Part shown: piece by piece, positions 1 through 39,385 of the stretch
How the letters are laid out: every line of letters begins with the position of its first letter
How positions within the stretch are numbered: the stretch's first letter is position 1
From: Mariprofundaceae bacterium
GTDB lineage: Bacteria; Pseudomonadota; Zetaproteobacteria; Mariprofundales; Mariprofundaceae
Reading direction: 5' to 3'
NCBI GenBank assembly: GCA_030950925.1
Contig: JAUZQO010000051.1
Location: 1-39,385, forward strand
DNA: 39,385 bases
Notes under the pieces: model-generated
What the model was told of the DNA's origin: nothing
The model's database searches: none
What the model saw: only the letters and a program-made list of their open reading frames with translations
Position numbers and translations under genes: made by a program

Positions 1-2
1 TA

Positions 3-65
3 TTGCCCATGCTGATGAATGGTCAGGTAACGGTGGAGTTTACGGAGGCTGAAGTAGCAGTATGA
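3..65 (+). CDS. hsdS: Probable HsdS (type I restriction specificity subunit), C-terminal tail only
   Basis: Only the last 20 codons are inside the window, and the stop (TGA, 63-65) overlaps the ATG of the next gene as ATGA. The peptide contains LPMLMNGQVTV. This resembles the usual end of type I specificity subunits, where the last helix of the second target-recognition half runs into a LLPxLMSGEVxV-type tail. HsdS selects the DNA site for the HsdM methylase and HsdR translocase. The identification rests on this short tail and on the ATPase of a defence-associated family that follows, so it is tentative. The body of the gene lies upstream of the window. Confidence 0.5.
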   Translation: MPMLMNGQVTVEFTEAEVAV

Positions 66-1036
66 GTATTTTAATCAAAATAGTGCGTATTGCAGGTTTT
101 CGAGGGCTGGAAAATATTGAAGTGGCATTGGCGCAAACCACCGTACTCACGGGCATGAACAATACGGGAAAAACATCTTTTCTTAAAGCGTTACAGCTTG
201 CTTTGGGTAATCGACAATTTATTTCTCAAGATGATTTTTTTTTCAAGGGTAATAGCTGTACTGAGAAAATAACGGTTGATGTGCTCATTGTGCCTGTTGA
301 TGTTGATGGTAGCCAAACAGACGATTTCAGCGAGGATTGGGAAGTTTTATTGACCACCGATCGTATCCGCACGGATGGTATAAAAAGTTTTCTACCCCTA
401 AGAACTACCGTCACTTTTGATACCATTAAAAACAGCTATAAAACACAGCAAACTATCCTAAAAGATTGGCCTACCTTTAAAGCAGGTGAAACTGATTGGT
501 TTAATGCAAATCAGGGGAATAAGACCCGCTTTCATTTTGATGAACTACCTTTTTTCTATATGGATGCCCAACGCGATATATTGGAGGACACCAAGCTACG
601 TAATTCTTATCTGGGTAAGATGTTGTCTAATATTGAATACTCGGCTGATGATATTCAGGAAATAGAGAAAAAAATTAAAGCATTGAATGAAAAGGCAGTG
701 AGTAGTAGTGATATTCTTCGTAATATCAAAGAAACCTTACAAGGCTTAGATTCAGCACTGGATAATCAAAACAGTGGCATTGAGATCACGCCATTCACTA
801 AAAAAATCCGTGATTTAAACAAAGGCTTAACCATCTACTATGGTGATAGTCAGGATAGCTTCCCCATGGAATACCACGGTATGGGAACCCGTAGCTGGTC
901 TTCTTTATTAACCTTGAAATCATTTATTGGCTTATTGGCGAGCAATGCTGGAAAAGAACAAACTGTGTTTTTTGGTTCATCAGGAAAATCGTGCGGACGC
1001 ATTTTCCTGATGAACCAAAATCTATTGCTTTCATGA
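62..1036 (+). pseudogene. Truncated OLD-family ATP-dependent endonuclease (AAA ATPase N-terminal part)
   Basis: The protein begins with the classic N-terminus of OLD-like ATPases: a short beta strand, then FRGLENIEV at about residues 13-21, then a Walker A loop GMNNTGKTS at 31-39. OLD enzymes combine an SMC-like ATPase with a C-terminal TOPRIM nuclease and often act in phage defence (family knowledge). Similarity appears to run to about residue 300 (SLLTLKSFIGLLASNAGKEQ). There the usual Walker B EEPEAHLHP region should begin; instead the frame runs into a perfect inverted repeat (970-1020) and stops. At 324 aa it lacks Walker B and the whole TOPRIM domain, against a usual length of 550 or more. 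The start overlaps the stop of the preceding gene, which suggests it was once co-translated with a restriction locus. It is probably non-functional as a nuclease. Confidence 0.7.
970..1020. repeat. Perfect 20-bp inverted repeat with 11-nt loop at the OLD gene truncation point
   Basis: Positions 970-989 (core GGTTCATCAGGAAAAT) are the exact reverse complement of 1001-1020, with an 11-base loop at 990-1000. The left arm still lies in the frame of the truncated OLD gene, and the gene loses family similarity exactly here. No run of T follows the right arm, so a simple intrinsic terminator is not the best reading. Two abutted insertion-sequence ends, a small palindromic mobile element or an inverted-duplication scar are all possible. 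The sequence alone does not decide. Confidence 0.75.
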
Positions 1037-1199
1037 TATTCACCACCATAAATACACTATACGCCTTCAGTAGCTATATTTCAACAGTATTTTTCGACAT
1101 AGCCAAAAACAAATCCTGAATTCATATGCCCTACTGATGTCATATAAAAAAAATATGCTCACGTATGATGAAACATATGATACCTTGGAGAGATTAACG

Positions 1200-2900
1200 A
1201 TGATTAAAACAAAAAAAACCAAGAAAATGATCAAAAATTTACAAAAAATAGTCGAGCAACAAAAAGGTACATTGGCAGCCATTGATAAAGTTATGGCAAC
1301 GATTGAATTTGAACTTGATGGCACCATTATTACAGCCAATCATAATTTTTTAGAAGCCTTATCTTACACCTTGGATGAAGTTCAAGGACAACATCATCGT
1401 TTATTTGTCACAGCTGAATATCAAGAAAGTTCAGCCTATAAAAAGTTTTGGAAAAAATTAAACAAAGGTGAATTTATTGCAGATAAATTCATGCGCCTTG
1501 GTAAAGGTGGTAAAGAAGTCTGGATTCAGGCTTCTTACAACCCGATTAGAAATGAACAGGGCGATGTGTATAAAGTGATCAAGTTTGCCACCGATGTTAC
1601 CGAAGAAACCTTACGTAGTGCTGATGATGCAGGCCAATTACACGCTATTGACCAAGTCATGGGAACCATTGAATTTGAACTCGATGGTACTGTCATCACA
1701 GCCAATGATAATTTTTTAAACGTCTTAGGCTATAGCTTGAAAAAAATTCAAGGCGAACATCACAGTATGTTTGTGACAGATGAATATCGAGAAAGCTCTG
1801 CATATACCAAATTTTGGAAAAGATTGAACAAAGGCGAGTTTATTGCAGATCAATTCTTACGCATGGGGAAAGGCGGTAAAAAAGTCTGGATTCAAGCTTC
1901 CTACAACCCTATTCGTGATGCCAACGGTAGAATTTATAAAGTGGTGAAATTTGCCACTGATATTACCAAACAAAAGGCATTAGATGATGAACTAAAACAA
2001 GCCATGAATGAAGTACAAACGGTACTTAAAGCGGTGAGTAAACAAGATTTATGTTTGGAGGTTAACGGAAATTATTCGGGTGAGTTGTCTGAATTAAAAC
2101 ATGCTGTCAATGATACTGTACATAGTTTGCGAGATATTGTTTTAAATATTCAAAAAGGCTCAAAAGAAGTGGCATTGGGCTCAACTGAAATGGTGGCTGG
2201 CAATCAAACACTATCCAATCGTACACAAGAGCAAGCCGCAGCACTTGAAGAAACAGCGGCAAGTCTTGAAGAGATGACAGGCACCGTGCAACAAAATGCT
2301 AAAAATGCACAGGCAGCCAGTGTTTTAGCCACAAACACCCAAGAACAGGCGAAAAATGGCGGGGAAATCGTCCATGATGCCATTGAAGCTATGTCTCAAA
2401 TCACCCAAAGTAGCAATCAAATCAACGATATCATCGGTGTGATTGATGAAATTGCCTTCCAAACCAACTTACTGGCATTGAATGCTGCTGTGGAGGCTGC
2501 ACGGGCAGGTGAACAAGGGCGCGGGTTTGCTGTGGTGGCAGGAGAAGTTCGAACCTTGGCACAACGCTCCGCAAGCGCAGCCAAAGAGATTAAAGACTTG
2601 ATTCGCACCAGTGTTAAAAATGTTAACGAAGGTTCAAGTTTGGTCAATCAATCGGGTATTGCCTTGAATGATATTGTGGCATCCGTGCAAAAAGTTGGTG
2701 ATATTATTTCTGAAATATCTATTGCAGAACAAGAGCAAGCCATGGGCATTGAACAAATAAATAGTGCTGTCACTGCGATGGATACAGCCGTTCAACAAAA
2801 CAGTGCATTGGTTGAAGAAACAGCGGCAGCCAGCGCCAACCTCAATGAGCAAGCAAAAGCGATGAGCGATCAGGTCGCATCCTTTAGATTAACGAACTGA
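1200..2900 (+). CDS. Soluble methyl-accepting chemotaxis protein with tandem PAS domains
   Basis: This receptor has no membrane segment. Two PAS sensory domains (about residues 28-140 and 150-262) are followed by a short linker and a full MCP signalling domain. The hairpin tip region starts near residue 414 with [20 protein letters not shown] and continues with [18 protein letters not shown]. This is the conserved CheA/CheW-binding part, so the protein should feed a chemotaxis kinase from the cytoplasm. The two PAS domains are close copies 122 codons apart (both contain LNKGEFIAD and [11 protein letters not shown]), evidence of an internal duplication. PAS domains of this type often bind haem or flavin, but the ligand cannot be read here. 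I chose the ATG at 1200 because GGAGAG stands just upstream (1186-1191); an in-frame ATG at 1137 has no ribosome site. No che genes are nearby. Confidence 0.92.
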
Positions 2901-2904
2901 TGTT

Positions 2905-3041
2905 GATCTATAGTGATTCAAGTATTAAACCACCGTCATTCCAGAGTGCTTGTGTCTGGAATCTATCAATAGACCCTCGACACAAGCATTCGAGGGTGAC
3001 AGCAACATAATGTAGTATTCATACTTAAACGACTATAGATA
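2905..3041. repeat. MITE-like palindromic intergenic element
   Basis: The gap between the chemoreceptor and mutY carries two perfect 8-bp hairpins: ATTCCAGA paired with TCTGGAAT (about 2938-2961) and ACCCTCGA paired with TCGAGGGT (2973-2997). Imperfect terminal inverted repeats of about 22 bp flank them (2905-2926 and 3019-3041, both ending in CTATAGAT on their outer side). A diverged relative of the central part occurs at 25143-25219. This looks like a dispersed palindromic element, as is common between genes in many bacteria. It may also terminate the two converging transcripts. Confidence 0.6.
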
Positions 3042-3074
3042 GGTTCTGCCAGCCCTATGCTGTGAATTTCATAG

Positions 3075-4055
3075 CTAAAACTTTAAATTTAAAGATGAAA
3101 AGAGTCGGTGGATGCCTGTCGGTAGAGCAATATCATCCAAGGAGTGAAACCACTGACCTTCTGCTCCATCAGAGGAAAATTCATCGGTATTGACATACAG
3201 ATGTAAGCGTCTATGGGTCAGTAGGTGGATATGGTTCGGCTTTTTCTGCGGCTTTTCTTGCAACTCAATCAGTGGTGGTGACCATAAGCTTGCCCAAATA
3301 CCTTGCTTGGGGCGTTGTTGCAAAAAAATACCTTTGTCATCCTGTTGATGGATCAGAACTTGCCAATAAAGATCCTTCACAACCTGTTTTTTTACAGGCA
3401 CAGATGTGTCTACATCAAATGCCGACAAGCAATGCTCGGATACTGGGCAAGTCTGGCAGTCTGGTTGACGCGGTGAACACACCGTTGCACCCAGTTCCAT
3501 CATCGCTTGATTCCAAAGACCTGCATCACACGCTTGTTCAATCGCATATTGTGCCACATGCCAAAGCTGCTTATCTTTTAAATCAACATTGTTTTCCCAG
3601 CGTTTTAGCACACGTTTGACGTTACCATCCAAAACAGGCGTTGGCGTTTGAAAACAAAACGAGGAAATTGCCCCAGCCGTGGAACGTCCAATGCCTGAAA
3701 GGGTCAGCATGGCTTCAAAATCCACAGGGAATTGACCTGCATAGGTTTCCATGATGCGTTGTGCAGCCTGATGGATAAAACGAGCGCGTCTATAATACCC
3801 CAAGCCTTCCCATGCCTTGAGCGCATCATCCAAACTGGCTTCTGCCAAACTTTGAATATTTGGAAATCGCTCAAACCATGCTTCATAACGTGGTAATACC
3901 GTCTTCACTTGGGTCTGTTGCAACATGATTTCAGAAACCCAAATGCGATAAGGGTTCACTGTATTTCGCCATGGTAAATGACGGTGATGTGCTGCATACC
4001 AAGTTAGCAGTGCTTTACATCGCGCGGAAGACAGCTTGATCCTCAATGACTTCAA
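3075..4055 (-). CDS. mutY: A/G-specific adenine glycosylase MutY
   Basis: This base-excision repair enzyme removes adenine mispaired with 8-oxoguanine. The catalytic Glu lies in WVSEIMLQQTQV (E42). The helix-hairpin-helix segment is LTLSGIGRSTAGA, with the catalytic Asp in VLDGNVKRV. The [4Fe-4S] cluster ligands follow as C-x6-C-x2-C-x5-C around CSPRQPDCQTC. The C-terminal third is the NUDIX-like domain that reads 8-oxoG. The length (up to 326 aa) fits the family. The start is unclear: the longest frame opens with a TTG inside the end of the upstream TonB-like gene (41-bp overlap), a second TTG lies at 4046, and neither has a strong ribosome site, so translation is probably coupled to the upstream gene. 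It is the last gene of a six-gene minus-strand run. Confidence 0.95.
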   Translation of the reverse strand: MKSLRIKLSSARCKALLTWYAAHHRHLPWRNTVNPYRIWVSEIMLQQTQVKTVLPRYEAWFERFPNIQSLAEASLDDALKAWEGLGYYRRARFIHQAAQRIMETYAGQFPVDFEAMLTLSGIGRSTAGAISSFCFQTPTPVLDGNVKRVLKRWENNVDLKDKQLWHVAQYAIEQACDAGLWNQAMMELGATVCSPRQPDCQTCPVSEHCLSAFDVDTSVPVKKQVVKDLYWQVLIHQQDDKGIFLQQRPKQGIWASLWSPPLIELQEKPQKKPNHIHLLTHRRLHLYVNTDEFSSDGAEGQWFHSLDDIALPTGIHRLFSSLNLKF

Positions 4056-4992
4056 ATGTTAAGTAAAAACTTGCACGATCCAAGCCCCAAGAGCTTGGTA
4101 AAGGTTTGAAAGGCGCAGCTGCATGCAAGGCTTTGTAGGCACTTTCATTCAAGCCTTGAATCGGGCTTGGGCGTAAGATTTCCAAGTTGCTCATCTCACC
4201 ATTGAGTTCGATGGTCACACGCATCAGCACTTGCCGCGCATGATCGGAAAACTGACGATAATCTGCATCACCAGGTCGCCATTGTTCTTCCAAAGAACGC
4301 ACCAAACCTTGGGCATACGGTGCATATTTGGCTTCACGGGTATTGATAGGAATATCCGCCTCTTTGGAAAGCATCTGTTTTAAACGGCGTTCACGCTCAA
4401 AATCACGCGATAATTCCGACAATGCCATACTAGAGGGCAATAAATTGGACAAACTCACAGGGTGGCGAGGCAAGGGTTTCGTTTTCACCACTTTTTTCTC
4501 AATCTTTTTCGCCGCTTCAGGGGAGCGTTGACCATCGCTATGGTTTAGGCTGTTTTTGGTCATGATTTCGGGGCGTTTTTTACTCGATTGAGGCGGAGCT
4601 ACAGATGTTTTAGGCATACTTGGACGTACTGGCTTAGGCTTTTGATGTTGCTGACCGACCACGGGTGCCTTCGCACGGCGTGTCATTTTATCCTTAGCAT
4701 GGGCGCTGCTACCTTGTGCATTTTGATTGGAGATAGTTTTGGCATCTTTTGGCTTTTGTTTCAAGCTCATTTCATTGGGTTTTAACAACACCACATCCAT
4801 AAACTGCGGTGTTTTTTTCTTCGCCAATGGTTTATCATGATGTTTGAGGGTAATCATCCAAGCTAACAAAACATGCACCATAACCGATGCAAGAAGAGCA
4901 ATACCCAAACGCTTATGTTCAATTTTTTCCAACAATTTTTTCCCCATCCCTCGTGTGAAGTTGTGCGACCATATAGTGTGCCAAGGCTCCAT
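4015..4992 (-). CDS. TonB/TolA-like energy transducer with C-terminal TonB domain
   Basis: The layout is typical of TonB and TolA proteins: a short cytoplasmic N-terminus, one membrane anchor (ALLASVMVHVLLAWMI), a long Lys/Pro-rich periplasmic linker, and a C-terminal domain of about 85 residues ending near LTFEVIEDQ. That domain (YAQGLVRSLEEQWRPG, then VTIELNGEMSNLEILRPSP) matches the TonB C-terminal fold that contacts outer-membrane receptors or Tol-Pal partners. No exbB/exbD or tolQ/R gene is adjacent, so TonB or TolA cannot be chosen from context. The start could be the ATG at 4992 (AGG eight bases upstream) or the one at 4947, just before the anchor. The gene overlaps both neighbours, which implies one transcript. 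Confidence 0.75.
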   Translation of the reverse strand: MEPWHTIWSHNFTRGMGKKLLEKIEHKRLGIALLASVMVHVLLAWMITLKHHDKPLAKKKTPQFMDVVLLKPNEMSLKQKPKDAKTISNQNAQGSSAHAKDKMTRRAKAPVVGQQHQKPKPVRPSMPKTSVAPPQSSKKRPEIMTKNSLNHSDGQRSPEAAKKIEKKVVKTKPLPRHPVSLSNLLPSSMALSELSRDFERERRLKQMLSKEADIPINTREAKYAPYAQGLVRSLEEQWRPGDADYRQFSDHARQVLMRVTIELNGEMSNLEILRPSPIQGLNESAYKALHAAAPFKPLPSSWGLDRASFYLTFEVIEDQAVFRAM

Positions 4993-5476
4993 TCAACCAA
5001 CCTGTCACACAAGAAAGTAGAAGTAAGGGGGGCAAAAGGTAATACAAGGCACTTTGTTGGATAATAAATTCACCCACCACCCAAAACTGGGCCGTCATAT
5101 GCACCAAAGCAGCACATAAACTCACCCCCATTAAACTCACCCTAGGTACATATCGCCAGACTATAATCATGCTAGCTGTTGCCAACAATGTGGCAATCAA
5201 TGAAACCATAAAAGTGGGGGTAAACAACGTACCCAACAATAAGGCTCCAATGACAATGCGCGCCAAGGCCAAGCCTATGGCATACCGCTCCCCCATCAAC
5301 ACCAATACAATTAAGGTGATGATATTGGCAAGTCCAAGCTTAAACCAAGGCCCAAAACTGGGCATGGCGGCTTCAAACACATGTAAACCACTGGCAAGCA
5401 GTAAAAAACCAAGCCAATATGCTTTTTTTTCAACATCTTTCAAATTTGGACGCTCTGGTGGTTGTATATGCTTCAT
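4919..5476 (-). CDS. Gx transporter family / heptaprenyl diphosphate synthase component I-like membrane protein
   Basis: This 185-aa polytopic membrane protein has about five hydrophobic stretches and the family-typical segment PWFKLGLANIITLIVLVLMG followed by ARIVIGALLLGTLFTP. The pattern matches the Hpre_diP_synt_I/Gx transporter family, whose members resemble the membrane S-components of vitamin uptake systems. The name from prenyl diphosphate synthesis is historical, and the substrate is unknown. It starts four bases inside the preceding NusG-domain-II gene (ATGA), and such pairs are often found together. The charged tail (HTRDGEKIVGKN) overlaps the TonB-like start. Confidence 0.8.
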   Translation of the reverse strand: MKHIQPPERPNLKDVEKKAYWLGFLLLASGLHVFEAAMPSFGPWFKLGLANIITLIVLVLMGERYAIGLALARIVIGALLLGTLFTPTFMVSLIATLLATASMIIVWRYVPRVSLMGVSLCAALVHMTAQFWVVGEFIIQQSALYYLLPPLLLLSCVTGWLNGALAHYMVAQLHTRDGEKIVGKN

Positions 5477-5880
5477 TGGCTCACTGCATCCAGCTGCAGT
5501 GATTTTTCACCCTCAATCAGCACAAGAATTCGATTCGGCACACAAGCAATCATATCGCCCAAATGTTCATGCTCGCCCGATAACACACATGCCTTGCTTG
5601 TACATGTTGAATGAATGATGCGTACATGTCCCGCTACAATCACAACATCAGCACCACCCACATCACCTTGCGCATAATAATGCACCGCTTTATCTGACTT
5701 TAATGGGTAACTCGCCAACAATGTTTGACCATGATAAATATGAACCATGGGTGTGGATGCGCCCACCGAAGTTTGCACCCACTCCCATGCGCCCAATACT
5801 GAAACCAACGCAACCAAAAGCAGTAAGCGATCCATCCAAGTGCCTTTGAGAGCATGTAAAAAAAGCATTTTATGACTCAT
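5473..5880 (-). CDS. NusG domain II-containing membrane-anchored protein
   Basis: The protein has 135 aa: an N-terminal membrane anchor (about residues 17-37) followed by an extracytoplasmic domain with the NusG domain II signature. Two cysteines lie in STCTSKACVLSG and a third in GDMIACVPNRILVLI. This small beta domain is known from NusG insertions and from stand-alone exported proteins encoded next to Gx-type membrane proteins, exactly as here. Its function is unresolved. The cysteines suggest redox or metal chemistry on the outer face, which is an inference. It lies 35 bp downstream of rnj and overlaps the next gene by ATGA. Confidence 0.8.
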   Translation of the reverse strand: MSHKMLFLHALKGTWMDRLLLLVALVSVLGAWEWVQTSVGASTPMVHIYHGQTLLASYPLKSDKAVHYYAQGDVGGADVVIVAGHVRIIHSTCTSKACVLSGEHEHLGDMIACVPNRILVLIEGEKSLQLDAVSQ

Positions 5881-5915
5881 GCATTTGGATGTTGTAACGT
5901 GATTCGAGTCGTTAC

Positions 5916-7583
5916 TTAAATTTCAATCACCACAGGCAAGACCATAGGACGCCGACCCAAGTGACGTTTACACCAACGACGCAACCAAACACGCACTTCT
6001 TCACGGGTTTCATCCAAATCAGCCAACATCTCTTGATCCAACTTGTTTAAATGACGGTGCATATCATCGGCAGCTTCTTCTAGCACATCCTCACTCACGG
6101 ACTCATGCAATACACCGCGTGCCACCAACTCAGGCTTGGTTAACAGTGTGCCTTCATGTTGTGAAATAAGAACGGTGACTGAAATCATACCATCATCCGC
6201 CAAGATGCGGCGATCACGCAACACCAAGTCATCGACTTCATCCCGATGCGTACCATCTACAAACACCGCGCCAGCATGAAATTTAGGACCATGACCGATG
6301 CCATACTCATCAATCACCACACTTTGCCCATTTTCTGCCAATACCGTATTTTCAAAGGCAATACCTGTACTCACACCCAGTTCTTGATGTTCCACCAAAT
6401 TGCGGAATTCACCATGTACAGGATAAAAATACTTGGGTTTCGTCAGTGTTAACATGGTTTTAAGCTCATCAGCTTGGGCATGTCCTGAAACATGTAAATC
6501 AGCTTGTCGTGCATGCAAAACACGCGCACCACGGCGATAAATATGATTGAAAAGACCTGCAATCACCCGTTCGTTACCAGGAATATTGGAGGATGAGAAA
6601 ATGACCAAGTCATCCACGCCCAAACGAATACCAGGGAATTTATTTTGTGCAATGCGTGCCAAAGCAGCCCGCCATTCACCTTGTGAACCCGTGGCAATAA
6701 TCAACAATTCTGAATCAGGCACACTATGCGAGCGTTTAATATCCACCAAAATATCAGAAGGAAACTTAATGCGATTCAATTCACGGCTTAAACCAATGTT
6801 CTTTTCAAGACTACGTCCTGCAATGGCAACACGTCGTCCTGCTGCTTGAGCCGCCTCAATAATTTGTTGAATGCGGAACATATTAGAGGCAAAGGTTGTG
6901 ACGACCACTTTACCTTTGCATGTTGCGACTGCTTCTTTTAAAGCTGGACCTACGGTGCTTTCAGAAGGGACTGTGCCATCACGCGTGGCATTGGTAGAAT
7001 CGGAAGCCAATAATAACACCCCTTCTTCACCCAGTTCACCAAATCGTGCCAAACCACTCACCCGCCCATCAATGGGGGAAGCATCAAATTTGAAATCACC
7101 TGTATGAATAATCGCGCCCTGCTTGGTGTGAATGACCACTGAAATCGCATCCATAATCGAATGCGTGACAGGCACACCTTCCACACGAAAAGGACCTACT
7201 TTAATCGGCGTATGTTCATCCAATTTACGCAAATCACCTTTATAACCGCGTTCAGATAATTTCGCTTTGACCATTGCTAAGGTAATCGCTGTACCATAAA
7301 CAGGCACATGCAACTTCGGCAATAAAAAAGGAACACCACCAATGTGATCTTCATGACCATGCGTTAATAATAGGGCATGAATTTTTAGGCCCATCTCATC
7401 CAGTCCTGTAATATCAGGCACAACCACATCAATGCCATGTTGCCCAGGTTCAGGAAAACCCATGCCACAATCCACAATGACTGCATCATCATCGACAGCA
7501 TACACCATCATATTCTTGCCAAATTCACCCACACCACCAAAAGGAAAACAGCGAATCACCGCATCATCTGCAAATTTACCCAT
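5916..7583 (-). CDS. rnj: Ribonuclease J
   Basis: This metallo-beta-lactamase/beta-CASP ribonuclease acts in mRNA turnover and rRNA maturation by endonucleolytic and 5'-3' exonucleolytic cleavage. The zinc-binding motif THGHEDHIGG is at residues 74-83. Further metal ligands are in HTGDFKFD and ASDSTNAT, and the beta-CASP His is in PVHGEFR. A C-terminal dimerisation domain completes the 555 aa, which fits the family. Its ATG shares one base with the stop of pyrE (TAATG), so the two are coupled. RNase J is absent from most gammaproteobacteria but occurs in alphaproteobacteria and some deeper branches, which is one clue to the host lineage. Confidence 0.95.
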   Translation of the reverse strand: MGKFADDAVIRCFPFGGVGEFGKNMMVYAVDDDAVIVDCGMGFPEPGQHGIDVVVPDITGLDEMGLKIHALLLTHGHEDHIGGVPFLLPKLHVPVYGTAITLAMVKAKLSERGYKGDLRKLDEHTPIKVGPFRVEGVPVTHSIMDAISVVIHTKQGAIIHTGDFKFDASPIDGRVSGLARFGELGEEGVLLLASDSTNATRDGTVPSESTVGPALKEAVATCKGKVVVTTFASNMFRIQQIIEAAQAAGRRVAIAGRSLEKNIGLSRELNRIKFPSDILVDIKRSHSVPDSELLIIATGSQGEWRAALARIAQNKFPGIRLGVDDLVIFSSSNIPGNERVIAGLFNHIYRRGARVLHARQADLHVSGHAQADELKTMLTLTKPKYFYPVHGEFRNLVEHQELGVSTGIAFENTVLAENGQSVVIDEYGIGHGPKFHAGAVFVDGTHRDEVDDLVLRDRRILADDGMISVTVLISQHEGTLLTKPELVARGVLHESVSEDVLEEAADDMHRHLNKLDQEMLADLDETREEVRVWLRRWCKRHLGRRPMVLPVVIEI

Positions 7584-8164
7584 TAAGCAGCACCTCGACT
7601 ACCAAGTTTCACCGCAGGCGTACCTTCTGCACACAGTGGGCAAGCATCCGCAGCAAAGGTTTCAACATTCAATGAAATAGCCGTTGCATGGGGTACATCA
7701 AAACGTCCTTTAGAATTCGGTGCGCGGTCGACCACAGCTACAACTGATGTTGGTATACCACCATGTTCACGTATTACAGCCATACATTCACACACGGATC
7801 CACCTGTGGTAATCACATCTTCGACCACCAAAATCTTCGTGCCTTGAGGAATAGAGAAGCCACGGCGCATTTGCATGACCCCCTCTTTGCGTTCCGTAAA
7901 AATAAATGGTTTTTTGAGTTGGCGCGCCACTTCTTGACCCACCACCAAACCACCAATGGCTGGTGCAACCACCATATCAAAATCATTGGGATTGATTTTC
8001 TCAATTAAGGCTTGAGCCAATTGTCCTGCATTATCCATTGACATCAACACCAATGCTGATTGTAAATAACGCGCCGAGTGGCGACCACTGGACAGTATGA
8101 AATGTCCATTCAGCAATGCACCCGCATCCTCATACATATCTAAGATATTTTGTTCATTCATCAT
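7583..8164 (-). CDS. pyrE: Orotate phosphoribosyltransferase
   Basis: PyrE converts orotate and PRPP to orotidine 5'-phosphate in pyrimidine synthesis. The PRPP loop ILVVEDVITTGGSV lies at about residues 111-124, and the catalytic-loop region FTERKEGVMQMRRGF precedes it. The C-terminus carries a CPLC motif and KLGSRG, typical of the longer bacterial OPRT branch. AAAGGAT seven bases upstream supports the first of two adjacent ATG codons. It is the first gene of the minus-strand run towards mutY and is divergent from glnA. Confidence 0.95.
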   Translation of the reverse strand: MMNEQNILDMYEDAGALLNGHFILSSGRHSARYLQSALVLMSMDNAGQLAQALIEKINPNDFDMVVAPAIGGLVVGQEVARQLKKPFIFTERKEGVMQMRRGFSIPQGTKILVVEDVITTGGSVCECMAVIREHGGIPTSVVAVVDRAPNSKGRFDVPHATAISLNVETFAADACPLCAEGTPAVKLGSRGAA

Positions 8165-8211
8165 GTTTTATCCTTTATTTTTTCTTATCATTTATTCTTA
8201 CTAACCCACGG

Positions 8212-8239
8212 TTGAAATATCATACATTATTAATAAATT
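8212..8239 (+). promoter_or_regulatory. Possible sigma70-type promoter of glnA
   Basis: In the pyrE-glnA divergent gap, TTGAAA (8212-8217) stands 16 bp before TAAATT (8234-8239), a moderate match to a housekeeping promoter reading towards glnA. I looked for a sigma54 -24/-12 site (GG-N10-GC) as expected for many nitrogen-regulated glnA genes; the nearest candidates (around 8239 and 8282) have the wrong spacing. Confidence 0.3.
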
Positions 8240-8365
8240 TGGCGCACTGTAACACTTATGATGATTTTAACATCCGCAGGCTTGGTATATTGTGCATTGA
8301 ATGGAGTTGTGTATCGTTCCGTCTGCTTTTTTTGCATGGGCAAACTACTTCTGGAGGAAATAATT

Positions 8366-9781
8366 GTGAGTGACGCGATTAAAAAGGTCTTCGAACTTAT
8401 CGAAGAAAATGAATGTGATTTTGTAGATGTTCGGTTTACCGATACCCGAGGAAAATGGCAGCATGTAACATTTCCAATCCACGAGTTAAGTGAAGATAGT
8501 TTTGAAGATGGCTTCGCTTTTGATGGTTCTTCTATTGAAGGCTGGTGTGATATTAACAATTCAGACATGGCTCTGATTCCTGACCCAGAAAGTGCGCGCA
8601 TTGACCCGTTCTTTGAAGCTTGCACCTTGGTGTTGGTTTCTCAGGTGATTGACCCTATTACAGGTCAAGATTATAACCGTTGCCCACGCCAAGTGGCACA
8701 ACGTGCCTTAAAACATATCAATGCGGCGGGTATTGCTGATACCGTCTATTTCGGTCCTGAGTTAGAATTTTTCGTGTTTGATGGCATTCGTTACAACAAC
8801 GAAATGGGTTCATGCGGTTATAGCATTGATTCTGAAGAAGCTGCTTGGAACTCAAACAAATCATTTGAAGGTGGCAACACAGGTCATCGTCCTAAAGTGA
8901 AAGGTGGCTATTTCCCTGTTCCTCCCGTGGATTCATTGCATGAAATGCGTAATGACATGTCATTGGTGATGACTGATCTGGGTATTCACATGGAATGTCA
9001 CCATCATGAAGTGGCAACCGCAGGGCAGTGCGAATTGGCCATGCGTTTTGGACAGTTGATTGAACAAGCCGATAAATCTCAATGGTATAAATATGTGGTT
9101 CACAATGTGGCAGATGCGCATGGTAAAACTGCAACATTTATGCCAAAACCGATTTACAATGATAATGGTACAGCGATGCATGTGCATCAATCTATTTGGA
9201 AAGATGGCGTGAACCTTTTTGCAGGCGATAAATATGCCAACCTTTCACAAGAAGCGTTGTGGTATATTGGTGGTATCATCAAACATGCACGTGCCATCAA
9301 TGCCTTTACCAATGCTTCAACAAACTCATACAAACGTTTGGTTCCAGGCTTTGAAGCGCCAGTGATGCTTGCCTATTCAAATCGTAACCGTTCTGCTTCG
9401 ATTCGTATCCCAGTGGTCAATTCTGATCCTGCACGTCGTATTGAAGTACGTTTCCCCGATTGTTCTGCCAATCCATATTTGGCATTCACAGCATTGTTGA
9501 TGGCTGGTCTTGATGGTATTGCGAATAAAATTGATCCAGGTGAAGCTGCGGATAAGAATTTGTATGACTTACCTGCAGAAGAAGCACTAAAAATTCCAAC
9601 CGTATGTTCTAGTTTGGATCAAGCCTTAGAAGCATTGGATGCAGATCGTGATTTCTTGAAAATGGGTGGTGTGATGGATGATGATATGATTGATGCCTAT
9701 ATCGCCATGAAAATGGATGATGTACAGCAACTTCGTATGCGCCCACATCCGATTGAAATGGATATGTATTACTCAGTTTAG
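8366..9781 (+). CDS. glnA: Glutamine synthetase type I
   Basis: GlnA makes glutamine from glutamate, ammonia and ATP and is the main ammonium assimilation enzyme. The length of 471 aa and the segments [20 protein letters not shown], the ATP-binding [20 protein letters not shown] region and NRSASIRIP identify a class I synthetase. The adenylylation-site Tyr of the beta subclass is present at about residue 400 ([10 protein letters not shown]), so it should be switched off by GlnE, encoded directly downstream. I placed the start at GTG 8366 because of the strong GGAGGAAA at 8353-8360; the open frame extends upstream to 8258, but that part does not belong to the family. A terminator separates it from glnE. 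Confidence 0.97.
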
Positions 9782-9810
9782 TTTTTTCAGAGTACCGTAA
9801 GAAAGCAAAA

Positions 9811-9839
9811 GGCCGTCATGAAAGTGGCGGTCTTTTTTT
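9811..9839 (+). terminator. Intrinsic terminator after glnA
   Basis: A nine-pair stem (GGCCGTCAT with GTGGCGGTC, three G-U pairs, loop GAAA) at 9811-9832 is followed directly by seven T residues. It lies 30 bp after the glnA stop and before the glnE start, so it should reduce read-through into glnE. Confidence 0.85.
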
Positions 9840-9867
9840 GTGCTCGAAAGAAGCGTATCTTTTGCCT

Positions 9868-12594
9868 ATGAATGCACTCAACTTAAATCATATTCCCCAA
9901 AGACTACAAGAAGATGCCCAACGCTTATGTAATATCTCGCCCTTATTTACTGCATTGATGCGTACGGCGAGTGACGATGAATATCAGACTATTTTTCAAG
10001 GTAAAGAGCATGCGGTTCTTCCGTGTCAAAGCGACACGTGGATGCCGATCTTAGACAGTGATGATTTAGCCCAATGTATGGCTCATTTACGCCAGCTTAA
10101 ACAACACGCTATGCGATATATCATTTGGTGGGAGTTGGGTATTCATGGTGATATTGAGGATTCATATCATGCGATTACAGCTGTTGCCGAAGGTTTATTG
10201 CAACAAGCTGTATCCATGGCAGAGCGTTGCATTGCCCCTCGCTTTGGCTATTTAAAGCATGCTTCTTTTTGTGTGATTGGCTTGGGAAAACTCGGCGGCA
10301 ATGAACTCAATTTGGGTTCAGATGTTGATCCATTGTTTGTGTGGCAAGGCAGTGGCAACAGTGAGGGTGGTCGCAAAAGCATACCTGCCAAAGAATATTA
10401 TAATCATTTATCACGGATGTTCATCAAGTTAATGGCTGAACAAACCCAAGATGGTGTCGTTTGGCCTGTGGATCTGCGCTTACGTCCAGGCGGTGATGGT
10501 GCTGCCATTTGTTTAAATTTAGATGCCACGCTTTCACACTATTTGGAATACGGACAAACATGGGAACGTGCTATGTTGATTAAGGCGAGACCTGTCGCTG
10601 GGGATATGACTTTGGGCAAAGCTTTTCTTGAAGGCATCGCCCCTTTTGTTTATCGACGTTACCTTGATTATACCTGTGTGGCAGCATTAGCAGACATGAA
10701 ACAACGCATCAATCATCAAACAGGGCATCAGCTTATGACTGAAGGTTTTGATGTGAAACGGGGTATGGGTGGTATTCGAGACATTGAGTTTATCATTCAA
10801 TCCATGCAATTACTGCATGCTGGACTCGATATTTCTTTAAGGGTTCAAGAGGGAAAAACTGCGCTAAACCTCCTGCAAAAAAAAAGGTTTATGCAAAAGG
10901 GTGATGCTAAACGTCTATTCAAAGCCTATTGTTTTTGGCGTAAAATAGAGCATGCTCTCCAAGCACGAAAGGGCGAGCAAACCCATATCTTGCCCGCTGA
11001 TTATGAGGATTACCTTTCGAAGGCTTTGGGCATGGAACATATTGGGCAAGAGATGAGAGAGCAAAGCACCTATGTTTCTGAAATTTTTTCTGAACGGGTA
11101 TTACCTGTATCGAATCATGAAAGAACACATCAAGATTGGTTAACGGACTCAAAACTGGAAAATATTTGCACATTGTCAGAAGAAGAAAAACAGCATATAC
11201 AGTTTTCTTTGCGGCAAATTGATAAACAATTATCGCGTGGTTTATTACCAGAACGTAGTCGTGAACAAGTCGAAATCATTCTGAATACTGCCATGCCGCA
11301 CTGGTTGAATGATATCAATGGTGTACAGGCTATTGCTGCATTTTCAGATTTACTGCATGCCATTGCAGGGCGAGCCACATGGATTGATTTGTTAGCAACC
11401 CATCAGGGGGCATTACAATGGTTGATTGGCGTTCTTTCAGCCAGCCGCTACCTCTCTGAACATATTGTAAAAAATCCATCTTGGCTGGAATGGCCTTTGG
11501 CCAATGAACGAGGTGAGGCTGAAATTCACCATTTGTGTAAGCATTTGGATGCTTTGCAAGGCGATGAAGAGGAAGGAGAATGGTTAGCCACGCTTGGACA
11601 CTTGCTGGATCAAGCAAGGGTTCAATGCGCGTTGTCCATTGATGCCCACGAAGCTGACCCTATGGAAATTGGCATGCGTTTGGCAGATGTTGCGGATCGT
11701 GCTGTACAAATATGTTTGCGCGCCAGCTTGCATCAATTAAAACTACCCATGGATTTCCCTTTGGTGGCGTTGGCTTTGGGCAAACATGGCAGCCGAGAAA
11801 TGGGGCTGGCATCTGATTTAGATATGGTATTTGTGCTAGCCGAAGACCCTGATATCTATATCAATGGGAGGTCTGCGAGAGAGTGGTCACAACGTTTGGG
11901 GCGACGCATGATTAGGCAGTTAACAGGCATACCGCCTTATGGCGCAGGCTATGAATTTGATGCTCGATTGCGACCATCAGGAAACAGTGGTGTATTGGTC
12001 ACAACGCTTGAGGGTTTTCGTGATTATCAACTCAATCAAGCGCAAACTTGGGAACATCAAGCACTATGTCGCGCACGTGCAGTGACAGGAACGAAACCGA
12101 TGCAATCCAAGGTGATGTCAGTCATACAAGAAGTCATGAAATTACCCCGTGATGTTCAATCACTTGCCCATGATGTTCGGAGTATGCGTCAAAAGATGCT
12201 GAACCATCTTTCCAGTAAAAATTCAACCATGATTAACTTAAAACATGATAAGGGTGGGCTTGTTGATATTGAGTTTTTAGCGCAATATGCTCGCTTACTG
12301 TTTGGTAGTAATGCCAATGCGACGGTCATGATTTTACAATCACTACCCTGTGACGCTCCTCATGTTTGGCGAAAAGAAGCAGACAGACTTGCAGATATTT
12401 ATCTTCAGTATCGCCAAATGGAAAATATCTTGCGGGTTGAGTTATGGGCATCTATTGGTTCTTTACCTATGAACCAACATGCGACTGAATGGGAAACCAT
12501 GCGACGGCATACGCGCATCACAACCCCCAATATTTTATTAGAAAACATGCAGTATGTACACGATTGTTTTAAGAAATTATTGTTTGCGGGTTGA
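9868..12594 (+). CDS. glnE: Bifunctional glutamine synthetase adenylyltransferase/deadenylase
   Basis: GlnE attaches AMP to, and removes it from, the regulatory Tyr of GlnA in response to PII and glutamine. Two nucleotidyltransferase domains are visible. The N-terminal deadenylylase motif GLGKLGGNELNLGSDVD lies at about residues 138-154. The C-terminal adenylylase motif ALGKHGSREMGLASDLD lies at about 636-652. Each is followed by its DxRLRP-type segment (DLRLRPGGDG and DARLRPSGNS). The length of 908 aa is close to the E. coli protein. The ATG at 9868 is preferred because the upstream TTG of the open frame lies in the glnA terminator; its ribosome site is weak. A run of nine A lies at about 10877-10885 but the frame stays open. 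Confidence 0.96.
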   Translation: MNALNLNHIPQRLQEDAQRLCNISPLFTALMRTASDDEYQTIFQGKEHAVLPCQSDTWMPILDSDDLAQCMAHLRQLKQHAMRYIIWWELGIHGDIEDSYHAITAVAEGLLQQAVSMAERCIAPRFGYLKHASFCVIGLGKLGGNELNLGSDVDPLFVWQGSGNSEGGRKSIPAKEYYNHLSRMFIKLMAEQTQDGVVWPVDLRLRPGGDGAAICLNLDATLSHYLEYGQTWERAMLIKARPVAGDMTLGKAFLEGIAPFVYRRYLDYTCVAALADMKQRINHQTGHQLMTEGFDVKRGMGGIRDIEFIIQSMQLLHAGLDISLRVQEGKTALNLLQKKRFMQKGDAKRLFKAYCFWRKIEHALQARKGEQTHILPADYEDYLSKALGMEHIGQEMREQSTYVSEIFSERVLPVSNHERTHQDWLTDSKLENICTLSEEEKQHIQFSLRQIDKQLSRGLLPERSREQVEIILNTAMPHWLNDINGVQAIAAFSDLLHAIAGRATWIDLLATHQGALQWLIGVLSASRYLSEHIVKNPSWLEWPLANERGEAEIHHLCKHLDALQGDEEEGEWLATLGHLLDQARVQCALSIDAHEADPMEIGMRLADVADRAVQICLRASLHQLKLPMDFPLVALALGKHGSREMGLASDLDMVFVLAEDPDIYINGRSAREWSQRLGRRMIRQLTGIPPYGAGYEFDARLRPSGNSGVLVTTLEGFRDYQLNQAQTWEHQALCRARAVTGTKPMQSKVMSVIQEVMKLPRDVQSLAHDVRSMRQKMLNHLSSKNSTMINLKHDKGGLVDIEFLAQYARLLFGSNANATVMILQSLPCDAPHVWRKEADRLADIYLQYRQMENILRVELWASIGSLPMNQHATEWETMRRHTRITTPNILLENMQYVHDCFKKLLFAG

Positions 12595-12657
12595 TTGATA
12601 AACATCAAAGAAAACCACTCATCTTCTAGCCAAAGTCATGCATTGGACATCTTGAAT

Positions 12658-12683
12658 TCAGGCATCATATTGCCTGACTTTTA
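12658..12683 (+). terminator. Possible terminator after glnE
   Basis: A perfect 7-bp stem, TCAGGCA (12658-12664) with TGCCTGA (12671-12677), is followed by CTTTT. The stem is short and the T run weak, so this is tentative. It sits about 65 bp after the glnE stop. Confidence 0.4.
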
Positions 12684-12860
12684 AAGTTAAGCCACATCAT
12701 TTTCCTTCATGCATGTGTATGGACTTCATGCCTAGAAAAATATAATGTATGAAAAAAAGCAACACTATTTTTTCACCATATGAATTCAACTTACACTCAA
12801 GCTGCTCTCATATTCTATGCAACATTGCTTATGACAACCAAGTTTTCTAGGGTTCCATTC

Positions 12861-13421
12861 ATGTTTTCGACAAACATTTCACTTTCCTCACCGATTCAAA
12901 CCTACATCGCTCCGCTCATGATAAGTTTATTCATTTCATTTCCCTGTCTTGCGGAAGAAAACAGTCAATTTCACTTGGATGCGACGCAAAACATTGTTTA
13001 CTGCGATATTACCCCCAGTTTCAATCAAAAAGATGTGATTCAACGCTTAAATGATGGGACAGAAGTTTTTTTTTACTGGCATATTGAAGTTGAAAGCATC
13101 CAAAATTACTGGTTAAACCAGCAAGTTGCAGACATTCATTTTAACCGCCAAGTGCTTCCCGATCTTTTAACCCAACAATGGCAACTCCATGATAGTTTAA
13201 CAGATATTCCCTCACACACCCATTCACTTTCCCAAGCCCTTGCCTTTTTATCTCAAATCAAACATTTTCCGATCATTGATAAAAGCTTACTTTCCCCACA
13301 TACTGCTTATCTCATCACCGTTTCGTTGAATATTGAACAGGGCAAACAAAATCACACTTGGTGGAATGCCATACTTCATACTGAACATACCATTGCCTCC
13401 AGTATCCTTAACCTACCATGA
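12861..13421 (+). CDS. DUF4390 exported protein
   Basis: The mature part (HLDATQNIVYCDITPSF, later VFFYWHIEVES and LSQALAFLSQIKHFPI) matches the DUF4390 pattern. This family of proteobacterial exported proteins is usually encoded directly before an NtrY-type sensor kinase. I chose the ATG at 12861: AGGG lies eight bases upstream, and this start gives a good signal peptide with a hydrophobic core (APLMISLFISF) and likely cleavage after CLA. Earlier ATGs at 12780 and 12831 lack ribosome sites and would give an odd extension. The stop overlaps ntrY by ATGA, so the two are co-translated. It may modulate the periplasmic part of NtrY, but that is only an inference from the neighbourhood. Confidence 0.8.
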   Translation: MFSTNISLSSPIQTYIAPLMISLFISFPCLAEENSQFHLDATQNIVYCDITPSFNQKDVIQRLNDGTEVFFYWHIEVESIQNYWLNQQVADIHFNRQVLPDLLTQQWQLHDSLTDIPSHTHSLSQALAFLSQIKHFPIIDKSLLSPHTAYLITVSLNIEQGKQNHTWWNAILHTEHTIASSILNLP

Positions 13422-15592
13422 CCATTTGGATTCGTTCGCTGCCCATTGTTTTTGCAGCCCTACTTTGTGGTCTAACCATTTGGTTGTGGCCCGAAGGTCG
13501 CATTCAAGATGTCCCACGCTTGGCATGGATCAACATGTCACTCTTGATTGTTATTTCTATTTCACTTTCCATATATGGCATTTATTTATTGCGTCAGATT
13601 TCAGCACCTCCAGGTTCACGTTTGCGTGCCAAATTGGTTTTGGGGTTGGTGGGTATGTTACTCATTCCTGCTGGAACCTTGCAGTTGGCTGCCAATCAAA
13701 TGGTTGAAAAAGGCATGAACACTTGGTTTGACATGCGCGTCGATACACTTTTAGATCGCGCTTTAAATCTTGCCCAAGGGTTCTACTCACGTATTGATCA
13801 AGATTTACAACGTAACCTACAACAGTATAGCCAAGATGATTTGTTGATTGCTGATATCGCAGGCTTACCCATCAGTTACCGAGATTTAAATCACAAACTC
13901 AACACCATCATCCATCATGAAGGCTGGCATAGCTTACAAGTTTACGATCGCAATGAACGCTTGATTGCCGCCTTGCAACTTGAAGGTCTTGCCAATATGA
14001 AAGCTGAAACTTGGAGTGAACAGGCACGCTTAAGCTTTGCATTGGGCAAGGTCAGCAGTGAACTGGTGCGTCATGGGCAAGAAGAAGAGGTGATTGCCTA
14101 TGCTCCCATTTTCATTCAAAACCATACGGTGGCACTGATCAAAGCTACGGTCACCCTTCCCCATGACCTCATTCAACACGCACGTGCTGTTGAGTCAGAT
14201 TATCGAACCTACCGCACTTTGGAGAGAGATCGTCAATCCATTCGTAAAACATTCACCCAAAGTATGTTATTGATTACTTTGATTGTGGTCATTGCTGTCG
14301 GTCTTGTCGCCATTGTTTTTTCTCGGCGCCTCACACGCCCCATTGGTCAGTTAGCGCGAGCCTTGGAACAAGTCACCCAAGGGGATTTCAATGTGCATAT
14401 TCCACAGGCACCCGATGATGATTTGGGGGTTTTGGTCAAATCATTTAACCGTATGGCATTGCGAATGAAGCAAAACATTGAAGCACTGGAACATGTCCAA
14501 CATGATTTAACCCAAGCACTTAACAGCAGTCGCCAACGTCAATATGTTTTGGAAACATTGCTCGGAAATTTGCAAAGTGGTGTTATTTTAATGAACCATC
14601 AAAGTGAAATACGATTAATCAATCAATCATTTCGTAAACTTTTTTCACTTTCCGAAAAAGACTGGTTGGCTGGCAAAGATTTTACCAACCTTGCTCTCCA
14701 TCATTTGCCCATGATTGCTGATTTTTATAGCGAACTGCACCATCAACAGCCACACCGCTTACAACGTGAGTTAGAATGGATCAACAAGGGAAAAACCCAT
14801 CATATCCTAGCCCGTGGAGAAAGGCTTGAAACATCAGGATCGGCAGGTTTCACAGGCTATCTCCTCCTATTTGACGATGTAACAGCCTTGGCAGATGCAC
14901 AAAAACATCGCGCATGGGCTGAAGTTGCCCAGCGTTTGGCACATGAAATTAAAAATCCACTGACACCCATCAAGCTGGCCGCAGAACGCCTGCAACGCCG
15001 TTTTCGCCAACAGGTTGAACCCGCCGATATTTTTGATCGCTGCACAGGTGCTATTATTACCCAGACAGAGCGCTTACAACGACTTATTTCTGATTTTTCC
15101 ACGCTCGCACGCTTGCCCGAACCCCACTGTAAACCCACACTTTGCAACACCTTACTTGAAGAGATGCGTGACCTTTACAGTGCTTATCCTCGCGTTCACA
15201 TTGAAACAAATGTGACCTCATTTCAGGCAAATTGTGATGCCGATCAAATTCGCCAAGTGCTTATTAACTTGATGGAGAATGCTTTGGCAGCCACTGCCGA
15301 ACACCATGAAAGTATTCATTTTCACCTCAAACATGAAGGTCAATTCATTGCCTTTCATATTGAAGATCTGGGTAAAGGTATCCCTGATATACATCAAGCT
15401 CATCTTTTTGATGCCTATTACTCCACCAAGGCTGAAGGATCTGGCTTGGGGCTTTCCATTGCCAAGCGCATTGCCGATGAACATGCGGGTGATTTGCTGC
15501 TTATTTCACCGCAAAACCCCACCCACTTTTGTTTATACCTACCTGCTCAGTCAGAACAAACCAAACTTTTTGAAGAAGCGGAGAAAACATGA
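13418..15592 (+). CDS. ntrY: NtrY-type membrane sensor histidine kinase
   Basis: The 724-aa sensor kinase has several N-terminal membrane segments (two before residue 60, one near LVLGLVGMLLIPAGTLQLA, one near residues 288-308). A periplasmic sensory stretch lies between them. Then come a HAMP domain (SRRLTRPIGQLARALEQV), a PAS domain, and the kinase core. The phosphorylated His is H509 in RLAHEIKNPLTP. The N box is NLMENALAA and the G box GSGLGLSIAKRIADEH. NtrY works with NtrX and links nitrogen metabolism, redox state or respiration to transcription, depending on the organism. The gene overlaps DUF4390 and ntrX by ATGA at both ends. Confidence 0.93.
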   Translation: MTIWIRSLPIVFAALLCGLTIWLWPEGRIQDVPRLAWINMSLLIVISISLSIYGIYLLRQISAPPGSRLRAKLVLGLVGMLLIPAGTLQLAANQMVEKGMNTWFDMRVDTLLDRALNLAQGFYSRIDQDLQRNLQQYSQDDLLIADIAGLPISYRDLNHKLNTIIHHEGWHSLQVYDRNERLIAALQLEGLANMKAETWSEQARLSFALGKVSSELVRHGQEEEVIAYAPIFIQNHTVALIKATVTLPHDLIQHARAVESDYRTYRTLERDRQSIRKTFTQSMLLITLIVVIAVGLVAIVFSRRLTRPIGQLARALEQVTQGDFNVHIPQAPDDDLGVLVKSFNRMALRMKQNIEALEHVQHDLTQALNSSRQRQYVLETLLGNLQSGVILMNHQSEIRLINQSFRKLFSLSEKDWLAGKDFTNLALHHLPMIADFYSELHHQQPHRLQRELEWINKGKTHHILARGERLETSGSAGFTGYLLLFDDVTALADAQKHRAWAEVAQRLAHEIKNPLTPIKLAAERLQRRFRQQVEPADIFDRCTGAIITQTERLQRLISDFSTLARLPEPHCKPTLCNTLLEEMRDLYSAYPRVHIETNVTSFQANCDADQIRQVLINLMENALAATAEHHESIHFHLKHEGQFIAFHIEDLGKGIPDIHQAHLFDAYYSTKAEGSGLGLSIAKRIADEHAGDLLLISPQNPTHFCLYLPAQSEQTKLFEEAEKT

Positions 15593-16980
15593 ATCAAAGT
15601 ATTATGATTGTTGATGATGAACCTGCCATTCGTGAATCTTTACAAGGTTTATTTGAAGATGAGATGTACCGCGTCAGCACAGCACCTTCAGGTGAAGAAG
15701 CGGTCGCACGTTTCCGCAAACAATCGGTTGATTGTATCTTGTTGGATATATGGATGCCTGGTATTGATGGACTTGAAACCATGCTTCGCTTGCATCAAAT
15801 GGATGCTGATTTGCCCATCATCATCATGTCTGGACATGCCACCATTGATACAGCAGTTCGAGCCACCCGCCAAGGTGCTTTCGATTTCGTCGAAAAACCA
15901 TTTTCCTCTGATAAATTGACTGTTCTGGTGAGAAATGCTCTTGAAAAGCGCAAGTTACAACGGGAAAACCACGAACTTAAAGATAATATTCAACAACAAA
16001 CGCGCCATGAATTACTGGGTGAAAGCACCCCCATTCAGAAAGTACGTCAATTGATTCAACAGGTCGCTAGGACAGATACCCCTGTTTTGATTTTGGGTGA
16101 ACATGGTACAGGCAAAGCCGTTGCTGCACGTATGTTACACTTACAATCCAATCGCAAAGAGAAACCTTTCAGTGCTATCAACCTTGCTAGCATCCCCGAA
16201 GGTCAACTGGATTCAGAACTTTTTGGCCATGAAAAAGGGGCATTCCCAGGTGCTTTACATGCCCAACATGGTCGCTTTGAACGGGCGCATGGTGGGAGTT
16301 TATTTTTTGATGAAATCAGTGATATGAGTTTAAGTACACAAGCCAAAATATTACGAACCATGCATGAACGCAGGGTTCAACGCTTGGGTAACCCAACACG
16401 TATTCCTGCCAATGTGCGCGTCCTTGGCGCCACATCATGCTCACCAGAATCGCTGCTTCAGTCAGGTAAATTACGCGAGGACTTTTATTACCGCCTCAAT
16501 GTCATCACCATTCATATGCCAAGATTACGTGATCGAATCGAAGATTTACCCCTACTCATCCATACCCTTGCATTTGAACAATCCCAACTATTGGGAGGCG
16601 AACCCGTGCAATTCCAAGATGAAAAGGTTCTTGCTGCCATGCAACATTATACTTGGTTCGGTAATATTCGCGAATTACGCAATTACATTGAACGCTGTCA
16701 TATTTTACATGCTGGGAAAACCTTGGATATTGAACACATGCCCCCCCTTGATATGACTGTAGCCCAAGTGCCAGCGCCGCAAAAAAACGTTGAAATACCA
16801 ATCAGTGATGAAAGCTTCAGCAACGCACGTAAAGCATTTGAACGACAATATTTATTGCAGCATTTAAATGAAAACAACTGGAATATCAGTCAAACAGCGG
16901 CACAAATAGGCATGGAACGCACACAACTACACCGCAAAATAAAAAGTTTTAGACTCACACAAACGGAGCCCAATACATGA
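15589..16980 (+). CDS. ntrX: NtrX-type response regulator with AAA+ domain and altered GAFTGA loop
   Basis: The receiver domain has its phosphoacceptor Asp at D53 (CILLDIWMPG). A sigma54-interaction-type AAA+ domain follows, with Walker A GEHGTGKAVAARM and Walker B-like GGSLFFDEISDMS. A C-terminal Fis-type helix-turn-helix (NISQTAAQIGMERTQLHRKI) completes the 463 aa. The loop that contacts sigma54, normally GAFTGA, reads GAFPGA (residues 217-222, Pro codon CCA at 16246-16248). Replacing the Thr is expected to damage sigma54 activation, so this NtrX may instead act on the housekeeping RNA polymerase or as a repressor; departures at this motif are known in some alphaproteobacterial NtrX proteins. 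It overlaps ntrY and trkA. Confidence 0.93.
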   Translation: MNQSIMIVDDEPAIRESLQGLFEDEMYRVSTAPSGEEAVARFRKQSVDCILLDIWMPGIDGLETMLRLHQMDADLPIIIMSGHATIDTAVRATRQGAFDFVEKPFSSDKLTVLVRNALEKRKLQRENHELKDNIQQQTRHELLGESTPIQKVRQLIQQVARTDTPVLILGEHGTGKAVAARMLHLQSNRKEKPFSAINLASIPEGQLDSELFGHEKGAFPGALHAQHGRFERAHGGSLFFDEISDMSLSTQAKILRTMHERRVQRLGNPTRIPANVRVLGATSCSPESLLQSGKLREDFYYRLNVITIHMPRLRDRIEDLPLLIHTLAFEQSQLLGGEPVQFQDEKVLAAMQHYTWFGNIRELRNYIERCHILHAGKTLDIEHMPPLDMTVAQVPAPQKNVEIPISDESFSNARKAFERQYLLQHLNENNWNISQTAAQIGMERTQLHRKIKSFRLTQTEPNT

Positions 16981-18353
16981 ATATCCTTATTCTTGGTGCA
17001 GGTGAAGTCGGTTTTCATATCGCATCACGGCTTGCCTCCGAAGGTAACAATGTCTCTGTCATTGATAATGATGCCGAACGTTTGCAACGTGTGGCTGACT
17101 CCATGGATGTTAAAACTGTTTTTGGTCATGCAGCCCACCCCAGTGTTCTGGAAAAAGCTGGTGCAGCCGATGCCGAACTTCTTATTGCTGCAACCACCAA
17201 TGATGAAATCAATATGCTGGCATGCCAAGTTGCACACTCCCTATTCAAAGTGACCACCAAAATGGCGCGTATTCGCGAACCCGATTATATCAATGCCACA
17301 GGCTTATTTGGGCGCGATGATTTACCCATTGATATGATGATTTCACCCGAAAAAGAGGCGGCTAATTCTATTATCAAACGCTTTCAAATCACATCCGCTG
17401 TGGATGCACAAGAATTTGCTGATGGTAAAGTTCAATTGTTGGGGATGCATATTCCCCCGAAAGGCGCACTTGCAGGCATTGCACTCAAAGAGTTACATGA
17501 AGTCATGGATGATTTACCCACCTATATTGTGGCACACGAACGTAACCGCCATTGGTCTATTCCTAAATCAGATACGGTACTCTTGGCGGGCGACAGTATT
17601 TATATTGCCGTTGCCACCAAAAATGTCGAAAATTTATTGGAAAAAGTAGGGAGTGATACCAGCCAACAACGTAAACATGGACGCAAAGCTATGATTATTG
17701 GTGGCGGTAATGTGGGTTATCTGGTTGCACAACAACTTGAAAAACTGGATGTCAACGTCTCTGTGTTTGAATGTAATCAGAACCGTGCTGATTGGTTGGC
17801 TGAAAAGTTAAACTCAACCCATATCATCAAAGGTGATGCTTTGGATCAAAAACTTCTTGAAGAAGAAGGCATTGAGAATACCGATGATTTTTTAAGCCTC
17901 ACCAATGATGATGAAACCAATATTTTAAGCAGTATGATTGCCAAGAAATACAAAGTACCTCATATCGTCACACTCATCAACCGTGGTATTTACAATGATT
18001 TAAGTCATGAAATTGGTCTGGAAGTCACCGTTTCCCCTCGCTTGACAACCTCCTCTACTATTCTTCGCCATATTCGCAAAGGTCGTATCTTTGGCTTGTC
18101 ATCACTCGGCGACGGAAGCTTGGAAGTTTTGGAGGCAGAGGCACTCAAAACCTCCGCTATTTTAGGAGCACCTTTGAAAGATTTGGTTCTTCCCAAAAAC
18201 ACCGTCATTGGTGCTGTCATTCGTCAAGATGAGGTCATCATTCCCAATGGACATACTGTCATTGAACCCAATGACCATGTTCTTCTTGTCTCTCAAGGTC
18301 ATAATCTTAAAGAAGTCGAAAAACTCTTTGAAGTACGTTTGGAGTTCTTTTAA
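16977..18353 (+). CDS. trkA: Trk potassium uptake regulatory subunit TrkA
   Basis: TrkA is the cytoplasmic nucleotide-binding gate of the Trk potassium transporter. It has two RCK repeats. Each starts with a Rossmann GxGxxG (GAGEVG at residues 7-12, GGGNVG at 242-247), and each ends in a TrkA-C domain. The length of 458 aa is exactly that expected of the two-repeat form. It overlaps ntrX (ATGA) and shares one base with trkH (TAATG), so both Trk subunits are made from one message with NtrYX. The ntrYX-trkAH order is well known in alphaproteobacteria. Confidence 0.95.
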   Translation: MNILILGAGEVGFHIASRLASEGNNVSVIDNDAERLQRVADSMDVKTVFGHAAHPSVLEKAGAADAELLIAATTNDEINMLACQVAHSLFKVTTKMARIREPDYINATGLFGRDDLPIDMMISPEKEAANSIIKRFQITSAVDAQEFADGKVQLLGMHIPPKGALAGIALKELHEVMDDLPTYIVAHERNRHWSIPKSDTVLLAGDSIYIAVATKNVENLLEKVGSDTSQQRKHGRKAMIIGGGNVGYLVAQQLEKLDVNVSVFECNQNRADWLAEKLNSTHIIKGDALDQKLLEEEGIENTDDFLSLTNDDETNILSSMIAKKYKVPHIVTLINRGIYNDLSHEIGLEVTVSPRLTTSSTILRHIRKGRIFGLSSLGDGSLEVLEAEALKTSAILGAPLKDLVLPKNTVIGAVIRQDEVIIPNGHTVIEPNDHVLLVSQGHNLKEVEKLFEVRLEFF

Positions 18354-19789
18354 TGCATTTTAAAGGTGTTGCTTGGACCTTGGGTATTCTGACCAGTTTG
18401 TTTGGTATTGGTATGAGCATACCTGCCGCTATTTCTTGGTTCTATACATCAGGACATGCATTACAATTTCTTCTTGCAGGCTCGATGACTGTTGGCATTG
18501 GGGTTCTTTTGCAATATGCAGGTGATAAACCCGAACGCCTAAGTCATAAAGATGGATTTTTGATTGTGGTCTTGGCTTGGATTTCCCTTTCCATGTTAGG
18601 CGCCATTCCTTTCTGGACAACAGGAACCTGTACCACTTGGGTTGATGGTTTATTTGAATCCACATCAGGGTTGACCACCACAGGTGCCACCATTCTCACC
18701 GATTTAGAACACACGCCACCTGCTATTTTATTTTGGCGATCCATGCAAGAGTGGTTGGGGGGTATGGGTATTATTGTTTTGGCAGTAGCAGTGATGCCAC
18801 TTTTGGGCGTAGGCGGTATGCAGTTGTTTAAAGCTGAAGCCCCAGGTCCCGTTAAAGATAAGCTCACCGCACGCGTCACTGAAACAGCCAAGGCATTATG
18901 GTACATTTATTTGGGGATGACTATTATCGCTGGCTTCACCTTTTGGATGGCTGGCATGAAAGCATTTGATGCAATCAATCATGCTATGACCACCGTCGCC
19001 ATTGGCGGATTTTCCACCCACGATAGTAGCATGGGATACTATGATTCCTTATGGATTCGTGGTCTATGTGTGTTGTTTATGTTTTTGGCAGGCATCAATT
19101 TTACACTTCATTTTGCAGCCTTACGCAAGGGTTTTCATCTTAAAACCTACCTTTTCGATGATGAATTTCGCACCTACCTCAAATGGTTAAGCAGTTTAAT
19201 TTTATTGGTGGGTGCCCTCACACTGGCAACCCATAAAGGCACTTGGGATGAAGTGATTTTTAATGCTGTCGCTGTTGCCACCACCACGGGATTTGCCGTC
19301 AGTGATTATGCGCAATGGCCACCAGGTACATCCATGCTGCTGTTGATGGCAATGTTTATTGGTGCCTGTGCAGGCTCAACTGGCGGTGGTATGAAAGTCG
19401 TTCGTGTGCTTCTTTTATTTCGCCAAGGCATGCGTGAGATTCACAGGTTGATCCACCCACATGCGGTGATTCATGTCAAAATCAATGAACAAAGTCTTTC
19501 CCCTACCATTGTCCAAGCACTTTGGGGATTTTTTGTACTCTATATTGTTTGTTTTGCTGTCATTTCTATTTTATTGGCATCGACAGGTGTGGACATGTTG
19601 ACCTCGCTATCGGCATCAGCCGCCTGTATCACCAACACAGGACCTGGTTTTGGCGATGTTGGACCCGCTTCGACCTACACAAATTTACCTGATTTGGGAA
19701 AATTTATCTTATTGTTTGCCATGATTTTAGGACGCTTGGAGATTTTTACATTTTTTGTGTTACTTGTTCCTGAGTTTTGGAAGCGTTAA
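18353..19789 (+). CDS. trkH: Trk potassium uptake membrane subunit TrkH
   Basis: This 478-aa inner-membrane channel subunit has the four-fold M1-P-M2 architecture. The pore-loop segments with selectivity-filter glycines can be read in order: STSGLTTTGATIL, TTVAIGGFSTHDSS, VATTTGFAVSDY and CITNTGPGFGDVG. TrkA binds its cytoplasmic face. The start ATG overlaps the trkA stop. The 3' end (VLLVPEFWKR) is typical of TrkH/KtrB proteins. Confidence 0.95.
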   Translation: MHFKGVAWTLGILTSLFGIGMSIPAAISWFYTSGHALQFLLAGSMTVGIGVLLQYAGDKPERLSHKDGFLIVVLAWISLSMLGAIPFWTTGTCTTWVDGLFESTSGLTTTGATILTDLEHTPPAILFWRSMQEWLGGMGIIVLAVAVMPLLGVGGMQLFKAEAPGPVKDKLTARVTETAKALWYIYLGMTIIAGFTFWMAGMKAFDAINHAMTTVAIGGFSTHDSSMGYYDSLWIRGLCVLFMFLAGINFTLHFAALRKGFHLKTYLFDDEFRTYLKWLSSLILLVGALTLATHKGTWDEVIFNAVAVATTTGFAVSDYAQWPPGTSMLLLMAMFIGACAGSTGGGMKVVRVLLLFRQGMREIHRLIHPHAVIHVKINEQSLSPTIVQALWGFFVLYIVCFAVISILLASTGVDMLTSLSASAACITNTGPGFGDVGPASTYTNLPDLGKFILLFAMILGRLEIFTFFVLLVPEFWKR

Positions 19790-19800
19790 AAGGACTTCTT

Positions 19801-20346
19801 ATGCATATTCTTATTTCATTTCATTCTAATTATGGTCATACCAAAAGCATGGCAACTGCCATTGCAGCAGGTTGCCAAGCAAGTTTCCCTGATGCAGCAC
19901 TCCATATACTCACGGCTGAACAAACACAGTTAAGTGATTTCGAACATGCCGATGTCATTTTTTTGGGTACACCAGTACACATGGGATCCATGGCTTGGGG
20001 TATGAAAAAACTACTTGATAGCACATCCAAGCTTTGGACGGAAGATTTATTGGAAGGGAAAGTGGGGGGAGTATTTGCCTGTTCAGGCGGCTTAGGGGGT
20101 GCAGGTGGTGGTATCGAACAAACATTGATTTCCTTGCATTCACTTTTATTGGAGCATGGTATGACAGCAGTTGGCTTTCCCAAAAGTTTATTGGGGTATG
20201 CTGATGCTGGCATTCAATGGGGTGTTGCCGCACGCACGGCTAACCATGAAGGTATGCCACAAGCTATCAGTGATGCTGCTTTAACCGCTTGCCGTAGTTA
20301 TGGCGCACATGTTTGCCGCGTGGCTCATAAATTACAAGATGCTTAG
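19801..20346 (+). CDS. WrbA-like flavodoxin-family NAD(P)H:quinone oxidoreductase
   Basis: The flavodoxin fold is recognised by the N-terminal FMN phosphate loop (SFHSNYGHTKSMA) and by the later segment GGGIEQTLISLHSLLLEHGM, which parallels the WrbA segment that packs over FMN. GTPVHMGSMAWGMKKLLD corresponds to the second FMN loop. Two-electron quinone reduction is the expected activity; other flavodoxin-like reductases remain possible. The start at 19801 follows AAAAGGA; the frame extends 8 codons upstream into the trkH end without support. It ends the plus-strand run and converges on the DUF6111-like gene. Confidence 0.8.
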   Translation: MHILISFHSNYGHTKSMATAIAAGCQASFPDAALHILTAEQTQLSDFEHADVIFLGTPVHMGSMAWGMKKLLDSTSKLWTEDLLEGKVGGVFACSGGLGGAGGGIEQTLISLHSLLLEHGMTAVGFPKSLLGYADAGIQWGVAARTANHEGMPQAISDAALTACRSYGAHVCRVAHKLQDA

Positions 20347-20381
20347 ATAACTGAGTCTTTTTCAAGCCACCATTGGGGGAA

Positions 20382-20711
20382 TCAGGGGTGGGCTGAATAA
20401 TGACCATCCACCAGTTCACCATGTTGATTGATATGAGCAGGAATATATTGCAAACCTTCATGGGGTGGCAAACTATGCATTTGTGACCAAGCCAACCATG
20501 CAAAAATCAGCCCAACCGTGATAGCACTGGCTAAAAAGAAGCGCGATGCTGGTGTTTTCTGATACTTATTTGGGGTAATATCAATGATGTTGGGGTCTTG
20601 ACGGTTTAAGCCTCGTCGAAATTGCCAAAATAAAAATATATTGCGTAATAAAAGCATCAATAAGGCGGGACCAAAAAAGAAAAAAAGTGTGACAATGATA
20701 CTACGAATCAT
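20382..20711 (-). CDS. DUF6111-like small membrane protein
   Basis: The protein has 109 aa and two predicted membrane helices (about residues 5-30 and 57-76), separated by a basic, hydrophilic loop. The C-terminus has YIPAHINQHGELVDGH, which resembles the YVPAH...DG..VPGH ending of the DUF6111 family of small alphaproteobacterial membrane proteins. No function is known. Its ATG overlaps the DUF1841 stop (ATGA), and it ends the minus-strand run from trmB. Confidence 0.55.
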   Translation of the reverse strand: MIRSIIVTLFFFFGPALLMLLLRNIFLFWQFRRGLNRQDPNIIDITPNKYQKTPASRFFLASAITVGLIFAWLAWSQMHSLPPHEGLQYIPAHINQHGELVDGHYSAHP

Positions 20712-21157
20712 ATGCGTGTTAGCTCCTTGAGTTGTGAGGCATAAAGTTGATGATTGGGTTCTTGCCCCAAGCGTTGAGATTGATGAATGATTTCGGCCAA
20801 AACCTCAAGGATCTTGTGCAGAGCATCATGTCGATCCATTTTTTTAACCGACACCATCTGAATCAATGCCTGCGCCATTTCAGGCGGTTGTTTGGTGGCG
20901 GCTTGTTCTTCCAAAGCCAAATGAAGAGACAAATGAAGATACGGATTCATGCCATCATCCATTTGAAAATCACGTTCCAAAAAATCTTCCATATCTTCAA
21001 AATAAGGATGATACTCTGGGTGCATACGAATCACACGTGCAATACGCACTTGAAGAGCATTGAGCGGTAAATCAGCTTGTGCTTTTTGCCAAGCATCCCA
21101 AAATATTTGGCGATGGGCGCGTAATGTTTCACGAGAGGGGCTATGATGTTCACTCAT
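20708..21157 (-). CDS. DUF1841 family protein
   Basis: This 149-aa cytoplasmic protein carries the DUF1841 pattern: a Trp-containing N-terminal helix (HRQIFWDAWQKAQ), IARVIRMHPEYHPYFED, and NPYLHLSLHLALEEQ. The conserved His and Asp/Glu residues invite a metal-binding idea, but none is proven. The family is widespread in beta- and gammaproteobacteria and uncharacterised. The start overlaps the end of the amidase pseudogene (ATGA) and the stop overlaps the small membrane protein, so expression is coupled. Confidence 0.8.
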   Translation of the reverse strand: MSEHHSPSRETLRAHRQIFWDAWQKAQADLPLNALQVRIARVIRMHPEYHPYFEDMEDFLERDFQMDDGMNPYLHLSLHLALEEQAATKQPPEMAQALIQMVSVKKMDRHDALHKILEVLAEIIHQSQRLGQEPNHQLYASQLKELTRI

Positions 21158-21956
21158 TCTTTTTTCTCTCCATATTTTGCCTTGGGCAACTTTTTATTCA
21201 CATTCTTCATGACATGCAAAGAAAGTTCAGCATGAATGATACCTTCACCTTCTTCTTGAGCCGCCAATATCTTACCCCAAGGGTCAACGATCATACTATG
21301 TCCATAAGTACGGCGATCATCACCATGCTCGCACAACCTGTGCAGAAGCCAATACATAACACTGGTTTTCAATCGCTCTTGCTCGTAACAATATTTCCCA
21401 ATGGGCTTGACCTGTTTCCAATGTAAAAGCGGATGGTACAGTCAAAATATTACATCCTTGTGCAGCATAAAAATGATAAAGCAGAGGGAAACGAAGTCAT
21501 AACAAATCGATAAACCCACATGCCAATCATCATTCAAATGAAATATGCTTGGCTTTTTACCTGCTTGGCAATCATCCGATTCTTTCCAAGATTCATGCGT
21601 CAATACGGCTTCAAACAAATGGATTTTATCATAATAACGACATATTTCACCCTGTGGATTGATGACCAAACTACGGTTAAAAAGTTTTTCATGAGAACTG
21701 GATTTCCAAAGCACTGAACCTGCCACAATCCATACTTGGTATTGTTTGGCACATTCACCCAAAAAATACTTGATAACACTGGCTGAGTCTGCTGTGAACA
21801 ACGATATATCTTTACCAATCCATGCAAAGTTTTCAGGTAATACGACCAACTGACTTTTAAACGCTGTTGCGCGACGAATACGATGCGATGCCACACTTAA
21901 ATTTTGTGCCAATGAATTTGTTGATGTCATTTGTACACACGCAATGTTTCAGACAT
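21154..21956 (-). pseudogene. Decayed nitrilase-superfamily amidase (carbon-nitrogen hydrolase), three lesions
   Basis: Read across frames, this encodes a Nit/omega-amidase-like enzyme. The catalytic triad is still recognisable: Glu in VVLPENFAWIG, Lys in DKIHLFE and Cys in SICYD. The start is ATG 21956, after GGAGG and directly behind the protease stop. That frame (MSETLRV) breaks after seven codons, and homology resumes as QMTSTNSLAQ in another frame from 21930, consistent with loss of about 7 bases. A one-base loss lies at the ICYD-LRFP junction (about 21493). The next segment (ILTVPSAFTLETGQAHW, LLRARAIENQCYVLASAQV) is in a shifted frame until a one-base gain near 21340 restores it to GEHGDDRRTYGHSMIVDPWG. 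Three separate lesions make sequencing error unlikely for all of them. Confidence 0.85.
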
Positions 21957-22517
21957 TTATCGCGCCTCCAATGTAATGATATGGCGTTGATGATCGATAT
22001 TCATACGGTAAGCTTTTAAAAAACTCATCCCCAATAAACCGATGTTTTTCTGTACGGATACCGTTTGAACTACCGCTTGAATATGCTGTTGTTTCCAATG
22101 CCCAACCGCCACACTATCAATCATCACTTGTGGTACACGAACGAAGCCATTGGCTGTTTGTAAGGTAATTTTTTTGCTATATCGGGGATCAATATGGGCT
22201 TGTTTTGCCATATTTGGCGAAATCACCACCAGTGTTGCGCCTGTATCCAAAATAAATGACATGGTGACATGGTTGATACGTGCTTTTACCATCATTGACC
22301 CATCCATATCTTGATAAGGCAGTTCTAAAACCTGATTATCCATATTAAAGCTTGGGTTTTTAATGCTATGAAGGGGCTGAACATCATATTTTTTCGCCCC
22401 AATATGTGGTGTATCAGAAAAATGGATATGATCTTGCTCATCCTTCCATTGATACACAGCCGCCTGAGCCGAAATACCCCAAACAGATACCATCGCCATC
22501 CAAATAAACTTATGCAA
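21957..22517 (-). CDS. Secreted retropepsin-like aspartic protease with DUF4124 N-terminal domain
   Basis: After a signal peptide (core FIWMAMVSVWGISAQA) comes a short DUF4124 module (VYQWKDEQDHIHFSDTP). A clan AA retropepsin domain follows, with the catalytic FILDTGATLVVISP motif (DTGA) and a C-terminal LLGMSFLKAYRMNID. Such single-domain bacterial retropepsins are periplasmic or membrane-bound and probably dimerise. I prefer TTG 22517 as start: GAGGG stands ten bases upstream, and this gives a textbook signal peptide. TTG 22526 or ATG 22499 are alternatives. It overlaps the end of the DUF4438 gene and abuts the amidase pseudogene. Confidence 0.75.
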   Translation of the reverse strand: MHKFIWMAMVSVWGISAQAAVYQWKDEQDHIHFSDTPHIGAKKYDVQPLHSIKNPSFNMDNQVLELPYQDMDGSMMVKARINHVTMSFILDTGATLVVISPNMAKQAHIDPRYSKKITLQTANGFVRVPQVMIDSVAVGHWKQQHIQAVVQTVSVQKNIGLLGMSFLKAYRMNIDHQRHIITLEAR

Positions 22518-23391
22518 AGCGACCAATCCCTCTAATTTTCCCTACATTGGCATGCTTAGAAAGCACAGGTACAAGCTTATCGGTAGCACAGGTCATCAAG
22601 GTCATCATACCAGGGCCATGCCCTGCCAACGGCGAATCTGAATGAATGACCACACCAATGGTAATGGCTCCCTTGCGATAGGTGCGACCGTAACGGTTAT
22701 CATGGTCCAACACGGCAACAAAATCACCAAAGCATAACTTATCCAAACCATGCTCTTTCACCATGCTCTCATCATGGCATAAAATATCATAATCCCCCGT
22801 GGTCACCGATAATGCCCCAATACCACTGCCCATCGCATATTCAGGCACAATCACATGCACAGGCACTTCAATCTTGCCATCCTCACGTTCGTTTAAGCCC
22901 CATTGTTGTAAAAGAAAAGGATCAAGGTTGTAAATATAAACATCATCATGGTCGATAAATTTCAAACCTTGACCATGCCCCTTGACCAAGAATTTATCAT
23001 CACACGTCAGCTTTTCGAGCGTACTATCAGGGAAATCCAGCATCAAATGATCCACACCACCATGATGCCCCAACACTGTGCCGATCTCTCCTTTGGCTTC
23101 ACCAGACACCACCCGAACTTGATTACCACAACAAGACATAAACTGATAACCCAACGCACGCTTGGCACTTTTGTGATCCAACGTGCTGGAAACACCCGTT
23201 TCAATATGTTCGCCAGCCCAGCCAAACACAGAATCACCAATTTTGACGTTGTAAGTAATACCACCTGTGGAAGGCCAAGAAAAAATTTCACCGTTGCTAC
23301 CGACTTCAAAGGGTGCCCATTGTTGGGCTGCTGCTACACCACCTTGTACAGCAGTCATCACCAGTTGGTTTTTATTGGTTGTTAAACTCAT
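22510..23391 (-). CDS. DUF4438 domain protein
   Basis: This 293-aa cytoplasmic protein has no membrane segment or signal peptide. The text (GITYNVKIGDSVFGWAGEHI, GTVLGHHGGVDHLMLDF, VPEYAMGSGIGALSVTTGDY, TIGVVIHSDSPLAGHGPG) matches the DUF4438 family, found mainly in anaerobes and thermophiles. The His/Asp/Gly-rich loops look like an enzyme active site, but no reaction is known. It shares a short overlap with the NERD gene upstream and the protease gene downstream. Confidence 0.7.
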   Translation of the reverse strand: MSLTTNKNQLVMTAVQGGVAAAQQWAPFEVGSNGEIFSWPSTGGITYNVKIGDSVFGWAGEHIETGVSSTLDHKSAKRALGYQFMSCCGNQVRVVSGEAKGEIGTVLGHHGGVDHLMLDFPDSTLEKLTCDDKFLVKGHGQGLKFIDHDDVYIYNLDPFLLQQWGLNEREDGKIEVPVHVIVPEYAMGSGIGALSVTTGDYDILCHDESMVKEHGLDKLCFGDFVAVLDHDNRYGRTYRKGAITIGVVIHSDSPLAGHGPGMMTLMTCATDKLVPVLSKHANVGKIRGIGRFA

Positions 23392-24365
23392 TTGTTATCC
23401 CTCGTGTAAATCTCTCGATTGGTATGAAAAACACCCAAGTGTTTGGCATGATTTTGACATTGATATTCAACAATACGTGTTCCCACTTGACGTTCCAATG
23501 TTACATCAGCTTGACACTGTGGACAGCTTGCTTGCAATGTTTTGGGTTTAGTTCGGCAATTGGGGCAATATAAATAAAAACTATATTTATATCGTATTTC
23601 AAATGATTCATGGCATTTTTTACAAATCAAAGGCAATGAAGGCGGTGGTAATTTTGAAGATTTAGGTTTGTTAACCCTTATTGAACCCATGATTTTTTTG
23701 GTTGACTTTTTAGCTGTTTTTTTATATTTGGGTTGATGAGCATGAAGAAGAAAGGATTTCATTTTCTTGCGCTCTTCCTCACGAAACAACGTGGGCATAT
23801 ATTTATCATTATTTTTTCGCTGCTTGGCATATACAAGGATGTGTTGCTTTACTGCATCACAAACATCTTCGGCTTTCATCACTTTATCATCATGATGCCC
23901 ACGAATTCTTCCAAGATTTGAAATAGCAACGATGGTATCGAAAGGACAACGATCAAAATTTCGTTGAAGCAAACCAAAAATAACCTTCGTCCTCAAAAAT
24001 ACTGATTTTTCTTTTAAAATTTGATAAAAACTATCCGCTTGAACCTCAACCTGCCGGACGGGGGATGGCATCACCACCCATTGCTTGTTCCATAACCGTT
24101 CCCAATGACCATGCCGATCAATACGTACTTCCGAGCTCACACTTTTACTTTCAATCAACAGAAAACCATATGGATGAAAGACCAAGTGATCCATTTGTAA
24201 GTAATCATTTTCATCAAATTGCAATCTTACATCATGAAAAATATCAATATCCTTGGATTTAGAAAAAGCACGTTTTAAATACCAAGCCATCTTCTCTTCA
24301 GCCTTCATACCTGCTTTTTCTAGGTTATTCTGAGCTTCATAAGGGTCACGTTCTTTGATAATCAT
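23388..24365 (-). CDS. NERD-domain nuclease-like protein with C-terminal zinc ribbons
   Basis: The N-terminal half (residues 15-130) reads as a NERD domain. EEKMAWYLKRAF is followed by the nuclease-like core with MDHLVFHPYGFLLIESKS, where Asp and the E-x-K of IESKS match the catalytic pattern of this restriction-like fold. A basic linker (KYKKTAKKSTKK) leads to C-terminal zinc-ribbon pairs (CKKC with CPNC, then CPQC with a later C), as in topoisomerase-type DNA-binding zinc fingers. DNA binding or cleavage is expected; the biological role is unknown. The ribosome site AGGAG overlaps the last codons of trmB. Confidence 0.75.
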   Translation of the reverse strand: MIIKERDPYEAQNNLEKAGMKAEEKMAWYLKRAFSKSKDIDIFHDVRLQFDENDYLQMDHLVFHPYGFLLIESKSVSSEVRIDRHGHWERLWNKQWVVMPSPVRQVEVQADSFYQILKEKSVFLRTKVIFGLLQRNFDRCPFDTIVAISNLGRIRGHHDDKVMKAEDVCDAVKQHILVYAKQRKNNDKYMPTLFREEERKKMKSFLLHAHQPKYKKTAKKSTKKIMGSIRVNKPKSSKLPPPSLPLICKKCHESFEIRYKYSFYLYCPNCRTKPKTLQASCPQCQADVTLERQVGTRIVEYQCQNHAKHLGVFHTNREIYTRDNK

Positions 24366-24372
24366 GTGACAT

Positions 24373-25074
24373 TCACTCCTTCACATAATGTAGAAACTGA
24401 CTGATACGCCCAGCATGGATGCCCCGTTGTTCAAACTTGGTGAAAATACGATCATCAGTACGCTCAATATAACCACCTTTTCCTGCCACATTGCGTAAGC
24501 CTTTTGTGTGATCGAGAATATCACGCATCCATTCAGCCAGTTCATCAATATCCGATGCCAACTGAATAAAACCACCGACTTTCAAACGGCTGACCATCAA
24601 GTTCGCCATATCTTTTTGAATAATCCGTCGTTTATGGTGCTTGGCTTTTGGCCAAGGATCGGGATGATTGATAATGATCCCATCCAACTGCTCAACTTGC
24701 ACTTGATGTTCCAATACATATTGCGCAGGCAATTGGGTAATCCGTGTTTGCTCAATCACCCCCGCATCTTCCAAGCGCGCAACTGCTTTTGCTACACCTG
24801 GCAAATAAATTTCAACGCCGACCAATGTCCAATCAGGATGATTTTTTGCGGTATAGACCAAAAAGTCACCATTACCAAAACCAATTTCCATCACAATCGG
24901 CGATTCATTGGCGATATTGGCATCGTTTAAGGTTGTATCTTTGGGCAGCCCAATTTTTGGCAACCAATGTAGCAAACGCTTTTCTTGACCGTCGGTCACA
25001 AAGCCATTTTTACGTCCATGGGTACGCATTTCTTGTTGGGAAAACTGTTCTCTAAACTCTTTGGATAAACGCAT
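24373..25074 (-). CDS. trmB: tRNA (guanine-N7-)-methyltransferase TrmB
   Basis: TrmB makes m7G46 in tRNA using S-adenosylmethionine. The SAM-binding motif is VMEIGFGNGDFLVYTA. The family signature in the active site is IINHPDPWPKAKHHKRR, and the C-terminal TKFEQRG segment that contacts tRNA is present. The length of 233 aa is typical. It is the first gene of a minus-strand run of seven genes and is divergent from the VOC/PCP_red gene. Confidence 0.95.
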   Translation of the reverse strand: MRLSKEFREQFSQQEMRTHGRKNGFVTDGQEKRLLHWLPKIGLPKDTTLNDANIANESPIVMEIGFGNGDFLVYTAKNHPDWTLVGVEIYLPGVAKAVARLEDAGVIEQTRITQLPAQYVLEHQVQVEQLDGIIINHPDPWPKAKHHKRRIIQKDMANLMVSRLKVGGFIQLASDIDELAEWMRDILDHTKGLRNVAGKGGYIERTDDRIFTKFEQRGIHAGRISQFLHYVKE

Positions 25075-25142
25075 AGGGCGGTATGGTAGAGCTTCGCCTT
25101 TTAAGGCACAAATAAGCGATAGAAATTCAATGATGAACTTAA

Positions 25143-25219
25143 CGTCATGCTAGAAATCTTTTATCTGGCATCTATTGATTCAAACAAAGACCCCTCGATA
25201 CAAGCACCCAAGGGTGACA
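25143..25219. repeat. Diverged copy of the palindromic intergenic repeat
   Basis: This stretch shares CGTCAT, TCTGG-ATCTAT, CCTCGA-ACAAGCA and AGGGTGACA, in the same order and nearly the same spacing, with 2934-3001. The first hairpin survives (ATGCTAGA against TCTGGCAT, 7 of 8), while the second is decayed. It lies in the trmB/VOC divergent gap. Confidence 0.65.
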
Positions 25220-25302
25220 TGGATAGGTGATGTATCATAGCCATGAGCATGTCAATCCATCATCTTGCGCCCAACACCATGAATTTTAGAGGTTTATTAC
25301 GC

Positions 25303-25935
25303 ATGTATTTTGCTATTGCCACCCATATTTTTGTCCCCAATCCTGAACAAAGCGCAAGCTTTCTTGGTGATTGTTTGGGCTTTCAGACACAATACAAAGA
25401 CGGCTACGGTTGGTGTGCTGAAAATGGTACGGTGAGTTTACTGATTCACGCCACAGAGCAAGTACAAGCCACGCTTGAAGTACAATGCAATCATATTGAA
25501 CAAGATACCCAAGCTTTGTTAAAACATGATGGAATTCATGCTTTGAGTGATATAGAGCAATGCGATCATCGTTTGCAACAACGCTTTCTTAGTGATTGTG
25601 GTATCACCTTGATTCTATCTCAAATTCTTACCGAAGATGATTTGAATGAATTGCCTGATTTACCCACATCATTGGCTTGGGATGAAAAGACCATGCAACA
25701 AGTCCAACGTATTTTACGCATTGTACCGCTTGATTTCCGTGCCAAAGCACGCCAGCGGGTGACAGAGCGAGCCGAATATTTAGCTGTGGTGGGAGGGTAT
25801 TTGATGGTCAATGAGGCTTATGCTATGCGTGCCTTGGTGGATATAACACTGAAATTTCAACACCCGACCCTGTATCAAGCCATGCAAGATGAAGGTATTG
25901 CACCTGAGGCTTATGAGTTACCATGTTCCCACTAA
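25303..25935 (+). CDS. Glyoxalase-like (VOC) domain fused to PCP_red domain
   Basis: The N-terminal half (residues 1 to about 90) looks like a VOC/glyoxalase half-domain: THIFVPNPEQSASFLGDCLGF with later WCAENGTVSLLIHA. The C-terminal part (about 126-190: LAWDEKTMQQVQRILRIVP, then RQRVTERAEYLAVVGGYLM, VNEAYAMRALVDI) matches PCP_red. This small helical domain is found at the end of light-independent protochlorophyllide reductase BchB and in some proteins of non-photosynthetic bacteria. The fusion is unusual. I chose ATG 25303 because AGAGG lies ten bases upstream and the VOC strand begins there; earlier ATGs at 25243 and 25279 are possible. The stop overlaps the kinase gene by 13 bp. Function unknown. 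Confidence 0.65.
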   Translation: MYFAIATHIFVPNPEQSASFLGDCLGFQTQYKDGYGWCAENGTVSLLIHATEQVQATLEVQCNHIEQDTQALLKHDGIHALSDIEQCDHRLQQRFLSDCGITLILSQILTEDDLNELPDLPTSLAWDEKTMQQVQRILRIVPLDFRAKARQRVTERAEYLAVVGGYLMVNEAYAMRALVDITLKFQHPTLYQAMQDEGIAPEAYELPCSH

Positions 25936-27455
25936 TTCAACGCACCTACCGCCTGATTCGCACGGCTTGGGCGATCAAAGCCTTACGACAAGCCGATAAT
26001 GATGATGTTAAACAACAAGCCCGATACGCTTTGAGCGATATTTTGGCTGGCTCACGCGGCTTACCCATGAAGGTGGGGCAAGTCTTGGCGGGTATGGGTG
26101 ATGAATCCGAATATGCAATATTAACCCAATCGGTTGAGCCTTGGTCGCTGGAAAAAATGTTGCCTGTGTTAGAGAAAGCATGGGGGAAACCAGTGTTGAT
26201 GATGTTGGAAAGCATGGAAGAAAGTCAAGCTGCGGCATCTTTGGGACAAGTCCATCGCGCCAAGCTCAATGTCCGTGAAACCGTAGCTATTAAAATTCAA
26301 TACCCTGATATTGCCAAAGCCATGCAAGCTGAAATGACACTCGCTGGTTTGATGCCTGCCGCAGGGCCTGCCAAAACATGGGGCTTTGATATGCAGGCCT
26401 ATAAGCAGACATTAAAGCAGAATATCCATGAAGAACTGGATTATTTGCATGAAATGAAGCAACAAATGCTTTTTTCAGGTTCTGTCCATGTGCAAGGCCT
26501 GCATGTTCCGAGCACTTACCCTTTGTTATGCCGTAAAAATATCTTGGTACAAAGTTGGGCAGAGGGTGTACGGCTTTCGGAAGTTGCCAAGTGGGCCTTG
26601 CCACAACGCTTGTTTGTGGCGCGAACCTTGATGCAAACCATGTTTCAAAGCCTATTTCAAGCAGGCTTGGTGCATGGCGATCCTCACCCTGGTAATATGT
26701 TATTCAGTGATGATATAAAAGAACCACAAACCACATTGTTGGATTTTGGTTGCATGATTCACGTCGATGAGATGCCGCGCTTGGCATTGCTCAATATGAT
26801 TTTGGTGGCACGCGGTGATCGACATATCAACCTTTTATCTCTGTTTGCTTCCATGGGCTTTGATGAACATAAATTGCAATATATTGAAGCCAAGCTTCCC
26901 ACCTTGATTCAATTGCTATGCCGCCCCTTTATTGAGGAACGCGCCTTTGATGTCGAACAGTGGGATTTAAGCGCATCTGTTGAGTTATTGCTCGGTGATG
27001 ATAAGTGGTGGTTTCGTTCGGCCGCCCCTGCTAATTTGTTTTTGATTATCCGTATTTTTCAAGGCTTGGTGAGCCAACTTTCTTTATTGGATGTCAAACT
27101 TCCGTGGTTTCCCTTGCTCCAACAAGGCTTAAAAAAATCCACATGGGAACAAGCCAAGCACTGGATCCCCGAGGGTATTGATTTGCCTAAACCTCCAGAG
27201 ATTCAAGGCTCTGCAACACAGTTATTCATTTGCATCAAACCTCACGGAAAAAATGACATCAACATCACACTAACGGCTATCAGTGCCTTGGATCTTGAGA
27301 ACTTAATGCCTGAAAATATTGCCTCAGAAATGCGTGATGCAGGTATCAACTTACACAATATAAGAGAGCAACTATTAAAGGATGGCTTAGAGCCTCAAAC
27401 ACTTCTGGATTTGGATATGCCTTCCTATCATTGCCATATTGCACTGCAATTGTAA
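25923..27455 (+). CDS. ABC1/ADCK (UbiB-like) atypical kinase
   Basis: This 510-aa member of the ABC1 atypical kinase family carries the KxGQ motif (LPMKVGQVLAGM), the Ala-rich loop (AAASLGQVH), the ATP-binding Lys (VAIKIQYPDI), the catalytic HGDPHPGNM and the metal-binding LLDFG. Relatives such as UbiB and Coq8 support ubiquinone synthesis or lipid handling, probably as ATPases. This one lacks an obvious C-terminal membrane hairpin, and no ubi gene is adjacent, so I do not name it ubiB. Its coupling to the VOC-PCP_red gene (13-bp overlap) suggests a joint role, which is inference. Confidence 0.85.
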   Translation: MFPLIQRTYRLIRTAWAIKALRQADNDDVKQQARYALSDILAGSRGLPMKVGQVLAGMGDESEYAILTQSVEPWSLEKMLPVLEKAWGKPVLMMLESMEESQAAASLGQVHRAKLNVRETVAIKIQYPDIAKAMQAEMTLAGLMPAAGPAKTWGFDMQAYKQTLKQNIHEELDYLHEMKQQMLFSGSVHVQGLHVPSTYPLLCRKNILVQSWAEGVRLSEVAKWALPQRLFVARTLMQTMFQSLFQAGLVHGDPHPGNMLFSDDIKEPQTTLLDFGCMIHVDEMPRLALLNMILVARGDRHINLLSLFASMGFDEHKLQYIEAKLPTLIQLLCRPFIEERAFDVEQWDLSASVELLLGDDKWWFRSAAPANLFLIIRIFQGLVSQLSLLDVKLPWFPLLQQGLKKSTWEQAKHWIPEGIDLPKPPEIQGSATQLFICIKPHGKNDINITLTAISALDLENLMPENIASEMRDAGINLHNIREQLLKDGLEPQTLLDLDMPSYHCHIALQL

Positions 27456-27490
27456 TCTATTTTACAGTTGTTGAGTCACTTTAAGTAAGC

Positions 27491-27683
27491 TGTGGATAAG
27501 TCTGGGGATAAAGCTGTGAAAAGGTGCCATTTTGTCATATTCTAAGCCAATATGACACAATGATTAAAATTTAGGCATACTTATAATAATTTAAATAAAA
27601 CAATAACTTAAAAGGTTTATGCATGTGAACAGAAAAGAAAACAACAACTTACGTGCATTTAAAAGTAAAATTGTGGAAAAGAT
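27491..27683. promoter_or_regulatory. DnaA-box cluster next to an AT-rich tract (origin-like or DnaA-regulated region)
   Basis: The 300-bp gap 27456-27755 has no convincing gene. It holds TGTGGATAA (27491-27499), a perfect DnaA box on the minus strand, and TGGGGATAA (27503-27511), one mismatch away and 12 bp on in the same orientation. TGTGGAAAA at about 27675-27683 is a third, one-mismatch box. Between them lies an extremely AT-rich tract (about 27561-27610) resembling a DNA-unwinding element. The same gap contains a perfect inverted repeat (27533-27557). Confidence 0.5.
27533..27557. repeat. 9-bp perfect inverted repeat, candidate operator
   Basis: TGTCATATT (27533-27541) and AATATGACA (27549-27557) are perfect inverted repeats with a 7-bp spacer. 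No T run follows, so it is not an evident terminator. A perfect TATAAT (27582-27587) stands 25 bp downstream, so the repeat would overlap a -35 region and could bind a repressor. Confidence 0.45.
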
Positions 27684-27755
27684 TCATAAAAATGAATATG
27701 TCAAGACCTTTCTTTCCTTTATTATCATATCAACCAACCGTAAAAAGGACAATTC

Positions 27756-27980
27756 ATGGCAAAGCCAAAAGCTGCAACAAAAACAGCCCCCATTCAAGTT
27801 TGTCATGGTCAAAACTGCCGTGATATGGGCGGACTTTCCCTAACAGAGCAATGCCAACGCCTTGGCATAGGTTTTGAATCCATAAGCTGTCAAAGTCTGT
27901 GCAATCACGCACCCACGGCAAAGCTAAATAGTGTCGCAATTTTACGCGCAAATCTTGATAAAATATTGACGGTAAGATGA
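27756..27980 (+). CDS. Small thioredoxin-like [2Fe-2S] ferredoxin
   Basis: This 74-aa protein has five cysteines. Four are arranged C16-x4-C21 and C45-x3-C49 (VCHGQNC, then ISCQSLCNHAP), the ligand pattern of thioredoxin-like [2Fe-2S] ferredoxins and of the NuoE cluster domain. The C-terminal SVAILRANLDKIL fits the last strand and helix of that fold. AAAAAGGA upstream of ATG 27756 supports the start. The stop overlaps the next gene by ATGA. An electron-transfer role is expected; its partner is unknown. Confidence 0.75.
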   Translation: MAKPKAATKTAPIQVCHGQNCRDMGGLSLTEQCQRLGIGFESISCQSLCNHAPTAKLNSVAILRANLDKILTVR

Positions 27981-28687
27981 CACAAAAAGTTTTTTCTATT
28001 CTCTACTCATTTCGACGGTGCCCTTACGCCATCCGCGCACGTTTGGCATTACTGTATAGTGGTGTTGTCGTTGAATTGCGTGAAGTTACACTTAAAAATA
28101 AACCACCTGAACTTTTACAGGCTTCAAACAAAGCTTCTGTGCCTGTTTTGATCTGTGAAAATGGAAAAATACTGGATGAAAGTCACGATATTATGCTTTG
28201 GGCATGCCAGAAATCTGATCCAGAGGCTTGGTTAAATACAGCATCACACCCATTGATCCATGACAATGATCATGCATTCAAATGTGATTTGGATCATTAT
28301 AAATATGCCAATCGCTTCCCCGAATACACACAAACCCAATATCGCGACTCGTGCGGGATATTTTTGCAAGACATCGAACAGTCCTTGAAATATTCATCAT
28401 ACTTGGCTGGCAAACACCGTTCGTTTGTGGATATAGCAATCGCTCCCTTCATCCGTCAATTTAGCATGGTCGAGCCGACCTGGTTTGAAGGAAAATCAAG
28501 CGTTACGCCTTATCCCAACACTCTCAGATGGTTGCAATCCATCCTTCAAAGTGAACTTTTCAAGCTTTGCATGCAAAAATATCCAGCATGGCAAGCAGGT
28601 GATGAAGTGAGTATCTTCCCCAACCATTCAACTAGACCTCTGAACCATGCCATTTTTTGCCTTCATTCGCCTAAAAATGAACCATAG
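27977..28687 (+). CDS. Glutathione S-transferase/glutaredoxin-like protein
   Basis: The N-terminal thioredoxin-fold domain has SFRRCPYAIRARLAL, with a single Cys at the position used by glutaredoxin 2- and omega-type transferases. The cis-Pro segment SVPVLICENGKILDES binds glutathione in relatives. An all-helical C-terminal domain follows (SYLAGKHRSFVDIAIAPFIRQ, the N-capping box and hydrophobic staple region). The length of 236 aa fits the family. A thiol-transfer or dehydroascorbate-reductase-like activity is more likely than conjugation because of the active-site Cys. It is co-translated with the [2Fe-2S] ferredoxin gene. Confidence 0.85.
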   Translation: MTQKVFSILYSFRRCPYAIRARLALLYSGVVVELREVTLKNKPPELLQASNKASVPVLICENGKILDESHDIMLWACQKSDPEAWLNTASHPLIHDNDHAFKCDLDHYKYANRFPEYTQTQYRDSCGIFLQDIEQSLKYSSYLAGKHRSFVDIAIAPFIRQFSMVEPTWFEGKSSVTPYPNTLRWLQSILQSELFKLCMQKYPAWQAGDEVSIFPNHSTRPLNHAIFCLHSPKNEP

Positions 28688-28728
28688 TACAAAGGTCTAT
28701 GACAAAACAATCATTTGAAAGGTTCACT

Positions 28729-31452
28729 ATGCCCCACTTAGTTCTCATTGACGGTCCCAATTATGTATTTCGTGCATTTCATGCTGTCAAACACAATTTA
28801 TCCAACTCCAAAGGGCAGCCGACCAATGCAGTCTTTGGTTATGTTCAAATGCTGCGTGGTATTCTTAAAGATTTATCACCCACCCATGTTGCGGTGATTT
28901 TTGACCCGAAGGGCGGCACATTTCGCAATGAGATGTATGCTGAATACAAAGCGCATCGTCCACCCATGCCTGAAGATTTGGTGCCACAATGGCAAGCTGT
29001 GTTTGATGTCACCGATGCTTTTAATATTGCCCGCATATGCGTGGATCATTATGAAGCGGATGATGTGATTGCCACCCTTGCCAAACAAGCTGAAGCCAAA
29101 GATTGGGATGTGACCATTGTCTCCACCGATAAGGATTTGATGCAACTGGTATCTGCCAAGGTTTGGATGTTGGATACCATGCGTCATAAAGAATATGGTA
29201 TTGAGGAAGTCAAAGAAAAATGGGGTGTTGAACCCATTAAAGTCCATGATTTACTGGCTCTAGCAGGTGATTCTGCCGATAACATCCCTGGTGTTCCTGG
29301 CATTGGTCCGAAAACAGCATTGGATTTACTCAATACTTACGGTGATTTGGAAGGTGTTTTAGAACATGCTGCCGAGATTAAACAAAAGAAACGGCGCGAA
29401 AACCTGATTGAGTTTGCCGAAGATGCACGTTTATCCTATCGCTTGGTGGCCTTGGATATGAACACACCCGTGCCGCTTGGCTTGGATGATTTACAAGTGC
29501 AATCACCCAATCGTCCTGCCCTAGCCTCATGTTTCCAAGAACTGGAATTTCGACGTTTAACGGCGGAATTTAGTGATAGTGATCAAGAAGAACCCCCAAC
29601 TGCTGAAAAAATTACCGAAGCATCCATACCCAATCAAACACGCATCGATCACATCGTTGATGACGAAGCCAAGTTACACCAACTCATCCAACAACTTCGT
29701 GAATCCTCATTGTTTGCCATGGATACAGAAACCACATCATTGCATTGCCATGATGCTGATCTGGTGGGTTTATCCTTTGCCACGCAAGCAGGTGAAGGTT
29801 TTTATGTTCCTGTCGGTCATCGCTCTGATAATTTATTGGATACGACCCCCAAACAACTGCCTCGCGCGCAAGTTTTAGACGCACTTCGTCCTTTATTGGA
29901 AGATGCAACCCAAGCCAAGTGTGGTCATAATTTAAAATATGATGTGCAAGTGTTGCGTAAAGCAGGCGTTCACTTGCGTGGAATTGTCTATGATTCCATG
30001 TTGATGGCGTATATTGATGAAGCAGGCCAAGCGGCAAATATGGACAGTGTGGCTAAAAAATATTTAAATCATGATTGCATTGCTTTTTCTGATGTTGCAG
30101 GCAAAGGTGTGAAACAAATTACCTTTGATTTGGTGCCTTTGGATATTGCAGTACCATATGCTTGTGAAGATGCTGAAGTGACACTTCGTTTAACGCAAAC
30201 CCTGAAAGAGCGATTAAATACCCGTATCCAACGCCATGATGACATTGAATTGCCACTGGCTTTGGTGTTAGCCGATATGGAATGGATAGGGGCAAGTATT
30301 GATGCCACGCAATTGGCGCGACTCTCTGAAAAGTTTGGTGAACGTATTACATCTTTGGAAGCAGCCATTCATGAGGCAGCAGGTGAAGTCTTTAATATCA
30401 AATCACCCAAACAACTCGGCGTTTTATTGTTTGAAACATTGGGCTTGGAAGGTGGTAAAAAAACCAAATCAGGACAATGGGCAACAGGTCAATCGGTGTT
30501 GGAAAAACTCGCCGACCAACATGAGATACCCCGTTTGATTTTGGAAGTGCGCGGTTTATCTAAGCTTAAATCCACCTATACCGATACTTTGCCCAAATTG
30601 ATTCATGCGCAAACAGGGCGTATTCATACCTCTTATAACCAAGCGGTCACCACCACTGGTCGCTTATCTTCTTCTGAACCCAATTTACAAAATATCCCCA
30701 TTCGTACATTGGAAGGTCGGGAAATTCGCAAGGCCTTTGTAGCTCAAGAAGGATATAGTTTACTGGCTGCTGATTATTCACAAATTGAATTGCGTTTGAT
30801 GGCGCACTTCTCTCAAGATAGCAATTTGATGCAAGCGTTTGCAGACGGTCGTGATATTCATGCAGCTACGGCGGCAGCGATTCAACATGTGCCGATTGAA
30901 GAAGTCACAGGTGATATGCGTCGCTGTGCCAAAGCGGTCAACTTTGGTATTTTGTATGGCATGAGTGCATTTGGTCTTGCCAAACAACTCGATATTTCTC
31001 GCACGGAAGCCAAGACATTTATCGAAAGTTATTTTGAACAATTCCCAACCATTCAAATGTTTATGGATGAGACATTGGAAACGGCGCGTAGCCAAGGCTA
31101 TGTGGAAACATTATTGGGGCATCGCATGGTTGTGCCTGATATCAACAGTAGTAATGGTATGCGTAAAGCCTATGCCGAACGCACGGCTGTCAATGCGCCA
31201 CTCCAAGGTTCGGCAGCAGATATTATCAAAGTCGCGATGATTACGTTGCATGAACGCTTAAAACAAGAAGCACCTCAAGCCAAAATGATCTTACAAGTGC
31301 ATGATGAACTGATTGTTGAATGCCCTGATGCTATGCTGGAACAAGTGAGCAGCATCATGCGAGAGTGCATGCAAACTGCAGTAACACTCAATGTTCCATT
31401 GGATGTGGATATAGGTGTAGGTAAAAATTGGTTTGATGCTCATGCGTTATAA
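28729..31452 (+). CDS. polA: DNA polymerase I
   Basis: All three Pol I activities are represented. The 5'-3' exonuclease domain spans residues 1 to about 290 (LIDGPNYVFRAFHA, VDHYEADDVIATLA, STDKDLMQL, GDSADNIPGVPGIG). The 3'-5' proofreading domain has intact acidic residues (FAMDTETTSLH, D332 and E334). The polymerase domain has motif A AADYSQIELRLMAH, motif B RRCAKAVNFGILYGMSAFGL and motif C LQVHDELIVE. The start at 28729 has GAAAGG at a good distance; an upstream ATG (28699) has its ribosome site too close. The length of 907 aa is normal. Confidence 0.97.
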   Translation: MPHLVLIDGPNYVFRAFHAVKHNLSNSKGQPTNAVFGYVQMLRGILKDLSPTHVAVIFDPKGGTFRNEMYAEYKAHRPPMPEDLVPQWQAVFDVTDAFNIARICVDHYEADDVIATLAKQAEAKDWDVTIVSTDKDLMQLVSAKVWMLDTMRHKEYGIEEVKEKWGVEPIKVHDLLALAGDSADNIPGVPGIGPKTALDLLNTYGDLEGVLEHAAEIKQKKRRENLIEFAEDARLSYRLVALDMNTPVPLGLDDLQVQSPNRPALASCFQELEFRRLTAEFSDSDQEEPPTAEKITEASIPNQTRIDHIVDDEAKLHQLIQQLRESSLFAMDTETTSLHCHDADLVGLSFATQAGEGFYVPVGHRSDNLLDTTPKQLPRAQVLDALRPLLEDATQAKCGHNLKYDVQVLRKAGVHLRGIVYDSMLMAYIDEAGQAANMDSVAKKYLNHDCIAFSDVAGKGVKQITFDLVPLDIAVPYACEDAEVTLRLTQTLKERLNTRIQRHDDIELPLALVLADMEWIGASIDATQLARLSEKFGERITSLEAAIHEAAGEVFNIKSPKQLGVLLFETLGLEGGKKTKSGQWATGQSVLEKLADQHEIPRLILEVRGLSKLKSTYTDTLPKLIHAQTGRIHTSYNQAVTTTGRLSSSEPNLQNIPIRTLEGREIRKAFVAQEGYSLLAADYSQIELRLMAHFSQDSNLMQAFADGRDIHAATAAAIQHVPIEEVTGDMRRCAKAVNFGILYGMSAFGLAKQLDISRTEAKTFIESYFEQFPTIQMFMDETLETARSQGYVETLLGHRMVVPDINSSNGMRKAYAERTAVNAPLQGSAADIIKVAMITLHERLKQEAPQAKMILQVHDELIVECPDAMLEQVSSIMRECMQTAVTLNVPLDVDIGVGKNWFDAHAL

Positions 31453-31552
31453 ATTTGGTGAGTATGGAGGGAGAAATAGCAGCTCAATTTCGTCACTGAA
31501 TGCTAATATCAACATGAGTAAATAGCTCATCTTGAAGTAGGTTGCTCTAGAA

Positions 31553-32680
31553 TTAGAGCGTTGTGACCAGTAAATCTGAAAAACGATCAAATAAATAATC
31601 CGCATCATGAGGACCAGGGCTGGCTTCTGGATGGTACTGTACGGAGAAAACAGCCTTGTTTTTGACCTTTAAACCTTCCACAGTGCCATCAAACAAAGAA
31701 CGATGAGTGATTTCAACATTGTCAGGCATCATATCATCGGCCACGGCAAAACCATGGTTTTGGCTGGTGATTTCAATCTTACCAGTGGTTTCATCTTTGA
31801 CAGGATGGTTACCACCACGGTGTCCAAATTTCAACTTGAATGTTTTAAGCCCCAAAGCTTGGGATAACAATTGATGCCCCATGCAAATGCCAAAAATGGG
31901 TGTGTCACTATCAAGTAGCTCACGAATAGTTTCCACTGCATAGCCCACAGCCGATGGATCACCCGGTCCATTGGATAGAAAAATGCCATCAGGATTCATA
32001 GCTAAAATAGCTTGTGCAGATGTTTGGGCTGGAACAACCGATACTTTTAAGCCGCGATCAGCAAGTTTTCTGAAAATGTTACGTTTGCAACCAAAATCCA
32101 ATGCTACAATATGTTTGTTGAACGTGGGGGTATGATGTTTTGCTTCATCAAGAAGGTAGCTGCCTTGCTCCCATGTATAAGCTTCCTTGCAACTGACCTG
32201 TCCGACCAAATCAACGCCGACCAAGCCAGACCAAGCCCGTGCTTTGGCAACAGCTTCTGCTTCAGACATATCATCTGATGCAATCACCCCATGTTGTGCG
32301 CCATGGTCACGCAAATGACGCACCAATGCGCGTGTATCAATATCGGCAATACCCACAATATTTTGATGTTCAAGCCATGTTTCCAAGCTTTCAGTCGCGC
32401 GGTAGTTGGATGTTTTTCGAGATGGTGCGCGTACAACCAAGCCGCGCAAGGCAATTTTTTCAGATTCCATATCATCTACGTTGATTCCCACGTTACCGAT
32501 GTGAGGGTAAGTAAACGTCATGATTTGGTTGGTGTAAGAAGGATCGGTTAGAATTTCTTGATAACCTGTGAGTGATGTATTGAAACAAACTTCACCCACG
32601 GTGTTTCCGTGTTTTCCTAAAGCAATACCATGAAAAATACGCCCGTCTGCCAATGCTAAAATTGCTTGTTTTTCGCCCAT
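31553..32680 (-). CDS. carA: Carbamoyl-phosphate synthase small (glutaminase) subunit
   Basis: CarA hydrolyses glutamine and passes ammonia to CarB for carbamoyl phosphate synthesis, which feeds arginine and pyrimidine pathways. The N-terminal domain contains TGYQEILTDPSYTNQI. The class I amidotransferase domain has the nucleophile in FGICMGHQLLSQALG and the catalytic His in VQYHPEASPGP. The length of 375 aa is typical. carB is not in the window. It converges with polA, and its stop lies inside a 6-bp hairpin (31544-31559) without a T run. It is divergent from recA. Confidence 0.96.
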   Translation of the reverse strand: MGEKQAILALADGRIFHGIALGKHGNTVGEVCFNTSLTGYQEILTDPSYTNQIMTFTYPHIGNVGINVDDMESEKIALRGLVVRAPSRKTSNYRATESLETWLEHQNIVGIADIDTRALVRHLRDHGAQHGVIASDDMSEAEAVAKARAWSGLVGVDLVGQVSCKEAYTWEQGSYLLDEAKHHTPTFNKHIVALDFGCKRNIFRKLADRGLKVSVVPAQTSAQAILAMNPDGIFLSNGPGDPSAVGYAVETIRELLDSDTPIFGICMGHQLLSQALGLKTFKLKFGHRGGNHPVKDETTGKIEITSQNHGFAVADDMMPDNVEITHRSLFDGTVEGLKVKNKAVFSVQYHPEASPGPHDADYLFDRFSDLLVTTL

Positions 32681-32720
32681 GTCAAACCACCTCGATGAAA
32701 GAGTCGGCGCAGGGTATGAA

Positions 32721-32758
32721 AAACACTAGCAAAAGTCGAACATGTAAAAAACGCTAGC
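32721..32758. promoter_or_regulatory. Direct repeat in the carA-recA divergent gap, possible operator
   Basis: AAACACTAGC (32721-32730) and AAACGCTAGC (32749-32758) are near-identical direct repeats 28 bp apart, about 70 bp before recA. CGAACATGT lies between them (32737-32745). I find no E. coli-type CTGT-N8-ACAG site or exact GTTC-N7-GTTC site here, so if recA is SOS-controlled the operator differs. Which of the two genes it would serve is not known. Confidence 0.3.
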
Positions 32759-32770
32759 GATAAGCTTCGG

Positions 32771-32798
32771 TTGTTGCTTGGAAGGGACATGATACTGT
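32771..32798 (+). promoter_or_regulatory. Possible recA promoter
   Basis: TTGTTG (32771-32776) and TACTGT (32793-32798) have a 16-bp spacer and lie about 30 bp before the recA start. The match to the housekeeping consensus is moderate. Confidence 0.3.
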
Positions 32799-32828
32799 TC
32801 GCCAGGATTGTTTGAGTTGGGAGGTCAC

Positions 32829-33851
32829 ATGTCGGATAAAGATAAAGCGTTAAGCACTGCATTGGCACAAATTGAACGTCAATTTGGTAAAGGCACTATT
32901 ATGCGTATGGGTGACCAAACGCGTGTTGCTATTGATGTGATTCCTTCTGGTTCATTGGCTTTGGATGCTGCACTGGGTATTGCTGGTTATCCACGCGGTC
33001 GTATTGTTGAAATTTATGGTCCTGAATCTTCGGGTAAAACCACATTGGCATTGCATGCGATTGCTGAAGCCCAGAAGTTGGGTGGAAAAGCAGCTTTTGT
33101 GGATGCCGAACATGCACTTGACCCAACTTATGCCGAAAAATTAGGCGTAAATGTGGATGATTTGTTTCTTTCACAACCTGATTGTGGTGAACAAGCTTTG
33201 GAAGTGGTGGATATGCTGACCCGTTCGGGAGCACTGGATATTATTGTGGTGGATTCAGTGGCTGCACTGACCCCCAAAGCCGAACTTGAAGGTGATATGG
33301 GTGACTCACACATGGGCTTGCAGGCACGTTTGATGTCACAGGCTTTGCGTAAACTCACTGGCTCAATTTCTCGCTCCAAAACAACCATTATTTTCATCAA
33401 TCAAATGCGCATGAAAATTGGTGTGATGTTTGGCAACCCTGAAACAACGACGGGTGGTAATGCATTAAAATTTTATGCCTCCATCCGCTTGGATGTTCGC
33501 CGTACAGGCTCGATTAAGAAGGGCGATGAAGTGTTGGGTAACACCACCAAAGTGAAAGTGGTGAAAAATAAGCTGGCTCCACCATTCAAGCTGGCATTAT
33601 TCTCTATTATGTATGGTGAAGGGATTTCACATGTGGGTGAAGTGGTGGATATGGGTGTGGATTTTGAGCATGTGAAGAAAAGTGGGGCTTGGTATGCGGT
33701 AGGGGATGAACGTATTGGACAGGGGCGTGATAAAGCCATTCAATATTTAAAAGAACATCCTGATTTATTGGCAGATATTGAACATAAAGTGCGGGTGGAT
33801 TTGGGCATGGTGGATAATGAGAAAGATCAGGTTGAAGACGGTAAAGCATAA
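32829..33851 (+). CDS. recA: Recombinase RecA
   Basis: RecA drives homologous recombination and activates the SOS response. The Walker A loop [10 protein letters not shown] starts at residue 64. The Walker B segment [15 protein letters not shown] and the DNA-binding loop region [20 protein letters not shown] are intact. The start ATG at 32829 follows GGGAGG; a TTG further up gives a spurious seven-residue extension. The length of 340 aa is normal, with the usual acidic tail reduced to [11 protein letters not shown]. recX follows 11 bp downstream. Confidence 0.98.
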
Positions 33852-33862
33852 GTTTTAATGGC

Positions 33863-34327
33863 ATGAATCCTGAAATAAAAGCTGCATACAGTGCTGCTTT
33901 GCGTTGGCTTACATTGCGTGAGTATTGCGAAGTTGAGTTACTGCGAAAGTTGTCTGTACAAGGTTTTGATGAGATTGCTGCCGAATCAGTCGTTGAGCAG
34001 TTAAAACATTATGGTTATGTCAGCGATGCTCGTTATGCCGAAGCATTTTTACGTTATCGCTTGAAAAAAGGTGAAGCACCTTGGTTCGCAGCGGAGAAAG
34101 CACGGCAAAAAGGTGTGAATGAAGAAGCATTGCAACAAGCTTTGGATACGGTCAATGAAGTCTATGATGCCAAAGAAGCGTGTTTGACATTGTTACGCAA
34201 GCGAGATGCAACATGCAAGCGGCGAGATGATGCCAAGGTGTGGCAACGACAGGCACGTTATTTAAGGAATAAAGGATTTGATGCAGCCACGATTATGGAT
34301 GCATTGAATGGTGAAGATGAGGGTTGA
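33863..34327 (+). CDS. recX: Regulatory protein RecX
   Basis: RecX limits RecA filament growth. The 154-aa sequence shows the tandem three-helix repeats of the family: TLREYCEVELLRKLSVQGF, HYGYVSDARYAEAFLRYRL with KGEAPWFAAEKARQKGV, and a C-terminal RQARYLRNKGFDAATIMDAL. It stands directly behind recA, the usual location. The stop lies five bases before the alaS ATG chosen here. Confidence 0.92.
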   Translation: MNPEIKAAYSAALRWLTLREYCEVELLRKLSVQGFDEIAAESVVEQLKHYGYVSDARYAEAFLRYRLKKGEAPWFAAEKARQKGVNEEALQQALDTVNEVYDAKEACLTLLRKRDATCKRRDDAKVWQRQARYLRNKGFDAATIMDALNGEDEG

Positions 34328-34331
34328 AAAG

Positions 34332-36944
34332 ATGAAAACATCGGAAATTCGTAAGAAGTTTCTTGGTTATTTTGCAAGTAAAGGGCATGAGATAGTCGAA
34401 TCAAGCTCACTTGTGCCACATGGCGATCCGACATTGATGTTTACCAATGCGGGCATGGTTCCTTTTAAACATGTGTTTTTGGGTGATGAAACACGTTCGT
34501 ATATTCGAGCCACTTCTAGTCAAAAGTGTGTGCGTGCGGGTGGTAAACACAACGATTTGGAAAATGTTGGACATACTTCTCGTCATCACACCTTCTTTGA
34601 GATGCTGGGTAATTTTTCTTTTGGTGATTATTTCAAACAAGATGCGATTGCTTTTGCTTGGGAATTTCTGACTGTTGAATTGAATCTCGATAAAGAGCGT
34701 TTGTTTGTTACCGTGTTTGAAGATGATGATGAAGCCTATGATTTATGGGTCAAAGTCATCGGTATTAGCGAAGATAAAATTGCTAGAATTGGTGCAAAGG
34801 ATAATTTCTGGAGTATGGGTGATACTGGGCCTTGTGGTCCTTGCTCAGAAATCTTTTATGATCATGGTGCAGACGTTTGGGGTGGTCCTCCAGGTACACC
34901 CGAAGAAGACGGTGATCGATATGTGGAAATCTGGAATTTGGTATTTATGCAGTATGACCGCGATGAAGAAGGCACATTAAACCCATTGCCCAAACCATCT
35001 GTGGATACAGGCATGGGTTTGGAGCGTGTGGCGGCGGTATTGCAGGGTACACACGACAATTACAGCATTGATTTATTTAGGCATTTGATTGATGCAGCTT
35101 CTGATGTGACAGGCATTAAGTTGGGTGACAAAGATGAGCAAGATGTGTCGCTTCGCGTATTGGCGGATCATTTGCGTTCTGTGTCGTTCTTGCTCGCTGA
35201 TGGTGTGTTGCCATCCAATGAAGGGCGCGGATTTGTCTTGCGCCGTATTTTGCGCAGAGCTTGCCGTCATGGACGTTTATTGGGCATGAAAGAAGCCTTT
35301 ATGTTTAAGCTTGTACAAGCCTTGATGGATGAAATGGGCGACCATTTTGCCGAGCTTAAAGAAGCGCAAGGCAATATCGAGCAGGTGATTCGCATTGAAG
35401 AAGAACGCTTTATCAAAACCTTGGATAAAGGTTTGAAATTGGTTGAGCAAGCCGTGAGTGATGCAGGTGAGGGTGGCACAATCCCTGGAAAAACACTGTT
35501 TACCTTGTATGACACCTTTGGTTTTCCGACTGATTTAACGGCGGATATTCTCAAAGGTCAGAATATCAAACTAGATATGGATGGTTTTGAAGTGTGCATG
35601 GAAGAGCAGCGCACGCGGGCAAGAGCTGCTTGGGGTGGTTCGGGCGAAGCGCCATTGCCCAAAGGCGTGTTTGAAATCCATGAGCAACATGGTGCGACGG
35701 ATTTCTTGGGTTACACGACACTAAGCGCAGAAGGCGCCATTTTAGGGCTGATTGCAGGGAATAAAGCTGTGCAAACTGCAAAAGAAGGTGATGAAATTTG
35801 GTTGATTACCAATCAAACGCCATTTTATGCCGAATCGGGTGGTCAAGCAGGTGATATTGGTATCATTCGCAATAAAGATGCTGAATTTGTAGTGAGCGAC
35901 ACCAAAAAAGTGTTATCTGACTTGTTTGTACATATCGGCAAAGTAGCGAAAGGTTCATTGGCTGTGGGTTCAACAGCTATGTTTGAGGTACAAGGTGAGC
36001 GCAGAGCTGCCATTGCGCGTAATCATACAGCAACCCATTTGATGCATGCCGTGTTACGTGATGTATTGGGTGAGCATGTCAAACAAGCAGGTTCATTGGT
36101 CAATCCAGAGCGGTTACGCTTTGATTTCAGCCATCATCAACCCATGTCCGAAGAAGAAAAGAAAAGCATTGAAGCATCTGTAAACGCTGCAATTTGGGCG
36201 AATGATGTGGTGGCAACCAAACTAATGACCCAAGATGAAGCAGTGGCATCGGGTGCGATGGCGTTGTTTGGTGAGAAATATGGTGATGAAGTGCGTGTGG
36301 TATCGGCTGGCTTCTCCACTGAGCTTTGCGGTGGCACACATGTGAAGCGAACCGGAGACATTGGTGTGTTCCGCATGGTATCTGAAGCAGGTATTGCCGC
36401 AGGTGTGCGCCGTATTGAGGCTTTGACGGGTAAGGCAGCTTATGAATCCTTTGTGGCAGATACAGATGCCTTAAATACGGCTGCAAACCAAGTGAAAGTG
36501 CGCCCAAATGAAGTGGTGGATGCAGTGAAAGCATTGCAAACCAAGCTGAAAGATGCAGAAAAAGAACTACAGTCGGTGAAAGCAAAAGCATCGACTGGGC
36601 AGTTGGATGAGCTGATTGGCACTGCCAAAGGTGTAAACGGCATCAAATTACTGACTGCTGAAGTCAAAGATGTGGCAGACATGCGTGACTTTATGGATAA
36701 AGCCAAAAGTAAACTCAAGTCTGGCGTGATTGTGTTTGGTCAAATCAAAGGCGAAAAAGTGCAACTTGTGGCAGGGGTTACCAAAGATTTAACCAACACC
36801 TACAACGCAGGTCATATCGTGCGCGAAGTGGCCCAAATTTGCGGCGGTAAAGGCGGTGGCAAACCTGATTTGGCCATGGCTGGCGGCACAGAACCAAGTA
36901 AACTTAAAGAGGCTTTGGCTTTAGCCGCTAGTTTAATAAAGTAA
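34332..36944 (+). CDS. alaS: Alanine-tRNA ligase
   Basis: AlaS charges tRNA-Ala and edits Ser/Gly mischarging. The class II catalytic core is at the N-terminus (FLGYFASKGHEIVESSSLVP, MFTNAGMVPFK, DTGPCGPCSEIFYDHG). The editing domain has the zinc ligands HTATH and CGGTH. The C-Ala domain ends in GGKGGGKPDLAMAGG. The full length is 871 aa. I prefer ATG 34332, where family similarity starts (MKTSEIRKKFL) and GAGG lies nine bases upstream; ATG 34308 would overlap recX. The recA-recX-alaS order is common in proteobacteria. Confidence 0.97.
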   Translation: MKTSEIRKKFLGYFASKGHEIVESSSLVPHGDPTLMFTNAGMVPFKHVFLGDETRSYIRATSSQKCVRAGGKHNDLENVGHTSRHHTFFEMLGNFSFGDYFKQDAIAFAWEFLTVELNLDKERLFVTVFEDDDEAYDLWVKVIGISEDKIARIGAKDNFWSMGDTGPCGPCSEIFYDHGADVWGGPPGTPEEDGDRYVEIWNLVFMQYDRDEEGTLNPLPKPSVDTGMGLERVAAVLQGTHDNYSIDLFRHLIDAASDVTGIKLGDKDEQDVSLRVLADHLRSVSFLLADGVLPSNEGRGFVLRRILRRACRHGRLLGMKEAFMFKLVQALMDEMGDHFAELKEAQGNIEQVIRIEEERFIKTLDKGLKLVEQAVSDAGEGGTIPGKTLFTLYDTFGFPTDLTADILKGQNIKLDMDGFEVCMEEQRTRARAAWGGSGEAPLPKGVFEIHEQHGATDFLGYTTLSAEGAILGLIAGNKAVQTAKEGDEIWLITNQTPFYAESGGQAGDIGIIRNKDAEFVVSDTKKVLSDLFVHIGKVAKGSLAVGSTAMFEVQGERRAAIARNHTATHLMHAVLRDVLGEHVKQAGSLVNPERLRFDFSHHQPMSEEEKKSIEASVNAAIWANDVVATKLMTQDEAVASGAMALFGEKYGDEVRVVSAGFSTELCGGTHVKRTGDIGVFRMVSEAGIAAGVRRIEALTGKAAYESFVADTDALNTAANQVKVRPNEVVDAVKALQTKLKDAEKELQSVKAKASTGQLDELIGTAKGVNGIKLLTAEVKDVADMRDFMDKAKSKLKSGVIVFGQIKGEKVQLVAGVTKDLTNTYNAGHIVREVAQICGGKGGGKPDLAMAGGTEPSKLKEALALAASLIK

Positions 36945-36955
36945 GGAGTGCTTTA

Positions 36956-37228
36956 ATGTCAAATTTAGGTGCATTGCAACTGAATATATCTCACCCAAAA
37001 GCAACGTTTTATTTAAATCAGAATATTACAATTCATACAGAAGGAAAGAAGCTTTCAAAACGTAAAACCTTTAAATACCTCTATAAACAAGAAAATGAAT
37101 TTTCACAAGAAGATAGCGATGAATTAGAAGCTACAGAAGGTGTTGTGGTTGAAGATAAGAACATACCTAACCCCAATAATGAAGCCAATCAAATAGCCAT
37201 TAAGCGCTTACTTTTCAAAGCAAATTAA
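36956..37228 (+). CDS. Hypothetical small acidic protein upstream of the methyltransferase
   Basis: I do not recognise this 90-aa protein. It begins with a beta-rich, neutral part (LGALQLNISHPKATFYLNQN), has a Lys-rich middle and an acidic stretch (FSQEDSDELEATEG), then a polar tail. There is no membrane segment, helix-turn-helix or cysteine. GGAG stands seven bases before the ATG, so it is likely translated, and the stop overlaps the methyltransferase start (TAATG). Base composition is about 30% G+C over 36961-37140 by hand count, against about 47% in a nearby 60-base stretch of alaS (36781-36840). This marks it as part of a foreign insert. It may be a restriction-modification accessory or controller protein, which is a guess from position. 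Confidence 0.6.
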   Translation: MSNLGALQLNISHPKATFYLNQNITIHTEGKKLSKRKTFKYLYKQENEFSQEDSDELEATEGVVVEDKNIPNPNNEANQIAIKRLLFKAN

Positions 37229-38271
37229 TGAATATTATTTCATTATTTTCAGGTGCAGGAGGGCTTGACCTTGGCTTTGAAAAAGCAGGCTTCCAAACAG
37301 TTTGGGCCAATGAATACGACAAGGATATTTGGGAAACCTACGAAAAAAACTTTCCTCATGTAGAGCTTAACCGTAAATCAATTCGTGATGTAGCGTCATA
37401 CGAAATACCCGATTGCGACGGTATTATTGGTGGACCTCCTTGTCAAAGTTGGAGTGAAGCAGGGACACTGCGGGGGATTAAGGATAAACGAGGACAGCTT
37501 TTTTATGAATTTATTCGCATTTTAAGGGACAAACAGCCTAAGTTTTTTGTTGCAGAAAATGTATCGGGAATGCTGGCATCAAGGCATACGAATGCTATGG
37601 AATCTATTCAAAAATTATTTAAAGAAAGTGGGTATAATCTATCATTTACTATGCTGAACGCCTCGGATTATTGGGTGCCACAAGATAGAAAGAGGGTGTT
37701 TTTTATTGGTATTCGCGAGGATTTGGATAAAATATTTGAATTTCCAACCCCTTTCAAACAAAAGAGATGTTTAAAAGATATTATTTATAATATAAGAGGT
37801 TCTGCACTTGCCGCTAAAGATAAAAACCATAGTAATGGCGATGATTGTGCTTTGCCCAACCATGAATATTTAACTGGCGGGTTCTCAAGCATATACATGT
37901 CGCGTAACCGTGTCCGTGCTTGGGATGAACAATCGTTTACAATTCAAGCAGGTGGTCGCCATGCACCGATTCACCCTCAAGCACCAAAAATGGTCTTTAT
38001 CGAACAAAATATTCGTGTATTTGTTCCAGGGAAAGAAAAATTATACCGTCGTTTGAGTGTTCGTGAGTGTGCTAGAATTCAAACATTTCCCGATACACAT
38101 GCGTTTTATTATAAAAGTGTATTGACTGGGTATAAAATGGTGGGTAATGCAGTTCCCGCTACATTGGCATATTTTATTGCGAAAAAACTATATGCTGACT
38201 TGAATCCAGACATGTCATGTTATATTCATGAGCCAGAATCTCAGTTTTATGAAAAACTCATACCAGCTTAA
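37228..38271 (+). CDS. DNA (cytosine-5) methyltransferase, M.HaeIII-like
   Basis: This 347-aa C5-cytosine methyltransferase has all key motifs: SAM-binding FSGAGGLDLGFEKAGF, catalytic Cys in GGPPCQSWSEAG (C72), FFVAENVSGML, QDRKRVFFIG, and the C-terminal GYKMVGNAVPATLAYFIA. The sequence closely follows M.HaeIII as I remember it, including the target-recognition stretch (NHEYLTGGFSSIYMSRNRVR, then AGGRHAPIHPQAP). The likely target is therefore GGCC, inferred and not proven. A type II partner endonuclease would be expected, but no intact one is beside it. It is co-translated with the small upstream protein and is AT-richer than its neighbours, which fits horizontal acquisition. Confidence 0.92.
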   Translation: MNIISLFSGAGGLDLGFEKAGFQTVWANEYDKDIWETYEKNFPHVELNRKSIRDVASYEIPDCDGIIGGPPCQSWSEAGTLRGIKDKRGQLFYEFIRILRDKQPKFFVAENVSGMLASRHTNAMESIQKLFKESGYNLSFTMLNASDYWVPQDRKRVFFIGIREDLDKIFEFPTPFKQKRCLKDIIYNIRGSALAAKDKNHSNGDDCALPNHEYLTGGFSSIYMSRNRVRAWDEQSFTIQAGGRHAPIHPQAPKMVFIEQNIRVFVPGKEKLYRRLSVRECARIQTFPDTHAFYYKSVLTGYKMVGNAVPATLAYFIAKKLYADLNPDMSCYIHEPESQFYEKLIPA

Positions 38272-38274
38272 TGA

Positions 38275-38454
38275 GCTCTGAATGACAATGATTGCGTCAT
38301 ACTTTCGAAGGGTTTAAAACAAGAATATAGTGATAGGTTGCAACGTTTCTTTCTACCTAGGGAAGAAATCAGAAGAAGGTTGTATAAACACTTTATACCC
38401 GATTTTTCCGTTCTAAAATACATGGGGAATAAATGTTTATTGGGGAAGAAGTGA
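38275..38454 (+). pseudogene. Open reading frame remnant after the methyltransferase, possible partner-gene fragment
   Basis: Directly after the methyltransferase TAA and an in-frame TGA, the same frame stays open for 59 codons, to TGA 38452-38454. It reads like real protein (SDRLQRFFLPREEIRRRLYK, then HFIPDFSVLKYMGNKC). It has no ATG until near its end and no ribosome site, so it looks like the 3' remnant of a deleted gene. In an insert carrying an M.HaeIII-type enzyme, a lost restriction endonuclease is one candidate. I do not recognise the sequence. Confidence 0.35.
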
Positions 38455-38474
38455 TTCTAAAAGAGGAAAGATTT

Positions 38475-39023
38475 ATGACCGTTCGTAAAATATTAATTTA
38501 TCCCGATGAGATGTTATTGCAGGTGGCAAAGCCTGTTTTAGATCCTTGTTCGGATGACATAAAAACATTGGTACTAGATATGGCTGAAACCATGTATGAC
38601 GCGCCAGGTGTGGGTTTGGCAGCACCACAAGTGGGTGCTTCGTTGCGCTTGGCAATCACGGATACTGATTGGCGCAGTGGTCGTTATGATAATGACAATG
38701 ATGTCAAAGAAGAACCACCAAAAAAGAACCTCAAAGTATGGATTAATCCTGAAATTATTTGGCGCAGTGAGCGTATGACAACCTATGAAGAAGGCTGTCT
38801 TTCGGTACCTGAAATTTATGAAGATGTGGAACGCCCCGATGCAGTGCGTTTGCGTTGGATGGATTTAAAAGGCGTGCAACACGAGAAAGATTTCGAAGGT
38901 TTTGAAGCGGTTGCTTTGCAGCATGAATTTGATCATTTGGATGGCAAATTGTTTGTAGATTATTTATCACCCTTAAAACGTAAAATGATTCGTAAAAAAA
39001 TGCTTAAATTCTACCACGACTAA
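38475..39023 (+). CDS. def: Peptide deformylase
   Basis: Def removes the N-formyl group from new proteins. The three family motifs are present: GVGLAAPQVG (residues 45-54), EGCLSVPE with the metal-binding Cys, and QHEFDHLDG with the two metal-binding His and the catalytic Glu. The ATG at 38475 follows AGAGGAAA; a longer frame from 38433 overlaps the remnant and has no family match. The length is 182 aa. fmt follows ten bases on, the classic def-fmt pair. Confidence 0.96.
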   Translation: MTVRKILIYPDEMLLQVAKPVLDPCSDDIKTLVLDMAETMYDAPGVGLAAPQVGASLRLAITDTDWRSGRYDNDNDVKEEPPKKNLKVWINPEIIWRSERMTTYEEGCLSVPEIYEDVERPDAVRLRWMDLKGVQHEKDFEGFEAVALQHEFDHLDGKLFVDYLSPLKRKMIRKKMLKFYHD

Positions 39024-39032
39024 AAGGAACAC

Positions 39033-39385
39033 ATGATGCGAATTGTTTTTGCTGGAACACCCAATTTTTCAGTGCCGTACTTGGAAGCATTGATGCAAGA
39101 ACCTGATATGGAAGTCGTGGGTGTGGTCTCGCAACCTGACCGTCAATCAGGGCGCGGCATGAAGCTCACACCCAGTGCTGTAAAAAAATCTGCTTTGGCT
39201 GAAAATATTGATGTCTTAACGCCTGAATCCTTGCGTGATGATGCCGATGCTTTGGCTTGGTTACAGCATAAAAAGGCTGATTTTTTGGTGGTGGTCGCTT
39301 TTGGTATGATTTTACCGAAATCTTGGTTGGATACGCCGAGTATTGCACCCATCAATGTCCATGCCTCATTGTTACCACGCTGGCG
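39033..39385 (+). CDS. fmt: Methionyl-tRNA formyltransferase, N-terminal part (runs off the window)
   Basis: Fmt formylates initiator Met-tRNA, the reaction Def later reverses on the finished protein. The visible 117 codons show the formyl-THF-binding domain: RIVFAGTPNFSVPYLEAL, VVSQPDRQSGRGMKLTPSAV, then FGMILPKSWLDTP and INVHASLLPRW, the start of the SLLPxWRG catalytic segment. AAAGGAA lies before two consecutive ATGs (39033 and 39036), and the second has the better spacing. The 3' part lies outside the window. Confidence 0.95.
   Translation, partial: MMRIVFAGTPNFSVPYLEALMQEPDMEVVGVVSQPDRQSGRGMKLTPSAVKKSALAENIDVLTPESLRDDADALAWLQHKKADFLVVVAFGMILPKSWLDTPSIAPINVHASLLPRW

Follow-up and report, generated by a model that had tools for sequence, protein, structure and literature searches.

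Does the 300-bp gap at positions 27456–27755 of a 39,385-nt stretch of Mariprofundaceae DNA (hereafter the window), which carries DnaA boxes, hold a replication origin, or could DnaA bound there serve some other purpose? This window corresponds to contig C47 of a zetaproteobacterial MAG (G000; 1.97 Mb in 75 contigs). Among named relatives, the zetaproteobacterial MAG NORP31 is the nearest, followed by a Mariprofundaceae MAG; the sister species of G000 is genome G005. The gap lies between an ABC1/UbiB-like kinase gene (25923–27455, + strand) and a codirectional operon that includes polA, and it is the largest of the gaps separating the main ORFs of the window. It contains a perfect DnaA box, TGTGGATAA (27491–27499), and two boxes with one mismatch each, TGGGGATAA (27503–27511) and TGTGGAAAA (27672–27680), all on the + strand, the orientation of polA. 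A sequence-only reading had reported both the three boxes and the size of the gap, and on these points it was accurate. Boxes 1 and 2 are in tandem with a spacer of 3 bp; on the minus strand box 1 reads TTATCCACA and the two together TTATCCCCAgacTTATCCACA, and box 2 departs from the consensus within the conserved CACA part (TTATCCCCA). A third unit of this 12-bp array, TGTGAAAAG (27515–27523, + strand), is a direct repeat with 3 mismatches and is doubtful. The lone box TGTGGAAAA follows 160 bp after the pair; it is kept in the sister and is probably incidental.

The gap had been put forward as a candidate replication origin, with the remark that no dnaA or dnaN gene is close. The remark was correct, since both genes lie on another contig, C14 (dnaN, L041:6543-7643; dnaA, L041:7897-9681). 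In C14 coordinates, the gap between them holds four perfect boxes (27696, 27768, 27779, 27835) and one with a single mismatch (27880), and includes the perfect double box TTATCCACAtcTTATCCACA; in the sister, the corresponding gap has three perfect boxes and two with one mismatch. A search for a better DnaA-box cluster elsewhere, proposed as a check on the origin, ended at the C14 dnaA–dnaN gap, with four perfect boxes against one in the window gap. Like a bacterial oriC in a dnaA–dnaN gap, the window gap has DnaA boxes adjoining an AT-rich tract, which is a point in favor of an origin. Unlike such an oriC, it has no dnaA or dnaN nearby and offers two good boxes and a stray one where such an origin has at least four perfect ones. 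The oriC of this chromosome is the dnaA–dnaN gap on C14, not the window gap. No paper on zetaproteobacterial oriC turned up in the literature collection searched.

GC skew was analyzed in five contigs of G000 (one in part), two contigs of the sister and samples of G018, a complete family member whose sequence starts at dnaA. In G018 the ten 20-kb samples between 1 and 1,030 kb all had positive skew, and from 1,125 kb onward every sample up to the end was negative; because the positive half follows the dnaA start and the negative half runs to the end, the skew switches at dnaA, and polA, at 330 kb, lies inside the positive half and thus within one replichore. The window itself has an origin-like look, GC3 skew by gene strand being negative to the left of the gap and positive to its right (−0.147 and +0.159 when the gene strands are averaged). 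The skew of the same genome around dnaA on C14 is only mildly asymmetric (0.00 on the left, +0.15 on the right), which also favors an origin in the window and is a weak point of our origin call. However, once corrected for a mean coding effect of 0.161, the window gave 10-kb bins of −0.14, −0.26, −0.10 and +0.03, so that the right side is near zero. In the sister contig, the bins (+0.25, +0.11, +0.15, +0.14 and 0.00) keep one sign across the same gap (27.2–27.5 kb), and within contig C75, which has no dnaA, the skew changes sign for 20 kb. A GC-skew minimum at the gap, the signature expected of an origin, was accordingly not found: the sister has no switch there, and the complete relative switches at dnaA, 330 kb away from polA. 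Faced with a four-perfect-box oriC on C14, conserved in the sister, and with the skew switch at dnaA in the complete relative, the claim that 27456–27755 is the chromosomal origin, or a second one, is very improbable.

The window genes are scattered over G018, with polA at 330 kb, trmB at 673 kb, carA at 680 kb, recA–recX–alaS at 895 kb and glnA near 1,585 kb, and the window is a patchwork. The sister contig keeps the kinase gene, the gap and polA, without carA after polA. The polA–carA junction (31452–31553) is absent from the sister, and it is around here that GC3 skew changes; the last stretch of the window lies past polA, where the neighbors in the sister are different. This junction is the best explanation of the skew change in the window. 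The tempting origin call is thus clearly refuted, and the case illustrates that box clusters and a local skew change in a single contig can mislead when the genome is rearranged.

In E. coli, a double DnaA box is defined as two boxes in tandem with a spacer of 2 or 3 bp, and ChIP-seq revealed that DnaA prefers boxes 2 or 3 bp apart, such a pair being present in 15 of the 16 bound regions, that of polA included (PMC11317965). By its letters, 27491–27511 fits this definition (TTATCCCCA-gac-TTATCCACA). The sequence-only reading had missed its double-box nature, as well as the weak third unit at 27515 and the 14-bp inverted repeat at 27528–27562. When all 52 perfect boxes of the genome were scored for a second box spaced 2 or 3 bp away, oriC ranked first (0 mismatches in total) and 27491–27511 second (1 mismatch), making the latter the best double box outside oriC; the next four pairs had 2 mismatches each, two of them in oriC and two within ORFs. 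Only eight of these 52 lie outside ORFs, namely the four of oriC, one upstream of gyrB, the one at 27491 and two lone boxes.

The main rival explanation is that two DnaA-box-like 9-mers came together by chance in an AT-rich gap and have no function. To estimate how often this happens, the 9-mer was permuted 200 times and pairs with no more than one mismatch over both boxes were counted in the 427 kb examined. The permuted 9-mers gave a mean of 0.01 pairs, against 2 observed (oriC and 27491–27511), and scaling to 1.97 Mb gives an expectation of ~0.05 such pairs per genome, which argues against chance. What speaks for it is that loose clusters of three boxes (≤1 mismatch) are expected about four times genome-wide, by our own estimate from 983 sites, and two further ones were found, both within genes (L139 and L141). 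Besides oriC and the window gap, the sole other intergenic cluster around a perfect box was upstream of gyrB (L042:1480-1575, corresponding to G000 C14:41480-41575), where two boxes with one mismatch each accompany a perfect one; one of the two lies 12 bp away and is inverted.

The rest of the gap was also inspected. An AT-rich tract is indeed present, and its earlier description as having almost no G or C was overstated, since 27563–27660 is 22% G+C. This tract, with a TATAAT-like stretch near 27589, is the presumed promoter or leader region. Other, equally AT-rich 100-bp stretches occur in the window (22 G+C at 27529, 21 at 8141, 24 at 1142 and at 37003). Between the box pair and the tract sits an inverted repeat (27528–27562) with 14-nt arms (13 of 14 paired), a 7-nt loop and a perfect 9-bp core, TGTCATATT/AATATGACA; the core, TGTCATATT-N7-AATATGACA, is unchanged in the sister. 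Folded as RNA, it has a free energy of −11 kcal/mol (z −3.85), with no T-run downstream, and it may be a second operator or a leader hairpin. A half-site related to it was seen at 27694–27704. A regulon for the inverted repeat was rejected, as no second copy with ≤3 mismatches was found in the genome. An intrinsic terminator downstream of the kinase gene was not found, and searches for known RNA families in the gap gave chance matches only, far below gathering scores. A small ORF with an ATG at 27619, which is open for 46 codons in the sister and ends at the start of the next gene, shows no coding sign, because its 15 substitutions are split 3/6/6 over codon positions 1, 2 and 3.

Downstream of the gap, three genes follow each other tightly in the same direction. 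The first (27756–27980, + strand) encodes a small 74-aa protein with CxxxxC...CxxxC cysteines that matches thioredoxin-like [2Fe-2S] ferredoxins weakly (PF01257, with an E of 0.0043 that falls short of the cut-off). It overlaps by 4 bp with a gene for a GST-like protein (GST_N_3; 27977–28687, + strand), and polA, encoding DNA polymerase I (28699–31452, + strand), starts 11 bp past the latter. Elsewhere in the window, as judged by eye, a nitrilase-like ORF of 162 aa (21442–21930) is seemingly short at its C-terminus and possibly a broken gene, and a DNA cytosine methyltransferase-like gene (37228–38271) lies in a lower-G+C stretch (~36–38%) and was perhaps acquired. The box pair is located ~245 bp before the operon's first gene, ~80 bp upstream of a plausible −10 and 1.2 kb upstream of polA, with two genes between. 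Our preferred reading, to which we give roughly even odds (about 0.5), is that 27491–27511 is a DnaA regulatory double box for the operon ending in polA. By analogy with E. coli, a DnaA dimer could occupy the perfect and the weak tandem box; the promoter would lie in the AT-rich part of the gap, at the TATAAT-like stretch, and bound DnaA would raise or lower transcription of the operon. In this way the supply of repair polymerase would be tied to replication initiation.

Conservation bears on this reading in two ways. In the sister, the gap is kept at 93% identity and the box pair is unchanged. Over the 123 bp ending at 27523 the two species do not differ, with patchy divergence around this stretch, and the boxes lie in a 166-bp run identical to the sister that begins inside the kinase gene. 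Further runs identical to the sister, of 368 and 145 bp, are found in the kinase gene; the former (26606–26973) lies amid stretches that differ by ~10% and is probably due to recent recombination between the lineages. Because identical runs extend into the coding sequence of the kinase gene, sister identity was not counted as strong evidence of selection, and we rejected it as proof; the identity of the pair may reflect recombination rather than selection, a point against regulation and in favor of chance. Among 30 family genomes, a double box ahead of polA or of its operon was found in the window species and its sister only (2 of 30); it was absent from all 28 other genomes scanned, whereas the E. 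coli positive control was found, and the pair is therefore a two-species trait. No homologue of the gap was found elsewhere in the genus beyond the sister. Other members of the genus either have different genes ahead of the [2Fe-2S]-like gene or, in the case of G007 and G010 (the next-closest species), have a polA without the two small genes within 1.5 kb upstream. In a locus of G010 (L018:350-620, on its contig C47), three near-identical ~70-bp units starting with AAAAATAGGGTCAGGC were observed ahead of a [2Fe-2S]-like gene. Loss of the boxes in close relatives had been named as a finding that would refute the proposal, and here the outcome is mixed, the boxes being kept in one sister and missing from every other relative. 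The proposal that DnaA regulates the polA operon from this site likewise holds in part: the anatomy fits and the pair is the best double box of the genome outside oriC, but it is missing beyond the sister. If the site is regulatory, its wiring was probably gained in the common ancestor with the sister, through a rearrangement that placed the gap before the operon. The narrow distribution speaks for a chance pair, and we regard that explanation as possible, though short of probable.

The pair could also serve, in the manner of datA or DARS, to titrate DnaA or to reactivate it by nucleotide exchange, with no role in transcription. The E. coli datA and DARS loci also carry double boxes (PMC11317965), and the window site resembles them in being an intergenic double DnaA box, here in AT-rich surroundings. 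It differs from them in having far fewer boxes, only two good ones being close together. Besides such pairs, datA and DARS depend on additional boxes and on IHF/Fis sites. The place before an operon suits regulation equally well. We consider a titration or exchange site unlikely.

Regulation of the operon, the reading we prefer, has its closest parallel at polA of E. coli. ChIP-seq places DnaA on the region upstream of this gene, and the gene is counted among the positively regulated DnaA targets (PMC11317965); stimulation of polA by DnaA is attributed to Quinones et al. 1997, as cited in PMC12371093. In E. coli MG1655, the same scan upstream of polA gave TTATGCACAaagTTATCCACA at −128/−116. 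Both this site and the window pair lie upstream of polA and consist of a weak box followed in tandem by a perfect one on the same strand, with 3 bp between them, and each has one mismatch in total. That the pair lies upstream of the same gene as a known double box is a further argument against chance. The two sites also differ: TTATCCACA reads along polA ~120 bp from its start in E. coli, but against polA and 1.2 kb away in the window, and the weak box is TTATCCCCA in the window as opposed to TTATGCACA in E. coli. In addition, DnaA binding has been shown at the E. coli double box; at the window site it is predicted. The tight operon, the rank of the pair outside oriC, the scarcity of perfect boxes outside ORFs, the unchanged pair in the sister, the chance expectation of ~0.05 and the E. 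coli parallel speak for regulation; the opposite orientation, the distances of 1.2 kb to polA and ~80 bp to the plausible −10, the CACA mismatch and the absence from 28 relatives speak against it. We tentatively suggest that DnaA control of polA might have arisen independently in this zetaproteobacterial lineage, a rearrangement having brought in a double box of opposite orientation that converged on the wiring of E. coli. If DnaA does bind here, the coupling of polA supply to replication initiation would not be a peculiarity of E. coli but an arrangement at which bacteria arrive more than once.
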